64,000 nt of DNA from Haloactinopolyspora alba (GTDB taxonomy: Bacteria; Actinomycetota; Actinomycetes; Jiangellales; Jiangellaceae): positions 62,001-126,000 of the forward strand of contig NZ_PYGE01000010.1 in assembly GCF_003014555.1 (NCBI RefSeq), in the 5' to 3' direction. Under the pieces are notes generated by a model, which saw nothing but the letters and a program-made list of their open reading frames with translations, was not told where the DNA came from and ran no database searches. Shown here piece after piece: positions 1-64,000 of the stretch (position 1 is the first letter of the stretch; each line of letters begins with the position of its first letter). The position numbers and the translations under genes are program-made.

Positions 1-1
1 G

Positions 2-100
2 GGGATCGGCACGGTCGCCTTTGCCGTCAGTATCGGCCCGCTGGCACATGTCTTCATCCCACTGCTCACGGTGCGCACCGAGGTACCGGGCGCAACGTGA
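2..100 (+). CDS. C-terminal fragment of a YczE/YitT-like membrane protein
   Basis: Only the last 32 codons lie in the window; the 5' part is off the left edge. The readable end is hydrophobic and contains a GxGTVAFAxxIGPLxH-type stretch followed by a short polar tail, which resembles the last transmembrane segment of YczE/YyaS-type integral membrane proteins of unknown function. Every third codon position is G or C, supporting real coding. It ends 36 bases before the next start, so the two may be cotranscribed. The family call rests on one motif. Confidence 0.45.
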   Translation, partial: GIGTVAFAVSIGPLAHVFIPLLTVRTEVPGAT

Positions 101-136
101 ACAGGACACGACCCGACTCAGGACGAGAGGACAGCG

Positions 137-1042
137 ATGACGTCTGACAATGCCGGCCCGATCCGGTTCGGGCTCGATGTGCCCACCTTCGCCGGTCCGG
201 GCGCGGACCCGGTCGGCGACGCCAGGCAGGCGGAGCGGCTCGGCTTCGACTTCGTCTCGGCGTCGGATCATCCGTGCGGTACGGACCCGACGTACGAGAC
301 CTGGACGATGCTCACGTGGATCGCCGCGGGAACTTCCCGGATCGGCATCGCGACCAGGGTGCTCAGCGTCCCGTTGCGAGCGCCGGCCATGGTCGCCAAG
401 ATGGCCGCCACCCTGGACGATCTCGCCGACGGCCGGCTGATCCTCGGCCTCGGCGGGGGCTCGGCGGATGACGAGATCCGGGGCTTCGGCCTGCGCGTCC
501 CGACCGCTCGCGGCAAGGTCGACGGCCTGGCCGAGGCGGTCCAGCTCATCCGCGGCCTGTGGTCGCGGTCGAGTATCACGTTCGACGGGACTCACCACAT
601 CACCGACCGCGCCGAACTCGAGCCGAAGCCCGTCCGGGACATCCCGATCTGGCTGGGCACGTTCGGCCCGCGCGCTCTCGCTGTCACCGGCCGGCTGGCC
701 GACGGGTGGATGCCCTCGCTGTCGCACGCGCCGCCCGACCGCGTGGGAGCGTTGCGCGAGCGCGTCCTGGCCGCCGCGGCGGAGGCGGGGCGTCGGCCGC
801 ACGAGATCACCTGCGCCTACAACGTCGAGGTGCGCCTGCTGGACGGGCCGGAGCCCCGGCCGGACACGTCACCCACGGTCGTGTCCGGTACGTCGCAGGC
901 CGTGGCCGAGCGGTTGCTCGAGTTCGTCGCTCTCGGCTTCACCGTCCTCAACGTCAAGCCGGTCGGACCGGACCGCCGCGGGCAGGTCGAACGGCTCGGC
1001 CGTGAGGTCTTGCCGGCGGTGCGTGCCGCCGCTGTCAGGTGA
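137..1042 (+). CDS. LLM-class (luciferase-like) F420-dependent oxidoreductase
   Basis: A 301-residue luciferase-like monooxygenase fold protein. The N-terminal half has the family features: an IRFGLDVPTF opening strand, an SASDHP segment, and ADGRLILGLGGG near residues 96-106, the usual flavin or F420 contact region. Actinobacterial members mostly use reduced F420 to reduce or oxidise small molecules; the substrate cannot be read from the sequence. The ATG is preceded by a GAGAGGA ribosome-binding site. It stands apart from the downstream aldolase gene (120-base gap) and is probably a separate cytoplasmic enzyme. Confidence 0.85.
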   Translation: MTSDNAGPIRFGLDVPTFAGPGADPVGDARQAERLGFDFVSASDHPCGTDPTYETWTMLTWIAAGTSRIGIATRVLSVPLRAPAMVAKMAATLDDLADGRLILGLGGGSADDEIRGFGLRVPTARGKVDGLAEAVQLIRGLWSRSSITFDGTHHITDRAELEPKPVRDIPIWLGTFGPRALAVTGRLADGWMPSLSHAPPDRVGALRERVLAAAAEAGRRPHEITCAYNVEVRLLDGPEPRPDTSPTVVSGTSQAVAERLLEFVALGFTVLNVKPVGPDRRGQVERLGREVLPAVRAAAVR

Positions 1043-1162
1043 GCGGCTTCGCATCACACCACCGGCACGGTGAATACTGGGGCTGACATACATGCCCCCC
1101 GTCGACGTGGGTCATGAAACCGGACAGCCGGCAAGCTGCCGTCCGACGGAAACGGAGCCTCT

Positions 1163-2184
<1,022 letters not shown>

Positions 2185-2185
<1 letters not shown>

Positions 2186-2598
2186 TGCCCGGCGAGGACC
2201 TGCTCGGCGGCCCGCCCGAGACGCATCTGCCCGACGACGAGGCCACGGCGCGAGAGGCGCTGGAGTCCGGCATCGACCCGGCGACGGTGGCGGCATCACA
2301 TCCGTCCGCGACGCTGGCGTGGGCCGAGCTCGCTGATCGCGCGTTCGTCAACGGCGACGCGGTGACGTCCTACGCGTTCGCCCGCACCGGTTACCACCGA
2401 GGGCTCGACAAGCTGCGTCGTGCCGGTTGGAAGGGGCACGGACCGGTCCCGTGGGAGCACGTCCCGAACCGCGGGTTCCTGCGGGCGCTGTACGCGCTCG
2501 GCCGGGCCGCGGAGTCGATCGGCGAGACCGACGAGGCGACGCGCTGCGCGGAGTTCCTCCGCGACTCCAGCCCCACGGCCGCATCCGAGCTCACCTGA
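2185..2598 (+). CDS. DUF3151 family protein
   Basis: A 137-residue soluble protein matching the actinobacterial DUF3151 family: PPETHLPDDE near the start, an HPxxxLAWAELA-like region, the strongly conserved FARTGYHRGLDKLRRAGWKG core (about residues 62-82), and a PVPWEHVPNRGFLRALYALG stretch. The function is unknown. I chose the ATG that overlaps the fbaA stop (TGATG) rather than an in-frame codon 33 bases upstream inside fbaA, because the family begins at MPGEDLL. Translational coupling to fbaA suggests a role linked to central carbon metabolism, which is inference only. Confidence 0.9.
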
Positions 2599-2606
2599 GC
2601 TCGCCC

Positions 2607-2687
2607 GAGAATGATCACGTTCACCATGGAATACCCTGCGTCACCACCCCTGCAGGCCTGGTGACGCGGGCACGATCCTGGTGATGG
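2607..2687 (+). repeat. dispersed intergenic repeat, copy 1
   Basis: Begins 9 bases after the DUF3151 stop and matches two other places in the window (26691-26773 and 32665-32748) almost base for base: ATGATCACGTTCACCATGGA, then TGCGTCACCACCCCTGCAGG, then two CCTGGTGAYG boxes. Within it GCGTCACCA (2638-2646) and TGGTGACGC (2659-2667) form a perfect 9-bp stem. It lies in the same orientation as the gene before it. It could act as a terminator or RNA-processing element, or be a small mobile repeat. The rest of the gap to 2837 shows nothing I can name. Confidence 0.8.
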
Positions 2688-2837
2688 CCCGCCCCGGGTT
2701 CACGCTTCGAGCAGCCCCGGTCCGGCGCGACGACGTCGTGTCGAACCGGGGCTGACGTCGTGCGGGCGCCGCGACCGTTCAGCCACCCGGCGGCGCCGGA
2801 ATCGGTCGTGGACAGAGTCTCGACAGTGGCACAGAGA

Positions 2838-2860
2838 TATGGGATGTTACTTATCCCATA
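2838..2860. promoter_or_regulatory. inverted-repeat operator upstream of the sialidase gene
   Basis: TATGGGAT and ATCCCATA form a perfect 8-bp inverted repeat with a 7-base spacer, in a markedly AT-richer patch about 130 bases before the sialidase start. The symmetry and half-site spacing fit a dimeric repressor such as a GntR- or LacI-type protein. No regulator gene is adjacent, so the cognate factor must be encoded elsewhere. Confidence 0.55.
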
Positions 2861-2986
2861 ACCTACTTGTCCGTCCGGTTCGCAGATCGACGAGCTGCCG
2901 CGCCGGCCGGAAGGACACCCCCCGACCCCAGGCAGCCACAGACGGAACGAGGACCGCCCCGCCACCTGACCCCCGGAGGTGCCGCC

Positions 2987-4906
2987 ATGCCCCGTTCGAT
3001 CCGACTCCGTCCGCGCCGCGGCCCGGCGCTCGTCCCGCTGATCGCCGCGACGGCTCTGATGGCCGCCGGCGTCGCCTCGGCCACCGGGACGCCGACGGCG
3101 CCCGATGCCGACGGTTCCGCCGCCGGCGCCGCGCCGGAGTTCCACCAGCAGGTCCTCTACGAGCGAGGCCAAGCTGGTTACTCTTGCTTCCGCATCCCCG
3201 CGGTGGTGCGGGCCAACGACGGAACGCTGCTGGCTTTCGCCGAGGGCAGGCAGAACGACTGCGGCGACGACGGTGACATCGACACCGTGCTGCGCCGCTC
3301 CACCGATGGCGGGCGGACGTGGGGCCCGATACAGATCGTCCAGGACGGCGCCGGCGACACGAAGGGCAACCCGGCGCCGGTCGTGGACCGCGAGACCGGG
3401 CGCATCGTTCTCGTCTCCACCCACAACCCCGGCGACCACGACCACGTCCGCACCCCGTACGTGCAGTTCAGCGACGACAACGGCGCGACGTGGACGCAGC
3501 CGCGGAACATCGCGGACCAGATCAAGGACCCCGCGTGGGACCGCTGGCTGGCCACCGGGCCGGTGCACGGCATCCAGCTCGAGCGCGGCCCGCACGCGGG
3601 ACGTCTCGTCATCGGCGTCAACGCCGGAGGCGACGGCGGCGAGATCGACGCCGGGATGCTCGCGTACAGCGACGACGGCGGCGCGACGTGGCAGGTCGGC
3701 GCACTGGACCAGAACCGCGACCCGGGCGTCGTCCCGCAGGAGATCAGCCCGGTCGAGCTGGTCGACGGCTCGGTCTACGCGGCCGCTCGCGACCAGAACG
3801 GCACCGACGAGGGCAACCGCGCCTTCGCCGTCAGCACCGACGGCGGCGAGACCTTCGACGAGCCGTTCGCGACGATCCCCGAGCTGGTCACGCCGGTGGT
3901 GCAGGGCGCGACGCTGCGACTGCGTGCCACCGACCGAGGCGACGAGCACAACCGCATCCTGTTCTCAGCGCCGGCACATCCGGCGGCCCGTGAGGTGATG
4001 ACCATCCGCTCGTCCTACGACGAGGCGCGGACCTGGGACACCTGGGACGAGGGCAAGGTCGTGCACTGGGGACCGTCGGCCTATTCGGACATGGTCGCGC
4101 TGGGTGACGGCCGAGCAGCGTTGATGTACGAAGGCGGCACCGACTCGCCGTACGAGCAGATCCGGTTCGCGACGTTCGACGAGGCCTTCCTCGCCGAGCC
4201 GAACGGCGAGCCGCCGGGGTTGCCGGACGACCCGGAGCCCGGGCCGACGACGCCGGACGTGTCCAGCTACGACAACGACGCCTACGTCCGCGGCGGTGCG
4301 CAGCTCGGCGACGGCCGTGACGGCAGCGCACTGGCCCTGGACGGCGCCGACGACCGGGTCGAGATCCCGTTCGGCGACGCCGTCGACCTGGCCGACGGTG
4401 ACTTCACTCTGTCGTCGTGGATCCGCTACGGCGACAAGGACTCCGCGCAGTCCATCCTGTGGGCCTACCGGGTCGGCTCCGGCAACACGCCGCAGATCTG
4501 GCTGCGCGCGGAGCCTGGGCGGGACCGGATCCGTGCCCTGGTCGGTGCGTACGACGGCACGGCAGCCATCACGTCGGAGCGGGCCTACGACGACGGCGCG
4601 TGGCACCACGTCGTGCTGCGCCGCGACGGGCGCACCATCACGCTGTGGGTGGACGGCGTCCGGGTCGCCGGCACCGACGAGGGCCCGACGGGCTCGGTGA
4701 CCGAGGGCAAGGAGTTCCGGATCAACGGCATCCACGTCGGCCAGCGGCTCGACGGCGTCAACCGCTTCGACGGTTCGATCGACGACGTGCGCATCTACGA
4801 CCGGGCGCTGAACCGCGGCGAGATCACCGCCATGGGCCGGTACCCGCGGCTGCCGGCTCCGGGCGACGACCTGCGGCTGCACCTGCCGTTCGAGCGGATC
4901 GACTGA
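2987..4906 (+). CDS. secreted exo-alpha-sialidase with C-terminal LamG-like domain
   Basis: A 639-residue secreted neuraminidase expected to release terminal sialic acids from glycans outside the cell. Residues 1-32 form a signal peptide (Arg-rich start, hydrophobic core, ASA-type end). The FRIP motif at 68-71 supplies an active-site Arg, and four Asp boxes (SxDxGxTW type) occur: RSTDGGRTW, FSDDNGATW, YSDDGGATW and VSTDGGETF, matching a six-bladed beta-propeller. After about residue 430 a concanavalin-like LamG domain (DGADDRVEIPF, FTLSSWIRYG, HHVVLRRDG) probably binds sugar. I chose the ATG with GGAGGT 9 bases upstream; an upstream in-frame GTG would disrupt the signal peptide. Confidence 0.9.
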   Translation: MPRSIRLRPRRGPALVPLIAATALMAAGVASATGTPTAPDADGSAAGAAPEFHQQVLYERGQAGYSCFRIPAVVRANDGTLLAFAEGRQNDCGDDGDIDTVLRRSTDGGRTWGPIQIVQDGAGDTKGNPAPVVDRETGRIVLVSTHNPGDHDHVRTPYVQFSDDNGATWTQPRNIADQIKDPAWDRWLATGPVHGIQLERGPHAGRLVIGVNAGGDGGEIDAGMLAYSDDGGATWQVGALDQNRDPGVVPQEISPVELVDGSVYAAARDQNGTDEGNRAFAVSTDGGETFDEPFATIPELVTPVVQGATLRLRATDRGDEHNRILFSAPAHPAAREVMTIRSSYDEARTWDTWDEGKVVHWGPSAYSDMVALGDGRAALMYEGGTDSPYEQIRFATFDEAFLAEPNGEPPGLPDDPEPGPTTPDVSSYDNDAYVRGGAQLGDGRDGSALALDGADDRVEIPFGDAVDLADGDFTLSSWIRYGDKDSAQSILWAYRVGSGNTPQIWLRAEPGRDRIRALVGAYDGTAAITSERAYDDGAWHHVVLRRDGRTITLWVDGVRVAGTDEGPTGSVTEGKEFRINGIHVGQRLDGVNRFDGSIDDVRIYDRALNRGEITAMGRYPRLPAPGDDLRLHLPFERID

Positions 4907-4917
4907 CGCGCGTCCGG

Positions 4918-4971
4918 GTGACCGACAGGGATCCACCCACGCTGTAGCGATGGGGAATCCCTGTCGGTCAC
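4918..4971. terminator. perfect 15-bp hairpin after the sialidase gene
   Basis: GTGACCGACAGGGAT (4918-4932) is matched exactly by its reverse complement at 4957-4971, leaving a 24-base loop. It starts 11 bases after the sialidase stop. There is no T run, as is usual for intrinsic terminators in very GC-rich actinomycetes. It separates the sialidase from purA. Confidence 0.6.
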
Positions 4972-5047
4972 CTCGCGTCTGCGGGGTCAGCGGCGTCTCG
5001 GGTAGCCTCTGTGCGGCCGCAGTCTGGTGCAGAGGGGAAGGCCCGCG

Positions 5048-6334
5048 ATGCCCGCGATCGTGTTGGTCGGAGCGCAATGGGGGGACGAGGGCAAGGGGAA
5101 GGCGACCGACCTGATCGGTGGCCACCTGGACCACGTCGTGAAGTTCAACGGTGGTAACAACGCCGGGCACACCGTCGTCATCGGCGACGAGACGTACGCG
5201 TTGCACCTGCTGCCGTCGGGGATCCTGACGCCCGGCGTCACCCCGGTCATCGGCAACGGCGTCGTCGTCGACCTCTCGGTGCTGTTCGAGGAGATCGACG
5301 CGCTGCAGGCGCGTGGCGTCGACACGAGCACGCTCGCCGTCAGCACGAACGCGCACGTCATACCGTCGTACAACCGCGTCCTCGACAAGGTCACCGAGCG
5401 CTTCCTCGGCAACCGCAAGATCGGCACCACCGGACGCGGGATCGGCCCGACGTACGCGGACAAGATGTCCCGCGTCGGCCTGCGGATCCAGGACCTGTTC
5501 GACGAGAAGATCCTCCGGCAGAAGGTCGAGGGCGCCCTCGACCTGAAGAACCAGCTGCTGGTCAAGGTGTACAACCGGCGCGCGGTGACCGTCGACGAGG
5601 TGGTCGACGAGCTGATGAGCTACGCCGAGCGGCTGCGACCGCACGTCACGGACACCGCGCTGCTGCTGAGCGACGCTCTCGACGCCGGCGAGACAGTACT
5701 GCTCGAGGCCGGCCAGGCGACGCTGCTCGACGTCGACCACGGCACCTACCCGTTCGTGACGTCGTCGAACGCGACGTCCGGCGGCGCCTGCACCGGGTCG
5801 GGCATCCCGCCCACCCGCATCGACAGCGTCATCGCGGTGCTGAAGGCCTACACCACGCGCGTCGGCGAGGGGCCGTTCCCCACCGAGCTGCACGGCGACG
5901 AGGGCGAGCTGCTGCGCGGTTCGGGCGGCGAGTTCGGCACCACGACCGGCCGCCCGCGCCGGTGCGGCTGGCTGGACACCGTCATCGGCCGGTTCGCGAC
6001 CCGGGTCAACGGCGTCACCGATTTCGTGCTCACCAAGCTGGACGTGCTGACCGGGTACGACCGGGTGCCGGTCTGCGTCGCCTACGACGTCGACGGCGTG
6101 CGGCACGACGAGATGCCGCAGACGCAGACGGAGTTCCACCACGCGGTGCCGATCTTCGAGTACCTCGAGGGCTGGGACGAGGACATCTCCGGCGCGCGGT
6201 CGCTGGACGACCTGCCACCGGCGGCGCGCCGCTACGTCGAGACGATCGAGCAGATGTGCGGCGCGCCGGTCTCGGCCGTCGGCGTCGGCCCGGGGCGCGA
6301 CCAGATCGTGGCGGTGCGCGACCTCATCCGCTGA
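5048..6334 (+). CDS. purA: adenylosuccinate synthase
   Basis: GTP-dependent ligase joining IMP and aspartate, the first step from IMP to AMP. The 428 residues match the family length. The start [14 protein letters not shown] contains the GDEGKGK phosphate loop with the catalytic Asp, followed by [21 protein letters not shown] and [11 protein letters not shown], all diagnostic. I used the ATG giving [16 protein letters not shown], preceded by an AGGGGAAGG ribosome-binding site; a TAGCCT -10-like box lies at about 5000. The gene is monocistronic and converges head-on with the acetyltransferase gene, the two stop codons being directly adjacent. Confidence 0.98.
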
Positions 6335-6940
6335 TCACGGAACGGTGCGGGCCATGATCAACGCGGACGGCAGTTCGCGCTCCACGGTGAAGCCGAGCCG
6401 CCGGTAGAACCCGACGGCGCGCTCGTTGCCGATGCCGACACCGAGGTGCACGCCCGGCGAGCCGGTGGCCGCCAGGGCCTCCAGCAGCCGTTCCATCAGC
6501 GCGCGTCCCATGCCGCGTCCCTGGGTGCGCGGCAGCAGGTCGATGTGCAGGTGCGACGGGTACGTGGCGACGACGTCGGCATCGGCCACAGGCGGCCGAT
6601 GGACGAGCCCGAGCAGCCGCGCGTCCCGGCTGCCCTCGGGATACGTCCCCTCCGGGTAGCGACGGCGCAGCTGCGGCCACCACAGCTGCTCGCAGGTCGC
6701 CTCGAACTGCCGGGTGTCGCGGGCGCCCAGGACGTAGCCGGCGACGTCACCGTCGTCGGCCACGAACGCCAGTTCCGGCTCGAACCGCAGGTAGGGACCG
6801 ACGTAGATCTCGCCCAGCAGCCGCGGGTCGGCGAACTGACCGGAGGCGTCGCCGCCGCTGTCGCCGGTGCGCAGGCAGATGTCGTAGAGCGCGTCGTCGT
6901 CACCGTCGCGGTACGCGCGCACGACCGTCGGACCGGTCAT
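6335..6940 (-). CDS. GNAT family N-acetyltransferase
   Basis: A 201-residue acetyl-CoA-dependent transferase. The C-terminal half carries the acetyl-CoA site (RTQGRGMGRALMERLLEAL, about residues 137-155) followed by GVGIGNERAVGFYRRLGF, the standard GNAT beta5-alpha5 region. The N-terminal half, with an ICLRTGDSGGDASGQF stretch, resembles the acetyltransferase-like domain family related to the C-terminus of O-GlcNAcase; the substrate is unknown. Its ATG overlaps the stop of the tyrosine phosphatase gene upstream (ATGA), so the two are translated from one mRNA. Confidence 0.88.
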   Translation of the reverse strand: MTGPTVVRAYRDGDDDALYDICLRTGDSGGDASGQFADPRLLGEIYVGPYLRFEPELAFVADDGDVAGYVLGARDTRQFEATCEQLWWPQLRRRYPEGTYPEGSRDARLLGLVHRPPVADADVVATYPSHLHIDLLPRTQGRGMGRALMERLLEALAATGSPGVHLGVGIGNERAVGFYRRLGFTVERELPSALIMARTVP

Positions 6941-7716
6941 CGGTCGAGCAGACGAGCGCGCAGCGCCTCGGTGTCGGACTCGGTCCAGCCGTGCACGCCG
7001 AGCCAGCGCAACGGGCCGCCGAACTCGTGGTCGACGCGGTCGAGGAACGTGCGCATCGACTCGGCGTGCGGACGGTTCGAGTCGACCGGCCGGCTGTCCA
7101 GGTCGGCGGCGTAGGTGGGCGTCGTCTTCAGCCGGGCGACGACCTGCTCGATACGCTCGCCGGACTGGACGTAGTCGTCGACGATGGCGTCGCGCTCGAC
7201 CCCGGCGACGGACAGGGCGAGCGCGCAGACGACGCCGGTGCGGTCCTTGCCGGCGGCGCAGTGGGTCACGGTGGCGCCCGCCGCGTTGGCCATGATCCGC
7301 AGCGCCGCGACGACGTTGGCCGGCCGATGCCGCAGGTAGTTCGTGTAGTAGAGGCCGGCCGACTCCCAGATCGTGACCTCGTCGGACTCCTGGTTCCACG
7401 GCAGCACGGACTCGGCCTCGACGTCGGTGTTGCTGCCGATCTCGGGGTACAGCGACAGATGGTGCACCGTGACGGCGGGGTGGCCGAGCAGCGGACCCGG
7501 GCCCTCGGCGACGACCTCGGTGGTGGTGCGCAGGTCGACGACGTCGCGGACGTTCAGGGCGGTGGTGAGCTGCGAGACGTCGTCGTCGGTCAGCCCTTGC
7601 AGGTTGTCCGAACGCAGCATCTGGCCGAAGCGGGTGGTGGCGCCGCCGGTGGCCGGCAGCCCGCCGAGGTCGCGGACGTTGACGGCACCCGTGAGGTCGA
7701 TCCATCGCTCGCTCAT
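6937..7716 (-). CDS. protein-tyrosine/lipid phosphatase, PtpB-like
   Basis: A 259-residue phosphatase with the P-loop signature [11 protein letters not shown]: Cys154 is the expected nucleophile and Arg160 the phosphate-binding residue (numbering with the GTG at 7719 as residue 1; subtract one for the ATG used here). The extra Lys-Asp in the loop is typical of the actinobacterial PtpB-like enzymes, which accept phosphotyrosine and phosphoinositides. The opening NVRDLGG(LP)ATGG and the [10 protein letters not shown] segment are also family hallmarks. It is divergent from purD, with 46 bases between the starts, and coupled to the acetyltransferase gene. Confidence 0.9.
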
Positions 7717-7748
7717 CACCGCTCACCGTAGCGGGCCGGCGCGACCGA

Positions 7749-7754
7749 TAGGCT
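7749..7754 (+). promoter_or_regulatory. -10 box of a probable leaderless purD promoter
   Basis: TAGGCT ends 8 bases before the purD GTG, and no ribosome-binding site is visible. That spacing puts the transcription start at or next to the start codon. Confidence 0.5.
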
Positions 7755-7762
7755 CGGCGGGC

Positions 7763-9004
7763 GTGAAGGTACTCGTCATCGGTTCCGGGGCGCGCGAGCA
7801 CGCGATCGTGCGCTGTCTGCTGCGTGACCCCGAGGTCGCCGAAGTCCAGGCCGCGCCCGGCAACGCGGGCATCGCCGCCGAGGTCCCGGTCCATCCCGTC
7901 AACGCCGAACGCGACGAGGCGGTGGCCGACCTGGCCGCCCGGCTCGACGCCGACCTCGTGGTCGTCGGCCCCGAGGCGCCGCTGGTGGCCGGTGCGGCCG
8001 ACGCGGTCCGGGCACGGGGGATCGCCTGTTTCGGCCCGGCTTCGCGCGCCGCACGGCTCGAGGGGTCGAAGGCGTACGCCAAGGACGTCATGGCCGCCGC
8101 CGGCGTGCCGACCGCGATGGCCGTGGTGTGCGACACGCGTGCCGAGGTCGAGGACGCGCTCGACCGGTTCGGCGCGCCGTTCGTGGTCAAGGACGACGGG
8201 CTGGCCGGCGGAAAGGGCGTCGTCGTCACCCACGACCGGGCGGCGGCGCTCACGCACGCCCAGGCCTGTGACCGGGTGGTGGTCGAGGAGTTCCTGGACG
8301 GGCCGGAGGTGTCGCTGTTCTGCGTGACCGACGGCATGTCCGTCGTGCCGCTGACGCCCGCGCAGGACTACAAGCGTGCCTACGACGGCGACGCCGGTCC
8401 GAACACCGGGGGCATGGGCGCCTACACCCCGTTGCCGTGGGCGCCGGACGGGTTCGTCGACGACGTCCTCGAGCGGGTGGTGCGGCCGACGGTGGCGGAG
8501 ATGCACCGGCGCGGCACGCCGTTCACCGGGCTGCTGTACGTGGGGCTGGCGCTGACGCCCCGCGGCGTACGGGTCGTGGAGTTCAACGCCAGGTTCGGCG
8601 ACCCGGAAACCCAGGCCGTGCTGGCCCGGCTGCGCTCTGGGCTCGGCGGCCTGTTGTGGGCCGCGGCGACGGGCACGCTGGCGCAGCATCCGCAGCCGAT
8701 CTGGCAGGACGGTGCGGCCGTGACCGTCGTCGTGGCGGCCCACGGCTACCCGGAGGCGGCGCGCAAGGGCGACCGCGTACTGGGCCTGGACAAGGCCGCG
8801 GCCGTTCCCGGGGTCGAGGTGCTGCACGCGGGGACGCGCCTCGACGCCGACGGGGAGCTGGTGTCCAGTGGGGGGCGGGTGCTGTCGGTGACCGGCGTCG
8901 GCGCCGACCTCGAGGACGCACGTGCACGCGCGTACGAGGCGGTGGGGCTGATCCAGTTGGACGGCGGGCAGCACCGCGGCGACATCGCGGCGGCGCTGTC
9001 GTGA
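7763..9004 (+). CDS. purD: phosphoribosylamine-glycine ligase
   Basis: ATP-grasp enzyme of purine biosynthesis that joins glycine to phosphoribosylamine, giving GAR. The 413 residues have the expected motifs: [10 protein letters not shown] at the N-terminus, [16 protein letters not shown] (ATP-grasp glycine-rich loop), PNTGGMGAY and [12 protein letters not shown] (metal-binding). The GTG start was chosen because the family begins [13 protein letters not shown]; longer in-frame extensions overlap the divergent phosphatase gene. Its TGA overlaps the folP GTG (GTGA), which links purine and folate synthesis genes in one transcript. Confidence 0.97.
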
Positions 9005-9915
9005 GCGGCGCCGTTCCCGGGACCGGCACCGCGGGGCCGCCGGAGGGGGTGCCCGCGCGCTACGTCGCCGGTCTGCCGCAGCCGGAGCGGACGCTGGTGA
9101 TGGGCGTCGTGAACGTCACGCCGGACTCGTTCTCCGACGGCGGCGCCTGGTACGAGCCGCGCGATGCGGTCGACCACGGGCTGCAGCTGGTGGCCGAGGG
9201 CGCCGATCTGGTCGACGTCGGCGGCGAGTCGACGCGGCCGGGAGCACAGCGACCGTCCCTGGACGAGGAGCTGCGCAGGGTGGTGCCGGTCGTGCGCGAG
9301 CTCGCCGCAGCAGGCGCCGTCGTCTCCGTCGACACGATGCGCGCCGCCGTGGCCGGGCAGGCGCTGGACGCGGGCGCGGCGCTGGTCAACGACGTGTCCG
9401 GTGGCCAGGCCGACCCGGACATGCTGCGGGTGGTCGCGGCGGGCCAGGCGCCCGTGGTCCTGATGCACTGGCGCGGTCACTCGGCGGACATGCAGAAGCG
9501 CACCACGTACGACGACGTGGTGGCGGACGTCGTCGCGGAACTGCGCCCGCGTGTGGATGCCGCCCTCGACGCCGGCATCCAGCCGGACCGGATCGCCGTC
9601 GACCCCGGGCTCGGCTTCGCCAAGACCTGGGACCACAACTGGACGCTGCTGCGCCGGTTGGACGAGATCGTCGCGCTGGACTACCCGGTCCTCGTGGCCG
9701 CGTCGCGGAAGACGTTCCTGGGGGTGCTGCTGGCCGACCCGGACACCGGGGAGCGACGGGCGCCCACCGGACGCGACGCCGCCACCGACGCGCTGTCGAC
9801 GACCGCCGCGATGCGCCGGTCGTGGTGCGTGCGCGTGCACACGGTTCCGGCCACGCTGGACGCCGTGCGGGTCGCCGCGCGCCTGGGTGCGGAACCGGTC
9901 GGGCCGCTCCGATGA
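9001..9915 (+). CDS. folP: dihydropteroate synthase
   Basis: TIM-barrel enzyme condensing dihydropterin pyrophosphate with p-aminobenzoate to make dihydropteroate, the sulfonamide target. The 304 residues include the two signatures: [15 protein letters not shown] at about residues 34-48 and [11 protein letters not shown] at about 74-84, plus NDVSGG, a PVVLMHWRG loop and the phosphate-binding AASRKTFLG. The GTG start overlaps the purD stop; a start further in, near the YVAGLPQP stretch, is possible. A strongly conserved folB and folK follow. Confidence 0.95.
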
Positions 9916-9999
9916 CGTACCGCACCCCCGCGACGGAAGGCCCCGCGCTCGTGGCGAAGACCACCGCCCCGGGGGGAGCGGAGGCGGCGCGGCTGCGAC

Positions 10000-10005
10000 T
10001 AGTGT
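10000..10005 (+). promoter_or_regulatory. -10 box of a probable leaderless folB promoter
   Basis: TAGTGT ends 6 bases before the folB GTG. The 96-base folP-folB gap holds no convincing gene and no ribosome-binding site for folB, so folB-folK-DUF3180 may have its own leaderless transcript in addition to read-through. Confidence 0.5.
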
Positions 10006-10011
10006 CGTGGC

Positions 10012-10374
10012 GTGCCCGACCGTATCGAGCTGCGCGGCCTGACCGCGCGCGGACATCATGGCTGGTTCCCGCACGAGCGGGAGAACGGCCAGTTGTTCGG
10101 AGTCGATGTCGTCCTCGGCGTCGATACTCGTGCGGCGGCCGAGAGCGACGACCTGACCGACACTGTCGACTATGGCAGTCTTGCTGAACGCGTGGTCGGT
10201 CTCGTCTCGGGGCAGCCGGTCCGACTGGTCGAGACGCTCGCCCAGCGGATCGCTGATCTCTGCCTGGAGGACCCCAGAGTCGAGGACGCCGAAGTGACCG
10301 TGCACAAGCCGGAGGCGCCGGTGCCGGTGCCGTTCGGCGATGTGACAGTGACGATTCGAAGGGCCCGAACGTGA
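10012..10374 (+). CDS. folB: dihydroneopterin aldolase
   Basis: Converts 7,8-dihydroneopterin to 6-hydroxymethyl-dihydropterin and glycolaldehyde in folate synthesis; usually a homo-octamer. The 120 residues show the classic pattern: DRIELRGLTARGHHGWFPHERENGQ at the N-terminus, with the pterin-loop GHHG, then TVDYGSLAERV, the ETLAQRIAD helix with the substrate Glu, and a VHKPEAPVP end containing the catalytic Lys. Starts at GTG. Its stop overlaps the folK GTG (GTGA). Confidence 0.96.
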   Translation: MPDRIELRGLTARGHHGWFPHERENGQLFGVDVVLGVDTRAAAESDDLTDTVDYGSLAERVVGLVSGQPVRLVETLAQRIADLCLEDPRVEDAEVTVHKPEAPVPVPFGDVTVTIRRART

Positions 10375-10937
10375 CCAATGTGCCAAACCCCAACGTCGTC
10401 GATGCCGACACGCTGACTGGGGACCTGCGCCCACTGCGCCGAACGGCGTTCGCGCTCGGCAGCAACCTGGGCGACCGGCTCGACTACCTTCAGGCCGCGG
10501 TCGACACCCTGAGCGACTCCTCGGAGATCGTGCCGGTGGCCGTCTCACCGGTGTACGAGTCCGAGCCGGCGGGTGGACCAGCCGACCAACCCAAGTATCT
10601 CAACGCCGTCCTCGTCGTCGACACCACGCTGTCGCCGCGTTCGCTGATGGAACGCGCACAGTCCACCGAGAGCGCGTACGGGCGCACCCGCGAGGTGCGC
10701 AACGGTCCGCGGACACTCGACATCGACGTCCTGGCGGTCGGCGACGTCACCGCGGACGACGACGACCTGCGTGTCCCGCACCCGCGCCTGGCCGAGCGGG
10801 CGTTCGTGCTGGTGCCGTGGGCCGACGTCGACCCGGACTTCAGGGTGCCGGGCCTGGGCCGCGTGGTCGAGCTCAGCTCCGCCGTGGACGCCTCCGGGAT
10901 GCGGCGGCTGGAAGAGCAGCTGGAGTTCCCGAGCTGA
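10371..10937 (+). CDS. folK: HPPK: 6-hydroxymethyl-7,8-dihydropterin pyrophosphokinase
   Basis: Transfers pyrophosphate from ATP to the pterin just before the FolP step. The 188 residues contain AFALGSNLGDR (substrate loop, about residues 26-36), SPVYESEPAGG, and the family signature NGPRTLDIDVL (about 112-122) with the Mg-binding Asp pair, then PHPRLAERAFVL. The first 20 residues (TNVPNPNVVDADTLTGDLRP) are an extension relative to the E. coli enzyme, common in actinobacteria. GTG start overlapping folB. Confidence 0.96.
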   Translation: MTNVPNPNVVDADTLTGDLRPLRRTAFALGSNLGDRLDYLQAAVDTLSDSSEIVPVAVSPVYESEPAGGPADQPKYLNAVLVVDTTLSPRSLMERAQSTESAYGRTREVRNGPRTLDIDVLAVGDVTADDDDLRVPHPRLAERAFVLVPWADVDPDFRVPGLGRVVELSSAVDASGMRRLEEQLEFPS

Positions 10938-10958
10938 CGCCGGGGTTCCGTCATCACT

Positions 10959-11429
10959 GTGCACAAGACCACGATCGCCTCCCTGGTGTGGGCCGCGCTG
11001 GTCGCGGTCCCGATCGGGTGGTCGATCGCCCGCGTGATCGACGCGTGGTCGGGTGCGCTTCCGCCGGTTCCGTGGGTGCTGCCGTTCCTGCTGCTGTTCC
11101 TGGGCGCCGGTATGTTCGCGGGCGCACGGGCGGTACGGCAGTGGGTCGGTGAACGCCGCTACGACCGGTCCATCGACGCGTTGCGCGTCGCCCGTGCGGC
11201 GGCGCTGGCCAAGGCCACCGGGTACTTCGGCGCCGTCGTCGTGGGCGCCTACGCGGGCATCGGCGCGCTGGCGTTGACGATGCTGCACTCTCCGCAGGGA
11301 CGCGATCGCTCGGTCCTGTCGGCGATCGTGGTGGGCTGCGCGGTTGTCCTCACGGTCGCGGCGATACGGCTCGAGCGGGCGTGCCTCGTCCCGCCGTCCG
11401 ACTCGGACGAGAACTCGAACCAGGACTGA
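10959..11429 (+). CDS. DUF3180 membrane protein
   Basis: A 156-residue integral membrane protein of the DUF3180 family, which sits directly after folK in many actinobacteria. Four hydrophobic segments are visible: about residues 7-25, 35-55, 85-105 and 120-138, with an Arg-rich cytoplasmic loop after the second (RAVRQWVGERRYDRS). Function unknown. The 21-base gap after folK suggests the same operon. The C-terminus is short and acidic (DSDENSNQD). Confidence 0.88.
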   Translation: MHKTTIASLVWAALVAVPIGWSIARVIDAWSGALPPVPWVLPFLLLFLGAGMFAGARAVRQWVGERRYDRSIDALRVARAAALAKATGYFGAVVVGAYAGIGALALTMLHSPQGRDRSVLSAIVVGCAVVLTVAAIRLERACLVPPSDSDENSNQD

Positions 11430-11512
11430 GCCGCCTACGCGGACCACGACACGCCGCCGACCGAGTTGATCTTGCCCCGGTTTCACGGCAGAGTAGTCGA
11501 CACGAGCTGAAC

Positions 11513-11567
11513 GCCGTTGCCGACGCGTTCGCCGTCCGCGACTCGGGGCGGCGACGCCGGCAACGGC
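11513..11567. terminator. imperfect long hairpin ending the folate operon
   Basis: GCCGTTGCCG (11513-11522) pairs perfectly with CGGCAACGGC (11558-11567), and the enclosed bases add further GC pairs (CGCCGTCC against GGGGCGGCG). It lies 84 bases after the DUF3180 stop and before a separately oriented unit, so termination is the simplest role. Confidence 0.5.
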
Positions 11568-11644
11568 CATTCCGACGTACTTTCTTCAACCTCCCGGTGT
11601 GCCGCGGCGTGTGACGTCCGTTTCGCGCCGTACAAGCAGGTACC

Positions 11645-12241
11645 GTGACGCCCATGGCCTCCGTCCGTCACCGCCGACGCCTGAACACCGTTCGCGTTCT
11701 GGCCGTCTTCGCCCCTGCCCTCGCTGCCGCACTCGTCGCCGTCGCGTTCGTCTCGGACGGTCCGTGGCCGCGGCTCGCGGCGGCCGTGGGTGCCGCCGTG
11801 TCCGCCGTGCTGGGCGCGTTCATCCTCCGACTGGAGAGACGGCTGCGGGTCGAGGTCGCCACGGTCCGTGCGGAGCAGGCCGCCGAGTACTCCGAGGCGC
11901 ACGCGCGCTACTCGGAGGAGCACCGCGAGTTCACCGACCACATGATGGGTCTGCTCGATGTCGCGTCCGAGCGCATCGACGTCATGCGCGGGCGGCTCGA
12001 CGCGCTCGAGGCCGAGATCGCGTCGGCGCGCAGCGCGCGGCCCGATGCCTCCACGCCGAGTGTCGAGCTGGCCAAGCTCGCCGAGGGCGCGGAATGGAAC
12101 GACCTCTGGCCGGATCTCAGCGAGGCGCCGACAGTCGTCGACCTGATCAAGTGGGAGGACAAGAACACCGACCTGCTGCCGGAGGCGCAGCAGCAGCCGC
12201 ACAGCGAGCCCGTCGAGCCGCCCGAGGAACGCTCGGCCTGA
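11645..12241 (+). CDS. membrane-anchored coiled-coil protein, function unknown
   Basis: A 198-residue protein I do not recognise. Residues 17-60 form two hydrophobic helices (VLAVFAPALAAALVAVAFV and AAAVGAAVSAVLGAFIL); residues 62-130 are a charged, heptad-like coiled coil (LERRLRVEVATVRAEQAAEYSE region, then a VASERIDVMRGRLDALEAEI stretch); the rest is acidic and Pro-rich. The layout suggests an inner-membrane anchor with a cytoplasmic rod. GTG start, with an ATG 9 bases later as an alternative; a TACAAG -10-like box ends 8 bases before the GTG. It converges with the osmoprotectant ATPase gene, 7 bases apart. Confidence 0.75.
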   Translation: MTPMASVRHRRRLNTVRVLAVFAPALAAALVAVAFVSDGPWPRLAAAVGAAVSAVLGAFILRLERRLRVEVATVRAEQAAEYSEAHARYSEEHREFTDHMMGLLDVASERIDVMRGRLDALEAEIASARSARPDASTPSVELAKLAEGAEWNDLWPDLSEAPTVVDLIKWEDKNTDLLPEAQQQPHSEPVEPPEERSA

Positions 12242-12248
12242 GTTTCGC

Positions 12249-13406
12249 TCAGGCGTCCTGCACGGTCTCGAGGACGACCTCGTCCGGCGCGACGTCGAGC
12301 AGGTCGGCCTCCACCGACCGGCGCAACGCGGTGTGCAGCGTCGACGGTGTCAGCACGCCGAGGTAGCGGTCGCCGTCGCCGAGGACGGCGATCCAGCCGG
12401 CGTTCCACTGCAGCATCTCCGAGAACGCCACCTTGAGGCTGTCGTCCAGCTCGACCCATGCCTCCATGCGTCGTGCGTGGTCGTGCACCCGGCCGGTGCC
12501 GGTCGTGGTCATCTCCTGCGAGACCCAGCCGGCCAGCCGTCCCTCGGCGTCGAGCACGACCGCCCAGTTCGACTCGCCCATGGCGAACCCGGCCGTGGCC
12601 AGCTCGTCCTCGAGGTTCACCACCGGCGGATGCTCGAGGTCGGCCTCGGTGACCGGGGTCACCGACAGTCGCTTCAGCCCTCGGTCGGCGCCGACGAAGT
12701 CGGCCACGAAGTCGGTGGCCGGCGCCCCGAGGATGGCGGCGGGATTGTCGAACTGCTCGAGCACGCCGCCCTGCTTGAACACCGCGATGCGGTCGCCCAG
12801 CCGGACCGCCTCCTCGATGTCGTGCGTGACGAACAGGATCGTCTTGCGCACGTCGTCCTGCAGCCGGAGGAACTCGTCCTGCAGCTGTGAGCGCACCACC
12901 GGGTCGACCGCACTGAACGGCTCGTCCATGAGCAGCACCGGCGGGTCGGCCGCCAGCGCGCGCGCCACGCCGACGCGCTGGCGCTGGCCTCCGGACAGTT
13001 CGTGCGGGTACCGCGTGCCGTGGGTGGTGGGGTCGAGCCCGACCAGCTCGAGCAACTCGCGGGCGCGCTCGCGGCGGCGTTTGGCGGGCCAGCCGACCAG
13101 TTCGGGCACGACCGCCACGTTGTCCTCGATGCTGCGGTGCGGGAACAGCCCGACGTTCTGGATCACGTAGCCGATGCCGCGGCGCAGCCCCACCGGATCG
13201 ACGTGGGTGACGTCGCGCCCGTCGACGAAGATCCGCCCTCCGGTCGGCTCGACCAGGCGGTTGACCATCTTCATGGTCGTGGTCTTGCCGCAGCCGGACG
13301 GGCCGACCAGCACGACCAGCTCGCCGCGTCGGACATCGAGGGTGAGCTCGTGCACCGCGACGGTGCCGTCGGCGTACGTCTTGGAAACGCCATCGAGACG
13401 AATCAT
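12249..13406 (-). CDS. osmoprotectant (betaine/choline) ABC importer, ATPase subunit with CBS domains
   Basis: A 385-residue ATPase of the OpuCA/ProV type. Motifs in order: Walker A GPSGCGKTT, Q-loop VIQNVGLFPH, signature LSGGQRQR, Walker B VLLMDEPFSAVD, and H-loop FVTHD. After about residue 260 come two CBS-like repeats (SNWAVVLDAEGRLAGWVS and LQWNAGWIAVLGDGDRYLGVL), which in this family sense ionic strength or nucleotides and gate transport. I chose the ATG giving MIRLDGVSKTYADG; an in-frame start 48 bases upstream overlaps the divergent permease region. Partner permeases and binding protein follow on the plus strand. Confidence 0.9.
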   Translation of the reverse strand: MIRLDGVSKTYADGTVAVHELTLDVRRGELVVLVGPSGCGKTTTMKMVNRLVEPTGGRIFVDGRDVTHVDPVGLRRGIGYVIQNVGLFPHRSIEDNVAVVPELVGWPAKRRRERARELLELVGLDPTTHGTRYPHELSGGQRQRVGVARALAADPPVLLMDEPFSAVDPVVRSQLQDEFLRLQDDVRKTILFVTHDIEEAVRLGDRIAVFKQGGVLEQFDNPAAILGAPATDFVADFVGADRGLKRLSVTPVTEADLEHPPVVNLEDELATAGFAMGESNWAVVLDAEGRLAGWVSQEMTTTGTGRVHDHARRMEAWVELDDSLKVAFSEMLQWNAGWIAVLGDGDRYLGVLTPSTLHTALRRSVEADLLDVAPDEVVLETVQDA

Positions 13407-13481
13407 CCGCTGTTCGGTACTGTCGTCCGAATGGCGCTCCACGGGCCCGTTCATACCGCAACCCTGACCGACGATTGTCTC

Positions 13482-14132
13482 GTGCGCAACGACTGGGTGT
13501 GCGCCGAGTACGTCCGCACCCGCTCCGACGACATCGTCGACGCACTGGTCGAACACGTCGGCATCACGGTGACGTCGGTGGCAGGCGGGTTCGTGCTCGC
13601 GCTGGTCCTGGCGGTGCTCGCCCGGAGCTGGCCGCGGTTGCGCGCGTTGATTCTCGGCACGTCGACGGTGCTGTACACGGTGCCGTCCCTGGTGATGTTC
13701 AGCCTGCTGCTGTCGGTGACCGGGCTGACCGCGACCACCGTGATCGTGGGGCTGATCCTGTACACGCTGACCATCCTGGTGCGGGGCATCCTGACCGGGC
13801 TCGAGGGCGTGCCCCCGGACGTCCGGGAGGCCGCGGTGGGCATGGGCTACGACGGGCTGCGGTTGCTGCGCAAGGTCGAGCTGCCGCTGGCGATGCCCGC
13901 CGTGTACGCGGCACTGCGGGTGGCGACGGTCTCCACGGTCGCCATGACCACCATCGGGATGATCGTCGGCCACGGCGGCCTGGGCAACCTGATCGACCGT
14001 GGGCTGGACAGCAACTTCCGGGCCGAGGTGCTCACCGCCTCGGTCCTGTGCGTGGTGCTGGCGCTGGTGGCCGACCTGCTGCTGGTCGGCCTGCAACGGT
14101 GGCGAACACCGTGGCGGCGGGGGGTGAGCTGA
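13482..14132 (+). CDS. osmoprotectant ABC importer, permease subunit 1
   Basis: A 216-residue BPD-type inner-membrane permease with five or six membrane segments and the EAA loop that docks the ATPase (EAAVGMGYDGLRLLRKVELPLAMP, about residues 122-145; conserved EAA...G and L.P). It matches OpuCB/ProW-like subunits for glycine betaine, carnitine or choline. The GTG start is a judgement: an in-frame ATG at 13431 is possible but leaves only 24 bases to the divergent ATPase start. The 75 bases between 13407 and 13481 presumably hold the divergent promoters. Confidence 0.88.
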   Translation: MRNDWVCAEYVRTRSDDIVDALVEHVGITVTSVAGGFVLALVLAVLARSWPRLRALILGTSTVLYTVPSLVMFSLLLSVTGLTATTVIVGLILYTLTILVRGILTGLEGVPPDVREAAVGMGYDGLRLLRKVELPLAMPAVYAALRVATVSTVAMTTIGMIVGHGGLGNLIDRGLDSNFRAEVLTASVLCVVLALVADLLLVGLQRWRTPWRRGVS

Positions 14133-14133
14133 C

Positions 14134-14880
14134 GTGGACGCGCTGATCGAGGCGTTCGGGTGGTTCGGCGACGGCGCCAACTGGCAGGGCCGTGACGGCG
14201 TCCCCACCCGGCTCTGGGAGCACGTCTGGGTCGTGGCGGTGTCGCTGGGACTGGCGTGCGCGGTGGCCCTGCCCATCGGGCTGTGGCTGGGGCACGTGGG
14301 GCGCGGGGGCACACTGGCCATCAACATCAGCAACGTCGGCCGCGCGGTGCCGACGTTCGCGGTGCTGGTGCTGCTGTTCCTGACCCCGCTGGGGCTGTCC
14401 GTGTGGACGACGATCCTCGCCCTGGTGGCGTTCGCGCTGCCGCCGATCCTCACGAACACCTACGTCGGCATGCGCGAGGTCGACCCGGACGCACGTAGCG
14501 CGGCGCTGGGCATGGGCATGAACGGGCTGCAGGTGGTGCGCAAGGTCGAACTGCCGCTGGCGGTCCCGCTGATCATGACCGGCGTCCGGCTCGCGGCGGT
14601 GCAGGTCGTGGCGACGGCGACGCTGGCGGCGTTCGTCTCGGGCCCGGGGCTGGGCCGCATCATCACCAGCGGCTTCGGCCGCCAGGACGTGGCCCAGATC
14701 GTGGCCGGCGCGATCCTGGTCGCCGCGCTCGCGCTGGTGGTGGAGGCTTTGATGGAATGGCTGCAGCGGGCTGCCGACCCGGTCCGTCGTGCGCGACAGC
14801 GCTCCTCGTCCGCGGCGAGCCGCCGGGCGCGCGGTTCCGCGGCGATCGAGGTCGACCGGGCCATCGAGACGGGATCGTGA
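14134..14880 (+). CDS. osmoprotectant ABC importer, permease subunit 2
   Basis: A 248-residue permease, paralogous to the gene 1 base upstream; the pair would form a heterodimeric channel as in OpuCB/OpuCD. The EAA-type loop is SAALGMGMNGLQVVRKVELPLAVP (about residues 124-147). The N-terminus carries the GVPTRLWEHVWV segment typical of one of the two paralogs, and an Arg/Ser-rich cytoplasmic tail follows the last helix. GTG start, no ribosome-binding site of its own visible, so translation is probably coupled. Confidence 0.9.
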   Translation: MDALIEAFGWFGDGANWQGRDGVPTRLWEHVWVVAVSLGLACAVALPIGLWLGHVGRGGTLAINISNVGRAVPTFAVLVLLFLTPLGLSVWTTILALVAFALPPILTNTYVGMREVDPDARSAALGMGMNGLQVVRKVELPLAVPLIMTGVRLAAVQVVATATLAAFVSGPGLGRIITSGFGRQDVAQIVAGAILVAALALVVEALMEWLQRAADPVRRARQRSSSAASRRARGSAAIEVDRAIETGS

Positions 14881-14917
14881 CCCGATTCGCGGAACGGACG
14901 GGATGAGGTTGTCGGTG

Positions 14918-14937
14918 CCTCGTAGTTGACTACGAGG
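14918..14937. promoter_or_regulatory. inverted-repeat operator upstream of the osmoprotectant-binding protein
   Basis: CCTCGTAGT-TG-ACTACGAGG is a 9-bp perfect inverted repeat around a TG centre, 98 bases before the binding-protein start. The GTAGTTGACTAC core resembles MarR-superfamily sites. GbsR-type MarR proteins often control betaine and choline genes, so such a regulator is a reasonable guess, but none is encoded here. Confidence 0.5.
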
Positions 14938-15034
14938 AACATGCGGGCGCTGCTGGTGCTCGCCGGACACGCGTGACGGCACCGACGCCGTCACGGGACA
15001 CAGAAGGTGAACGCCCGGAAGGCGGTGCCGAGAA

Positions 15035-16006
15035 ATGACGAAGCGGCGGAGGCTCGCGGCCACCACGGCCGGTGTGGGCCTGATACTCACCCTGGCGGCC
15101 TGCGGTGACGACGAGGAAGTGTTCCAGGGCGACGGCGGTGGAGACGAGACCGCGGCCGGTGGCTCCGGCGAGCTGACCGTCGGCGGTGCCGACTTCACCG
15201 AGATGGTCATCATGCAGGAGATGTACGCGGCGCTGCTCGAGGACGCCGGCTACACGGTGGACATCCAGTCCGTCGGCAACCGCGAGATCTACGGTCCGGC
15301 GCTCGAGAGTGGCGAGATCGACGTCGTGCCCGAGTACGCGGCGACGTTCGCGCAGTACCTGAACACCAGGGCCAACGGCCCGGACGCGCCGACCGACGCG
15401 CCGATCGCCACCAACGACGCCCAAGAGACCGTCGAGGCGGCTCGGCCGCTGGCCGAGCAGTACGGGCTGACGATCCTCGAGCCCGCCCAGGCCGCGGACC
15501 AGAACGGCTTCGCCGTCACGCAGGAGTTCGCCGACCAGCACGGGCTGACGACGATCTCCGACCTCGCCGAGATCGGCCGCCCGCTCACTCTCGCGGCGGT
15601 CGAGGAGTGCCCCGACCGGCCGTTCTGCGAGCCGGGGCTGGAAAACGTCTACGGCCTCGAGATCGTCGATCCGCCGCTGGCGCTCGGGTTCAGCAGCACG
15701 CGCACCAAGCAGGCGGTGCAGCGCGGCGACGCCGACCTCGGCCTGGTGGCCACCACCGACGGAACGCTCGGCCAGTTCGATCTGGTGCTGCTCGAGGACG
15801 ACAAGAACCTGCAGCTCGCGGACAACATCGTGCCGGTCGTCAACACCGAGAGCGCCGGCGACGACGCGGTGGCCGAGGCGTTGCAGCCGCTGAGCGAGAC
15901 GCTGACGACCGAGCACCTCACCGAACTGAACGCGCAGGTCGACGCGGAGCGTCAGCAGGCCGAGGACGTCGCGGCGGCCTACCTGGAAGAGCAGGGGTTG
16001 CTCTGA
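15035..16006 (+). CDS. osmoprotectant ABC importer, substrate-binding lipoprotein
   Basis: A 323-residue type II periplasmic-binding lipoprotein of the OpuCC/OsmF/ProX class. Signal peptide with lipobox LTLAACG (Cys at about residue 23), then an acidic Gly-rich linker, then the binding domain starting TVGGADFTEMVIMQEMYA; SGEIDVVPEYAATFAQYLN is the conserved ligand-cage region of glycine betaine/choline binders. It lies 154 bases after permease 2 with its own operator-like site, so it may be transcribed at a higher level than the membrane subunits. Confidence 0.92.
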   Translation: MTKRRRLAATTAGVGLILTLAACGDDEEVFQGDGGGDETAAGGSGELTVGGADFTEMVIMQEMYAALLEDAGYTVDIQSVGNREIYGPALESGEIDVVPEYAATFAQYLNTRANGPDAPTDAPIATNDAQETVEAARPLAEQYGLTILEPAQAADQNGFAVTQEFADQHGLTTISDLAEIGRPLTLAAVEECPDRPFCEPGLENVYGLEIVDPPLALGFSSTRTKQAVQRGDADLGLVATTDGTLGQFDLVLLEDDKNLQLADNIVPVVNTESAGDDAVAEALQPLSETLTTEHLTELNAQVDAERQQAEDVAAAYLEEQGLL

Positions 16007-16052
16007 GGGCGGCGCCGGGTCGCCGACCGCCGCGGGGGTTCGGGGCCGCGTC

Positions 16053-16706
16053 GTGACGGCGCTCGACGTCCTCGACTGGCGGCGCCGGGTCCATGCGCTC
16101 TATGCCCGGGTCCGAGCCGAGCCGGACCCGGCGCGGGCACACGCGGAGTGGGTCGCGGCGCGCGAGCGCCTGTTCCGCACCCACCCCGCGTCTCCCGTCC
16201 CGGCCGAGCAGCGCGGTGACCACACCGACGAGCCGTCCGTGGACGAGCGGCGACCGGACGGTGAGGGCTCCGCTGACCGCTCTCTCCTGAAGTACGGCCC
16301 CTACGATCCGGCGATGCGGTTCACCGCTGCCGTGGACACCGACGTCGAGCCGTACCGCATGGAGGTGCCCACCGGCACCGACGGCGTGGTGCCGTTCGAG
16401 CGGGTCGGCCGGCTGCACCTGCCGGTCGGCGACCTCGACGTGTGGTGGCTCGACTCCTACGGAGGTGGCGTCTTCGTCCCGGTCAAGGACGCCTCGGCGG
16501 GCTCGGCGACGTACGGCGCCGGGCGGTACCTGATCGACACCGTCAAGGGCGCGGACCTCGGCGGCTCGCCGTCCGACGGGCTGGTGGTCGATCTGAACTT
16601 CGCCTACAACCCGTCGTGCGCCTACGACCCTGCGTGGGCGTGCCCGCTCGCACCGCCGGGCAACACGCTGCGTGTGACGCTGCCGGTCGGCGAACTCACT
16701 CCCTGA
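16053..16706 (+). CDS. DUF1684 family protein
   Basis: A 217-residue protein of the DUF1684 family. Diagnostic features are LLKYGPYDP mid-protein, FERVGRLHLPVGDLDVWWLDSYGGGVFVPVKDA, and the strongly conserved ending RYLIDTVKGADLG then DLNFAYNPSCAYDPAWACPLAPPGN, whose two Cys residues could bind metal or form a disulfide. No signal peptide is visible. Family function is not established. GTG start, 46 bases after the binding-protein stop, so possibly the last gene of that transcript. Confidence 0.88.
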   Translation: MTALDVLDWRRRVHALYARVRAEPDPARAHAEWVAARERLFRTHPASPVPAEQRGDHTDEPSVDERRPDGEGSADRSLLKYGPYDPAMRFTAAVDTDVEPYRMEVPTGTDGVVPFERVGRLHLPVGDLDVWWLDSYGGGVFVPVKDASAGSATYGAGRYLIDTVKGADLGGSPSDGLVVDLNFAYNPSCAYDPAWACPLAPPGNTLRVTLPVGELTP

Positions 16707-16794
16707 CCCGTCCCTTGCCGGCTGATGCTGACGGGGCCGTCGGCAATTGACGATCGCGTGGGAATTCAGCGCTGCGAGGCGGTCTGTCGTGCGA

Positions 16795-16832
16795 CTGGAG
16801 AGTTGACAGCGTAGATGCTGTCAACTCTCCAG
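16795..16832. terminator. perfect 16-bp hairpin
   Basis: CTGGAGAGTTGACAGC and its exact reverse complement flank a 6-base loop (GTAGAT). It lies in the 283-base gap between the DUF1684 gene and the PH-domain gene, 88 bases after the stop. Best read as a terminator; a regulatory operator is possible because the stem contains TTGACA. Nothing else in this gap is recognisable apart from the promoter listed next. Confidence 0.6.
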
Positions 16833-16975
16833 CGCCTCGAAACCCTGGCCGACGCTGCCTCAGTTCCACCATCATGACGGGTTGGCGCCCGAGCCTGACG
16901 ACGTGCACAACGGGTGCTCAGGCTGATCGCACGTGGCTGCGTCACCGAGGTGCGGCGCGGGCTGGGCCTACGGGG

Positions 16976-16981
16976 TAGCCT
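16976..16981 (+). promoter_or_regulatory. -10 box of a probable leaderless promoter for the PH-domain operon
   Basis: TAGCCT ends 8 bases before the GTG of the first PH-domain gene; no ribosome-binding site precedes that start. Confidence 0.5.
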
Positions 16982-16989
16982 CGGGTGCC

Positions 16990-17484
16990 GTGGACCAGGA
17001 TGCGCTGTTCGCGCCACCGGACGAGGACTGGCAGCAGGTGTCTCGGAAACTCGTCCACCTGCGACGACTCGTTCTGCTCGTCTCCCTCGCGCTCGGTACC
17101 GCCGTGGTGGCGGTGGGCCTCGGCCTGCTGTGGGGCACGCCGGGCGTCGTCGTCGCGCTCGGCGCCTGCGTGGTCGGGTTGATCTGGGGGTTGTGGCTCA
17201 TCCCGCGGAACTGGCGTGCGTGGGGCTATGCGGAGCGCGTCGACGACCTGCTGGTCACGCACGGCGTGATGTACCGCAAGCTGACCGTCGTCCCGTACGG
17301 GCGGATGCAGTTCGTCGACGTCGCGTCCGGGCCGCTGGAGCGCCGCTACGGGCTCGCGACCGTCCAGCTGCACACCGCGTCCCCGGCGACCGACGCCAAG
17401 ATCCCGGGCCTTCCCGCCGCCGAGGCCGCCCGGCTACGTGACCGGCTGTCGGCGCTGGGCGAGGCGCAGGCGGCCGGGCTGTGA
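16990..17484 (+). CDS. PH domain-containing membrane protein (YdbS-like)
   Basis: A 164-residue protein with two transmembrane helices near residues 24-45 and 50-70, followed by a bacterial PH (bPH2, formerly DUF304) domain: DDLLVTHGVMYRKLTVVPYGRMQFVDVASGPLERRYGLATVQLHTA. It is the short partner of the YdbS/YdbT pair found in many Gram-positive bacteria; the role is unknown, though some relatives are linked to antimicrobial-peptide tolerance. The GTG start is set by the promoter spacing and by the family start near DQDALFAPPDEDW. Operon with the next two genes. Confidence 0.88.
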   Translation: MDQDALFAPPDEDWQQVSRKLVHLRRLVLLVSLALGTAVVAVGLGLLWGTPGVVVALGACVVGLIWGLWLIPRNWRAWGYAERVDDLLVTHGVMYRKLTVVPYGRMQFVDVASGPLERRYGLATVQLHTASPATDAKIPGLPAAEAARLRDRLSALGEAQAAGL

Positions 17485-17490
17485 GCGACC

Positions 17491-18990
17491 GTGAGCACTG
17501 AGCCGACGGGCGACGGCGAGACCCCGGACACGACCCCGGACACGGCCTCCGACACGGTCTCGGGCACGGCCGCTGAGCGGCCTGCGCCTGCCTCCGGTAC
17601 ACCCGAGCACTTCCGCCGCCTGCACCCGCTGACACCGCTGCTGCGCGGGTGGGCGTTCCTTGCCGCGGCGATCGCGTTCGGCGGCCAGGACGCGCTGCGC
17701 TCCGGCGAGATGGGCCGGTTCGGGCTCACCGTGGTGGCCATCGCCGTGTTGGGTATGATCACCGGGCTGGTGTCCTGGTGGTTCACCCGCTACGGATTCG
17801 ACGGTGACGCGCTGCGCATCGACTCCGGCGTGCTGAACCGCCGCTCCCGGCGGGTGCGCCTCGACCGGCTGCAGGCCGTCGACATCAACCGCCCGCTGGC
17901 GGGACGGCTGCTCGGCGTGTCCGAGCTGCGGATGGAGGTGGCCGGCGGCGGCAAGTCGGAGGCGCCGCTGCAGTACCTCGGCGTGGAGGACGCGATCCGG
18001 CTGCGCGCCGAGCTGCTGGCACGCGCCGCCGGCATCGACGCGGACACCCCGGAGGCGCCGGAGCGCTCGGTGCACGAGGTGCCGCTGGAGCGGCTGGTGT
18101 GGTCGACGCTACTGTCCGGGGTCTTCGTGTTCGGCCTGGTGATCCTGGTCGGCATCGCGGTGGCCTTCGCCGTCGTCCCGGACCGGCGCGCGATCCTCGG
18201 CGTCGGCTGGTCCATCCTGCCGGCCGTCATCGCCATCGGCGCGGCGCTGTGGAACCAGCTGGGGCGCAACTTCGGCTTCGTGCTCTCCGAGTCGCCGGAC
18301 GGCTACCGCATCCGCAAGGGCCTGCTGGACACCCAGCACCAGACGGTGCCTCCGGGCCGGGTCCAGGGAGTAGCGATGCGGCAGCCGTTGTTGTGGAGAT
18401 GGAAGGGCTGGGTCCGACTCGACGTGGACGTCGCCGGCTACGCGGGCGAGTCGACCGACGACAGCCAGCGAACGTCGACGTTGCTGCCGGTGGCGACGGT
18501 GGAGGAGGCGACGACGGTGTTGCGGTACGTGCTGGCGGGGTCCGACCCGTTGGCGGTGCCGTTGCATCCGGCTCCGCGGCCGGCGCGATGGCTGCGCCCG
18601 ATCGGCTGGCGACGGCTGGCCTACGGCGCCGACGACCACGTGGTCGTCGTCCGCGAGGGTGTGCTGTACCGCAACTTCACCGCGGTCCCGCACGCGAAGA
18701 CGCAGAGCGTCCGGGTGGTCGAAGGGCCGCTGCAGCGCCGGCTCGGCCTGGCCACCGTCCGTGTCGACACGACACCGGGCCCGGTGGACGCGGTGATCCG
18801 GCACCGGTACGCGCACGAGGCGCGCGTCATCGTCCGCACCCAGGCTGAGCGGGCACGATTGGCGCGCAAGGCCGATGTTCCAGAACAATGGATGTCGCGC
18901 CGCCAGGCTCCGGCCGGCGGCGGCGATCCCGACGGCGACGCCGACGGTGACGGTCAGCAGACCGCATCGATCGAGCGAGACCAGGAGTAG
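17491..18990 (+). CDS. multi-PH-domain membrane protein (YdbT-like)
   Basis: A 499-residue partner of the preceding gene. After a Thr/Pro-rich N-terminus (about 40 residues) it has paired membrane helices and repeated bPH2 domains: one around residues 90-165 ([30 protein letters not shown]), a second around 260-340 ([24 protein letters not shown]) and a third around 375-450 ([26 protein letters not shown]). The repeated G(V/L)L-x-R...VP...R/K-x-Q-x-V pattern is visible in all three. GTG start 6 bases after the upstream stop; it ends 2 bases before panD. Confidence 0.88.
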
Positions 18991-18992
18991 CT

Positions 18993-19412
18993 GTGTTCCG
19001 CACCATGATGAAGAGCAAGATCCACCGGGCCACCGTCACCCAGGCCGACCTGCACTACGTGGGATCGGTCACGGTCGACGACGATCTCCTGGAGGCGGCG
19101 GACCTGCTGCCCGGCGAGCAGGTCGACATCGTCGACATCACCAACGGCGCGCGGCTGACCACCTATGCCATCTCCGGCGAGCGCGGGTCGGGCGCCATCG
19201 GCGTCAACGGCGCGGCGGCGCGCCTCGTCCAGCCCGGCGACCTGGTGATCCTGATCAGCTACGGGGTGTTCGACGACGCCGAGGCACGCCGGCTCGAACC
19301 GCGGGTGGTGCACGTCGACGCGGACAACCGGATGGTGGCGGTCGGCCGTGACCGCGCCGAGCCGGTGCCCGGCGCGGTCACGCAGCAGCGCGGGGACGTG
19401 CCCGCCGCCTGA
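18993..19412 (+). CDS. panD: aspartate 1-decarboxylase
   Basis: Pyruvoyl enzyme making beta-alanine from aspartate for pantothenate and CoA. The 139-residue proenzyme has the self-cleavage site Gly24-Ser25 in HYVGSVTVD, which yields the pyruvoyl group; [14 protein letters not shown] and the [17 protein letters not shown] region are also signature. The GTG start gives [13 protein letters not shown]. Only 2 bases separate it from the PH-domain gene, so it is in that operon rather than with panC, which is 17.5 kb away next to nadB. Confidence 0.97.
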
Positions 19413-19463
19413 GGCCGGCGACGCCTGGTCACGCAGGCGGCACGGCGCTCGATGCGTGCCGGG

Positions 19464-22187
19464 TCAGCCGCAGTGCAGCATGGCGCCGGCCCAGTCCGCG
19501 TGGTCGGAGTTGATGCCGTCGCCGCCGTCGGTCACCTCGAGTGTCAGCAGCTGAACGCCGCTGACGTCCACGTCGAGCGCTCTGGGACCGTCGGCGCCGG
19601 TCAGCACGCCGGTCTCGGCGAGTGTGGCGTCGTCACCGGCGACCCGGAACGCCACCGAGCCCTGATCGCCCACCTCGTCGTCGACCCCGACGTCGGCGGT
19701 GAAGCGCTCGCACGCACCGCCGAGGTAGACGGTGACGCTCGAGGTGGCGTGCACCCCCAGGCCCTTGGCGTACTCGGTGCCGCCGATGGTGATGGTGGTG
19801 CCGTCCCCGGTCGCGGTCTCGCCGTTGGAGCCGTCCCGTTCGACCGGTCCCCACGAGTTGGACGAGGTGAGGAACTCCATGTCGCTGACGTAGGCGTCGC
19901 TGTCCGGCGCGGGCGGCGGAACCAGCGCCCGGACGGCCCGTGCCACGTGGATGCGCTCCCGCTCGGAGCCGCGCACGTGGTCGAACTCGACGGCCACCGG
20001 CAGGTCCACGAACCCCGTGGCCGCCGTGTCGGTCGCGGTGAGCGTCCACTGACCGGTCAGTTCGACACCGGCGGCCAACCGGGCACGGCGCACCTGCGGA
20101 CCGTCGACCCGCCAGCCGTCGGGCGCGGTGGCGCGCATGGTGACGTCGTGCACGGGGTCCCCTTCGTCGAGCGTGAAGGCGGCGTCGACGGTGACGGAGG
20201 TTCCCGGCTCGACGACGGCTTCGGCTGGTTCGACCCGCAGGGTGCTGTCCGGAGCGGTGTGGACCGGCTCGTCACAGCTCTGGCGGCGGTCGGTGGCACG
20301 GCACATGATCGCCACGAAGCCGCCGTCGGCCTGGACGGGGACCGTGATGGTGTCGCCGCGGACCACCCGTTCGGACGTGCGGACCAGCCCGCCGGACCCG
20401 TCGTCGGTGACGATCTCGACCAGCCACCGCCCGCCGCGCACGAAGTCGACGGGGACGTCCAGCTCACGCCCGGCGCCGCCGACGATGCCGCCGACGAACC
20501 AGCGGTCGCCGGACCGGCGGGCGAGCACGGCGTGCGAGCCGGGATCGCCGGCGACCAGCGACGTCTCGTCCCAGACGGTGGGCAGCTGGTCGATGACGCG
20601 TTCGGCTTCCGGGCGCTGCGCCAAGACCTCCGGGGTCTCGGCCACGTGCAGCAGCCCGGACTCGAAGACCACCGGCAACGCGAGCTCGTGCCCGTCGGTG
20701 GTCGAGCGTGACTGCTGGCCGAACGTCAGCGGCGTGTAGTCCATCGACCCCACGACGTTGCGGCTGAACGGCAGCATCGTGTTGTACGAAGGCGTGACCT
20801 GCGGGTCCCCGCCGAACGAGTAGTATTCCGCGCCGCGCACCGCCTCGTAGGTCATCAGGTGCGGCCAGGTCCGCTGCAGCCCCTTCGGGAGCGTGGAACC
20901 GTGGAAGTTGACCAGGAGCTCGTGCTCAGCGGTCGCGGCGAGGACCTGCTCGTACCAGCGGTGCCGGTCGGTGCTCTCGCCGTGCGTCGGCGCGCCGGTG
21001 TTCATGAAGTCGATCTTCACGCCCTTGACGCCCCACGACGTGATGCGGGAGAACTGCTCGGCCATCTCCTCCGGCGTCTGCACCTCCCACCAGCGGAACC
21101 ACAGCAGGATGTCGACGCCGCGGGCGCGGGCGTACCGGACCAGGTCCGGCACCCAGGCGGCGTTCCACCCCTCGTCGACCAGGGTGTACTCGTATCCGTG
21201 CTCGGCGGCGTAGTCGACGTAGTCCTTCTGCCGCTCGAAGTCCGTGGGGCTCGAGTGCTCGGGCAGCCACGACCAGGCGACGGTGCCCGGCTCGATCCAC
21301 GACGTGTCGTCGACGCGCGAGTCCGGGGCGAGATCGTCCACCAGCGTCGACTCGGTGACGGTGCCGAGGTCGCCGACGATCGCGGTGCGCCAGGGGGTCA
21401 CCAGCTCATCCTCGGCGGTGACCTTCGACTGGACGAGGCCGACGCCGAACCGCCCGGTCCCCTGCTCGTGGGTCAGGAAGGCGCCGGGGTAGGACGACTT
21501 CAGCCCGGACTCGGCGAGCAGGACGTAGGTCCCGTCGACGTCGAACAGCGCCGGGTGACCGTAGTCGTCGGTCGCGGCGGTTCCGACGGTCGTCTCGGTG
21601 CGCGGCTCCTCGTACCAGGCGGTGTGCGGCAGCAGCCAGGCCGGTGCGTCGGTGGGCAGGCGCCAGCTCGAGGCCTCGCCGCTGACCACCGTGGTGCCGT
21701 CGCGGTCGGGTAGCCGGTAGCGGTAGGCGACGCCGTCGGTGGCCACCCGTACCTCCACGTCGAGTTCGGTGCCGCCGTCGCCGGCGAACGAGAAGGTGGC
21801 CGCGCGCATCACGCGGTGCCGCGTCGTCTCCTTACCGGTCGTGGTCGTGTAGTTCTCGGTGACGATGCGCTCGCTGTGCTCGACCAGGCGCAGGCCGGTG
21901 GACAGGTCGGCGCCGTCGGTGACGATGCCGATCGGCGCGGGTGCGAGGACGTTCTCGCCGCCGGCGCTGACGGCGAGGGTCGGGGTGCCGGCATCGTCAA
22001 GGCCGACGTGTGCGGTCGGCGGTGTGGTTCCGGCCGCCGGCGGCGCGCTGACGGTCCACGTGCCGTTCGTGGTGGCCGTGGGTGCGGGCTCGGTGCCGCT
22101 CGCCGCCGCGGGGATGCTCAGCAGGCTTGCGGTGAGGGCGGTGCCGGCCAGGACGGCGCCGGCTCGGGAACTCGATGGTCTGTTCAC
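19464..22187 (-). CDS. secreted GH97-family alpha-glycosidase with NEW3 and NPCBM domains
   Basis: A 907-residue secreted glycoside hydrolase. A signal peptide (AGAVLAGTALTASLLSIPAAAS) is followed by the GH97 N-terminal beta-sandwich, the TIM barrel (YEYTLVDEGW, ILLWFRWWE, GVKGVKIDFMNTGAPTHGE, with the KIDF Asp at about residue 393), then a GH97 C-terminal sandwich. After about 640 there is a NEW3-like domain, and a C-terminal NPCBM sugar-binding module (YVSDMEFLTSSNSWGPVERDGS, then YAKGLGVHATSSV). The Asp in KIDF suggests the retaining, alpha-galactosidase-like branch rather than SusB-type alpha-glucosidase; this is from memory of the family. GTG start with GGAGGT 9 bases upstream. Confidence 0.88.
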   Translation of the reverse strand: MNRPSSSRAGAVLAGTALTASLLSIPAAASGTEPAPTATTNGTWTVSAPPAAGTTPPTAHVGLDDAGTPTLAVSAGGENVLAPAPIGIVTDGADLSTGLRLVEHSERIVTENYTTTTGKETTRHRVMRAATFSFAGDGGTELDVEVRVATDGVAYRYRLPDRDGTTVVSGEASSWRLPTDAPAWLLPHTAWYEEPRTETTVGTAATDDYGHPALFDVDGTYVLLAESGLKSSYPGAFLTHEQGTGRFGVGLVQSKVTAEDELVTPWRTAIVGDLGTVTESTLVDDLAPDSRVDDTSWIEPGTVAWSWLPEHSSPTDFERQKDYVDYAAEHGYEYTLVDEGWNAAWVPDLVRYARARGVDILLWFRWWEVQTPEEMAEQFSRITSWGVKGVKIDFMNTGAPTHGESTDRHRWYEQVLAATAEHELLVNFHGSTLPKGLQRTWPHLMTYEAVRGAEYYSFGGDPQVTPSYNTMLPFSRNVVGSMDYTPLTFGQQSRSTTDGHELALPVVFESGLLHVAETPEVLAQRPEAERVIDQLPTVWDETSLVAGDPGSHAVLARRSGDRWFVGGIVGGAGRELDVPVDFVRGGRWLVEIVTDDGSGGLVRTSERVVRGDTITVPVQADGGFVAIMCRATDRRQSCDEPVHTAPDSTLRVEPAEAVVEPGTSVTVDAAFTLDEGDPVHDVTMRATAPDGWRVDGPQVRRARLAAGVELTGQWTLTATDTAATGFVDLPVAVEFDHVRGSERERIHVARAVRALVPPPAPDSDAYVSDMEFLTSSNSWGPVERDGSNGETATGDGTTITIGGTEYAKGLGVHATSSVTVYLGGACERFTADVGVDDEVGDQGSVAFRVAGDDATLAETGVLTGADGPRALDVDVSGVQLLTLEVTDGGDGINSDHADWAGAMLHCG

Positions 22188-22204
22188 GTCACACGACCTC
22201 CGAT

Positions 22205-22274
22205 CGATAGTGTGCGCATGTTTCACAGAAACGAGCGAATTCGCACACTATCGCCCAGAATGAACGCACGGCAA
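22205..22274 (-). promoter_or_regulatory. GH97 promoter overlapped by a nested inverted-repeat operator
   Basis: On the minus strand TTGCCG (22274-22269) and GATAGT (22252-22247), 16 bases apart, look like -35 and -10 boxes. The -10 lies within CGATAGTGTGCG, which repeats inverted as a perfect 12-bp arm at 22205-22216 and 22242-22253. Inside is a second repeat, GTTTC-ACA-GAAAC (22220-22232). A repressor binding here would block the promoter. The dyad could instead fold in the 5' leader. Confidence 0.6.
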
Positions 22275-22321
22275 GCGCTATCCACGATCCGGCCGGAGCC
22301 CCGTACCCGGTCCTCGCCGGC

Positions 22322-24016
22322 ATGCGGCACGATGGGCCGGTGCCCCACGACCACCCTCCGACGCCCCGCTCCATCGCCGACGACCACGTCGAGACGCTGG
22401 CGGACCTGAACCCGATCCTCGGAACGGCACTCGGCATCCGCCCCGGGGCGGACGCGTTGCCCGATCTCTCGCCGGACGGCATCGAAGCCCAGGCGCAGGC
22501 CGAACGTGCGACGCTGGCGAGGCTCGACGCCGTGGACACCCCGGGCGCCGACCTCCCGGAGGCCGAGCGGCGCGCGGCGCGCCTGTTGCGCGAACGGCTG
22601 AGCGCCACCCTCGCCCTGCACGACGCCGGCGAGAACTTCCGCCAGGTCAACAACCTGTTCTCGCCGGTGCAGTCGCTGCGGTCGGTGTTCCTGCTGATGC
22701 CGGCGTCGACGCCGGACGACTGGGCGGTCATCGGCAGGCGGATGCGCAACGTCCCGGACGCGATCCGCGGCTACCGGGCGACGCTCGACGAAGGTGTGGC
22801 CCGCGTGCTGTGTGCGGCGCCGCGGCAGGTCGAGACGGTGGTCGAACAGATCGACACCTGGCTGGCGTCGGACTGGTACGCCACGTTCGCCGCCGGCGGC
22901 CCGGACGGGCAGCACGACGAGCTGCAGGCCGCGGCTGCCGTGTCGACCGGCGCTCTGGCCGAGCTGCGCGAGTATCTCGCCGGGACGTACCTGCCCGCGG
23001 TCGCGGGGACGCCGGACGCCGTCGGCCGCGAGCGCTACACGTTGAACGCGCGCCGCTGGACCGGATCCGATCTCGACCTCGAGGACGCCTACGCCTACGG
23101 GTGGGCCGAGTACCGCCGGCTCGCGGAAGAGATGCGCGCCGCCGCCGACGCGGTCAGGCCGGGGCACACGCCGCTCGCCGTCATGCGCCACCTCGACGAG
23201 CACGGCGCTGCCGTCGAAGGCGTCGACGAGGTCCGGGCCTGGCTGCAGAGCCTCATGGACGAGGCGATGCGTGAGCTGGACGGCACCCACGTCGACCTGG
23301 CCGAACCGGTGAAGACCGTCGAGGCGATGATCGCGCCGCCCGGCAGCGCGGCCGCCCCGTACTACACCCGGCCGTCGCTGGACTTCTCCCGACCCGGGCG
23401 CACCTGGCTGCCCACGCTCGACGCCACCCGGTTCCCGGTCTGGAACCTGGTCAGCACCTGGTACCACGAGGGCGTGCCCGGCCACCATCTGCAGCTGGCC
23501 CAGTGGGTGCACGTCGCCGACCAGCTGTCGCGTTACCAGGTCAGCGTCGGCTCGGTGAGCGCGACGACCGAGGGCTGGGCGCTGTACGCCGAACGGCTCA
23601 TGGACGAGCTCGGATACCTCTCCGACCCGGCGCGGCGGCTCGGCTACCTCGACGCGCAGATGATGCGCGCCATCCGCGTCATCATCGACATCGGCATGCA
23701 CCTGGGGCTGCGGATCCCGCACACCGAGCACTTCCACCCCGGCGAGACGTGGACCCCCGAACTGGCGCGGGAGTTCTTCGGCGCACACAGCGGCCGGGAG
23801 CCCACGTTCCTCGACTCCGAGATCGTCCGGTACCTCGGCGTGCCCGGCCAGGCCATCAGCTACAAGCTCGGCGAGCGGGCCTGGCTGGCCGGCCGGGACG
23901 CCGCCCGTGCTGCCGGCGGCGCCGGCTTCGATCTCAAGGCGTGGCACATGGCCGCCCTGTCGTTGGGATCGCTGGGCCTCGACGACCTCACCGACGAACT
24001 GGCCCGGCTGCCGTGA
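22322..24016 (+). CDS. DUF885 family protein, putative zinc carboxypeptidase-like
   Basis: A 564-residue cytoplasmic protein of the DUF885 family. The likely zinc site is HEGVPGHHLQ at about residues 381-390 (an HExxPGHH variant of metallopeptidase motifs), with the downstream TEGWALYAERLMDELG helix that carries a further acidic ligand in this family, and GRDAARAAGGAGFDLKAWHMAAL near the end. No signal peptide. Substrate unknown; peptidase activity is inferred from the motif. ATG start used; a GTG 18 bases later is also possible. Divergent from the GH97 gene. Confidence 0.87.
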   Translation: MRHDGPVPHDHPPTPRSIADDHVETLADLNPILGTALGIRPGADALPDLSPDGIEAQAQAERATLARLDAVDTPGADLPEAERRAARLLRERLSATLALHDAGENFRQVNNLFSPVQSLRSVFLLMPASTPDDWAVIGRRMRNVPDAIRGYRATLDEGVARVLCAAPRQVETVVEQIDTWLASDWYATFAAGGPDGQHDELQAAAAVSTGALAELREYLAGTYLPAVAGTPDAVGRERYTLNARRWTGSDLDLEDAYAYGWAEYRRLAEEMRAAADAVRPGHTPLAVMRHLDEHGAAVEGVDEVRAWLQSLMDEAMRELDGTHVDLAEPVKTVEAMIAPPGSAAAPYYTRPSLDFSRPGRTWLPTLDATRFPVWNLVSTWYHEGVPGHHLQLAQWVHVADQLSRYQVSVGSVSATTEGWALYAERLMDELGYLSDPARRLGYLDAQMMRAIRVIIDIGMHLGLRIPHTEHFHPGETWTPELAREFFGAHSGREPTFLDSEIVRYLGVPGQAISYKLGERAWLAGRDAARAAGGAGFDLKAWHMAALSLGSLGLDDLTDELARLP

Positions 24017-24029
24017 CCCCGCACGAACG

Positions 24030-24395
24030 ATGATCGCCGCCATCGACTACGCCGTGATCGTGGCCTCCCTGGCCTACGCCGGGTGGGCCGCCGTAGCGGC
24101 GCTGCTGAACCGGCCACCGCGGGAGCCGTTCGTCATCGGCGCGGGCGTCGTCGAAGCGCTGATCCTGCTGCAGGTCGTCGTCGCGATCGTCATGATGGCC
24201 GTCGAGGGGACGCCCGAGAGCACCGCGACGTTCGTCGGCTACCTGCTGATGACCGTGATCATCTTACCGCTGGGGCTGTTCTGGGCGCTGGCGGAGAAGT
24301 CCCGGTGGGGAACGGCGGTCCTGATGGTGGCCGCGCTCGTGATCCCGGTGCTGGTGGTCCGGCTCCAGCAGATCTGGGTGGCGACGCCGTCGTGA
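24030..24395 (+). CDS. small four-helix membrane protein, unknown
   Basis: A 121-residue protein that is almost entirely membrane: hydrophobic stretches at about residues 4-24, 35-55, 65-88 and 93-112. I recognise no family motif. It starts 13 bases after the DUF885 stop and its own stop overlaps the next GTG (GTGA), so three genes here look like one transcript. The ATG was chosen because the upstream in-frame extension overlaps DUF885 and is not coding-like. Confidence 0.7.
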   Translation: MIAAIDYAVIVASLAYAGWAAVAALLNRPPREPFVIGAGVVEALILLQVVVAIVMMAVEGTPESTATFVGYLLMTVIILPLGLFWALAEKSRWGTAVLMVAALVIPVLVVRLQQIWVATPS

Positions 24396-24823
24396 CCGGG
24401 CCGTCGGCGGACGCGGGCGGGAGCGCCCCCGCGCGGACCAGCGGCCCGGGCCGGCTACTGGTCGCGGTGTACGGCGTGTTCGCGCTGTCGGCGAGCGCGC
24501 GGGCCGGCGTGCAGATCGCGACGTCGTTCGACCAGGCGCCGCTGGCGTACCTGCTGTCGGCGTTCGCCGCGGTCGTGTACATCGTCGCCACCGTCTCGCT
24601 GGCCCGCGCCGGAACGACGGCACGCCGGATCGCGCTGGCCGCCTGCACGGTCGAGCTGGCCGGAGTGCTCGCCGTGGGCACCGTCACCGCGGTGGACCCC
24701 GGCGACTTCCCCGACGACACCGTGTGGTCGCTGTTCGGGCGCGGGTACGGGTTCGTGCCGCTGGTGCTTCCGGTGCTCGGGCTGCTGTGGCTTCGGTACG
24801 GCGGTCGCCGGGTTCCGGGCTAG
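24392..24823 (+). CDS. small membrane protein, unknown
   Basis: A 143-residue membrane protein with a polar, Gly/Ala-rich first 20 residues and about four helices (LLVAVYGVFALSASARAG, LAYLLSAFAAVVYIVATVSLA, IALAACTVELAGVLAVGTV, GFVPLVLPVLGLLWL). No family motif recognised; the layout resembles uncharacterised integral membrane proteins common in actinobacteria. GTG start overlapping the preceding stop. The following two-component system begins 10 bases after its end but has its own promoter-like box. Confidence 0.68.
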   Translation: MTGPSADAGGSAPARTSGPGRLLVAVYGVFALSASARAGVQIATSFDQAPLAYLLSAFAAVVYIVATVSLARAGTTARRIALAACTVELAGVLAVGTVTAVDPGDFPDDTVWSLFGRGYGFVPLVLPVLGLLWLRYGGRRVPG

Positions 24824-24826
24824 CCT
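24821..24826 (+). promoter_or_regulatory. -10 box of a probable leaderless histidine-kinase promoter
   Basis: TAGCCT overlaps the last codon of the preceding gene and ends 7 bases before the kinase GTG; no ribosome-binding site is seen. Confidence 0.45.
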
Positions 24827-24833
24827 GCATGGG

Positions 24834-26006
24834 GTGAGACGTCGGGACCTGGTGTACGCGTGGGTACGCCGGCACCCGTTGCTGCCGGACGCCGCGCTCG
24901 CCCTGGCGATGTACCTGATGTTCGGCGTCTCCTCGGCCCAGACCTACAACCCGGGCTGGGCACAGGCCGCGATCGGCGGTGTGTTCGCCGCCGGGCTGGT
25001 CTTCCGGCGGGTGGCGCCGGTCCCTTCGTTCATGGTGGTCGCCGCGGCCGCGTTCGTCCAATGGGCGGGCGACGTCCAGTTGTCTCCGATGGACGCGATG
25101 CTGCTGCCGTCGTTCTACTCGATCAGCGGGTACGGTCCACGCTGGGCCAGCCGGGCGGGGCTGGGTGTCGGGCTGCTGGGCGCGGTGCTGGCCACCGCAC
25201 GCTACGTGGCGCCGTACGGCGATCAGGACACGCTGGCCATCAGCGTCACGTTCTTCGCCGCGATGGTCGTCGGCGCCTGGGCGCTGGGCGACGTCCGGCG
25301 GGTACGGCAGGCCCACGTCGCCGAGCTGGTCGCCCGCGCCGAGATGGCCGAGCGCGAGCGTGACCAGCAGGCGCGCATCGCCGCGGTGGAGGAGCGCGCG
25401 CGGATCGCCCGGGACATGCACGACGTGGTGGCGCACAACCTGTCGGTCATCGTGGTGCAGGCGGACGGCGGCCGGTACGTGGCCGAGCACGACCCCGCGA
25501 CCGCGGTGAAAACGCTGGGGACCATCGGCGAGACCGGGCGCACCGCGCTGGCGGACATGCGCCGCCTGCTCGGCGTCCTGCGCACCGGCGAGCCGTCCGA
25601 GGACCGCGGCCCCCAGCCCGGGATCGCGCAACTGCCCGAGCTGCTCGAGTCGGTGCGGCAGGCGGGCCTGTCCGTGGAGCACGAGCGGTCCGGTACTCCG
25701 CGGGAGCTGGACGCCGGGCGCGGGCTCGTGGTCTATCGCAGCGTCCAGGAGGCGCTGACGAACACCCTCAAGCACGCCGGCCCGGGTGCGCGGGCGCGGG
25801 TGCGGCTCGCCTACGATGCCGATCAGGTGTCGGTCGAGGTCACCGACGACGGCCGCGGCTCGGCGGCGACGTCTGACGGCAACGGGTACGGCCTTCGGGG
25901 CATGGCCGAACGGCTCGGGGCGTTCGGCGGCTCGGTCGACGCCGGCCCCGCGTCCGGTGGCGGATGGCGGGTCCTGGTCCGGATGCCCTACGGCGAAGGG
26001 GAGTGA
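24834..26006 (+). CDS. NarL-type sensor histidine kinase
   Basis: A 390-residue membrane kinase of the HisKA_3 class. Five or six hydrophobic helices fill residues 15-150 with no sizeable external loop, suggesting membrane-associated sensing. A short coiled coil leads to the phosphorylated His196 in ARDMHDVVAHNLSVIVVQ. The HATPase_c domain has the N-box VQEALTNTLKHA and G-boxes DDGRGSA and GYGLRGMAERL. Partner regulator follows 8 bases later. The inducing signal is not readable; the layout resembles kinases that respond to envelope stress. Confidence 0.93.
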   Translation: MRRRDLVYAWVRRHPLLPDAALALAMYLMFGVSSAQTYNPGWAQAAIGGVFAAGLVFRRVAPVPSFMVVAAAAFVQWAGDVQLSPMDAMLLPSFYSISGYGPRWASRAGLGVGLLGAVLATARYVAPYGDQDTLAISVTFFAAMVVGAWALGDVRRVRQAHVAELVARAEMAERERDQQARIAAVEERARIARDMHDVVAHNLSVIVVQADGGRYVAEHDPATAVKTLGTIGETGRTALADMRRLLGVLRTGEPSEDRGPQPGIAQLPELLESVRQAGLSVEHERSGTPRELDAGRGLVVYRSVQEALTNTLKHAGPGARARVRLAYDADQVSVEVTDDGRGSAATSDGNGYGLRGMAERLGAFGGSVDAGPASGGGWRVLVRMPYGEGE

Positions 26007-26014
26007 CAGAGCCG

Positions 26015-26698
26015 GTGGCGGTCAGAGTGTTCCTGGTGGACGACCAGCAGCTCGTCCGTGCCGGGTTCCGCATGGTGGTGGACTCGCAACCGGACATGGA
26101 CGTCGTCGGCGAGGCGGACAACGGCGACGAGGCGTTGCACGCGTTGTCGGTCACCGCCGCGGACGTGGTGCTGATGGACGTGCGGATGCCGGTCCTGGAC
26201 GGGGTCGAGGCCACCCGGCGACTGCGCTCCCGTGCCGATCCGCCGAAGGTCGTCGTGCTGACCACGTTCGATCTCGACGAGTACGTCTACACCGCGATCA
26301 AGGCGGGTGCGAGCGGTTTCCTGCTCAAGGACGCGCAGCCGCCGACGCTGCTCGACGCGATCCGGTCGGTGCACTCCGGCGACGCCGTTATGGCACCGAG
26401 CACCACCAAGCGGCTGCTCGAGCGGTTCGCCACCCAGCTGCCGGACCGGGCCGCGTCGGCACCGGCCGGATGGGACGGGCTCACCGAGCGCGAGCGCGAG
26501 ATCATGCTCGAGGTGGCGCGCGGGCACTCCAACGTCGAGATCGCGGAGTCCCTGCACGTCACCGAGGCGACGGTGAAGACGCACATCGGCCGGATCCTGG
26601 CGAAGACCGGCCTGCGCGACCGGGTGCAGCTCGTCGTCCGCGCCTACGAGACCGGCCTCGTCCGCCCCGGCCCAAACGGCCAGTCCGGCCGAGAATGA
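26015..26698 (+). CDS. NarL/LuxR-family response regulator
   Basis: A 227-residue partner of the kinase. The receiver domain has the acidic pair VDDQQ, phospho-acceptor Asp55 in VVLMDVRMP, and the switch Thr and Lys in TTFDLDEY and LLKDAQP. The C-terminal LuxR HTH is GLTEREREIMLEVARGHSNVEIAESLHVTEATVKTHI (about 158-194). Of two GTG starts, I used the second because an AAGGGGAG ribosome-binding site lies about 11 bases before it; the first (26003) overlaps the kinase stop. The stop codon lies inside a dispersed repeat. Confidence 0.92.
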   Translation: MAVRVFLVDDQQLVRAGFRMVVDSQPDMDVVGEADNGDEALHALSVTAADVVLMDVRMPVLDGVEATRRLRSRADPPKVVVLTTFDLDEYVYTAIKAGASGFLLKDAQPPTLLDAIRSVHSGDAVMAPSTTKRLLERFATQLPDRAASAPAGWDGLTEREREIMLEVARGHSNVEIAESLHVTEATVKTHIGRILAKTGLRDRVQLVVRAYETGLVRPGPNGQSGRE

Positions 26699-26773
26699 CC
26701 ACGTTCACCATGGATTTCCCTGCGTCACCACCCCTGCATGCCTCGTGATGCGTGCAGAAGCCTCGTGATGGGC
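26691..26773 (+). repeat. dispersed intergenic repeat, copy 2
   Basis: Same element as at 2607 and 32665. It supplies the last codon and TGA of the response-regulator gene (GAATGA) and runs through ACGTTCACCATGGA, TGCGTCACCACCCCTGCA and two CCTCGTGATG boxes. It differs from copy 1 at scattered bases, some within the stem (TCGTGATGC instead of TGGTGACGC). It lies between the convergent response-regulator and MFS genes, where a terminator is expected. Confidence 0.8.
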
Positions 26774-26806
26774 CGGCGCCGTGTCCGGTCACCTCCGGGG
26801 CGGCGG

Positions 26807-28033
26807 TCACCGGGAGTCGGTGGAGGCGGCCTCGGGTTGCTTGCGCGCCGACGGCGAGGCCAGCACGCCCACCACCGCGGCGACGGCGACGACCAGCAGA
26901 GCACGCAGCACACCTTCGTGGTCGCCCAGCCAGCCGAGGATCGGCGGTCCGGCGAGGAAGGCCGTGTAGCCGATCGACGCGACGACGCTGACCCGTGCCG
27001 CGGACCTCGCGGGGTCGTCCGAGGCCGCGCTCATGCCCAGCGGGAAGCCCAGGGAGGCGCCGAGGCCCCAGATGAGCACGCCGACGGCGGCGACCGGCAG
27101 CGAGCCGCCGAAGACGACCAGCAACGTTCCGGCGGCGGCCATCGTCCCGGTGAGCCGCAGCACGAACAGCCGGCCGAAACGGTCGATGAGCTGGCCCCCG
27201 ACCGTGCGCCCGATGGTCATCGCGGTGACGAACAGCGCGAACGTGGCGGCCCCGACGGCGTTGTCGACGTCGTAGCCGTCCACGATGCCCAGTGCGAGCC
27301 AGTCGTTCGCGATGCCTTCGATCAGCGCGAAGCACATCACCATCACGCCGATGACGATCGTGCGCGGCTCGCGCCAGGCGGTCCACACCGACGCGGACGG
27401 CGACGGCGCGCCGTCCTCGTCGGCCTCGACCGTGCGCGGGAGGAACTGCCGGGTGGCGATGGTGGTGGCAACAGCCACCACCGCGCCGGTGACGACGAGG
27501 TGCGCGTCGACTGGAACGTCGAGTGCCGTGGCCGCGGCGCCGAGTCCTGCTCCGCCGACGGTGCCGAGGCTGAAGGCCGCGTGGAAGCGCGGCATGATCG
27601 TGCGGCCGATCGTCCGTTCCACCGCCGCGCCCTCGACGTTCATGGCGACGTCCCAGGAGCCGGAGCCGTACCCCACCGCGGCGAGCCCGACGGCGGTGGC
27701 GACGGCGCTGCCGAACGAGCCGCTGCCGATCCCGCAGATCACCAGCCCGGCGCCGACGATGACGGAGCCGATGGCGACCGTGCGGGCGGCCCCGATGCGC
27801 CCGATGACCATGCCCGCCGTCGGCAACGCCACGATGGAGCCGACGGCGAGCGCCAGCAGGATCCGTCCCAGTTCGCTCGGTGTGACGTCGAGCAGGTCGC
27901 GGACCTGCGGGATGCGTGCCATCCAGCTGGCGATGGCCAGTCCGTTGACCGCGAACACGGCCGCGACGGCGTTGCGCGCGCGCAGCAGGCGGGCGGGTGG
28001 TCGGGCGGATGGTGTCGAGTCGGTGTGCGTCAC
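26807..28033 (-). CDS. MFS transporter
   Basis: A 408-residue major facilitator with 12 predicted helices. It begins with a helix carrying NGLAIASWMARIPQVRDLLDVTPSELG, characteristic of a DHA-like subgroup often annotated as inner membrane transport protein YbjJ-like, and has the intracellular MVIGRIGAARTVAIGS loop between helices 2 and 3. Substrate unknown; sugar or drug efflux are both possible. GTG start. It is divergent from a LacI-family gene, with two matching operators between them, so that regulator very likely controls it. Confidence 0.87.
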   Translation of the reverse strand: MTHTDSTPSARPPARLLRARNAVAAVFAVNGLAIASWMARIPQVRDLLDVTPSELGRILLALAVGSIVALPTAGMVIGRIGAARTVAIGSVIVGAGLVICGIGSGSFGSAVATAVGLAAVGYGSGSWDVAMNVEGAAVERTIGRTIMPRFHAAFSLGTVGGAGLGAAATALDVPVDAHLVVTGAVVAVATTIATRQFLPRTVEADEDGAPSPSASVWTAWREPRTIVIGVMVMCFALIEGIANDWLALGIVDGYDVDNAVGAATFALFVTAMTIGRTVGGQLIDRFGRLFVLRLTGTMAAAGTLLVVFGGSLPVAAVGVLIWGLGASLGFPLGMSAASDDPARSAARVSVVASIGYTAFLAGPPILGWLGDHEGVLRALLVVAVAAVVGVLASPSARKQPEAASTDSR

Positions 28034-28062
28034 GAAGGCGTCCTCAGCTAGCCGAAACCAGG

Positions 28063-28092
28063 CTCGAATCGATTCGAGTCAAATCGATTCGA
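28063..28092. promoter_or_regulatory. two LacI-type operators between the MFS and lacI-family genes
   Basis: CTCGAATCGATTCGAG (28063-28078) is a perfect 16-bp palindrome with the central CG typical of LacI-family sites. TCAAATCGATTCGA (28079-28092) is a second copy with one mismatch, its centre 15 bases away. They occupy the AT-richest part of the divergent intergenic region, upstream of both genes. Confidence 0.75.
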
Positions 28093-28210
28093 TATTCTCC
28101 GTGGTGTCGCTGGCTCGACGCAAGTCCAAATCTGGGCGGTGCCGTTCGCGACGCGCCGGCACGTCGACCGGGACGCAACGGCACGAGTCACGTCGAAGGA
28201 GGTGTCACCG

Positions 28211-29278
28211 GTGAGCGAAGGCCGCCCGACCCTGGCCGGAGTCGCTGCACGCGCCGGCGTGTCGCCGTCGACGGCGTCGCTGGCGTTCAGCGGCGCGGGT
28301 CCGGTGGCGCAGGCGACCCGGGAACGGGTGCTCGACGCGGCGCGGCAGCTCGGCTACACCGGACCGGACCCGATGGCACGGTCGTTGCGACGGGGACGCT
28401 CGGGCATCGTCGGCGCGCTGATCGGCGAACGGCTGCTCTACGCCTTCCGCGACCCGGTCGCGGTCGCGCTGCTGGACGGGCTGGCCGAGGAGCTGACGCC
28501 CGCGGGCACCGGACTGCTGCTGCTCTCCGGCGACGCGGCCCGCAGCGGCCCGACGCCCGAGCAGGTGGCGCGGATGCCCGTCGACACCGTCGTCTTCGCC
28601 ACCTGCGGCGGTGACGACGATCCGCTCCTGGACCATTTCCTCAGCCGTGAGGTCCCGGTGGTGGCCGTCGACGGGCCGGACCGCCCCGAGGTCGCGCTGC
28701 TCGACGTCGACGACTACGGCGGCACGGTCGAGCTTGCGCGGCTGTTGCGCGACGCCGGGCACCGGGACGTGGCGACGGTGACGCTGCCACTGCGGCTGGA
28801 CGGCCGCCGGGGTGTGGCCGACGCGCAGCGCCGGGCGGTGACGGCGTACTCGGACTGCCGTCGCCGCCTCAGCGCCGCCGAGGACGTCTTCGGCCCGATG
28901 GTCGCGGTCGAGGCGTCGGCCAACCTGATCGAGGAGGGCGAACTCGCCGGGCGCACCCTGCTGGCCGATCCCGCGAACCGCCCGAGCGCCGTCATCGCGC
29001 AGAGCGACCTGCTGGCGTGCGGGGTGATCCGCGCCGCGGAGTCGATGGGGATCCGCGTCCCGGAGGACCTGTCCGTCACCGGGTTCGACGGTATCGACAC
29101 CCCGTGGCTGGAGGGCCGGGAGCTGACGACGGTCGTGCAGCCCACGGTCGAGAAGGGGCGAGTGGCCGGCCGGATCGTCACGGACTTCCTCGACGGCGGC
29201 CGGCCCGGCGACGTCCGGTTGCCCGTACGGGTGCGGGCCGGGAGGACGACCGGGCCTCCCGTACGACCGAGGTCGTAG
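28211..29278 (+). CDS. LacI-family transcriptional regulator
   Basis: A 355-residue repressor. Residues 5-55 form the HTH and hinge: TLAGVAARAGVSPSTASLAFSG, then ATRERVLDAARQLGYTGPDPMARSL. The rest is a periplasmic-binding-like effector domain (GIVGALIGERLL, VVAVDGPDRPEV, VIAQSDLLACGVIRAAESMGI, VTGFDGIDTPW). The YxxPDPMARSL hinge and a short effector segment place it among divergent LacI proteins. GTG chosen because an AAGGAGGTG ribosome-binding site lies 8 bases upstream. Two palindromes in its own 5' region suggest autoregulation and control of the MFS gene. Confidence 0.92.
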   Translation: MSEGRPTLAGVAARAGVSPSTASLAFSGAGPVAQATRERVLDAARQLGYTGPDPMARSLRRGRSGIVGALIGERLLYAFRDPVAVALLDGLAEELTPAGTGLLLLSGDAARSGPTPEQVARMPVDTVVFATCGGDDDPLLDHFLSREVPVVAVDGPDRPEVALLDVDDYGGTVELARLLRDAGHRDVATVTLPLRLDGRRGVADAQRRAVTAYSDCRRRLSAAEDVFGPMVAVEASANLIEEGELAGRTLLADPANRPSAVIAQSDLLACGVIRAAESMGIRVPEDLSVTGFDGIDTPWLEGRELTTVVQPTVEKGRVAGRIVTDFLDGGRPGDVRLPVRVRAGRTTGPPVRPRS

Positions 29279-29379
29279 CCGGCCGCGTGCGCGGGTGTCG
29301 CCCGTGCCACCGGCGTCGGACGTGACGGCGGACCTGCGGGCGACGCGCGCGCGGCGCCGGGTCGACGATGCTCGTCGGC

Positions 29380-30153
<774 letters not shown>

Positions 30154-30156
30154 GCC

Positions 30157-32658
30157 GTGCTGAGCGTGACACTCGCCGGCCTGCGGGCGTACGTCGTGCG
30201 GTTCCTGCTGACCGGCACGGTCATCGTGCTGTCGATCGGGTTCACCGCAGGGACGCTGGTGCTCACCGACTCGCTGGACCGGGCCGGCAGAGCCGAGATC
30301 ACCGCCTCGGCGGCAGGGACGGATCTGGCGGCGGTCCCGCCCGACGACGGTGCCGACTACCTTCCGGTGTCCCTGCTGGACCGGATCAGTGCGCTCGACG
30401 GCGTCGAGGCGGCGGCCGGGCACCGGGTCGTGCACGCGCGGCTCGTCGGCGGCCAGGGGCGTGTGCCCGACCGATCGCCGGTCCGGGTGCTCGCGACGCC
30501 GCGGGATGCGGAGCTGGCGGCGTTACCGCTGACGGACGGACGCGCGCCGGCCGCCGCCGGCGAGATCGTCCTCGACACCAGGACCGCCGAGCGTCAGCGC
30601 GTCGGCGTCGGAGACGCGTACACGGTCACCGGGGCCGACGGCCGGCAGATGGAGTTCAGCGTCGTCGGGCTGGCCGAGCCGTCGGTCAACGCGCGCGACC
30701 ACCCCGAGGTCCGCGCGACCGGCGGTGACGTGCAGCGCCTGGCCGCGCGGCCAGGGATCGAGCGGGTCGACCTGCGCCTCGAAGCCGGCGCCGCCCCGGC
30801 CGACGTGACGGCGGCGGTGCGAGAGCTCGGCGGGGACCCGGGACACGTCGTGCTCACCGGAGCCGAGCTACGCGAACGTCTGGTGGAGAGCTCGACGTCG
30901 GTGGCCAAGGAGCTGCGCATCCCGCTGCTGATGCTGGGTGCCGTGGCGCTGATCGTCGCCGCGTTCGTGGTGGCGAACACGTTCCGCATCCTGGTCGCGC
31001 AGCGGACCCGGGAGCTGGCGCTGCTGCGCACGGTCGGAGCCACCCGGCGGCAGGTGCTCTCGGGCGTGCTGGTGGAGTCGACTGCCGTCGGTGCGGTGGC
31101 AAGCCTGGTCGGGGTGGCTGTGGGGGTGCTGGCCGCGATACCGGTCGGCGCGGTGGTCAGCGACGACGCTCGGGACGTCCCGACGATCGTGTCGACGGCG
31201 ACCGTGCTCTGGTCGGTCGCCGTGGGCGTCGCCGTCACGGTGGGCTCGGCCCTGCTCCCGGCGCGCGCGGCGACCCGGGTCGCGCCGCTGGCTGCGGTGC
31301 GCTCCGTGCCCGACGGTGCTGATGGGCAGCGGGCCGGGCGGGTGCGGATCGCCGCCGGGCTGGTCGCGATCGCGGCCGGCAGCGCGGTGATGGCGGCCGG
31401 CGCCCTCACCGCCGGCATGTACGGGTTGGGCGTCGTCGTTCTCGGCGCGGCGGTGTGTTTCCTGGGCGTGCTCGTCCTCGGCCCGCGGGTGGTGCCGCCG
31501 ATGGTGCGGTCCCTCGGGCGGCTGCTGGCCGGCAGGAGCGGGTCGCGGCGTGCGACGACACGGCTGGCCACGGCCAATGCGGTGCGCAACCCGCGGCGCG
31601 CGGCCGCGACCTCCGCGGCGTTGCTCATCGGCGTGACCATGGTGGCCGGCTTCGTCACCGTGGCCGAGTCGACGCGGGCGAGCGCCGGCATGGTCCTCGA
31701 CCAGCAGGTTCCGGCGGACTTCCTGGTGCGGTCGGATGCCGAGACCGGTGTGCCGGCGTCGGCGGTGCGTGCCGTCGACGCGCTGCCGGAGACCGGTCCC
31801 TCCGTGCGGTTGTACGACGGGACCGTCACCGCCGGCGGCGTCGGGACCGTCGACCTGCTCGGGATCGACCTCGACCGGTTCGAGGCGATCGCGCGCGTGA
31901 ACGGCGAGGGCTCGGTGGACGACGTCGCCGCGGGCGCGGTGGCGATCGACCGTGTCACCGCGGAGCGCAGTGGACTCGGGGTCGGTGACGACGTGACGGT
32001 CGAGGCGGACAGCGGCACGCGAACGTTCGACGTCGGTTACGTGGTGGACGAGGGCAGCGTGCCGTTCGAGGGCCTGGCCGTCACGCCGGACGTGTTCCAG
32101 GAGCTGTTGCCGTCCGTGGACCGCCCCGCCCGGGTGGGGTTCGACACCGCGTCCGACGTCGACACCGAGCGGGCGCGCGCCGCCGTGGTCGAGGCCGTGA
32201 ACGGCCTGCCAGGCGTCTCGGTGACGACGTACACCGACACGCGCGAGCAGCTGAGCGAGCAGCTGGACCAGACCCTGCTGGTGGTGCTGTCCATTCTGGG
32301 CCTGGCGGTGGTGATCGCGGTCATCGGGATCGCGAACACGATGTCGCTGTCGGTGCACGAGCGGGCACGCGAGATCGGGCTGCTGCGTGCACTCGGACAG
32401 ACTCAGCGGCAGACGCGGGCGATGCTGTCGATCGAGGCGCTGCTGCTCAGCGGCGTCGCGGCACTGCTGGGAGCGGTGATCGGCGTGTCGTTCGCCTGGG
32501 CGGCCGTGCTGAGCGTGGAGGACCTCGTGTTCGTCGTGCCGTGGGCCCAGGTCGCCGGGTGCGGTGTCGTCGCCGGGGCCCTCGGCCTCCTGGCGTCCGT
32601 CGTCCCGGGCCGCCGTGCTGCCCGTACCGCCCCCGTCGTCGCCCTCGCCACCGAATGA
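30157..32658 (+). CDS. FtsX-family ABC permease (MacB-like, duplicated)
   Basis: An 833-residue permease with two FtsX-type units. An N-terminal anchor helix (FLLTGTVIVLSIGFTAGTLVL) is followed by an extracytoplasmic MacB periplasmic-core-like domain to about residue 245, then helices near 258-280, 305-325 and 345-365. The second unit repeats this: a helix near 490, an external domain to about 700, and last helices near 710, 765 and 805. The NTMSLSVHERAREIGLLRALGQTQRQTRAML loop contacts the ATPase. Likely exports or moves a lipid or peptide, or powers a surface process; substrate unknown. GTG start. Confidence 0.9.
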   Translation: MLSVTLAGLRAYVVRFLLTGTVIVLSIGFTAGTLVLTDSLDRAGRAEITASAAGTDLAAVPPDDGADYLPVSLLDRISALDGVEAAAGHRVVHARLVGGQGRVPDRSPVRVLATPRDAELAALPLTDGRAPAAAGEIVLDTRTAERQRVGVGDAYTVTGADGRQMEFSVVGLAEPSVNARDHPEVRATGGDVQRLAARPGIERVDLRLEAGAAPADVTAAVRELGGDPGHVVLTGAELRERLVESSTSVAKELRIPLLMLGAVALIVAAFVVANTFRILVAQRTRELALLRTVGATRRQVLSGVLVESTAVGAVASLVGVAVGVLAAIPVGAVVSDDARDVPTIVSTATVLWSVAVGVAVTVGSALLPARAATRVAPLAAVRSVPDGADGQRAGRVRIAAGLVAIAAGSAVMAAGALTAGMYGLGVVVLGAAVCFLGVLVLGPRVVPPMVRSLGRLLAGRSGSRRATTRLATANAVRNPRRAAATSAALLIGVTMVAGFVTVAESTRASAGMVLDQQVPADFLVRSDAETGVPASAVRAVDALPETGPSVRLYDGTVTAGGVGTVDLLGIDLDRFEAIARVNGEGSVDDVAAGAVAIDRVTAERSGLGVGDDVTVEADSGTRTFDVGYVVDEGSVPFEGLAVTPDVFQELLPSVDRPARVGFDTASDVDTERARAAVVEAVNGLPGVSVTTYTDTREQLSEQLDQTLLVVLSILGLAVVIAVIGIANTMSLSVHERAREIGLLRALGQTQRQTRAMLSIEALLLSGVAALLGAVIGVSFAWAAVLSVEDLVFVVPWAQVAGCGVVAGALGLLASVVPGRRAARTAPVVALATE

Positions 32659-32664
32659 CCCGAC

Positions 32665-32748
32665 GAGAAATGATCACGTTCACCATGGAATTCCATGCGT
32701 CACCACCCCTACAAGCCTGGTGATGCGGAGGAAATCCTCGTGACGGGT
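32665..32748 (+). repeat. dispersed intergenic repeat, copy 3
   Basis: Third copy of the element at 2607 and 26691, beginning 7 bases after the permease stop. It contains the perfect palindrome CATGGAATTCCATG (about 32684-32697), the stem GCGTCACCA/TGGTGATGC (32697-32705 with 32718-32726, one G-U pair), and GAGGA-AA-TCCTC, followed by the CCTCGTGACGGG box. All copies face the same way as the gene they follow. Confidence 0.8.
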
Positions 32749-32786
32749 CCGCCACCCGGTGCGTCCGCTGCGGACCCGTCACCACC

Positions 32787-32792
32787 TACGCT
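32787..32792 (+). promoter_or_regulatory. -10 box of a probable leaderless promoter for the DUF2520 gene
   Basis: TACGCT ends 7 bases before the GTG start and no ribosome-binding site precedes that start. Confidence 0.45.
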
Positions 32793-32799
32793 GGCTCTC

Positions 32800-33699
32800 G
32801 TGAATGACGAACGACCGGCCCGTCTCGACGTCGGCATCGTCGGCACCGGGCGGGTCGGTGCCGTGCTCGGCGCCGCGCTCGCCCGCGCCGGGCACCACGT
32901 GGTCGCCGGCTACGGCGTGTCCGTGACCAGCCGGAGCCGCGCCGGCACGCTGCTGCCCGACATGCCGCTGGTCGAGGTCGAAGAGGTGATGCGCCGCTCC
33001 GGCCTCGTTCTGCTGACGGTCCCCGACGACGCGCTCCCCGGCCTCGTCGACGGTCTGGCCGGTGCCGGGGCCGTCCACGCCGGTCAGTTGGTCGCACACA
33101 CCAGCGGCCGGTACGGCATCGGTGTCCTGGACGAGGCGACGCGGGCGGGCGGGCTGCCGCTCGCCCTGCACCCGGCGATGACGTTCACCGGCACGTCCGT
33201 CGACCTGCAGCGACTCAGCGGTGCCACGTTCGGGATCACGGCGCCCGAGCCGCTGTGGCCGGTCGCGGAGGCACTCGTGGTCGAGATGGGGTCCGAACCG
33301 ATTCGGATCGCCGAACAGCACCGTCCGCTCTACCACGCCGCCCTCGCCCACGGTGCGAACCACCTGATCACACTGGTCAACGACGCGATGGATCTGCTGC
33401 GGGCCGCGGGCGTCGAGCAGCCGGACCGGATGTTGGCGCCGTTGATGTCGGCGGCGCTGGACAACGGGATGCGGCAGGGCGACGACGCGCTGACCGGGCC
33501 GGTCGCCCGCGGGGACGCGGGCACGGTGGCCAGTCACGTCGGCCGCATCGCCGGAGCCGTCCCCGAAGCCGCCGGCAGTTACGTCGCGCTGGCGCGCCGC
33601 ACGGCGACGCGTGCGCTCGCGGCCGGACGGCTGGAGGCGAGTGACGCGGAAGCGCTGTTGGACGTGCTCGCCGACGCCCCGGGCGAAACCGACGGCTGA
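32800..33699 (+). CDS. Rossmann-like/DUF2520 oxidoreductase-like protein
   Basis: A 299-residue protein with an N-terminal Rossmann-like NAD(P)-binding domain (VGIVGTGRVGAVLGAALARAGHHVV) and a C-terminal DUF2520 domain (PLYHAALAHGANHLITLVNDAMDLLRAAG). ALHPAMTFTG, in the middle, matches the active-site-like stretch of the ketopantoate-reductase-related family. The same gene lies beside panC in many actinobacteria and has been considered a possible pantothenate-pathway reductase; activity is unproven. The GTG start gives VNDERPARLDVGIVG; a longer in-frame extension would start inside the repeat upstream. Confidence 0.88.
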   Translation: MNDERPARLDVGIVGTGRVGAVLGAALARAGHHVVAGYGVSVTSRSRAGTLLPDMPLVEVEEVMRRSGLVLLTVPDDALPGLVDGLAGAGAVHAGQLVAHTSGRYGIGVLDEATRAGGLPLALHPAMTFTGTSVDLQRLSGATFGITAPEPLWPVAEALVVEMGSEPIRIAEQHRPLYHAALAHGANHLITLVNDAMDLLRAAGVEQPDRMLAPLMSAALDNGMRQGDDALTGPVARGDAGTVASHVGRIAGAVPEAAGSYVALARRTATRALAAGRLEASDAEALLDVLADAPGETDG

Positions 33700-33721
33700 C
33701 CGGCGGCCCGCGCGGTTGACG

Positions 33722-34246
33722 TCACGGCACGTGCGGAAGTTGCAGGCGTTCGCCGGTGCTGCTGTCGATCAGCTCCGCCCGGTCGGCGCGAGCCATCAGC
33801 GGGAGGACGTCGTACACGGCCGCCGCGACCATCGGCAGGGCCGTCAGCGGGACGCGCGGCGCGATGGTGCAGTGGGGCAGCCACCGGCCGGGAAGGTAGT
33901 GACGGTGGAGTTCCGCGCCGGCGCTCACCACTGCGTCGACCGTGCGTTCCTGTCGCCGGCCCAGGTCGCCGGGCAGCGCCGGCGCGAGCCACACGCGCCC
34001 GCGCCGGAACGTCCCGAGCCCGTCGAACGAGACGTCGACGGGTCCGCCGTCCGGGAGCGCGGCGACGGCGGCACGGACGTCGTCCCATCGCCAGCTCCGC
34101 AGGACCGCGTAGGACAGATGCGGGACGTGGCGCCCGTGGGTGTGTGACCGCAGGGTGGGGACGTCGAGGTCCTCGAGCCGGTCCCAGAGCCGTCGCAGAG
34201 CGTGCTCGGTGCGGGCGTCGAACGTGAGGCAGACCGCGAGTGCCAC
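33722..34246 (-). CDS. 2H phosphoesterase / 2'-5' RNA ligase-like protein
   Basis: A 174-residue member of the 2H phosphoesterase group. The two catalytic motifs are visible: HVPHLSYAVL (HxS, about residues 41-44) and LPHCTIAPRV (HxT, about 124-126). Such proteins hydrolyse or form 2',5'/2',3' cyclic phosphodiester bonds in RNA or small nucleotides; substrate here unknown. GTG start. It converges with the DUF2520 gene and lies 19 bases upstream of nothing on its own strand except the ABC-2 genes that follow in genomic order, which are upstream in transcription. Confidence 0.82.
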   Translation of the reverse strand: MALAVCLTFDARTEHALRRLWDRLEDLDVPTLRSHTHGRHVPHLSYAVLRSWRWDDVRAAVAALPDGGPVDVSFDGLGTFRRGRVWLAPALPGDLGRRQERTVDAVVSAGAELHRHYLPGRWLPHCTIAPRVPLTALPMVAAAVYDVLPLMARADRAELIDSSTGERLQLPHVP

Positions 34247-34265
34247 GCGTCACACGGTATTAGCG

Positions 34266-35270
34266 TCACGAGCGCCGCGCTTGCTGTTGATGATCATGGT
34301 ACGAGTGCGCGCGGTACAGTCGGCGGACGACGTCCTCGATGTCGGGCTCCTCGATGGTGAGGTCACGTACCTGACCCCGCGTGCCGACGGCCTCGAGGAT
34401 CGCGCCCGCGGTGGTCTGCTCGGGGCCGAACGCCAGCCGGTGCCGCAGGCCGTCGGACTCGACCGCGACGACCCTCGTCCCCGGGACGCCCTCGAGAGAC
34501 GCGACCGGATCCACCAGGTCGAGCACCATGACACGTTCTGCGCCGACCCGCGCGGCCAGGCCGGGGAGCGTGCCGTCGTAGGCCATCCGCCCGTGGTCGA
34601 CGACGATGATCCGCTCGGTCAGCCGCTGCACGTCGTCCATGTCGTGCGTGGTCAGCAGCAGTGTCGTGCCGTGCAGGTCGCGCTGCTCGGACAGGAACAC
34701 CCGCAGCCGTTCCTTGCTGAGCACGTCCAGCCCGATGGTCGGCTCGTCCAGGATCAGCAGCCGCGGCGAGTGCAGGAGGGCGGCCGCGATCTCACCGCGG
34801 ATCCGCTGGCCCAGCGACAGCTGCCGCACGGGCGTGTCGAGGAACGTGCCCAGGTCGAGGCGGTCGACCAGCTCGTCGCGACGCGCCTGCCAGGCCCGGT
34901 CCTCGAGCCGGTGGATCGCGGCGAGCGTCCGGAACGACTCGCGCAACGGCAGGTCCCACCACAACTGGGTGCGCTGGCCGAACACGACGCCGATCCGGCG
35001 CGCGAGAACCTTGCGCCGCCGGACCGGATCGAGCTCGCACGTCCGCACGGTGCCGGACGTGGGGACGAGGATTCCGGTCAGCATCTTGATGGTGGTGGAC
35101 TTGCCTGCACCGTTGGCGCCGATGTATCCGGTGGCTGAGCCCGTCTCCAGCGCGAACGTCAGCCCGTCGACGGCGGGGACGACCGTGCGCGTGCGCCGTA
35201 GCCGCCCGGCAGGCGAGCGGACGGTGAACTCGCGACGCAGGTCGTGTACGTCGATGATCGGTTCGGTCAT
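34266..35270 (-). CDS. ABC-2 type exporter, ATPase subunit
   Basis: A 334-residue ATPase that serves the two permeases upstream in the same operon. Walker A GANGAGKST, Q-loop VVFGQRTQLWWDLP, signature LSLGQRIRGEIAAALL and Walker B LLILDEPTIGLD are typical of the group paired with COG4587/COG3694 (DUF990-like) permeases; the C-terminal domain of about 90 residues is also typical. Substrate unknown; related systems handle antibiotics or lipids. ATG overlaps the stop of the permease upstream (ATGA). The last codons are basic (HQQQARRS). Confidence 0.92.
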   Translation of the reverse strand: MTEPIIDVHDLRREFTVRSPAGRLRRTRTVVPAVDGLTFALETGSATGYIGANGAGKSTTIKMLTGILVPTSGTVRTCELDPVRRRKVLARRIGVVFGQRTQLWWDLPLRESFRTLAAIHRLEDRAWQARRDELVDRLDLGTFLDTPVRQLSLGQRIRGEIAAALLHSPRLLILDEPTIGLDVLSKERLRVFLSEQRDLHGTTLLLTTHDMDDVQRLTERIIVVDHGRMAYDGTLPGLAARVGAERVMVLDLVDPVASLEGVPGTRVVAVESDGLRHRLAFGPEQTTAGAILEAVGTRGQVRDLTIEEPDIEDVVRRLYRAHSYHDHQQQARRS

Positions 35271-36070
35271 GATCCTGCTCCCGTGTAGTGACGCAGACCG
35301 GCTCGCCACCCGCCGAGGGCGACGGCCCAGATTCCGACGGCCGCCAGCGGCGTGCACCAGCCGAGCCACTGCGGCAGCCCGGCCGGGCCTTCCAGGTCGA
35401 GCAGCACCAGCACCGGCAGGTACGCGGTGAACGCCGACGGGACGACGAACGTGAACAGCACCCGCATCGGCACGCTGAAGATGCTCGCGGGGTACTGCGC
35501 CGCGTACGCGCCTCCGTACGTGAACGCGTTCGCGAACTCCGCACCCTCCACCAGCCAGAACTGCACGGCGGCCGCGCACACGAACAGCGCCGCGAAGATG
35601 GCGGTCCCGCTGAGCACGGCGATCACCAGCAGCGCGACGTGCGCGGCCGTCCAGTCGATGTCGTTCATCAGCAGCGAGACCACCAGGATCGCGCCCGCCA
35701 GCGCCGTCCGTCCGAGTCGCCGCAGCGACACGTCGCTGGTGACGAGCTGGGCGAGCACCGGCAGCGGACGGAGCAGGAACGCGTCGAGCGTGCCCTGGCG
35801 CAGGTACGTCGGCAGCTGGTCCACGTGCCCGATGACGGTGTCGGCGAGGCTGAATCCGATGTTCGCCAGCGCGAACAGCAACGCGGCGGCGGCGAAGTCC
35901 AGCTCGCCGAGCACGTCGATGTTCGCGAAGATCACGTAGACCTCGGCGAACTCGAGCAGTCCGATCGCCCCGCTGCCGAGCAGATCCATCGCGAACGAGC
36001 GCCGGTACGCGAGCTGCGAGCGCAGCCGAGAACCGACGAGCACACGATAGGCGCGAGTACGCTCACCCAC
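35267..36070 (-). CDS. ABC-2 family permease (COG3694 type)
   Basis: A 267-residue integral membrane protein with six helices. The first is preceded by RSQLAYRRSFAMDLLGSG, and HVDQLPTYLRQGTLDAFLLRPLPVLAQL is the amphipathic loop conserved in this permease group; PASIFSVPMRVLFTFVVPSAF precedes the last helices. It overlaps the upstream permease gene by 8 bases and the ATPase gene by 4, so the three are tightly coupled. GTG start. Confidence 0.9.
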   Translation of the reverse strand: MGERTRAYRVLVGSRLRSQLAYRRSFAMDLLGSGAIGLLEFAEVYVIFANIDVLGELDFAAAALLFALANIGFSLADTVIGHVDQLPTYLRQGTLDAFLLRPLPVLAQLVTSDVSLRRLGRTALAGAILVVSLLMNDIDWTAAHVALLVIAVLSGTAIFAALFVCAAAVQFWLVEGAEFANAFTYGGAYAAQYPASIFSVPMRVLFTFVVPSAFTAYLPVLVLLDLEGPAGLPQWLGWCTPLAAVGIWAVALGGWRAGLRHYTGAGS

Positions 36071-36857
36071 CCTGGACCACCAGCCTCCGGGCGCCCAACC
36101 TGAACAGCAGCCGCCCGGACAGCAGCAGTCCGAACAGCCACGCCAGCTGGACGCCCACGGTCTGCAGCGCCGCGAGGCCCTCGACCCGGGCGGTGATGAC
36201 GTCCACCGGAGCCTGCAGCATCGACGGGAACGGCGACCACGCCGCCAGCACGCCCAGCCAGTCGGGGAACCAGTGCACCGGGATGATCAGCCCGGACAGC
36301 ACCTGGCACGCCACCATGTACAGCGTCCGCGGCCCACGCAGGTCGAGTAGCCAGAAGGCGGCCAGGTTCACCAGCCACCAGCCGGCGAACGACACGCACA
36401 CGCCGACCACGACGCTCAGCAGGCCCAGCATGTAGGGCAGCGGCTCCAGCGGCAACGCCAGCCCGGTGACCAGGGCACCCGCGAGCAACGGCGGGGCGCC
36501 GCGAGGAATGAGCGAGTACGCCGCCCGCCCCAGGTCGGCAGCGAGGTAGGCGAACTGCGGATCGACGGGCCGGGCCAGGGCGACGGCGACGTCGCCGGTT
36601 CGGATGCGCTCGGCGAGGTCCGCCCATCCGAACAGGTTCAACGGCGCGACCAGGGCCTGCACCATCCATGCGTACGTCGCTCCGGATGCGGCGTGGTATC
36701 CGGCGAGGGTGCCGCCGGCGGCGCCGATGGCGGCCATCGTGATGCTCGCCTTGATCAGACCGAAGACGGTGTTGGTGAACGCCCCGGCCGCTGCCGCGAG
36801 CCGGTAGGTGGACCACCGCCGGAAGCCCATGGCTGTGAAAGCGGCGAAGACACGCAC
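36063..36857 (-). CDS. ABC-2 family permease (COG4587 type)
   Basis: A 264-residue first gene of the three-gene exporter operon. Six hydrophobic helices; [30 protein letters not shown] is the cytoplasmic loop shared with its partner's LRQGTLDAFLLRPLP region, showing the two permeases are paralogous halves of one channel. GTG start ([15 protein letters not shown]). The divergent panC promoter lies about 90 bases away. Confidence 0.9.
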
Positions 36858-36947
36858 GATCGCGAGACGTTACCGGTTCGGCGCCTGCGTCGGCATCGGA
36901 TTTTCCGGCCGTCACGACCGTGCGGCGGTCCGGCCGTGGCCGGACGA

Positions 36948-36953
36948 TACGGT
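36948..36953 (+). promoter_or_regulatory. -10 box of a probable leaderless panC promoter
   Basis: TACGGT ends 7 bases before the panC GTG; the intervening bases carry no ribosome-binding site. Confidence 0.5.
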
Positions 36954-36960
36954 GTGGCGC

Positions 36961-37806
36961 GTGGGAGCACCCGAAGTCGTCCGGACGCGCGACGAGCTGG
37001 TCGAGGCGTTGTCGGCGGGCGAGACGGCAGCCGCCGTGGTCACGACGATGGGCGCGTTGCACGAGGGCCACCGCGCGCTGATCCGTGCGGCCAGGGGCCT
37101 CGTCGGCGCCGACGGCACGGTCATCGTCACGATCTTCGTCAACCCGCTGCAGTTCGGCCCGGCCGAGGACCTGGACACCTACCCCCGCACGCTGGACGCG
37201 GACCTGGCCATGTGTGCCGACGAGGGCGTGGACGTCGCCTTCACGCCGGAGGTCGACGACGTCTATCCCGACGGCGCGCCGCAGGTCACCGTCGCGCCGG
37301 GACCGCTGGCCGACGAGCTGGAGGGCGCCGCCCGCCCGGCGCACTTCGGCGGGGTGCTGACCGTCGTCGCCAAACTGCTGAACCTGACCGTTCCGACGTA
37401 CGCCGTGTTCGGTGAGAAGGACTATCAGCAGCTGGTGCTGGTCCGGCGGATGGTGGCCGACCTGGAGCTGCCGTACGACATCGTCGGTGTCGAGACCGTC
37501 CGTGAACCGGACGGGCTCGCCCTGTCCAGCCGGAACGGCTATCTCTCGCCGGACGAGCGGGAGCGGGCCGGTGCGCTCGGCCGGGCACTGGCCGCCGGCG
37601 CCGAGGCCGCGACGGGTGGTCGCGCCGCCGTGCTCGCGGCGGCGCGTGCGGAGCTCGACGCCGAACCCGCCGTCGAGGTCGAGTACCTGGAGCTGCGCGG
37701 CACCGACCTGGAGCCCGATGCGGAGCACGGACCCGCCAGACTGCTGGTCGCCGGACGTGTCGGCGCCACCCGCCTGATCGACAACGTCGCCGTCGACCTG
37801 CCCTGA
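36961..37806 (+). CDS. panC: pantothenate synthetase
   Basis: ATP-dependent condensation of pantoate with beta-alanine to give pantothenate. The 281 residues contain [17 protein letters not shown] (HIGH-like ATP motif, about 25-41), [21 protein letters not shown], the [31 protein letters not shown] nucleotide-binding block, and the [17 protein letters not shown]-equivalent (SSRN). GTG start set by family length and by the -10 spacing. Followed after 121 bases by nadB; its beta-alanine supplier PanD is encoded 17.5 kb upstream. Confidence 0.96.
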
Positions 37807-37848
37807 ACCGCGGGCTCGTCTCGGGTGATCATCACCGGTGGAGCGGGG

Positions 37849-37887
37849 GCGTTCCGCGGGACGGAGTGGGCCGCGTTCCGCGGGACG
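37849..37887. promoter_or_regulatory. paired palindromic direct repeats upstream of nadB
   Basis: GCGTTCCGCGGGACG occurs twice exactly, at 37849-37863 and 37873-37887, 24 bases apart. Each contains the near-palindrome GTTCCGCGGGAC. The second copy ends 26 bases before the nadB -10 box, where a regulator of NAD synthesis could bind. A short GGTGATCATCACC dyad at 37824-37836 follows panC and may terminate it. Confidence 0.5.
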
Positions 37888-37913
37888 AGGTGAGGTGTCG
37901 CCGCTTCACGTCG

Positions 37914-37919
37914 TAGGCT
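37914..37919 (+). promoter_or_regulatory. -10 box of a probable leaderless nadB promoter
   Basis: TAGGCT ends 8 bases before the nadB GTG, the same arrangement as at purD and lysS. Confidence 0.5.
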
Positions 37920-37927
37920 ATCCCGGC

Positions 37928-39589
37928 GTGACCGGAGTACGCGTACCGCGGCAGCTGCCGACCGAGCCCCCTGGGTGGACGGTGGCGGCTGACGTCGTCG
38001 TCGTCGGCAGCGGCATCGCGGGCCTCACCGCGGCACTGGAGGCGCGCAAGGCCGGCCGCGTCCTGCTGGTCACGAAGACCCGGCTGGCCGACAGCGCCAC
38101 CGCCTGGGCCCAGGGCGGCATCGCCGCGGCGCTCCACCCGGAGGACAGTCCGGAGCAGCACCTGCGCGACACGCTGGTCGCCGGCGTCGGGCTGTGCGAC
38201 GAGACGTCGGTGCGCACGCTCGTCACCGAAGGGCCGCGCCGGGTCCGCGAGCTGGCGGAACTCGGCACCGAGTTCGAGCTGGCCGACGACGGCTCCATCG
38301 CGCTCACCCGCGAGGGCGGGCACGGCCGTGACCGCATCGCGCACTCCGGCGGTGACGCCACCGGCAAGGAGATCTCCCGGGCGCTGCTCGAGGCGCTGCA
38401 CGCGGTTCGCGCGGACCCCGACATCGAGGTCTACGAGCATGCGCTGGTCACGGACGTGCTGACCGATGCGTCCGGGAGGGCGTGTGGCGTCGGGCTGCAC
38501 GTGCTCGGCCAGGGCCGCCGCGACGGTGTGGGCGCCGCCCTCGGGCGTGCGGTTGTGCTGGCGACCGGCGGGCTCGGCCAGGTGTACGCCTCCACGACGA
38601 ACCCGCCGGTCTCGACCGGTGACGGTGTCGCTCTCGCGCTGCGTGCCGGCGCCGAGGTCGCCGACCTGGAGTTCGTGCAGTTCCACCCCACGGTGATGTG
38701 GCTCGGCCGCTCGGCGAAGGGACAGCAGCCGCTGATCTCCGAAGCCGTCCGCGGTGAGGGCGCGGTGTTGCGCGACGTCGAGGGTCGGCGGTTCATGCTC
38801 GGCCGGCACGAGCTGGCCGAGCTCGCGCCGCGCGACGTCGTCGCCCGCGGCGTGGTGACCGCCATGGCCGAGACCGCCGCCGAGCACGTCTGGCTGGACG
38901 CCCGTCACCTCGGCGCGTCGTTCCTCGAGGAACGGTTCCCGACCATCGTGCGGCGCTGCCGCTCGTTCGACATCGACCCGGCGACGGAACTCGTCCCGGT
39001 GGCGCCGGCGCAGCACTACGCCAGCGGCGGCGTCCGCACCGATCTGCACGGTCGCACCTCGGTCCCGGGCCTGTACGCGTGCGGCGAAACGTCGTGCACG
39101 GGCGTCCACGGCGCGAACCGGCTGGCGTCGAACTCGTTGCTGGAAGGGCTGGTCTGGGGTCACCGCATCGCCGCTCACCTGACCGAGACGCTCGTCGACT
39201 CCAGGCCCGGTGACCCCGTGGATCGTGGCTGTGAGGCGCTGCTGGACGCCGAGACCCGGCCGTTCGTACAGTCCGCGATGACCGCAGGTGCCGGCGTACT
39301 GCGGTCGGAGTCGTCGTTGGTGACTCTCGCGGCTCGACTCGCCACCCTGGCCGACGGTGGCACGGCGGGCCGCACGCCGGAACCCGATTCGTGGGAGACG
39401 AGCAACCTGTACGCCGTGGCCGTTACGCTCAGTCGTCATGCCGCGATGCGTGAGGAGACGCGAGGCGGCCATTGGCGTGAGGACTTTCCGGAGCGCGACG
39501 ACGATCGCTGGCGCGGTCACATCGTCAGCGCCGTCGACACCGACGGCGTCCTGACGACGACATATGAGCCGATGAAGGAGCCATCATGA
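37928..39589 (+). CDS. nadB: L-aspartate oxidase
   Basis: FAD enzyme oxidising aspartate to iminoaspartate, the first step of de novo NAD synthesis. The 553 residues show the FAD dinucleotide motif VVVGSGIAGLTAAL (about 22-35), TAWAQGGIAAAL, the substrate-loop RTDLHGRTSVPGLYACGETSCTGVHGANRLASNSLLEGLVWG, and the HSGGDATGKEI segment shared with succinate dehydrogenase flavoproteins. GTG start chosen from the TAGGCT spacing; a longer in-frame extension would cross the repeat region. No nadA is adjacent. Overlaps nadC by ATGA. Confidence 0.95.
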   Translation: MTGVRVPRQLPTEPPGWTVAADVVVVGSGIAGLTAALEARKAGRVLLVTKTRLADSATAWAQGGIAAALHPEDSPEQHLRDTLVAGVGLCDETSVRTLVTEGPRRVRELAELGTEFELADDGSIALTREGGHGRDRIAHSGGDATGKEISRALLEALHAVRADPDIEVYEHALVTDVLTDASGRACGVGLHVLGQGRRDGVGAALGRAVVLATGGLGQVYASTTNPPVSTGDGVALALRAGAEVADLEFVQFHPTVMWLGRSAKGQQPLISEAVRGEGAVLRDVEGRRFMLGRHELAELAPRDVVARGVVTAMAETAAEHVWLDARHLGASFLEERFPTIVRRCRSFDIDPATELVPVAPAQHYASGGVRTDLHGRTSVPGLYACGETSCTGVHGANRLASNSLLEGLVWGHRIAAHLTETLVDSRPGDPVDRGCEALLDAETRPFVQSAMTAGAGVLRSESSLVTLAARLATLADGGTAGRTPEPDSWETSNLYAVAVTLSRHAAMREETRGGHWREDFPERDDDRWRGHIVSAVDTDGVLTTTYEPMKEPS

Positions 39590-40488
39590 GTTTGCCCGAG
39601 CCCGTCGCACTCGCGCTGCGCGAGGCGGGCCTCGATCCTCTGTACGTCGAAGATCTGATCCGGGCGACACTGGAAGAAGACCTCGGCGGTGGAGCCGACG
39701 TGACGACGGTGGCGACCGTGCCCGAGGAGCAGTGGGCCAGTGCCGTCCTCGAGGCGCGTCAGCCCGGCGTGATCGCGGGTGTTCCGGTGGTCGAGGCGGT
39801 GTTCGCCGCCGTCGGTGGCGCCGATGTCGAGCTCGAGAGGCACGTGGCCGATGGCGACGCCGTCGACGCCGGGGCGAAGGTCCTGACGGTCGGTGCCCGG
39901 AGCCGGGACGTGCTGCTCGCCGAGCGCACCGCGCTCAACCTGGCCGGCCGGCTGTCGGGGATCGCCACGGCGACCCGCGCGTGGGTCGAGGCGGCCGGCG
40001 ACGGCGCCGTCGTCCGCGACACCCGAAAGACGACACCGTTGATGCGGACCCTGGAGAAGTACGCGGTGCGGGTCGGCGGGGCCGCCAACCACCGCTCGAC
40101 GCTGTCCGAATCGGCGCTGATCAAGGACAACCACGTCGTCGCGGCGGGCGGCGTTGGCGCGGCGTATCGCGCGGTGCGCGAGGCGTACCCGGACGTCGAC
40201 GTCGAAGTCGAGGTGGACGACGTCGCCGGCGCCGTCGAAGCCGTCGAGGCGGGCGCCGAGCTCGTCCTGCTCGACAACTTCACGGTGGACGAGGTGACCG
40301 ACGCGGTGCAGGCGGTCGACGGCCGGGCGCGCCTCGAGGTCAGCGGCGGCCTGACGCTGGACGCGGCAGGCGCCTACGCGGCGACCGGTGTCGACTACCT
40401 GTCGACGGGCGCGCTGACGCACTCGGTGCAGGCGCTCGACCTCGGTCTCGAGATCGTGGGTGTGGACGCGGGCGCCGCAGGCTCGTGA
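39586..40488 (+). CDS. nadC: nicotinate-nucleotide pyrophosphorylase (carboxylating)
   Basis: Quinolinate phosphoribosyltransferase, converting quinolinate and PRPP to nicotinate mononucleotide. The 300 residues have the EDLGGGADVTT start, ERTALNLAGRLSGIATATR, RDTRKTTPLMRTLEKYAVRVGGAANHR (substrate-binding Arg and Lys), IKDNHV and the C-terminal EVSGGLTLDAAGAYAATGVDYLSTGALTHS phosphate-binding region. ATG overlaps the nadB stop; its own TGA overlaps a GTG in frame with coaX, so nadB-nadC-coaX form one operon. Confidence 0.97.
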   Translation: MSLPEPVALALREAGLDPLYVEDLIRATLEEDLGGGADVTTVATVPEEQWASAVLEARQPGVIAGVPVVEAVFAAVGGADVELERHVADGDAVDAGAKVLTVGARSRDVLLAERTALNLAGRLSGIATATRAWVEAAGDGAVVRDTRKTTPLMRTLEKYAVRVGGAANHRSTLSESALIKDNHVVAAGGVGAAYRAVREAYPDVDVEVEVDDVAGAVEAVEAGAELVLLDNFTVDEVTDAVQAVDGRARLEVSGGLTLDAAGAYAATGVDYLSTGALTHSVQALDLGLEIVGVDAGAAGS

Positions 40489-40493
40489 CCGAC

Positions 40494-41282
40494 ATGCTGC
40501 TGGCGATCGACGTCGGGAACACCGAGACCGTCATCGGGCTGCTCGACGGTACGGACGTCGTCCGGCACTGGCGGGTGGCCACGGACGCGCGGCAGACGGC
40601 CGACGAGATCATGGTGCTGCTGCGCGGGTTGTTCTCCGGCGGGCACGACGACGAGGTCGGCGGCGTCGCCGTCTGCTCGACGGTGCCCGCCATGCAACGT
40701 GAGATGCGGCGGCTGGTGCAGCGCTACTACGAGGACGTGCCGTCGCTGCTGGTCGAGCCCGGGGTGCGGACCGGCGTGCCGGTACTCATGGACAACCCAC
40801 GCGAGGTCGGCAGCGATCGCATCGCCAACTCGCTCGCGGCGGCGCACCTGTACGGCGGAGGGCCGTGCATCGTGGCGGACTTCGGCACGGCGACGACCTT
40901 CGACGTCGTGTCGGCGCGGGGCGAGTACATCGGCGGGGCCATCGCACCGGGCATCGAGGTCTCCCTGGACGCGCTGGGCAAAGCCGGTGCCCAGCTGCGA
41001 CGGGTCGAGCTCGTGCGGCCCCGCTCGGTGATCGCGAAGAACACGGTCGAGGCTCTGCAGTCCGGGGCGCTGTACGGCTTCAGCAGCCAGGTCGACGGCA
41101 TCGTCACCCGGATGGCCGACGAGCTCGGCGTCGGCCTGGACGACGTGACGGTGATCGCGACCGGAGGCCTTGCGCCGCTGGTGCTGGACGAGTCGCGGAC
41201 CATCGACCGGCACGAGCCCTGGCTGACACTGACGGGCCTGCGGCTCGTGTTCGACCGCAACCACCCCCGTTCGGGGGAATGA
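40494..41282 (+). CDS. coaX: type III pantothenate kinase
   Basis: Phosphorylates pantothenate, the first committed step of CoA synthesis, placing it logically after panC. The 262 residues belong to the ASKHA fold: LLAIDVGNTETVIGLLDG (phosphate 1 motif), DNPREVGSDRIAN, VADFGTATTFDVVSARGEYIGGAIAPGI (phosphate 2 and catalytic Asp), and VIATGGLAPLV (adenosine motif). ATG chosen; a GTG at 40485 overlapping the nadC stop is equally possible. The stop codon lies inside the 44-bp palindrome shared with the convergent sigma gene. Confidence 0.95.
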   Translation: MLLAIDVGNTETVIGLLDGTDVVRHWRVATDARQTADEIMVLLRGLFSGGHDDEVGGVAVCSTVPAMQREMRRLVQRYYEDVPSLLVEPGVRTGVPVLMDNPREVGSDRIANSLAAAHLYGGGPCIVADFGTATTFDVVSARGEYIGGAIAPGIEVSLDALGKAGAQLRRVELVRPRSVIAKNTVEALQSGALYGFSSQVDGIVTRMADELGVGLDDVTVIATGGLAPLVLDESRTIDRHEPWLTLTGLRLVFDRNHPRSGE

Positions 41283-41321
41283 TCACGTCCGGCATGGAAT
41301 TCCATGCGGAACGTGATCATT
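41278..41321. repeat. 44-bp near-perfect palindrome, variant of the dispersed repeat
   Basis: The outer 11 bases (AATGATCACGT) and the central CATGGAATTCCATG are perfectly palindromic; 40 of 44 positions match the reverse complement. Its left half is the same as copies 1-3, but the right half is its own mirror image instead of the TCACCACCCC block. It contains the TGA of coaX (41280-41282) and, on the other strand, the TGA of the ECF41 gene (41317-41319). A bidirectional terminator is the obvious function. Confidence 0.8.
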
Positions 41322-42234
41322 TACCCGCGGCCGGGCCGGAAAGGTGGGTGTTGATGTCGCCCACTGGTCCGAGGTGTTGGAGTTTGTCGGGGTTGATGAC
41401 GTTGTGCAGGGAACGGATCCGGCCGTCGACGATCACCATGGACATGACGCCCAGAACGCCGTCTCCGGCCGACGTGATCAGTCCCGGCTGCCCGTTGACG
41501 TGCGCCGTCGACAGCTCGAGGTTCGCCCGTGCCGCCTGCCGCGCGAGGCCGGCCACGAACCTGGCCACCTGAAGCGCACCGCTGACCGGGTGTCGCACGG
41601 CCGGAGCCCGGCCGCCGCCGTCGCCGTGGAACACGACGTCCTCGGCCAGCAGCGCTTTCAACGCCTCGACGTCGCCGGAGCCGCAGGCGGCGACGAATTC
41701 GCCGGCCAACCGGTCGCGCTGTTCGCGGGACGGGTCGAAACGCGGGCGGCGCCGGTCCAGGTGCTGCTGTGCGCGCGCCATCGACTGCCGGCACATCGGC
41801 TCGGTGCGGTCCACGATCGCTGCGATCTCGGCGTATCCGTACTCGAAGACCTCGCGGAGCAGAAAGACGGCGCGTTCGACCGGCGAGAGCGTCTCGAGCA
41901 CCACGAGCAGCGCCGTCGACAGCGTGTCGGTCCTCTCGGCGCGTTCGGCCGGCTCGTCGCCGCTGGTCAGCCAGGGTTCTGGCAGCCATGAGCCGATGTA
42001 GGCCTCACGCCGGCGCCGGGCAGAGCGCAGCGCGTCGATGGCCAGTCGCGTCGTGACGGTCGTCGCGTATGCCTCGGCGTTGTCGGGGTCGGTGCCGTCG
42101 GCGGCGGCGCGGTGCATCCGCAGGAACGCTTCCTGGACGACGTCCTCCGCCTCGGTCACGCTGCCGAGCATCCGGTAGGCGATGGAGAACATCAGGGGCC
42201 GCAGTTCGTCGTGGACCGCCGCGAGCTCCGCCAT
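41317..42234 (-). CDS. ECF41-family sigma factor with C-terminal SnoaL-like domain
   Basis: A 305-residue sigma factor (SigJ-like). Sigma2 (LRPLMFSIAYRMLGSVTEAEDVVQEAFLR) and sigma4 (LSPVERAVFLLREVFEYGYAEIAAIVDRTEPMCRQSMARAQQHL) are followed by a SnoaL/NTF2-like domain of about 120 residues. The linker WLPEP and the C-terminal NPDKL are ECF41 signatures; the C-terminal domain replaces a separate anti-sigma factor. ATG at 42234 chosen; a TTG 12 bases upstream is in frame. The divergent epimerase gene carries a matching promoter and is the expected target. Confidence 0.93.
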   Translation of the reverse strand: MAELAAVHDELRPLMFSIAYRMLGSVTEAEDVVQEAFLRMHRAAADGTDPDNAEAYATTVTTRLAIDALRSARRRREAYIGSWLPEPWLTSGDEPAERAERTDTLSTALLVVLETLSPVERAVFLLREVFEYGYAEIAAIVDRTEPMCRQSMARAQQHLDRRRPRFDPSREQRDRLAGEFVAACGSGDVEALKALLAEDVVFHGDGGGRAPAVRHPVSGALQVARFVAGLARQAARANLELSTAHVNGQPGLITSAGDGVLGVMSMVIVDGRIRSLHNVINPDKLQHLGPVGDINTHLSGPAAGK

Positions 42235-42268
42235 GCTCCGATCCAACCACGTGCAGTTCGGCCGAAGG

Positions 42269-42295
42269 TGTCACACGACGCGACTCCGTCTCGTC
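42269..42295 (+). promoter_or_regulatory. ECF41-type promoter for the epimerase gene
   Basis: TGTCACA (42269-42275), 16 bases, then CGTC (42292-42295). As I recall it, the published ECF41 target promoter is TGTCACA around -35 and CGTC around -10, so this is close to an exact match. The predicted transcript starts about 20 bases before the epimerase ATG and includes its AGGGAG ribosome-binding site. Confidence 0.75.
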
Positions 42296-42323
42296 GAACG
42301 GGCCGGACGAAGGGAGCACCACC

Positions 42324-43262
42324 ATGCGAATATTCCTGGCCGGAGCCACCGGCGCGATCGGGACGCGCCTGGTCCCGATGCTGATCGAGGCGGGACACGA
42401 GGTGGTCGGCACGACCCGAACCGAACGCAACACCACGAGGTTGCGCGAGGCCGGCGCGGAGCCGGTCGTGCTGGACGCACTGGACGGCGACGCCGTAGGC
42501 ACAGCGGTGGACGCCGCGCAGCCCGACGTCGTCGTGCATCAGCTCACCGCGATCGGCGCGACGGACTTCAAGCACCTCGACACCGCATTCGCCGGCACGA
42601 ACCGGCTGCGCACACAGGGCCTGGATCACCTGCTCGCGGCTGCCCGGGCGGCCGGTGCGAGCAGGTTCGTCGCACAGAGCTTCGTCGGCTGGCCGAACGA
42701 GCGCAGTGGCGGCCCGGTCAAGACGGAGGACGATCCGTTGAGCACCGACCCCGCCGGCGAGTCGGCGGAGACGCTTCGTGCGATCAAGTACGTCGACCAT
42801 ACGACCACGAGCACGCCCGGGGTCGACGGGCTCGCGCTGCGGTACGGGTTCTTCTACGGTCCCGGCACCAGCATCGATCGAGACGGCGAGCTGACCGGCA
42901 TGATCCGGAAACGCCGGCTGCCGATCGTCGGTGGTGGTACGGCGATCTGGTCCATGATCCACATCGACGACGCGGCGCGGGCGACGCTCCAGGCGATCGA
43001 GAACGGCCGTCCTGGTGTGTACAACATCGTCGACGACGACCCCGCTCCGGTGCGTGACGTGCTGACGGTGCTCGCCGACGCCGCCGGCGCCAAACGGCCG
43101 ATGCGGGTCCCGAGATGGCTCGCCCGCTCGATGATCGGCCGGTTCGGTGAGGCGGCGATGGTCGAGCTGCGTGGTTCGTCGAACGCGAAGGCGAAGCGCG
43201 AGTTCGGGTGGGAGCCGGAGCACCGCAGCTGGCGCGACGGGTTCCACACGGTGCTGTCCTGA
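42324..43262 (+). CDS. NAD-dependent epimerase/dehydratase family protein (ECF41 partner)
   Basis: A 312-residue extended short-chain dehydrogenase. The Rossmann motif FLAGATGAIGTRLVPMLIEAGHEV opens the protein; the middle has DVVVHQLTAIGA, a FVAQSFVGWPNE strand and a RYGFFYGPGT region typical of atypical SDRs, with no clear YxxxK. Genes of this COE class (carboxymuconolactone decarboxylase, oxidoreductase, epimerase) are the known partners of ECF41 sigma factors. Substrate unknown. AGGGAG ribosome-binding site 8 bases before the ATG. Confidence 0.9.
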   Translation: MRIFLAGATGAIGTRLVPMLIEAGHEVVGTTRTERNTTRLREAGAEPVVLDALDGDAVGTAVDAAQPDVVVHQLTAIGATDFKHLDTAFAGTNRLRTQGLDHLLAAARAAGASRFVAQSFVGWPNERSGGPVKTEDDPLSTDPAGESAETLRAIKYVDHTTTSTPGVDGLALRYGFFYGPGTSIDRDGELTGMIRKRRLPIVGGGTAIWSMIHIDDAARATLQAIENGRPGVYNIVDDDPAPVRDVLTVLADAAGAKRPMRVPRWLARSMIGRFGEAAMVELRGSSNAKAKREFGWEPEHRSWRDGFHTVLS

Positions 43263-43343
43263 CCTCGCCGCGGCGGTGGCTATGCTGCGCGAGGCACGGC
43301 GGACGGCCCGTGTGGCGAGGTCAAGGGCAGTAACGGAGTGGGG

Positions 43344-44336
43344 ATGCCGCCAGCACCGTACGACGAATGGTTCGGCCCGGACGCGTTCGACGCGACCTAC
43401 GGGTACGACGAGGAGCAGCTGCGGCTGGCCGGGTTCCCCGCGGAACCGAACGGCTTCGTCGACTTCTGGACCGGACTGTACGCACGGGCGTTGCGGGTGG
43501 ATCCGGAGCCGTCGCTGCGACGGGTGGACGGTCCGCCGGGTGTCGACCTGTTCGAGCTGGAGTTCACGTCGCTCGACGGTGTCCGGCTCGGCGGGTGGTT
43601 CGCGTCGCCGTCGGACGGGCGGGTGAACGGCGCCGTCGTGGTCGGGCACGGCTACGGTGGCCGGGACGCGCCCGACCTCGGCCTGGTGCCCGACGGTGCG
43701 GCGGCGGTGTTCCCGGTGGCTCGCGGGCTGCCCACGCGCAGTCTGCTGGACGGTGTCCCGTCCGTCGGAGTCGAGCACGTGCTGCACGGCATCGATGCGG
43801 TCGAGACCTACATCCACGGCGGGTGCGTCGCGGACGTGTGGTGCGCGGCGTCGGTGTTGTCCGCGGTGCTGCCCGCGCCGCCGCCGTGGCTGGGCTACGT
43901 CGGCGGGAGCTTCGGCGGGGGCATCGGGGCGCTGGCACTGCCGTGGGACGCGCGTTTCGACGCCGGCGTGCTGTACGTTCCCAGCTTCGGCAATCACGAC
44001 CTGCGGCTGACGATGCCGTGCACGGGCAGCGGCGAGGCCGTGCGCCGCCACGTGGCCGAGCACCCGGAAGCACTGGACGTGCTGCGCTACTTCGATGCCG
44101 CCACCGCCGCGGCGCGGCTGCGCATCCCGATGCTGACCGTCCCGGCGCTCTGGGACCCCGCAGTGCCGCCTCCGGGCCAGTTCGCCGTGCGCAACGCGAT
44201 GGCCGGGCCGGCGGAACTGGTGACCGTCAGCGCCGCGCACGTGGATTTTCCGGGCGCCGACGCCGAGTACGAGCGGATGGCCGCGGCCGCGCGAGAGTTC
44301 CTGCAGCGACGCACGGCACCGCTGCTGAAGGCCTGA
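43344..44336 (+). CDS. alpha/beta-hydrolase, acetylxylan-esterase-like
   Basis: A 330-residue alpha/beta-hydrolase of the AXE1/cephalosporin-C deacetylase type. The nucleophile elbow is YVGGSFGGGIG, the acid is probably the Asp in ALWDPAVPP and the base the His in SAAHVDFPGAD near the C-terminus. The start DEWFGPDAFDATYGYDEEQL and ELEFTSLDGVRLGGWFASP also match. No signal peptide, so likely cytoplasmic. Natural ester substrate unknown. ATG at 43344 has GGAG 5 bases upstream; a GTG 6 bases earlier is an alternative. Confidence 0.85.
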   Translation: MPPAPYDEWFGPDAFDATYGYDEEQLRLAGFPAEPNGFVDFWTGLYARALRVDPEPSLRRVDGPPGVDLFELEFTSLDGVRLGGWFASPSDGRVNGAVVVGHGYGGRDAPDLGLVPDGAAAVFPVARGLPTRSLLDGVPSVGVEHVLHGIDAVETYIHGGCVADVWCAASVLSAVLPAPPPWLGYVGGSFGGGIGALALPWDARFDAGVLYVPSFGNHDLRLTMPCTGSGEAVRRHVAEHPEALDVLRYFDAATAAARLRIPMLTVPALWDPAVPPPGQFAVRNAMAGPAELVTVSAAHVDFPGADAEYERMAAAAREFLQRRTAPLLKA

Positions 44337-44355
44337 CCGCGCCCAGGGTCGCCTC

Positions 44356-44703
44356 CTAGCGGCCGGTTTCCCGTTCGTGGAGCGTCGGGCTGTGCTCGAC
44401 GAACGACCAGCCGGCCTCTTCGACCGCCCGGTGAGCGGCGGCGCTCACCGCGGCGAACGACACCTCGAAACCGGCCCGGCGGCCCCGCATGGACAGTTCG
44501 CGCAGGAACCCGACGCCGGCCTCGCCGAGCTGCGTGACGTGCTGCATGTTGACGACGACGTGGTCGAGCGCGTTGAGCTGCTCGAGTTTCGCCACCTCGT
44601 CCACGGCGGCGTGCAACCGGTCGGTCGCTTCGTCATTCAGATCACCGGACAGGAAAACGACGATCTCGCGTGCGCCTCGATCCACAACCTCGACACCGCT
44701 CAT
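44356..44703 (-). CDS. STAS-domain protein, anti-sigma factor antagonist-like
   Basis: A 115-residue single STAS domain related to SpoIIAA/RsbV. The phosphorylatable residue position aligns in the VTQLGEAGVGFLREL stretch (usual DSSGLGVL), but the expected Ser is not obvious, so it may be a binding-only or atypical antagonist. The N-terminal VVDRGAREIVVFLSGDLNDEATDRL matches the family. GGAGG ribosome-binding site 7-8 bases before the ATG. No partner kinase or sigma factor is adjacent on this strand; it is divergent from lysS. Confidence 0.82.
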   Translation of the reverse strand: MSGVEVVDRGAREIVVFLSGDLNDEATDRLHAAVDEVAKLEQLNALDHVVVNMQHVTQLGEAGVGFLRELSMRGRRAGFEVSFAAVSAAAHRAVEEAGWSFVEHSPTLHERETGR

Positions 44704-44801
44704 CGTGTGTCACCTCCTGCTGCCACAGTGGCACCGGCGGATCACCTCGGCAACACCGACGTGGGCCCCGCCCCGGGCCGAAGTTCGCCGGCGTTCACCT
44801 T

Positions 44802-44807
44802 TAGGCT
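44802..44807 (+). promoter_or_regulatory. -10 box of a probable leaderless lysS promoter
   Basis: TAGGCT ends 8 bases before the lysS ATG, with no ribosome-binding site between. Confidence 0.5.
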
Positions 44808-44815
44808 TGGACGTC

Positions 44816-46312
44816 ATGAGCGATCAGCACAGCACAACGCCCGACGACCTTCCCGAGCAGCTGCGGGTTCGTCGGGAAAAGCGTGCTGAGCTGCTCGACA
44901 AAGGAAAGGCTCCGTACCGTCTCGGGTTCGAGCGCTCGCACACACTCGCGGCGTTGCGAGAGCAGTATCCCGGGCTGGAAGCCGGCACCGAGACGGGTGA
45001 TCATGTTTCGGTCGCCGGGCGGGTGATCTTCCTCCGGAACACGGGAAAACTGTGCTTTGCCCGGATCCGTGAGGGTGACGGCACCGAACTTCAGGTCATG
45101 CTTTCGGAGGCCCGCGTCGGCACGGACAGTCTGAGCGAGTGGAAGCACCTGGTCGACATTGGTGATCACGTCGGCGTAGAGGGCGAGGTCATCGTCAGCA
45201 AACGCGGTGAACTCTCGGTCATGAGTGACCGGTGGACGATGGTTTCGAAGGCGTTGCGCCCGCTGCCGGTCGCACACAAGGAGCTCAACGAGGAAACCCG
45301 GGTCCGGCAGCGTTACGTCGATCTCATCGTGAATCCGGACGCGCGCGACATGGTCCGCAGCCGCGCGGCGATCACCCGGTCGCTGCGTGAAACCCTGCAC
45401 CGGCACAGCTATGTCGAAGTCGAGACCCCGGTGCTGCAGTTGGTCCACGGCGGCGCGGCCGCACGGCCTTTCGAAACACACGTGAATGCGTTCGATTTGC
45501 CGGTGACGTTGCGGATCGCTTTGGAGCTGTACCTGAAGCGCGCGGTCGTCGGCGGCGTCGAGCGCGCGTACGAGATCGGGCGCATCTTCCGCAACGAGGG
45601 GATCGACTCGTCCCACAACGCCGAGTTCACCATGCTCGAGGCCTACGAGGCCTACGCGGACTACGACGCGATGGCCGATCTCATGTGCGCGCTCGTGCGT
45701 GATGCCGCACGTGCGGTGCAGCGGAGCACCGTGCCGGACGGCCGCGGCGGCGAGATCGACCTGGAGGCGCCGTGGCGGACGGTGACGATCCACGGCGCGG
45801 TCGCCGAGGCGGTCGGCGAGGAGGTCACCGTCGACACGCCGGTCGAGCGGCTGCGTGCGCTGGCCGACAAGTACGAGGTGGCCGTGCAGCCGGACTGGGG
45901 ACCCGGTGAGGTCGTGCTCGAGCTCTTCGAGAAGCTGGTCGAACACACGCTGATCACGCCGACGTTCGTGCGTGACTACCCGGCGTCGGTGCGGCCGCTC
46001 GCCCGTCCGCACCGGGACGAGCCGCGGCTGGTGGAGGCGTGGGATCTCGTCGTCGCCGGGGTCGAGCTCGGCGTCGCGTACAGCGAGCTCGTCGACCCGG
46101 TGGTCCAGCGCGAGCGGCTGACCGAGCAGTCGCTGCTCGCCGCGGCCGGCGACCCGGACGCGATGCAGATGGACGAGGACTTCCTGCGGGCCCTCGAGTA
46201 CGGAGCGCCGCCGATGGGCGGACTCGGCCTGGGTGTCGACCGGCTCGTGATGTTGCTGTCGGGCGCCGGAATTCGCGAGACGATCTTGTTCCCTCTGGTG
46301 AAGCCGGAATGA
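44816..46312 (+). CDS. lysS: class II lysyl-tRNA synthetase
   Basis: Charges tRNA-Lys with lysine. The 498 residues have an N-terminal OB-fold anticodon-binding domain (GDHVSVAGRVIFLRNTGKLCFARIREGDGTELQVML) and the class II catalytic core: motif 1 around FVEVETP-like YVEVETPVLQ, motif 2 YEIGRIFRNEGIDSSHNAEFTMLEAYEAYADY, motif 3 PPMGGLGLGVDRLVMLLSG. Start at MSDQHSTTPDDLPEQLRVRREKRAEL, supported by the -10 spacing. Its stop overlaps the start of the ArgA-like gene. Confidence 0.97.
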   Translation: MSDQHSTTPDDLPEQLRVRREKRAELLDKGKAPYRLGFERSHTLAALREQYPGLEAGTETGDHVSVAGRVIFLRNTGKLCFARIREGDGTELQVMLSEARVGTDSLSEWKHLVDIGDHVGVEGEVIVSKRGELSVMSDRWTMVSKALRPLPVAHKELNEETRVRQRYVDLIVNPDARDMVRSRAAITRSLRETLHRHSYVEVETPVLQLVHGGAAARPFETHVNAFDLPVTLRIALELYLKRAVVGGVERAYEIGRIFRNEGIDSSHNAEFTMLEAYEAYADYDAMADLMCALVRDAARAVQRSTVPDGRGGEIDLEAPWRTVTIHGAVAEAVGEEVTVDTPVERLRALADKYEVAVQPDWGPGEVVLELFEKLVEHTLITPTFVRDYPASVRPLARPHRDEPRLVEAWDLVVAGVELGVAYSELVDPVVQRERLTEQSLLAAAGDPDAMQMDEDFLRALEYGAPPMGGLGLGVDRLVMLLSGAGIRETILFPLVKPE

Positions 46313-46887
46313 CCGACGGGACCGGGAACGGACAGGATGCTCCCTCGGTCGATCGCCGGTTTCGCGTCCGGCCCGCACGTACCTCAGATGTACGCGCGAT
46401 CCGTCGCCTTCTGGACGGTTATGCCGCAAAGCGGATCCTTCTGTCGAAGGAGACCGTCACGCTGTACGAGGACGTCCAGGAGTTCTGGGTGGCCGAAGCC
46501 GTTGACGAGTCCACTGTCATCGGCTGCGGTGCGCTGCATGTCATGTGGGAAGATCTTGCCGAGGTGCGTACCCTCGCCACCGCTCCGGAATGGCACGGTC
46601 AAGGCGTGGGGCACGCACTGCTGACTCGATTGCTCGAAGTCGCCACCGAACTGGGTGTGAGCCGAGTGTTCTGCCTCACGTTCGAGGTCGACTTCTTCGC
46701 TCGGCACGGATTCGAGCGGGCCACCGGATCACCGGTCGGTGAAGAGGTCTACACTCAGTTGTTGCGCTCCGCTGACGAAGGCGTGGCCGAGTTCCTCGAC
46801 CTCGACCGGGTGAAACCCAATACTCTGGGCAACGTCCGTATGCTCAGGCGTTTGGGTTCTGCCGGGCCGAATCCGCTGCCGGTTTGA
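46309..46887 (+). CDS. ArgA-like amino-acid N-acetyltransferase (GNAT)
   Basis: A 192-residue GNAT protein most like the short NAGS enzymes of actinobacteria (M. tuberculosis Rv2747 type), which acetylate glutamate for arginine synthesis. FRVRPARTSDVRAIRRLLDGYAAKRILLSKE is the characteristic opening; WHGQGVGHALLTRLLEVATELGVSRVFCLTFEVDFFARHGFE carries the acetyl-CoA loop and the fold end. After about residue 140 there is a short extra tail. ATG overlaps the lysS stop, so it is translationally coupled to lysS. Confidence 0.85.
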   Translation: MTDGTGNGQDAPSVDRRFRVRPARTSDVRAIRRLLDGYAAKRILLSKETVTLYEDVQEFWVAEAVDESTVIGCGALHVMWEDLAEVRTLATAPEWHGQGVGHALLTRLLEVATELGVSRVFCLTFEVDFFARHGFERATGSPVGEEVYTQLLRSADEGVAEFLDLDRVKPNTLGNVRMLRRLGSAGPNPLPV

Positions 46888-46898
46888 CCGGTGCAGAA

Positions 46899-46927
46899 TT
46901 GAAATTCTCCGTTCTGGAGCGTAACAA
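46899..46927 (+). promoter_or_regulatory. lsr2 promoter in an AT-rich patch
   Basis: TTGAAA (46899-46904), 17 bases, TAACAA (46922-46927) is a close match to a housekeeping sigma promoter, better than any other in the window. The region is much richer in A/T than its surroundings and has two small dyads (GAATT-GAA-ATTC and CTCC-GTTCT-GGAG). The transcript would have a 45-50 base leader with a GGAAGG ribosome-binding site. Confidence 0.65.
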
Positions 46928-46980
46928 TAGTAAGGTCACGCGTTATCCGACAACCCGCGCCCTCCGGCTAGGAAGGACCA

Positions 46981-47328
46981 ATGATGGCACAAAAGGTTCA
47001 GGTGATTCTGCTCGACGATCTCGAAGGCGGCGACGCCGACGAGACCGTGAGCTTCGCCCTGGACGGTTCCTCGTACGAGATCGACTTGTCGTCGGCCAAC
47101 GCCGCTCAGCTCCGCGAGGCCTTGGCGCCGTATATCGCGTCGGCGCGGAAGTCGGCCGCGGCGAAGCGGACGCGCGGTCGTTCCACGTCGAGCTCGTCCA
47201 GTTCGCGCAGTTCGCGCAGTGACACGACGGCGATCCGGGAGTGGGCACGCGAGCAGGGGCTCAAGGTCAGCGACCGGGGACGGATCCCGTCGGACATCCT
47301 GGCGAAGTACGAAGCCGCGAACAGTTGA
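46981..47328 (+). CDS. lsr2: nucleoid-associated silencer Lsr2
   Basis: A 115-residue H-NS-like protein that binds AT-rich DNA and silences acquired genes. The N-terminal dimerisation domain (KVQVILLDDLEGGDADETVSFALDGSSYEIDLSSANAAQLREAL) is followed by a Ser/Arg linker with runs of Ser (residues 67-78) and the C-terminal DNA-binding domain IREWAREQGLKVSDRGRIPSDILAKYEAA, whose RGR loop enters the minor groove. ATG with GGAAGG upstream; the next codon is also ATG. In many actinobacteria clpC follows; here it does not. Confidence 0.96.
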   Translation: MMAQKVQVILLDDLEGGDADETVSFALDGSSYEIDLSSANAAQLREALAPYIASARKSAAAKRTRGRSTSSSSSSRSSRSDTTAIREWAREQGLKVSDRGRIPSDILAKYEAANS

Positions 47329-47334
47329 GGGGCC

Positions 47335-47441
47335 GGTCCCTCCCGCGTTGGTCTTGGAGTTCTTCCCGGCGAGGCGCCGAGATGTCCGATGAACAGGCGA
47401 GGAACTCCAGGGCCGACGCGCGTCCGGAGGGATGACGGACC
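47335..47441. terminator. large multi-stem inverted structure between lsr2 and lldD
   Basis: The left arm (47335-47362) pairs with the right arm (47402-47441) in segments: GGTCC/GGACC, TCCCTCC/GGAGGGA, CGCGTTGG/CCGACGCG (one G-U) and TGGAGTTC/GAACTCCA, around a 39-base loop. It fills the space between the convergent lsr2 and lldD genes and could terminate both; its size is unusual for a simple terminator. Confidence 0.5.
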
Positions 47442-47460
47442 CCGTTCGGGCGGGTCGCGG

Positions 47461-48672
47461 TCAGGGCAACCGGACGTGGTCGGGCGTCAACTGATCGACG
47501 GTGTTGGTGCCCAGTAGCTGCATGGTGCGCCGGATCTCGCTGGACAGGATCTCGACGGCGCGCGCGACGCCACGTTCGCCGCCGGCCATCAGCCCGTACA
47601 GGTAGGCACGGCCGACCAGGCACGCGTCCGCACCCAGCGCGAGGGCGGCGACGACGTCGGCGCCACCGGTGATGCCGGTGTCGAGGTAGATCTCGGCGTC
47701 CTGGCCCACGGCGGCGGCCACGTCCGGGAGGATCCGCAGCGGGACGGGCGCACGGTCGAGCTGGCGGCCGCCGTGGTTGGACAGCACGATCGCGTCCGCG
47801 CCGGCGTCGACGACGCGGCGGGCGTCGTCGACCGTCTGGATGCCCTTGACGATCAGCGGGCCGGACCAGATCGAGCGCAGCCAGGCCAGGTCGTCGACGG
47901 TCATCGTGGGGTCGAACAGGGTGTTGAGCAGATCCGCCACCGTCCCGCTCCAGGACGACAACGATGCGAACGTCAGCGGTTTCGTCGTCAGCAGGTTGCC
48001 CCACCAGGCCGGATGCGCGGCGGCGTCGAGGACGGTCTTCACCGTCAGCGCGGGCGGGATGGTGAACCCGTTGCGCACGTCGCGCAGCCTGGCGCCCGCG
48101 ACGGGGACGTCGACGGTGAGCATGAGAGCCTCGTAGCCCGCGTCGGCGGCACGCCGGACGAGCTCCTCGCCGGCCGAGCGGTCCTTCCAGACGTAGAGCT
48201 GGAACCACTTGCGCGCGTCCGGGGCGGCGTCGGTGACGTCCTCGATGGACGTCGTGCCCATGGTCGACAGCGCGTACGGGATGCCGGTGCGCTCGGCGAC
48301 CCGGGCGACGGCGCGCTCGCCCTCGTGGTTCATCATCCGAGTGAAGCCGGTGGGGGCGAACGCGAACGGCAGCGCCGACGGCGAGCCGAGCATCGTCGTG
48401 GTGGTGTCGACGTCGGCGACGTTGCGCAGGATCGACGGGCGCAGCTCGAGCTGGGCGAACAGCGAGCGCGCCCGACGCAGGCTGATCTCGGCCTCCGCCG
48501 CGCCGTCGGTGTAGTCGAACACCGACCGCGGTGTACGACGGCGCGCGACGGCACGCAGGTCCGCGATGGTCAGCGCCTTGCTCAGCCGACGGTCGGTCGG
48601 GTTCACGGTGACCGGCTTGGGCCGCAGTAGCGGCTTGAGCTCGGACCAGCGAGGCAGTTGGCGGTCGGACAT
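47461..48672 (-). CDS. lldD: FMN-dependent L-lactate dehydrogenase (alpha-hydroxy-acid oxidase family)
   Basis: A 403-residue flavoenzyme oxidising L-lactate (or a similar 2-hydroxy acid) to the 2-oxo acid. It begins with a [23 protein letters not shown] block, has the FMN-site [18 protein letters not shown] and the active-site [19 protein letters not shown] with the catalytic His, then [36 protein letters not shown] ribosome-binding site precedes the ATG by about 8 bases. Paired divergently with an LldR-like regulator and two GGTCGGACC operators, which supports the lactate assignment over glycolate or mandelate. Confidence 0.9.
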
Positions 48673-48704
48673 GAGGCTGACTCCGTCGATCGGCGGGCGG
48701 GGAC

Positions 48705-48757
48705 GGTGTGGTCGGACCACACCCTAATGCACTGTGGTCGGACCACACCAGTAGGGT
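48705..48757. promoter_or_regulatory. divergent lldD/lldR promoters with two GGTCnGACC operators
   Basis: GGTGTGGTCGGACCACACC (48705-48723) and TGTGGTCGGACCACA (48733-48747) are perfect palindromes, 26 bases centre to centre. TAGGGT -10 boxes face both ways: 48726-48721 for lldD and 48752-48757 for lldR, the latter ending 6 bases before the GTG (leaderless). The operators sit over the lldD start site and just upstream of the lldR -10. The core matches FadR-subfamily LldR/PdhR-type sites. Confidence 0.8.
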
Positions 48758-48763
48758 CGACGC

Positions 48764-49453
48764 GTGAAGACGTACGAGCTCGTGCTGCGCCGGGTCGAGG
48801 CGGACCTGGCCGCCGGCCGGCTGCGGCCCGGCGACCGGCTGCCCGGGGAGCGGGCGCTGGCGGCCGAGTTCGAGGTCAGCCGTCCCTCCGTGCGGGAGGC
48901 GATCCGGGTTCTCGAGGCGATGGGCATCGTGCGCACCGCGGTCGGCTCCGGACCCGACGCCGGCGCGGTCATCGTGACCGAGCCGTCCGCGCCGCTGACG
49001 GCGATCCTCCGGCTCCATCTGGCGACCCGGCACCTGCCCATGGGCGACATCGTCCGGACCCGGGTGCTGCTGGAATCATGGGCGGTCCGCGAGGCCGCGG
49101 GCGCCGCCGAGTCCCTCGACCTGGGTCCGGCGACGGCGCTGCTGGACGCGATGGACGACACCGACCTGGCTCCCGAGCGGTTCCACCGGCTGGATGCCGA
49201 GTTCCACGTGGCGCTGGCCGCGCTCGCGGGCAACGCGCTCGTCTCGACGATCATGGGCTCGTTGCGCGAGGCCATCCACGGCTACGTGCTCGAGGCGGCC
49301 GCGCAGCTGCCGGGCTGGGACCGGGTGGCCGACGGGCTGCGCCGCGAGCACCGCGCCGTGCTGGCCGCGGTGGCAGCGGGCGAGGAGGATCGCGCCGCCG
49401 AACTGGTCACCGCCCACATCGAGGGTTTCTACCGGACCGCGCGGGTCGGCTGA
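48764..49453 (+). CDS. GntR/FadR-family regulator, LldR-like
   Basis: A 229-residue repressor. The winged helix is at residues 1-70 (LRPGDRLPGERALAAEFEVSRPSVREAIRVLEAMGIVRT), and the rest is an FCD domain with the Asp/His metal-ligand pattern (DAEFHVALAALAGN, HRAVLAAVAAGEEDRAAELVTAHIEGF). Divergent from lldD with shared operators, so it very likely senses lactate and represses both genes. GTG start. Its 3' end overlaps the reading frame of the gene on the opposite strand. Confidence 0.9.
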   Translation: MKTYELVLRRVEADLAAGRLRPGDRLPGERALAAEFEVSRPSVREAIRVLEAMGIVRTAVGSGPDAGAVIVTEPSAPLTAILRLHLATRHLPMGDIVRTRVLLESWAVREAAGAAESLDLGPATALLDAMDDTDLAPERFHRLDAEFHVALAALAGNALVSTIMGSLREAIHGYVLEAAAQLPGWDRVADGLRREHRAVLAAVAAGEEDRAAELVTAHIEGFYRTARVG

Positions 49454-49775
49454 CCTCATCGGGACCGGTCGAACCGGCAGACCGAGTCGACCTGCAGGTG
49501 CGGCTGCCGAGCTGGAACGTCGGCGCCGGTGTGTACTCGACCGGACCGAGCCGGGTCACGCGCGGGTACTCGATGTTGACCTCGCGGGGAAAGCCGCGGC
49601 GCAGGATGCCGCCGACGAGGACGGCGATGCGCCGGTCGGTGACGACGACGTAGCAGTCGACCGTCGAGGTCGACATGCCGATGCCGGCCGCGGTGGTGGG
49701 GATCAGGTAGCCGATCCGCTCACCAGGGCGCAGCAGCGACTGGCACCTTCGTCGTACGTGCTCGGCCACCGGCAT
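49407..49775 (-). CDS. small conserved-looking protein with a probable frameshift near its C-terminus
   Basis: Start ATG (MPVAEHVRRRCQSLL) is supported by a GGGGGAGG ribosome-binding site 8 bases upstream. Residues 1-87 are well-behaved coding sequence (RPGERIGYLIPTTAAGIG, YVVVTDRRIAVLVGGILRRGFPREV), reminiscent of a PH-like fold. After LGSRTC at about 49510 the third-position GC pattern is lost in this frame and reappears in another, which would end VDSVCRFDRSR at 49456, just before the lldR stop. This suggests a one-base deletion, real or from sequencing. No family assigned. Confidence 0.6.
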   Translation of the reverse strand: MPVAEHVRRRCQSLLRPGERIGYLIPTTAAGIGMSTSTVDCYVVVTDRRIAVLVGGILRRGFPREVNIEYPRVTRLGPVEYTPAPTFQLGSRTCRSTRSAGSTGPDEVSRPARSGRNPRCGR

Positions 49776-49803
49776 CGTCGGCACCTCCCCCGAGCATGTT
49801 CCC

Positions 49804-49855
49804 ATGATCATCAACGATCCTCCACACCATGACCAGGAGGATCGTTGATGATCAT
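49804..49855. terminator. perfect 20-bp hairpin between the PH-like gene and the fused ABC exporter
   Basis: ATGATCATCAACGATCCTCC and its exact reverse complement flank a 12-base loop (49824-49835). It lies 16 bases after the ABC gene's stop and 28 before the next start, so it ends the exporter transcript. The ATGATCA outer end recalls the dispersed repeat family. Confidence 0.65.
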
Positions 49856-49871
49856 CGGAGCGTGACGTGCG

Positions 49872-52800
49872 TCAGCCGGCCGGTTCGAGCACCCGGGCCA
49901 CGTAGTCCGGAGCGGGCTCGTCCCCGGTGACCCGGCCGCCCGAGACGACGACCACGCGATCCACCCAGTGCAGCGACTGCGGCCGGTGCGTGACGACGAT
50001 GGTCGTGCGCCCGGCCGAAGCCACCCGCATCGCCTGGTTGACCTTGCGCTCGCTGGCCAGGTCGAGGTTCGACGTGGCCTCGTCGAGGATCAGGATGGAC
50101 GGGTCGCCCAGCAGCGCCCGGGCCAGGCAGACGAGCTGGCGCTGCCCCGCCGACAGCGACCGGCCCCGTTCGGCGACGACGTGGTGGTAACCGCCGGGCA
50201 GCCGGGTGACGAACTCGTGCGCGCCGACGGCCCGCGCCGCTGCCTCCACCTCGGCGTCGCTCGCCTCCGGCCGAGCGTAGGCGATGTTGTCGCGGACGGT
50301 CCTGGAGAACAGGAACGGCTCCTGCGGGACGTAGCCGAGGTGCTCCCGGTAGCTGGTGACGTCGAGGTCGTGCAGCGCGTGCCCGTCGATCAGCACCGTG
50401 CCGTCGGACGGATCGTAGAACCGTGCCACCAGCTTGGACAGCGTCGACTTGCCGGCGCCGGTCCGGCCGACGAAGGCCACCCGCTGCCCGGCCGGGACGT
50501 GCAGGTCGACGTCGCGGATCGCGTCCGTCGACGCGCTGGCGTAGCGCAACCGGACGTCGCTGAATTCAACATCACCGTGGAGCCGGCCGATTTTCGTGGC
50601 GTCCGCGCGGACCGGCGTCGACGTCTCCAGAGCGAGCAGCCGGCGCACCCGGACCAGGCCGGTGCGGGCGCGCTGGTACACGTCGAACACCTGGGACAGC
50701 TGTTGGATCGGCGCGAACACCTGCGCCAGGTACAGCAGGAACGCGATCAGCGTGCCGAGCTGGAGCGTGCCGGCGTCGACCCGCTGCGCGCCCACGCCGA
50801 GGACCGCGGCGATCGCCAGCACCGACAGCAGCTCGATGGTCGCCACGTACACCGAGGTGGCGAACAGGCCGCGCAGGCTCGCGGCGACGTACTCGCGGCC
50901 CAGAGCGGCGAACCGGCTCAGGTTGACGGCCTCGCGGCGGTAGGCGTGCGTGACGCGGATGCCGGACATGCTCTCTTGGATGTCCGCGTTCAGCGTCGAG
51001 ACGAGCTCGCGCGCCTCGTCGTAGGCGACGGCGGCGCGGCGGCGGTACCACCAGGTGATGCCGGCGGCGAACGGGACGACCCCCAGGATCACCAGCGCGA
51101 GCATCGGGTCCAGGGCCACCACGACGACGGACATGCCGGCGAACGTCGCGAGACTCACGACGGCGTTGATCAGCCCGACCTGGAACAGCTGGGCGATGGC
51201 GTCGACGTCGGAGGTCATCCGGGTCATGACCCGGCCGGCCTGGGTGCGGTCGTAGTAGTCGATGCCGAGCCGCTGTAGCTGGCCGAAGATGCGCACGCGC
51301 AGCGCGAGCAGCAGCCGTTCGGTACTGCGCGCCGTCCACAGGAAGCCGGTGCGCTGGTCCCACCAGAGCGCGACCACCAGAGCCGCCGCCACGGCGCACA
51401 TGGTCAGCAACGTGGGGACCGACTCCGCTGCCATCCCCTCGTCGACGGCGTGCCGCACCAGCATCGGGTTGGCGAGCACGATGACGGCCTCCAGCACCAC
51501 CAGCGCCATGCCGACGACGAGGCCGCCTGCGTAGGGACGCAGGAACTCCGGCAGGCGCAGCCGGCCCTGCGCGCCGCCTTCGCGCCCCAGGTCCACGCCG
51601 GACGGGTCCTGCGGCGGCGGCAGCGCCTCGATCTGTGCCGCCACCGACGGCGGGACGCTCGTCTGCGCACCGGGAAGCGACCCGGTGGCGTCCTGGCGCG
51701 ACTCCCACGCCGACGCGGTGGCCTCGAAGTGCCCGGTGCGTGCCTGCTCCATCAGGTCGCTCGGGCGCTCGTCGGGGCCGCGGCCGTCGCCGAACAGGTC
51801 ACGGTAGAGCTCGGAGCGGGCCATCAGCTCGTCGTGCGAGCCCTGGTCGGCCACGGCGCCGTCGTCCACCAGCACCACCCGGTCGGCGAGCTTCAGCGTG
51901 GACTCGCGGTAGGCCACCAGCAGCACGGTCCGCTCGGCCAGGAACGGCTCGAGGTTGGCGTGGATGCGCTCCTCCACGTCGATGTCGACCGACGAGGTGG
52001 CGTCGTCGAGCAGCAGGACGTCCGGCTCGGCGAGCAGCGCCCGGGCGAGGGCGACACGCTGGCGTTGACCGCCCGAGAGCGTGATGCCCTGCTCGCCGAC
52101 CACCGTGTCGTAGCCGTCGGGCAGCTCGTCGACGAACTCGTCCGCCGCGGCCGCCCGGGCCGCGCGCCGGACCTCCTCCGGATCCGCGTCCGGACGGGCG
52201 TAGGCGATGTTCGCGGCGATGGTGTCGGAGAACAGGAAGCTGTTCTCGAACACGACACCGATGCGGCGGCGCAGCTGCGGCAGCGACCAGCGGCGCACGT
52301 CGATCCCGTCGACGGTGACGGTGCCGGCGTCGGCGTCGAAGAACCGCGGCAGCATGGTCATCGCGGTGGACTTTCCGCACCCGGACGGGCCCACGAGGGC
52401 GACCGTCTCGCCGGGCCGGACATCCAGGCTGAACCCGCGCAGGACCTGGTGGCCATCGCCGTCGGCGTAGGCGAAGCGCACCTGATGGAAGGAGACGGCG
52501 CCACCGCCGGCGGGAACGTCGACGGGACGCAGCGGCTCGGTGATCTCGGCCTCCAGGTCGAGCAGCTCGCCGACACGCTCGGTCGCGGCCCGGCACAGCG
52601 GCGCGTTGGTGAGGACCATCCCGGCGACCCTGGCGACCCCCACCAGTTCGGCGAGATACCCGGTGCAGGCGAGGAACGCGCCGACGGTGAGATGCCCGTT
52701 CATCACCAGGAGGCCGCCGACCAGCAGCACCAGTACCTGGCCGGCGAGCGGCGCGCCCTGCAGCGACGCGATGAACGGCGCGCGCAGCCGCACCGCCCGG

Positions 52801-53609
52801 ACCCGTGCGGCGAACATGTCCAGCAGCGAACGGTGCAGCCGGTCGGTCTCGGCCGGCTGCTGGCCGAACGCTCGGACGACGCGCACCCCGGTGACGGCTT
52901 CCTCGACGCGGGAGGTCATCTCGGCCTCGCGGTCCTGCGCGTCCCAGCCGGCGGCGTAGACGCGGCGGCGCTGGCGATTGGTGACCGCGAACACCAGCAC
53001 GATGACCGAGACGACGAGGGCCGCGACGATCGGCGACAGCGTGACCATGACGACCACGGCGAGCAGCGCCGACAGCAGCGACCCGGCGACCTGCGGGATC
53101 CAGCTGAGCAGCATGTGCACGTAGCGCAGGTCGCTGCTGATGCGCGAGACGAGCTGCCCGCTCTGCAGCTGGGCGTGGCCGGTGAAGTCGAGGCGCTGCA
53201 ACGTGTCGTAGACGTCACGGCGCATGTCGTCCTGGATGCGGAACGCGGTCTTGCCGCCGACGTAGCGCCACGCGCCGGACAACAGGAACCGGGCGACGGC
53301 GACGCCGATCAGCAGCAGGATCAGCGGCAGCAGCGGAGTGGTGCCGGCGACGATGGCGTCGTCCACGACCCGGCCCTGGGTGACGGGTACCGCGGCGACG
53401 GCGACGGCCCAGAACAGGGCGGCGACGATCGAGAGGAGGAGGGTCCGGCGATGGCGCAGCAGGTACGGCGCGAGCCGCCGGAACGTGCCCGGCGCTGAGG
53501 GGTCCGCGGACGCCGCCGGTGACTCGGTGTCGGCTGTCGCGGACGTGGTGGTGGTCGTCGGAGTGGTGGTGGACGGTGAGGGGCGGGCGGACGTGGCGCG
53601 ACTTGGCAC
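49872..53609 (-). CDS. fused double ABC exporter (two half-transporters in one chain)
   Basis: A 1245-residue protein arranged TMD1-NBD1-TMD2-NBD2. After a Thr/Ser/Ala-rich 45-residue leader, TMD1 spans about 45-335 and NBD1 about 370-600: Walker A GPSGCGKST, Q-loop position FENSFLF (Glu for Gln), LSGGQRQR, LLLDDATSSVD (Asp for catalytic Glu) and VAYREST (Tyr for the switch His). NBD2 is canonical (GRTGAGKST, VPQEPFLF, LSAGQRQL, LILDEATSNLD, VVTHRPQSL). One ATP site is therefore degenerate, as in heterodimeric multidrug or lipid exporters such as BmrCD. GTG start with GGAG upstream. Confidence 0.92.
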   Translation of the reverse strand: MPSRATSARPSPSTTTPTTTTTSATADTESPAASADPSAPGTFRRLAPYLLRHRRTLLLSIVAALFWAVAVAAVPVTQGRVVDDAIVAGTTPLLPLILLLIGVAVARFLLSGAWRYVGGKTAFRIQDDMRRDVYDTLQRLDFTGHAQLQSGQLVSRISSDLRYVHMLLSWIPQVAGSLLSALLAVVVMVTLSPIVAALVVSVIVLVFAVTNRQRRRVYAAGWDAQDREAEMTSRVEEAVTGVRVVRAFGQQPAETDRLHRSLLDMFAARVRAVRLRAPFIASLQGAPLAGQVLVLLVGGLLVMNGHLTVGAFLACTGYLAELVGVARVAGMVLTNAPLCRAATERVGELLDLEAEITEPLRPVDVPAGGGAVSFHQVRFAYADGDGHQVLRGFSLDVRPGETVALVGPSGCGKSTAMTMLPRFFDADAGTVTVDGIDVRRWSLPQLRRRIGVVFENSFLFSDTIAANIAYARPDADPEEVRRAARAAAADEFVDELPDGYDTVVGEQGITLSGGQRQRVALARALLAEPDVLLLDDATSSVDIDVEERIHANLEPFLAERTVLLVAYRESTLKLADRVVLVDDGAVADQGSHDELMARSELYRDLFGDGRGPDERPSDLMEQARTGHFEATASAWESRQDATGSLPGAQTSVPPSVAAQIEALPPPQDPSGVDLGREGGAQGRLRLPEFLRPYAGGLVVGMALVVLEAVIVLANPMLVRHAVDEGMAAESVPTLLTMCAVAAALVVALWWDQRTGFLWTARSTERLLLALRVRIFGQLQRLGIDYYDRTQAGRVMTRMTSDVDAIAQLFQVGLINAVVSLATFAGMSVVVVALDPMLALVILGVVPFAAGITWWYRRRAAVAYDEARELVSTLNADIQESMSGIRVTHAYRREAVNLSRFAALGREYVAASLRGLFATSVYVATIELLSVLAIAAVLGVGAQRVDAGTLQLGTLIAFLLYLAQVFAPIQQLSQVFDVYQRARTGLVRVRRLLALETSTPVRADATKIGRLHGDVEFSDVRLRYASASTDAIRDVDLHVPAGQRVAFVGRTGAGKSTLSKLVARFYDPSDGTVLIDGHALHDLDVTSYREHLGYVPQEPFLFSRTVRDNIAYARPEASDAEVEAAARAVGAHEFVTRLPGGYHHVVAERGRSLSAGQRQLVCLARALLGDPSILILDEATSNLDLASERKVNQAMRVASAGRTTIVVTHRPQSLHWVDRVVVVSGGRVTGDEPAPDYVARVLEPAG

Positions 53610-53732
53610 AGAGATCTCCGAGGTGACGAACTCGGGCGGGCGTGGGGGCGTGTCCGAACGGACCGAACAGAGACTTTACGCCTGTCGCTCCGACGTCCTC
53701 AACTGTTTACCGGCCGTGGTGTCGTGAAGCGT

Positions 53733-53782
53733 GGTGGGGGCGCGGTTACTGGGGCTATAGCACCATCAACCGCGCCCCCACC
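53733..53782. terminator. perfect 15-bp GC-rich hairpin
   Basis: GGTGGGGGCGCGGTT (53733-53747) and its exact reverse complement (53768-53782) surround a 20-base loop that contains GCTATAGC. It lies between the ABC exporter start (53609) and the Uma2 remnant and probably terminates the methyltransferase transcript. The remaining bases of the gap show only the remnant listed next. Confidence 0.6.
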
Positions 53783-53806
53783 CCGCGAAACCCGCCAACG
53801 AGCGAG

Positions 53807-53965
53807 CTCACCGGCCTTCCACGTCTCCAGCTCGGTGTGCGCCGTGGCGCCCGGGTGCAGGGCATAGGCCGTCAGCGTGGTGTGCGGGCTGGCCTCGACC
53901 CGCCAGAAGTGTTCGATCCCGGCGGCCACGTATTTCGCGGGCTTGAGGATACGGTTGTCAGGGCT
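53807..53965 (-). pseudogene. remnant of a Uma2-family (DUF820) nuclease-like gene
   Basis: In the frame read through 53965-53807 the peptide SPDNRILKPAKY, then VAAGIEHFWRVE, then LTAYALHPGATAHTELETWKAGE matches the central core of Uma2 proteins (KPxxYAxAGIxHYWRVE...). The N-terminal half and the C-terminal catalytic end are missing; downstream codons turn into unrelated sequence near the hairpin. It overlaps the last two codons of the methyltransferase gene in a different frame. Uma2 genes are multicopy in actinomycetes, so recombination debris is plausible. Confidence 0.6.
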
Positions 53966-54776
53966 TGCGGGCGACGCCTCCGAGCATCAGCCGGCGTGCC
54001 GGCTCCACTTCCTGCGGGGGCGGGCCGTCCGGCCGCCAGTCGGTCAGCGAGACCAGGCCCGGCTCGACGAACTCGAGGCCGGGGAAGTACGCGGCGATCT
54101 CGTCGCGGGTGCGGAACCGGCCGGTGCCCATCGGGCTGTGCAGGAACGTGGCTTCCAGCCGGGCGGCGAGGTCGGCCAGCTCCGGGTCGTCCCCGGGGTT
54201 GTGGAAGTGGCTCAGCACGACGTACGAGCCGGACGGCAACGCGTCGACGTAGGCGCGCATGAGCGCGACGGGGTCGGCGTCGTCCTCGAGGTGGTGGAAC
54301 GTGCTGAGTTGATACAGCGCGAGCGGCCGGTCGAGCTCGAGCGTCTCGTTGACCGTCGGGTGCGCGAGAAGCCCGGCCGGGTCGGTCAGGTCGGCGGCGA
54401 CGAAGCGTGCGCTCTCGTCGCCGTCCAGCAGCGCGCGCCCGTGCGCGGCGACGAGGGGGTCGTGGTCGACGTAGACCACGCGGGCGTCGGGGTTGACGCG
54501 GCCGGCCGCCTCGTGTGTGTTCTCCACGGTCGGCAGCCCGGAACCACAGTCGAGGAACTGGTCGACGCCGGCGGCGCCGGCCAGGAACCGGGTCGCGCGG
54601 ATCAGGAACCCGCGGTTGTCCCAGGCCAGCATGCGCAGTTCCGGCGCCACCGCCAGCAGCTGGTCGCGGACCTCGCGGTCGATGGCGTAGTTGTCGTTGC
54701 CGCCCAGCATCGCGTCGTAGCTGCGGGCGATGCTCGCCGTGGTCGTGTCGATGCCGGTCTTGTCCGCGTCTGTCAT
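53958..54776 (-). CDS. SAM-dependent methyltransferase (DUF574/PF04672 type)
   Basis: A 272-residue methyltransferase of the group often found many times in actinomycete genomes. It opens DTTTASIARSYDAMLGGNDNYAIDREV, then the SAM-binding motif QFLDCGSGLPTVENTHE (motif I), VVYVDHDPLVAAHGRALL (motif II) and ARFVAADLTDP; LDRPLALYQLSTFHHLEDD is also diagnostic. Substrate unknown; some relatives methylate secondary metabolites. ATG at 54776 has a GGAAGG ribosome-binding site; an earlier in-frame start lacks one. Confidence 0.93.
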   Translation of the reverse strand: MTDADKTGIDTTTASIARSYDAMLGGNDNYAIDREVRDQLLAVAPELRMLAWDNRGFLIRATRFLAGAAGVDQFLDCGSGLPTVENTHEAAGRVNPDARVVYVDHDPLVAAHGRALLDGDESARFVAADLTDPAGLLAHPTVNETLELDRPLALYQLSTFHHLEDDADPVALMRAYVDALPSGSYVVLSHFHNPGDDPELADLAARLEATFLHSPMGTGRFRTRDEIAAYFPGLEFVEPGLVSLTDWRPDGPPPQEVEPARRLMLGGVARKP

Positions 54777-54874
54777 CGTGACACCCTTCCGCCGCCGCTG
54801 CCCGGACAACCCCGCATGATCATTCTAGACCGGTGGCCCGCCGACTCGGCGGGCGGCGCAGGACGGCGGCAGTA

Positions 54875-54902
54875 CCAATCCGCGGCGGGCTCGGCGGCGA
54901 AC
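54875..54902 (+). promoter_or_regulatory. SigK-type promoter of the molybdopterin oxidoreductase gene
   Basis: CCAATCC (54875-54881), 15 bases, GCGAAC (54897-54902), 7 bases before the ATG, so the message would be leaderless. The same -35 with the same spacing recurs upstream of the two CHRD genes. Confidence 0.65.
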
Positions 54903-54909
54903 ACCGGTC

Positions 54910-56472
54910 ATGAGGGGACAGTCGCACCGCCGGCGCAGCCGGGCCACAGCCGCCGTGGCCGGGCTGGTCGCCGGCGGTGCGACGCTCGGGGTCGGCGAGC
55001 TGGCTGCCGGGGCCGTCGATCGGTCGGCCGCGCCGTTCCTCGCCGTAGGTAACGCCGCGGTCGACCTCACCCCGGAATGGCTCAAGAGCTGGGCCGTCTC
55101 GACGTTCGGCGAGGACGACAAACTCGTCCTACTCGGCGGGATGGGTGCCGTGCTGGCGCTGTTCTCGCTGATCGGCGGCATGCTGGAGCTGTGGCGGCGG
55201 TGGTACGGCGTCGCGGCTCTCGTGGCGCTGGGTGCAGTTGCTGCCGTCGCCGCGCTGAACCGGCCCACCGCCGAGCCATCGTGGGCGGTTCCCACGGTCT
55301 CCGGCGTCGCCGCCGGAGCAGCGATGCTCGTGGTGCTGGTGGACCGGCTTCGTGTGCCGGAGCGCGTCGCGGACACGGGGGAGTCCGCGACGCAGTTCCG
55401 GCGCCGCCGTCGCCAGTTCCTGCTGCTCACCACCGCTGCGGCCGGCCTGGCCGTCGTCGCAGCGGTGGGTGGGCGGCGCCTCGGCGGGTCCCGGGATGAC
55501 GTGCTCGCGGCTCGCGAGCGGCTCCGCTTCCCGGCGCCGACCGAACCGAAGGCACGGGTCCCGTCCGGCGTGACACTCGACGTCGAGGGCATCACCGGGT
55601 TCCGCACGCCGAACCCCGACTTCTACCGGGTCGACACCCGGCTGGACGTGCCTGCGATCCGTCCCGACGATTGGCGGCTGCGCATCCACGGCATGGTCGA
55701 GCGCGAGGTGGAGCTCGACTTCGACAACGTGCTGGCGCTCGGCCTGGTCGAACGGATGATCACGCTGACCTGCGTGTCGAACGAGGTCGGCGGCGAACTC
55801 GCCGGCAACGCCGTCTGGCTCGGGTACCCCACCGCGGCGCTACTGGAACGCGCCGGCCCGTCGCCGGACGCGGACATGGTGCTGTCGTCCAGCGTCGACG
55901 GTTTCACCATAAGCACTCCGCTGACGGCGCTGACCGACGGCCGCGGGGCGCTGCTGGCTGTCGGGATGAACGGTGAGCCGCTGCCGCTGGAGCACGGGTT
56001 CCCGGCGCGGCTGGTGGTTCCCGGGCTCTACGGCTACGTGTCGGCCACGAAGTGGGTCGTCGATCTCGAGGTCACCAGATTCGACCGGGCGACGGCTTAC
56101 TGGACCGACCGCGGCTGGGCCGAGCGCGCCCCGATCAAGATCGCGTCCCGCATCGACGTCCCCGGCTCGTTCGCGAAGCTGCCGACCGGCCGGAACGTCG
56201 TCGCCGGCGTGGCGTGGGCACAGCGCCGCGGCATCAGCCGCGTCGAGGTTCAGGTCGACGACGGACCGTGGCAGCGGGCGGAGCTGGCGGCCGAGGCGTC
56301 GGTGGACGTGTGGCGCCAGTGGTACTGGCCGTGGGACGCCGACGAGCCGGGCAATCACACGCTCCGGGTACGCGCCACCGACGGCGACGGCGAGCTGCAG
56401 ACCGACGAGCAGGCGCCGCCGTTCCCGGAGGGCTCGAGCGGATGGCACTCGGTGGTGGTGACCGTGAACTGA
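54910..56472 (+). CDS. membrane-anchored molybdopterin-dependent oxidoreductase
   Basis: A 520-residue sulfite-oxidase/YedY-type enzyme. Residues 1-180 hold about five hydrophobic helices (an N-terminal membrane domain), then the molybdopterin domain: [45 protein letters not shown] with Cys288 as Mo ligand, [23 protein letters not shown], then a C-terminal Mo-co dimerisation-like Ig domain ([27 protein letters not shown]). Physiological substrate unknown; sulfur oxyanions or methionine-sulfoxide reduction are candidates. First gene of the SigK-linked group. Confidence 0.9.
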
Positions 56473-56531
56473 CCACACGCCGAACCGCACACGCACGTCG
56501 TCATGAAACGAAACCGATGAAAGGAACCATC

Positions 56532-57221
56532 ATGAAACTCCTGACCAGCCGGACCCCGGCACTCGTCGCGGCGGTCGCGGCTCTGGCCCTGACCACTGCG
56601 GCCTGCGGGGGAGGAGACGAAGAGACCACCACGGACGCCGCCGGCGGCGAGTCCGCGCCCGCGGACGCCTCCACATCTGACGAGCAGATGACGGACGAGG
56701 AGACCGCGGCCGGCGACACGGAGCAGATGGCCGGGCCGGTCGGCCCGGGCTGCGCCGACTACGCCTCGCAGGTCCCCGAAGGTGAGGGCTCGGTCCAGGG
56801 GATGTCCGACGACCCGGTCGCGGTGGCCGCGTCGAACAACCCGCTGCTGAAGACCCTGACCCAGGCCGTCTCCGGGAAGCTGAACCCGGACGTGAACCTC
56901 GTCGACACGCTCAACGGTGACGAGTTCACCGTCTTCGCCCCGGTCGACGACGCGTTCGCGCAGGTGGACCAGGCGACCCTGGACACCCTCAAGACCGACG
57001 CCGACCTGCTGACCAGCGTGCTCACCTACCACGTCGTGCCGGGGCAGCTGTCGCCGGAAGAGGTCGTCGGCGAGCAGACGACCGTGCAGGGCGATCCGGT
57101 CACCGTCGAGGGCGAGCCGGAGTCGCTCACCGTGAACGACGCCAACGTCATCTGCGGCGGCGTCCAGACCGCGAACGCCACCGTCTACCTGGTCGACGGC
57201 GTGCTGATGCCGCCGATGTGA
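56532..57221 (+). CDS. fasciclin-domain lipoprotein (MPT70/MPT83-like)
   Basis: A 229-residue surface lipoprotein. Signal peptide with lipobox LTTAACG (Cys at about 22), an acidic low-complexity spacer to residue 75, then one FAS1 domain: [50 protein letters not shown] and the [23 protein letters not shown]-box region. Homologous to MPT70/MPT83, the main SigK-controlled antigens of M. tuberculosis, which fits its position before sigK. AAAGGA ribosome-binding site; an ATG 15 bases earlier is less likely. It may be read from the oxidoreductase promoter. Confidence 0.9.
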
Positions 57222-57248
57222 TCCGCGGCGGGTGCGTCCCGTGGCGGG

Positions 57249-57317
57249 CGTCGTTCCGGGTCGGTTCTCCGGCGGCTGTGCCGCAAGATCGATCCGGAAC
57301 GACGATCGGCTTCGAAA
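57249..57317. promoter_or_regulatory. hairpin after the fasciclin gene and weak SigK-type promoter for sigK
   Basis: CGTCGTTCCGG (57249-57259) and CCGGAACGACG (57294-57304) form a perfect 11-bp dyad that likely terminates the fasciclin transcript. TCGATCC (57289-57295), 16 bases, TCGAAA (57312-57317) is a degenerate form of the CCAATCC-N15-CCGAAC motif, suggesting autoregulation of sigK. The two features overlap. Confidence 0.4.
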
Positions 57318-57380
57318 GACCACACGCTCCGTAGACCGAGGGGTGACAATGGCGGAAACACGAGCACGAGGGAGCCGCTG

Positions 57381-57971
57381 ATGCCGGCGTTACGTTCGGT
57401 GCCCGCCGGCGAGCCTCCTGAGGGAGCAGATGCGCTGGGACAGCTGCTCAACCGATCCGCACGGGGTGACGTCGCCGCGTTCGAACGTATCTACGACGAG
57501 GTCGCTGGTGCGGTTCTCGGTGTGGCCATCCGCGTCATCCGGAACCGCGCGCAGGCCGAGGAGGTCGCGCAGGACGTGTTGGTCGAGGTCTGGCGCTCGG
57601 CGTCGAGGTACGTCCCCGAGCGCGGCAGCGCCATCGGCTGGATCATGACCATCGCGCATCGGCGCGCCGTCGACCGGGTCCGGCAAGCACAGGCCGACGG
57701 TGACCGCGCGGAGAAGGTGGCCCGGCGCGACGACGCGCGACCGTACGACGAGGTCGCCGATGCCGTGGAGACGAGCTTCGAGCGGGAACAGGTGCAGCGG
57801 TGTCTCGGCAACCTGACGGACCTGCAACGTGAGTCCGTGGCGCTGGCCTACTACGAGGGATACACCTACCGAGAGGTGGCGCAGTTGCTGCAGACGCCTC
57901 TCGGCACGGTCAAGACGCGGCTGCGCGACGGTCTGATCCGGTTGCGTGACTGCATGGGGTTGGGGCGATGA
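57381..57971 (+). CDS. sigK: ECF sigma factor SigK
   Basis: A 196-residue ECF sigma factor. Sigma2: FERIYDEVAGAVLGVAIRVIRNRAQAEEVAQDVLVEVWRSASRY; sigma4: NLTDLQRESVALAYYEGYTYREVAQLLQTPLGTVKTRLRDGLIRLR. It is assigned as SigK because the next gene is RskA-like and overlaps it (ATGA) and a fasciclin lipoprotein precedes it, the same combination as in mycobacteria. It should transcribe the surface-protein genes around it. ATG with AGGGAG upstream. Confidence 0.93.
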   Translation: MPALRSVPAGEPPEGADALGQLLNRSARGDVAAFERIYDEVAGAVLGVAIRVIRNRAQAEEVAQDVLVEVWRSASRYVPERGSAIGWIMTIAHRRAVDRVRQAQADGDRAEKVARRDDARPYDEVADAVETSFEREQVQRCLGNLTDLQRESVALAYYEGYTYREVAQLLQTPLGTVKTRLRDGLIRLRDCMGLGR

Positions 57972-58732
57972 CGATGCCGACGAACGCCGACATTCACACG
58001 CTCGCGGCTCCGTATGCGCTGCATTCGCTGCCGCCGGACGAGGCGACGACGTTCGAGGCACATCTCGGCGAGTGTGCCGCCTGCCGCGCGGAGGTCGACG
58101 AGATCCGGGAGACGGCGGCGCGCCTCGGCGTCTCGGCCGCGGTACAGCCGCCTCCGGAGCTCAAAGAGCAGGTGCTGGCCCGCATCCGCGAGGTGCGGCC
58201 GCTGCCGCCTGCCGGCGATCGGTCGGACGCGGACGCCGAGACCGGCAGTGCCCGGGCGCGAGCGCTGCGACGCTGGTGGCCACGGGTGGCGACCGGGCTG
58301 GTCGCGGCGATGGCGGCCGGCATCGCCGTGCTGGGGGTCAGGTTGGACGACGTGCAGGAGGAGCTGGACCGGTCCCAGCAGATCGGTGCGCAGATGCGTC
58401 AGCTCGCGGACGCGCCGGACCTCGAGATGGTGCGGGCCGAGGCCGACGGCAGCCGGGGAACGGTGCTGCTGTCGCGGTCACTGGACACCGCGGTGCTGAT
58501 CGCGGACGGGATGGAACCCGCGCCGGACGAGCACGTCTACCAGCTGTGGTTCATCGGCGACGACGGCATCCGGTCCGCCGGCGTGTTGGGCGAGACCGAC
58601 GACGGACAGGTCGGACCGTTCACCGCACAGGGCGTCGGCGGTGCCGGACAGCTCGGCATCACGGTCGAACCCGCCGGCGGGTCGGAGCAGCCGACGACCG
58701 ATCCGGTCATGGTGATCGACCTGCCGGCCTGA
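57968..58732 (+). CDS. rskA: anti-sigma-K factor RskA
   Basis: A 254-residue single-pass membrane anti-sigma factor. The N-terminal zinc-type anti-sigma domain has LHSLPPDEATTFEAHLGECAACRAEVDEI (HxxxCxxC at about 33-40), a transmembrane helix at about 112-131 (VATGLVAAMAAGIAVLGV), and an extracytoplasmic RskA domain (ADGSRGTVLLSRSLDTAVLIADGMEPAPDEHVYQLWFIGDDG). Proteolysis of this domain in response to an envelope signal is expected to release SigK. ATGA overlap with sigK gives stoichiometric synthesis. Confidence 0.93.
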   Translation: MTMPTNADIHTLAAPYALHSLPPDEATTFEAHLGECAACRAEVDEIRETAARLGVSAAVQPPPELKEQVLARIREVRPLPPAGDRSDADAETGSARARALRRWWPRVATGLVAAMAAGIAVLGVRLDDVQEELDRSQQIGAQMRQLADAPDLEMVRAEADGSRGTVLLSRSLDTAVLIADGMEPAPDEHVYQLWFIGDDGIRSAGVLGETDDGQVGPFTAQGVGGAGQLGITVEPAGGSEQPTTDPVMVIDLPA

Positions 58733-58749
58733 GTTCGGACGAGCTCGGG

Positions 58750-58777
58750 CCAATCCGTATCGGCGGTCGCTCCGAAC
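58750..58777 (+). promoter_or_regulatory. SigK-type promoter of the CHRD-sortase operon
   Basis: CCAATCC (58750-58756), 15 bases, CCGAAC (58772-58777), located 50 bases before the ATG of the first CHRD gene, leaving a leader with an AGAAAGGA ribosome-binding site. Confidence 0.7.
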
Positions 58778-58827
58778 TCGTCTCGACAGCCCGGTTTCGG
58801 GCAACGAGACGAGAAAGGACGCAACTC

Positions 58828-59640
58828 ATGCGACACACTCGTGCGCTCCTGGCGGTTCCGGCCGCATTCGCACTCACGGCGGCCGGCGCGGCGCCGGCGA
58901 TGGCCGATTCGAGTGAGGGTCAGCCCGGCGATTACAGCATCACCATGGATCAGCTCAACGAAAGCGGGGCCTCCGGCTCGGCGGTGATCACGCTGGAGGA
59001 CAACGGCGACCTGACCGTCAAGGTGGAGGCGTCCGGCCTGGTACCGAACCAGCCGCATGCGCAGCACATCCATGGCAACACCGACCAGAGCCAGGACTTC
59101 GTCTGCCCGACGCCCGAGGCTGACGCCGACGGCAACGGCATCGTCGACACGGCGGAGGGCATCCCTTCGTACGGTGACATCCACATCTCGCTGACGACGA
59201 AGGGCGACTCCACCGCGGACTCCGCGCTGGCCGTGGACCGGATGCCGGTGGCCGACGCCGAAGGCAACGTGAACTACGAGCGCACCTTCAGCTCCGACGA
59301 GCTGCCGGAGGGCACGGCGGCCGCGGTGCGCAACCTGCACGTGGTGCAGCACGGCATCGACCCGAACGGCAACGGTGAGTACGACACCGACGCCGGGGCG
59401 TCGCCGCTGGACAAGAGCCTGCCACTCGAGGCGACCGCGCCCGCGGCGTGCGGGATCATCGAGGGCTCGTCGGTCAGTGACATGCCCGACGGCGGCGTGG
59501 ACACCGGCGCCGGTCCGATGGCGGAGTCCGGCTCCGATGGAAATGTCGCGCTGACAGCCGTCTCGATCGCCGCCGGCGCGGGCCTGGCCGGCGCAGCCGG
59601 CGTCGGTCTGTACCGTCGTCGTCTGGCCGCCCAACAGTGA
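58828..59640 (+). CDS. CHRD-domain surface protein with C-terminal sorting-like tail
   Basis: A 270-residue exported protein. Signal peptide (to about residue 26, APAMA), then one CHRD-like domain (SGSAVITLEDNGDLTVKVEASGLVPNQPHAQHIH). Residues 99-110, DADGNGIVDTAE, match an EF-hand calcium loop. The C-terminus has PDGGVDTGAG, a hydrophobic helix (VALTAVSIAAGAGLAGAAGVGLY) and a basic end (RRRLAAQQ), laid out like a sortase sorting signal but without LPXTG. The sortase gene overlaps its stop (GTGA), so it is the obvious substrate. Function of CHRD domains in bacteria is unknown. Confidence 0.88.
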   Translation: MRHTRALLAVPAAFALTAAGAAPAMADSSEGQPGDYSITMDQLNESGASGSAVITLEDNGDLTVKVEASGLVPNQPHAQHIHGNTDQSQDFVCPTPEADADGNGIVDTAEGIPSYGDIHISLTTKGDSTADSALAVDRMPVADAEGNVNYERTFSSDELPEGTAAAVRNLHVVQHGIDPNGNGEYDTDAGASPLDKSLPLEATAPAACGIIEGSSVSDMPDGGVDTGAGPMAESGSDGNVALTAVSIAAGAGLAGAAGVGLYRRRLAAQQ

Positions 59641-60419
59641 GACAGAGCCTGGTGACCCCGGTGCGTGGTGGTCGTGACCCGGCCGCCTCGCACCGGTCAC
59701 GCCGGGCGGTTGCGGCCGTGCCGGCCGTGGTAGCTGGGTTCGCGCTCACGCTGACCGGGTGCGGCGCCGGTGAGACCGGTGACGACGGTGGCCGGGCGGC
59801 GCCGAGTGTGTCGACGCCGGAGTCGCCTTCAGGAGGGGTGCCCGCGGAACCACCGCCCGCGCAGAACGGTACCGCCGACGCGAAAGCACCCCCCGTATCC
59901 GCACCGCCGTCGTCGGCAGCGCCGGAGCCCGAACCGCCGGAGCCCGACCCGGAGACAGCCGCGGTACTGGCAGCGAGTGAGCCGGTCGAGGTCGCGATCG
60001 GGGCGCTGGACGTGCGGGAAGAGATCATCCCGCTCGGGCTGACCGACGAGGGCGTCATGGAGGTGCCACAGGGCCCGGACCCGGTGGGCTGGTACGACCG
60101 GAGCCCGACGCCGGGTGAGAGGGGTCCTGCGGTGCTGGCCGGGCACGTGACGTGGAACGGCACGGCCGGGGTGTTCCGGCACCTCGACGATCTCGCCGAG
60201 CGCGACGAGATCGTCGTCACGCGCGCGGACGGATCGACCGCGCGGTTCGCTGTCACCGGTGTCGAGCAGTACGGCAAGGACGAGTTCCCCACCGCGCGCG
60301 TCTACGGCAACACGCCCGGTCCGGAACTGCGGCTCATCACGTGTGCCGGCGACTACGACCCCGAAGCCAACGACTACAGCGACAACGTCGTCGTCTACGC
60401 CCGATCGGTCGCGCCCTGA
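59637..60419 (+). CDS. class F sortase
   Basis: A 260-residue sortase with His170 (AGHVTWNG), Cys236 (LITCAGDYD) and Arg256 (VVVYAR) as the catalytic triad. The N-terminal signal ends in LTLTGC, a lipobox-like sequence, followed by a Pro/Glu-rich spacer of about 60 residues (residues 45-105), so it is tethered outside the membrane. It should cut and attach the C-terminal sorting signal of the CHRD protein encoded just upstream, and perhaps other substrates elsewhere. GTG start overlapping the CHRD stop. Confidence 0.9.
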   Translation: MRQSLVTPVRGGRDPAASHRSRRAVAAVPAVVAGFALTLTGCGAGETGDDGGRAAPSVSTPESPSGGVPAEPPPAQNGTADAKAPPVSAPPSSAAPEPEPPEPDPETAAVLAASEPVEVAIGALDVREEIIPLGLTDEGVMEVPQGPDPVGWYDRSPTPGERGPAVLAGHVTWNGTAGVFRHLDDLAERDEIVVTRADGSTARFAVTGVEQYGKDEFPTARVYGNTPGPELRLITCAGDYDPEANDYSDNVVVYARSVAP

Positions 60420-60460
60420 GGGCGGAATGTCGTCACCGGACGAATCAGTGGTGTCAGCGA

Positions 60461-60488
60461 CCAATCCGCGCCCTGCACGGCGCCGAAC
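60461..60488 (+). promoter_or_regulatory. SigK-type promoter of the second CHRD gene
   Basis: CCAATCC (60461-60467), 15 bases, CCGAAC (60483-60488), identical in boxes and spacing to the one before the first CHRD gene; about 97 bases before the ATG. Confidence 0.7.
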
Positions 60489-60585
60489 CGAGGACACGTG
60501 ACCGCTGTCACGTCGACGTGGTGTGCCGCCGGGCCCGAATGCTCGGTCGTCACCGCGCCGGATCCGAACTCCGAGGAGGTCGACC

Positions 60586-61296
60586 ATGCACAAGCAGGCG
60601 CTCAGAACGGCGCTGGGCCTGGCAGCCGTGGCGGGACTGACGATGACCGGTGCCGCGGCCGCGAACGCAGACGAAACCACGCGCCACGAGGGCCACGGGC
60701 GGACGATCACCGTGTTCAACCTGGACGAACTGAACGACTCCGGCGCCCATGGTGTCGGGGTGGTCAAGCTCGAGGGGAACGAGGCCGAGGTCCGTGTCTA
60801 CGCGTTCGGTGTTCTCGAGGACCAGCCGCACGCACAGCACTTTCACATCGGCGGCGCCGGGCAGTGCCCGACCGGTGACGACGATGCGGACGGTGACGGA
60901 ATCATCAGCACGGCCGAGGGCATCCCTGCCTACGGCGCTGTCGGCACCTCGTTGACGACGACCGGAGACACAAGCCCGGCCAGTGCGCTCGCTGTGGACA
61001 GGTTCCCGACGGCAGACCACGGGATGGTCCGGTACGACCGGACCCTGACGCTGAGCGACGATGCTGCGGACGAACTGCGGTCCGGCAACGCCGTGCTGGT
61101 CGTGCACGGCATCGACCCGAACGGCAGCGGTAGCTACGACGGGGACGCCCCCAGCTCGCTCGACCCCTCGCTCCCGCTGGAGGCCACCGCCCCCGCGGCA
61201 TGCGGCGACCAGACGGTCGTCGTCGGCGGCGGTTCGGGCCTCGGCCTCGGTCTCGGCCTTGGCATCGGCATCGACCTCGGCTTCGGCCGGAGCTGA
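60586..61296 (+). CDS. second CHRD-domain secreted protein
   Basis: A 236-residue paralog of the CHRD protein upstream, sharing PHAQHxH, TAEGIPxYG, SALAVDRxPxAD, HGIDPNGxGxYD and SLPLEATAPAACG. Signal peptide to about residue 28 (AAANA). Residues 100-111, DADGDGIISTAE, again match an EF-hand loop apart from Ser at position 9. It lacks the C-terminal anchor; instead it ends in a Gly-rich GLGLGLGLGIGIDLGFG tail. Possibly secreted free. GAGGAGGT ribosome-binding site before the ATG; own SigK-type promoter. Confidence 0.87.
   Translation: MHKQALRTALGLAAVAGLTMTGAAAANADETTRHEGHGRTITVFNLDELNDSGAHGVGVVKLEGNEAEVRVYAFGVLEDQPHAQHFHIGGAGQCPTGDDDADGDGIISTAEGIPAYGAVGTSLTTTGDTSPASALAVDRFPTADHGMVRYDRTLTLSDDAADELRSGNAVLVVHGIDPNGSGSYDGDAPSSLDPSLPLEATAPAACGDQTVVVGGGSGLGLGLGLGIGIDLGFGRS
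61237..61287 (+). repeat. hexanucleotide tandem repeat encoding the Gly-Leu tail
   Basis: About eight imperfect GGCNTC units (GGCCTC, GGCCTC, GGTCTC, GGCCTT, GGCATC, GGCATC, GACCTC, GGCTTC) encode the alternating Gly-hydrophobic end of the second CHRD protein. Slippage here could change the tail length. Confidence 0.7.
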
Positions 61297-61342
61297 ATCG
61301 GCGCGAAGCCGCCTCTATCCACTCAACGAAAGGCGTTTCATC

Positions 61343-61843
61343 ATGAAGATCCGTACCATCGCCGCGACTGTCGTGGCGCCGCTGACCGCAGTCGGCCTGA
61401 TGCTCGCTGGTTCCACAGCGGCCACTGCCGCCCCGTCCACTCCGAGTGACGAGCAGCTGGAGGTCGAACTCGAGGCCGGCCTGCAGTCCACGATCGAGAA
61501 CCGACTCAGCGAGGACGGACTCGACCTCGACGCCGTCGTCGACGTCCAGATCGACGGCGACATCACGCTGGACGTCGACCTCGAGGGGCAGGTCGACGGT
61601 GAGATCGACGCACAGACCGAGCGGGACATCGAGTCCGACCTGGAAGCGGACCTCGAGGCGGAGCTGATCGTCATCCTCGAGGCGGAGCTCGACGACCTGC
61701 TCGACCTGTTCCTGTTCCTCAGCCTCGGTGCCGACCTCGACGTCGACGCGGACCTGGAGATCGACGAGGACGGCGAGGCGCAGCTGCACACCGATGTCCA
61801 GGTCGAGGGCGGCCTGCTCGTCCTGCTGGACCTGCACCTGTGA
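61343..61843 (+). CDS. small, extremely acidic secreted protein, unknown
   Basis: A 166-residue protein with a signal peptide (GLMLAGSTAATAA, cut near residue 29). I recognise no family. By my count the mature part of about 135 residues has 44 Asp or Glu and only 2 Arg, no Lys and no Cys, with Leu/Val/Ile at alternate positions (DLDAVVDVQIDGDITLDVDL; ADLDVDADLEIDEDGEA). The pattern resembles repeated acidic beta-strands, with a hydrophobic LLDLFLFLSLG stretch in the middle. Calcium binding is a guess. ATG with CGAAAGG upstream, 46 bases after the CHRD gene, so probably cotranscribed. Confidence 0.78.
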   Translation: MKIRTIAATVVAPLTAVGLMLAGSTAATAAPSTPSDEQLEVELEAGLQSTIENRLSEDGLDLDAVVDVQIDGDITLDVDLEGQVDGEIDAQTERDIESDLEADLEAELIVILEAELDDLLDLFLFLSLGADLDVDADLEIDEDGEAQLHTDVQVEGGLLVLLDLHL

Positions 61844-61882
61844 GTTGATCCGGAGCCCGCACCACGACTCCGGCCACAAGAC

Positions 61883-61921
61883 GGCCCCCGGCGCCCTGCA
61901 GCGGTGGCGCCGGGGGCCTTT
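61883..61921 (+). terminator. strong intrinsic terminator
   Basis: GGCCCCCGGCGCC (61883-61895), a 10-base loop, and the exact complement GGCGCCGGGGGCC (61906-61918), then TTT. The most classical terminator in the window; it closes the CHRD/acidic-protein unit. Confidence 0.9.
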
Positions 61922-62040
61922 GTCGACCAGCACTCACGTCGGGGCCGAACCGAGACAGGCGGAAGGGCGCCGAGTGAACACAGCTCGAGTGCCCCGACCG
62001 CGGCACCGGCGGCGACTCGCCCACGTGGAGAAAGACGGTG

Positions 62041-62520
62041 ATGACGGTGACTCCGGCCGACACAGGGAGCAGCCGCCGGGTGTCGGCGTCGATCGTGGTT
62101 GCGGCGCCCGAGCGGGTGATCTTTGCGATCCTCACCGACCCGCGTCAACATCCACGAATCGACGGGTCCGGCACCGTCCGCGGTGTGATCGAGGGTCCGG
62201 CCGAGCTTGATCGGGGCGCGACCTTCGGTGTCCGGATGCGGATGTTCGGTGTCGGCTATCGGATTTCGAACCGTGTCGTCGAGTTCGAGCCGGACAGGTT
62301 GATCGCCTGGCGTCATTTCGCCGGGCATCGCTGGCGCTACCAGCTCGACCCGGTGGGCGAGGAGTCGACCAGGGTGACGGAGACGTTCGACTACTCGCGG
62401 CTCGGCCCGGTGGCGACGGCGATCGTGCGGCTGTGGGGATTCCCGGAGAAGAACCGCCGCGGCATCGCGGCAACCCTGCCGCGACTCCGTGACGCCGCCG
62501 AGGCCGATGCGACCTCGTAG
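62041..62520 (+). CDS. SRPBCC-family (polyketide cyclase/START-like) protein
   Basis: A 159-residue single-domain protein of the helix-grip fold: SASIVVAAPERVIFAILTDPRQHPRIDGSGTVRG at the start, GVGYRISNRVVEFEPDRLIAWRHF in the middle, and a C-terminal helix (AATLPRLRDAAEA). Such proteins bind a hydrophobic ligand; identity unknown. ATG chosen over a GTG one codon earlier; a GGAGAAAG ribosome-binding site is about 7 bases upstream. Converges with the L,D-transpeptidase gene. Confidence 0.85.
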   Translation: MTVTPADTGSSRRVSASIVVAAPERVIFAILTDPRQHPRIDGSGTVRGVIEGPAELDRGATFGVRMRMFGVGYRISNRVVEFEPDRLIAWRHFAGHRWRYQLDPVGEESTRVTETFDYSRLGPVATAIVRLWGFPEKNRRGIAATLPRLRDAAEADATS

Positions 62521-62540
62521 GCCTCGGCGCCGTCATGGAG

Positions 62541-63698
62541 TCAGGACCAGTAGACGATGACCTTGTCGCCAGCGTTCACCTGGTCGAACAGCGAGATGAT
62601 CGCGGACTTGTCCCGCACGTTGACGCAGCCGTGCGACGCGCCGTTGTAGCCGTTCGCGGCGAAGTCAGGTGAGTAGTGCACGGCCTGACCGCCGCTGAAG
62701 AACATCGCGTACGGCATCGCGGTGTCGTACAGCGACGAGACGTGGTCGCGGGACTTGAAGTTCACCTGGAACGCGCCTTCGCGGGTCGGTGTCATCTCGG
62801 CGCCGAAGCGGACGTCCATGGTCATCTGGACCTCGCCGTCGACGACCCAGCGCAGCGACTGCGTGGACTTGTCGATGCACAGGACGCGTCCGGTGGTGCA
62901 GCGTGGGTCGAGTGCCGCAGCGGACTCGTCGTCGTCCGCCTCGGGCTCGCGGTTGTGCAGCTCGTCGTCGGTGGGCTCACGGGTCATCTCGACGAGCCGG
63001 TCCCATGTGCGCTGGTCGACCTTGCCGGTGGACGGGAAACCGCGCTTGGTCTGGAAGCCTGCCACCGAGTCGCGGGTGACGTCGCCGTAGTTCGGCGTGA
63101 TGTCGCCGCTGAACCAGCCGATCTGACGCAGCCGTGCCTGCAGCTCACGGACGTCGTCGCCGCTGTCGCCGGGGCCGATGATGGTCGGGCCGGGGGTCAG
63201 CCGGTTGTGCTTCTCGTCGTCGGTGGGCTCACGGGTCATGTCGAGCAGCCGGTCCCAGGTCTCCTCGTCGACATCACCGGTCTCCGGGAGGCCGCGCTTG
63301 GCCTGGAACCCCTCGACGGCCTCGACGGTGACCTCGTCGTACTGACCGGTGATGTCGGGCTCGTACCACTGGATCTGCTTCAGGCGGGCCTGCAGCTCAC
63401 GCACGTCGTCGCCGGACGACCCGGCCGGGATCAGCGCTGTGGGCGTCGGGGTCGGTGTGGGCGTCTTGGTGGGAGTCGGCGTCGGCGAGGCCGTCGTGGT
63501 CGGCGGACCGGCCGGAGTCGGGGTGTCGGACGGTGTCTGCTCGACCCGACCTGTGCCGCTTTGGTTGTCGAGCGCCGGCGACGCCGCCGCGGGCTCGTCG
63601 GAGCCGAACCGGTCGAGGCCGACGATGCCGGCGACCACCGCTGCGGCGGCGAACAGCGCCATGAGGACGCTCAAGCCAACCTTCCTGCGTTGCGTCAC
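62541..63698 (-). CDS. L,D-transpeptidase with two peptidoglycan-binding repeats
   Basis: A 385-residue membrane-anchored cell-wall enzyme. An N-terminal helix (VGLSVLMALFAAAAVVAGIVGL) and a Thr/Pro linker (TPTPTKTPTPTPTPT) precede two PG_binding_1 repeats of about 78 residues, each ending REPTDDE(K/L)HNR. The catalytic YkuD domain has HYSPDFAANGYNGASHGCVNVRD, with the Cys nucleophile in SHGCVN. It makes 3-3 cross-links or attaches proteins to peptidoglycan. GTG chosen for the AAAGGA ribosome-binding site 8 bases upstream and its position before the hydrophobic anchor. Confidence 0.92.
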   Translation of the reverse strand: MTQRRKVGLSVLMALFAAAAVVAGIVGLDRFGSDEPAAASPALDNQSGTGRVEQTPSDTPTPAGPPTTTASPTPTPTKTPTPTPTPTALIPAGSSGDDVRELQARLKQIQWYEPDITGQYDEVTVEAVEGFQAKRGLPETGDVDEETWDRLLDMTREPTDDEKHNRLTPGPTIIGPGDSGDDVRELQARLRQIGWFSGDITPNYGDVTRDSVAGFQTKRGFPSTGKVDQRTWDRLVEMTREPTDDELHNREPEADDDESAAALDPRCTTGRVLCIDKSTQSLRWVVDGEVQMTMDVRFGAEMTPTREGAFQVNFKSRDHVSSLYDTAMPYAMFFSGGQAVHYSPDFAANGYNGASHGCVNVRDKSAIISLFDQVNAGDKVIVYWS

Positions 63699-63720
63699 GA
63701 TAGGTTCCTTTCTTCCCAAC

Positions 63721-63737
63721 GGCGTCTCGTCGACGCC
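63721..63737. promoter_or_regulatory. small hairpin in the L,D-transpeptidase leader
   Basis: GGCGTC-TCGTC-GACGCC forms a 6-bp stem just upstream of the transpeptidase ribosome-binding site. It could affect translation; no known riboswitch motif is evident around it. Confidence 0.35.
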
Positions 63738-64000
63738 GCTCCCACCCAGGAAGACTCATGGGGGGCGCACCAGGTTGCCCGGTGGCCGCGGGTATTTGGG
63801 TCACGACTTGATCTCGATCGCGACGTTCCTGCGCAGCGGCCCGGAGCAGCCGCGTGAGCGCCCCACTTGTAGCAGAAGAGTCTTGATGTCGGTCTATTTC
63901 ACGAAGGTCATCTCAGATGTGCAGAGACGAGCGTAACCGATCATTCGGACGCTTTCGCCTGGTTTCGCCGGATTGGGCGGCTGCGTCGCAGGTGAGCGGC
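63738..64000. other. upstream region of the L,D-transpeptidase gene, no gene seen
   Basis: No reading frame with actinomycete codon bias in either strand. It probably holds the transpeptidase promoter and a long leader. Minus-strand CCAATCC (63976-63970) and CCGAAT (63948-63943) are present but 21 bases apart, so not a SigK-type promoter by the spacing seen elsewhere. Confidence 0.5.

Follow-up and report, generated by a model that had tools for sequence, protein, structure and literature searches.

A small, strongly acidic and probably secreted protein encoded within a SigK/RskA-type gene cluster of Haloactinopolyspora alba

The closest described counterpart of the locus analyzed here is the mycobacterial SigK/RskA regulon (MPT70/MPT83), in which, according to the sections of PMC7509140 drawn on here, the genes for SigK, RskA and a fasciclin protein stand together, SigK carries two cysteines (Cys133 and Cys183 in M. 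tuberculosis), and a recurring promoter-like motif accompanies a set of secreted products. In the same sections the signal that starts the SigK cascade is stated to be unknown and the function of the regulon is treated as still undeciphered.

The window, i.e. the whole 64,000-nucleotide stretch of H. alba DNA that was analyzed (contig NZ_PYGE01000010.1, positions 62,001 to 126,000), contains a cluster with the gene order molybdopterin oxidoreductase, fasciclin protein, SigK, RskA, CHRD1, class F sortase, CHRD2, acidic protein and polyketide-cyclase-like (SRPBCC-type) protein (Table 1). SigK, RskA, the fasciclin protein and the sortase all score above curated cut-offs, so that sigK, rskA and a fasciclin gene are found together as in mycobacteria; the two cysteines of the window SigK are 50 residues apart, a spacing equal to that of the 133/183 pair given in the consulted part of PMC7509140. 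Unlike the mycobacterial regulon, however, the cluster includes a molybdopterin oxidoreductase, CHRD proteins, a class F sortase and the acidic protein that is the subject of this report. Our main reading, to which we assign a probability of about 0.5, is that the acidic protein is exported under SigK control and serves as a cation-dependent component of the cell envelope. Its two parts differ in strength: membership of a secreted protein in the SigK/RskA regulon is quite likely, the regulation itself being argued by analogy with SigK in other bacteria; a role in building or buffering the wall or matrix that depends on cations or acid, as judged from composition, is put forward tentatively.

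Table 1. Features of the SigK cluster in the window (window positions).
Feature	Position	Strand	Evidence
SigK-type motif before molybdopterin oxidoreductase (fasciclin gene behind)	54875..54902	+	motif scan
Molybdopterin-dependent oxidoreductase	54910..56472	+	Pfam Oxidored_molyb 143 bits
Fasciclin-domain protein (MPT70/MPT83 type by context)	56532..57221	+	Pfam Fasciclin 94.5 bits
ECF sigma factor SigK	57381..57971	+	NCBIfam NF007228 261.6 bits (cut-off 226); Cys141, Cys191
RskA-type anti-sigma factor	57968..58732	+	Pfam RskA_C and RskA_N above cut-off
SigK-type motif before CHRD1-sortase	58750..58777	+	motif scan
CHRD1; C-terminal GGVDTG, membrane stretch, Arg tail	58828..59640	+	Pfam CHRD 27.8 bits (cut-off 24.1), scored on a frame with an earlier, probably wrong start; listed start re-read
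Class F sortase	59637..60419	+	NCBIfam NF033748 183 bits (cut-off 166)
SigK-type motif CCAATCC-N15-CCGAAC before CHRD2-acidic unit	60461..60488	+	motif scan
CHRD2, CHRD-like secreted protein, first gene of unit	60586..61296	+	Pfam CHRD weak, E 0.042, below cut-off
Acidic secreted protein, 166 aa	61343..61843	+	ATG start, TGA stop; composition and homologues
Probable signal peptide, residues 1-30 (MKIRT...ATAA)	61343..61432	+	by eye; similar start in 4/4 proteins of set A1
Candidate terminator: perfect 13-bp inverted repeat, 10-nt loop, then TTTGT	61883..61918	+	z -3.35

The motif that recurs before three units of the cluster, CCAATCC-N16-CGAA, compares with the form CCATCC...CCGAAT of the mycobacterial SigK motif. 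Exact matches number three in the 5.5-Mb genome and all three lie inside the SigK cluster, while the reversed pattern has none in the same genome; two more matches, with a spacer one base shorter, lie outside the cluster. Since composition alone predicts about 1.4 matches per genome, it is the position of the matches and not their number that is taken as evidence. Across 22 genomes of the family, 43 of the 65 exact matches fall no more than 15 kb from a SigK gene, where chance placement would give about 0.3, and the other 22 are not near SigK. A slightly different form, CCAATCC-N15-nCGAAy, was met 56 times in the window and related loci (429,643 bp together), whereas five Markov controls gave 4-9; the scan covered whole loci, allowed one mismatch in the first part and includes some matches with no plausible gene behind them. 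The motif was defined here from sequence, partly from loci that were later scanned with it, and it is in this sense that a SigK-type motif stands upstream of the acidic unit. No such motif was found at the window's own sigK gene. A search with the mycobacterial form pointed the way to the local motif but was otherwise set aside, its matches being scattered and the loose pattern also hitting 15.7% of random 263-bp windows. The oxidoreductase ATG begins 8 bp past the end of its motif (window 54875-54910), an arrangement seen also in L038, L042, L045 and L046, which suggests that the oxidoreductase transcript may be leaderless.

The mature acidic protein, taken as residues 31-166 (136 aa), contains 44 Asp or Glu (32%), two Arg, two His and no Lys by direct count, in agreement with the 44 acidic residues against two Arg reported in the earlier note; Cys, Trp and Tyr are all absent. 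The alternation of acidic and hydrophobic residues described there is likewise borne out: 40 of 134 triplets are of the acidic-hydrophobic type against 14.0 +/- 4.1 in shuffled sequence, none of 20,000 shuffles reaching 40, and in 40 of 42 overlapping windows of 12 residues the hydrophobic moment for beta periodicity is larger, by the set margin, than that for a helix. The protein ends in ...LLVLLDLHL, with no C-terminal sorting motif, membrane helix or basic tail, and its N-terminus reads as an export signal; it is therefore probably secreted without a wall anchor. Among the 59 predicted proteins of the window it ranks as the most acidic, with a full-length (D+E)-(K+R) of +0.24, the runner-up reaching +0.14. 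Salt-in halophiles display an acidic shift across the whole proteome. Because the remaining window proteins are not acidic to this degree (medians over the 59 are 0.136 for D+E and 0.094 for K+R), genome-wide halo-adaptation is contradicted, and the suggestion of a halo-adapted matrix protein finds no support.

How such a protein might act can be outlined as follows. The membrane anti-sigma factor RskA would release SigK, and the freed sigma factor would fire the SigK-type promoters of three neighboring units, i.e. molybdopterin oxidoreductase-fasciclin, CHRD1-class F sortase and CHRD2-acidic protein. The signal peptide would then export the acidic protein to the wall space or the surrounding matrix, where amphipathic stretches with an Asp/Glu face and an aliphatic face would be kept soluble by charge repulsion until divalent cations or low pH neutralize the acidic face and bring about folding or association. 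In the stressed envelope the protein would thus have a structural or buffering role that depends on cations. This functional part draws on composition, with the alternation and the conservation of chemical class counting in its favor; no cation-binding motif was found in the acidic protein and no reliable fold was obtained. A bolder version, in which the protein belongs to a lineage-restricted family that works as a matrix made on demand by SigK, soluble at export and assembling into amphipathic sheets in the wall once Ca2+ or protons neutralize its acidic face, is speculative and, taken whole, unlikely.

As to family and fold, the statement of the earlier note that no known family has this pattern is upheld: the acidic protein matches nothing in Pfam, NCBIfam or PDB sequences above cut-off or better than E 0.005, and no Pfam CHRD match appears up to E 1. 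Several lesser matches were rejected. NCBIfam MSCRAMM matches (best 0.0054) lie in regions taken to be acidic repeats; Pfam OMP_b-brl (0.00027) and DUF4148 (0.0029), each in one or two of the six members of set A2, and a blastp match between the acidic protein and a CHRD-like protein (E 9e-6, 27% identity) were taken to be due to composition. Pfam Bactofilin (best E 0.016 over six members) and TamB (0.052) have a beta-rich sequence pattern that resembles that of the acidic protein, which falls below their curated cut-offs, and no homology is claimed. Two AlphaFold runs without alignment each gave a mean pLDDT of 56, i.e. low confidence, and both placed helices at residues 36-57 and ~90-127 and strands at ~132-140, 146-154 and 160-165, with a C-terminal beta hairpin; strands at 63-81 appeared only in the first run, the second having used the mature part. 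The Foldseek search proposed in the earlier note, carried out with this low-confidence model against the PDB, returned nothing at E 0.001 or better. A calcium-folded beta-solenoid, also proposed there as a possible fold, has no support as yet: the low-confidence runs show helices plus a C-terminal hairpin, and regular coils could hardly be recognized in models this poor, while the periodicity is almost entirely beta-like. The calcium-binding RTX beta-roll has GGxGxDxxx repeats as its signature, and none were seen by eye in the translation.

These same models speak for the likeliest alternative, namely a stable alpha/beta protein of two tandem helix-plus-strands modules that would need no cations to fold and would attach to a wall polymer or to a partner protein such as CHRD or DUF4331, its acidity serving solubility. 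The first run gives helix-strand-strand followed by helix-strand-strand-strand, the second repeats both helices and the C-terminal strands, hhalign aligns the two halves with a probability of 87% and E 4e-6 (with a 19-residue insert), and some positions, Arg54 and Gly82 among them, are invariant without being acidic. However, confidence is low in both runs, the strands at 63-81 were not reproduced, no PDB structure was matched, and the beta-like periodicity is at odds with the predicted helices in that it persists even within them. The match between the halves may come from common composition, and the genes that would supply a binding partner vary among loci. We regard such a protein as rather unlikely.

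The homologues show whether the frame is a real gene with a conserved product. Matches at E 1e-6 or better occur in four of the 22 family genomes. The clear homologues are few, with 45-56% identity to the window protein: one paralogue in the same genome (45%) and two copies in genome G015 (54-56%), with alignment z scores of 17-21 against block-shuffled sequence. Relatives in G016 and G018 (L003 and L004) share 36-42% identity over parts only, and are counted as doubtful because their z scores (7.7 and 7.9) are barely above those of Asp-Val-Asp-Ala stalk repeats (6.2 and 5.4) and do not reach the 8.2 of a seemingly unrelated stretch in G083. Homologues of similar length with a common signal-peptide-like start are found in two genera; against the closest homologue from the other genus, chemical class (acidic, hydrophobic, polar or basic) is kept at 112 of 136 mature positions, as compared to 47 by shuffling. 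Codon differences at positions 1, 2 and 3 number 42, 21 and 56, fewest at position 2. These features confirm the frame as a real gene, for which the dN/dS given below is weaker evidence. The profile search scored the best candidates of each genome, nine at most. In a sample of the class, seven of 393 genomes matched at 1e-5, and in a sample of the phylum (396 genomes) the sole match was the window's own genome; scans of genome contigs yielded no wider homologues. Three of the seven class matches, all weak, were rejected: one in G008, an Asp-Val-Asp-Ala stalk; one in G083 (z 8.2), formed by the terminal part of a Lys-Ala-rich stretch of an open frame 529 codons long and seemingly a different kind of protein; and one in G020, where each strand has frames of acidic-aliphatic character (z 4.6 and 4.8).

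Stalks of this kind are the source of a second alternative, in which the acidic protein would be a low-complexity acidic filler, a disordered spacer selected for composition and not for structure and derived from Asp-Val or Asp-Ala repeats. Long Asp-Val-Asp-Ala stalks are found in LPDTG wall proteins of related genomes (L005, L006 and L014, in G006 and G008); they share the acidic-aliphatic alternation, they score against the acidic protein, and their z scores come near those of the weak G016 and G018 relatives. The dN/dS of the acidic family is also not far below one (0.43 to 0.87 over six pairs, synonymous change in these pairs being limited by a GC3 of ~0.93). But the stalks are near-perfect short repeats within large anchored proteins, whereas the acidic protein is small, non-repetitive and unanchored; its clear homologues are non-repetitive and align in register at the identities and z scores given above, with invariant Leu, Gly, Arg and His positions. 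A filler is thus distinctly unlikely.

The genomic setting of the copies bears on the regulatory part of the main reading. The acidic gene follows CHRD2 by 46 bp with no hairpin of at least 7 pairs between them; the candidate terminator behind it, plausible but with a weak tail, was not among the calls of a stricter scan. Of the four full-length clear copies, three share the strand of a sigK gene and are found 3.2-4.1 kb downstream of it. The two in G015 belong to separate SigK loci, at distances of 4.1 and 3.2 kb from sigK; each locus includes a fasciclin gene, and in each the motif heads a unit that codes for a short twin-arginine-like protein, for DUF4331, for a protein of 106 aa and, last, for the acidic protein. 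Megablast of these loci against each other shows a 94%-identical block of 2.8 kb (L021:6671-9478 and L022:6820-9631) that opens 6 bp ahead of the motif and closes 92 bp past the acidic gene, the fasciclin gene being 89% identical; since the block spans motif to acidic gene, the unit was copied or kept whole. G015 has four SigK-like and four fasciclin genes. A further SigK locus of this genome, L046, has a sortase and a CHRD-like gene and neither CHRD2 nor the acidic gene, and because the remaining SigK loci of the family also show no detectable copy, the acidic protein is considered an optional member of the regulon. Conversely, family members are not all at SigK loci. The same-genome paralogue (L013/L023:5185-5688; G000:C31) is distant from SigK and adjoins no recognizable SigK-cluster gene, and the doubtful L003 and L004 also lie elsewhere; since no SigK-type motif is found near any of them, the link with SigK does not extend to the whole acidic family. 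Behind the paralogue lies a perfect 13-bp inverted repeat (L023 5733-5765).

The same comparison limits the proposed partnership between the acidic protein and the CHRD proteins. It holds at the window locus, where the acidic gene and CHRD2 are neighbors behind one motif and their products probably share a destination, but not beyond: the acidic protein has no CHRD domain itself, the G015 units carry DUF4331 without CHRD, and the paralogue has no recognizable SigK-cluster neighbor. A CHRD-like protein encoded at a different SigK locus of the family, itself just below the Pfam cut-off, shares 54% identity with CHRD2. CHRD1 and CHRD2 contain loops that we take to be EF-hand-like (DADGNGIVDTAE, DADGDGIISTAE; DADGDG/DADGNG) and a QPHAQH stretch, and CHRD1 weakly matches Cu/Zn superoxide dismutase (Pfam Sod_Cu, E 0.0099, below cut-off). 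Wall proteins of the window SigK locus (58828-59640) and of 11 related loci (L021, L034, L037, L038, L039, L041, L042, L043, L044, L045 and L046) have GGVxTG ends (GGVDTG, GGVQTG, GGVRTG, GGVETG, GGVPTG; variants GGMRTG in L042 and GGVDSG in L021), which mostly lead into a membrane stretch and Arg residues and are distinct from LPXTG. Where checked, a class F sortase adjoins these proteins, which are of the CHRD type in the window, L021 and L046 and of the DUF4397 type in L034, and GGVxTG is possibly a non-standard sorting motif. A third alternative, that the acidic protein is a metal buffer in redox or metal stress whose carboxylates would keep Ca2+, Mg2+ or transition metals available to Cu/Zn-superoxide-dismutase-like CHRD proteins, could appeal to these loops and the QPHAQH stretch, to the Sod_Cu matches of CHRD1 and a related CHRD-like protein (0.016) and to the redox sensitivity of SigK described in the sections of PMC7509140 used here, but is improbable given that both Sod_Cu matches are under the Pfam cut-off, that two His and no Cys are unlike a copper or zinc site, and that the G015 copies accompany DUF4331 instead.

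In a body of literature that includes few of the subscription journals, no work was found that joins the CHRD domain, a sigma factor and fasciclin, or Jiangella and SigK, and nothing relevant was found on DUF4331 with CHRD or a sigma factor or on secreted acidic proteins. By the family, structure and literature searches made here, the SigK/RskA switch is thus the known element and an acidic secreted family within it the new one. With three motif-bearing units within ~7 kb, one of which has an optional and unusual product, the H. alba cluster offers a compact place to study the extracellular products of SigK, and the acidic protein itself is a small and testable case in which a strongly acidic amphipathic sequence may need cations in order to fold.
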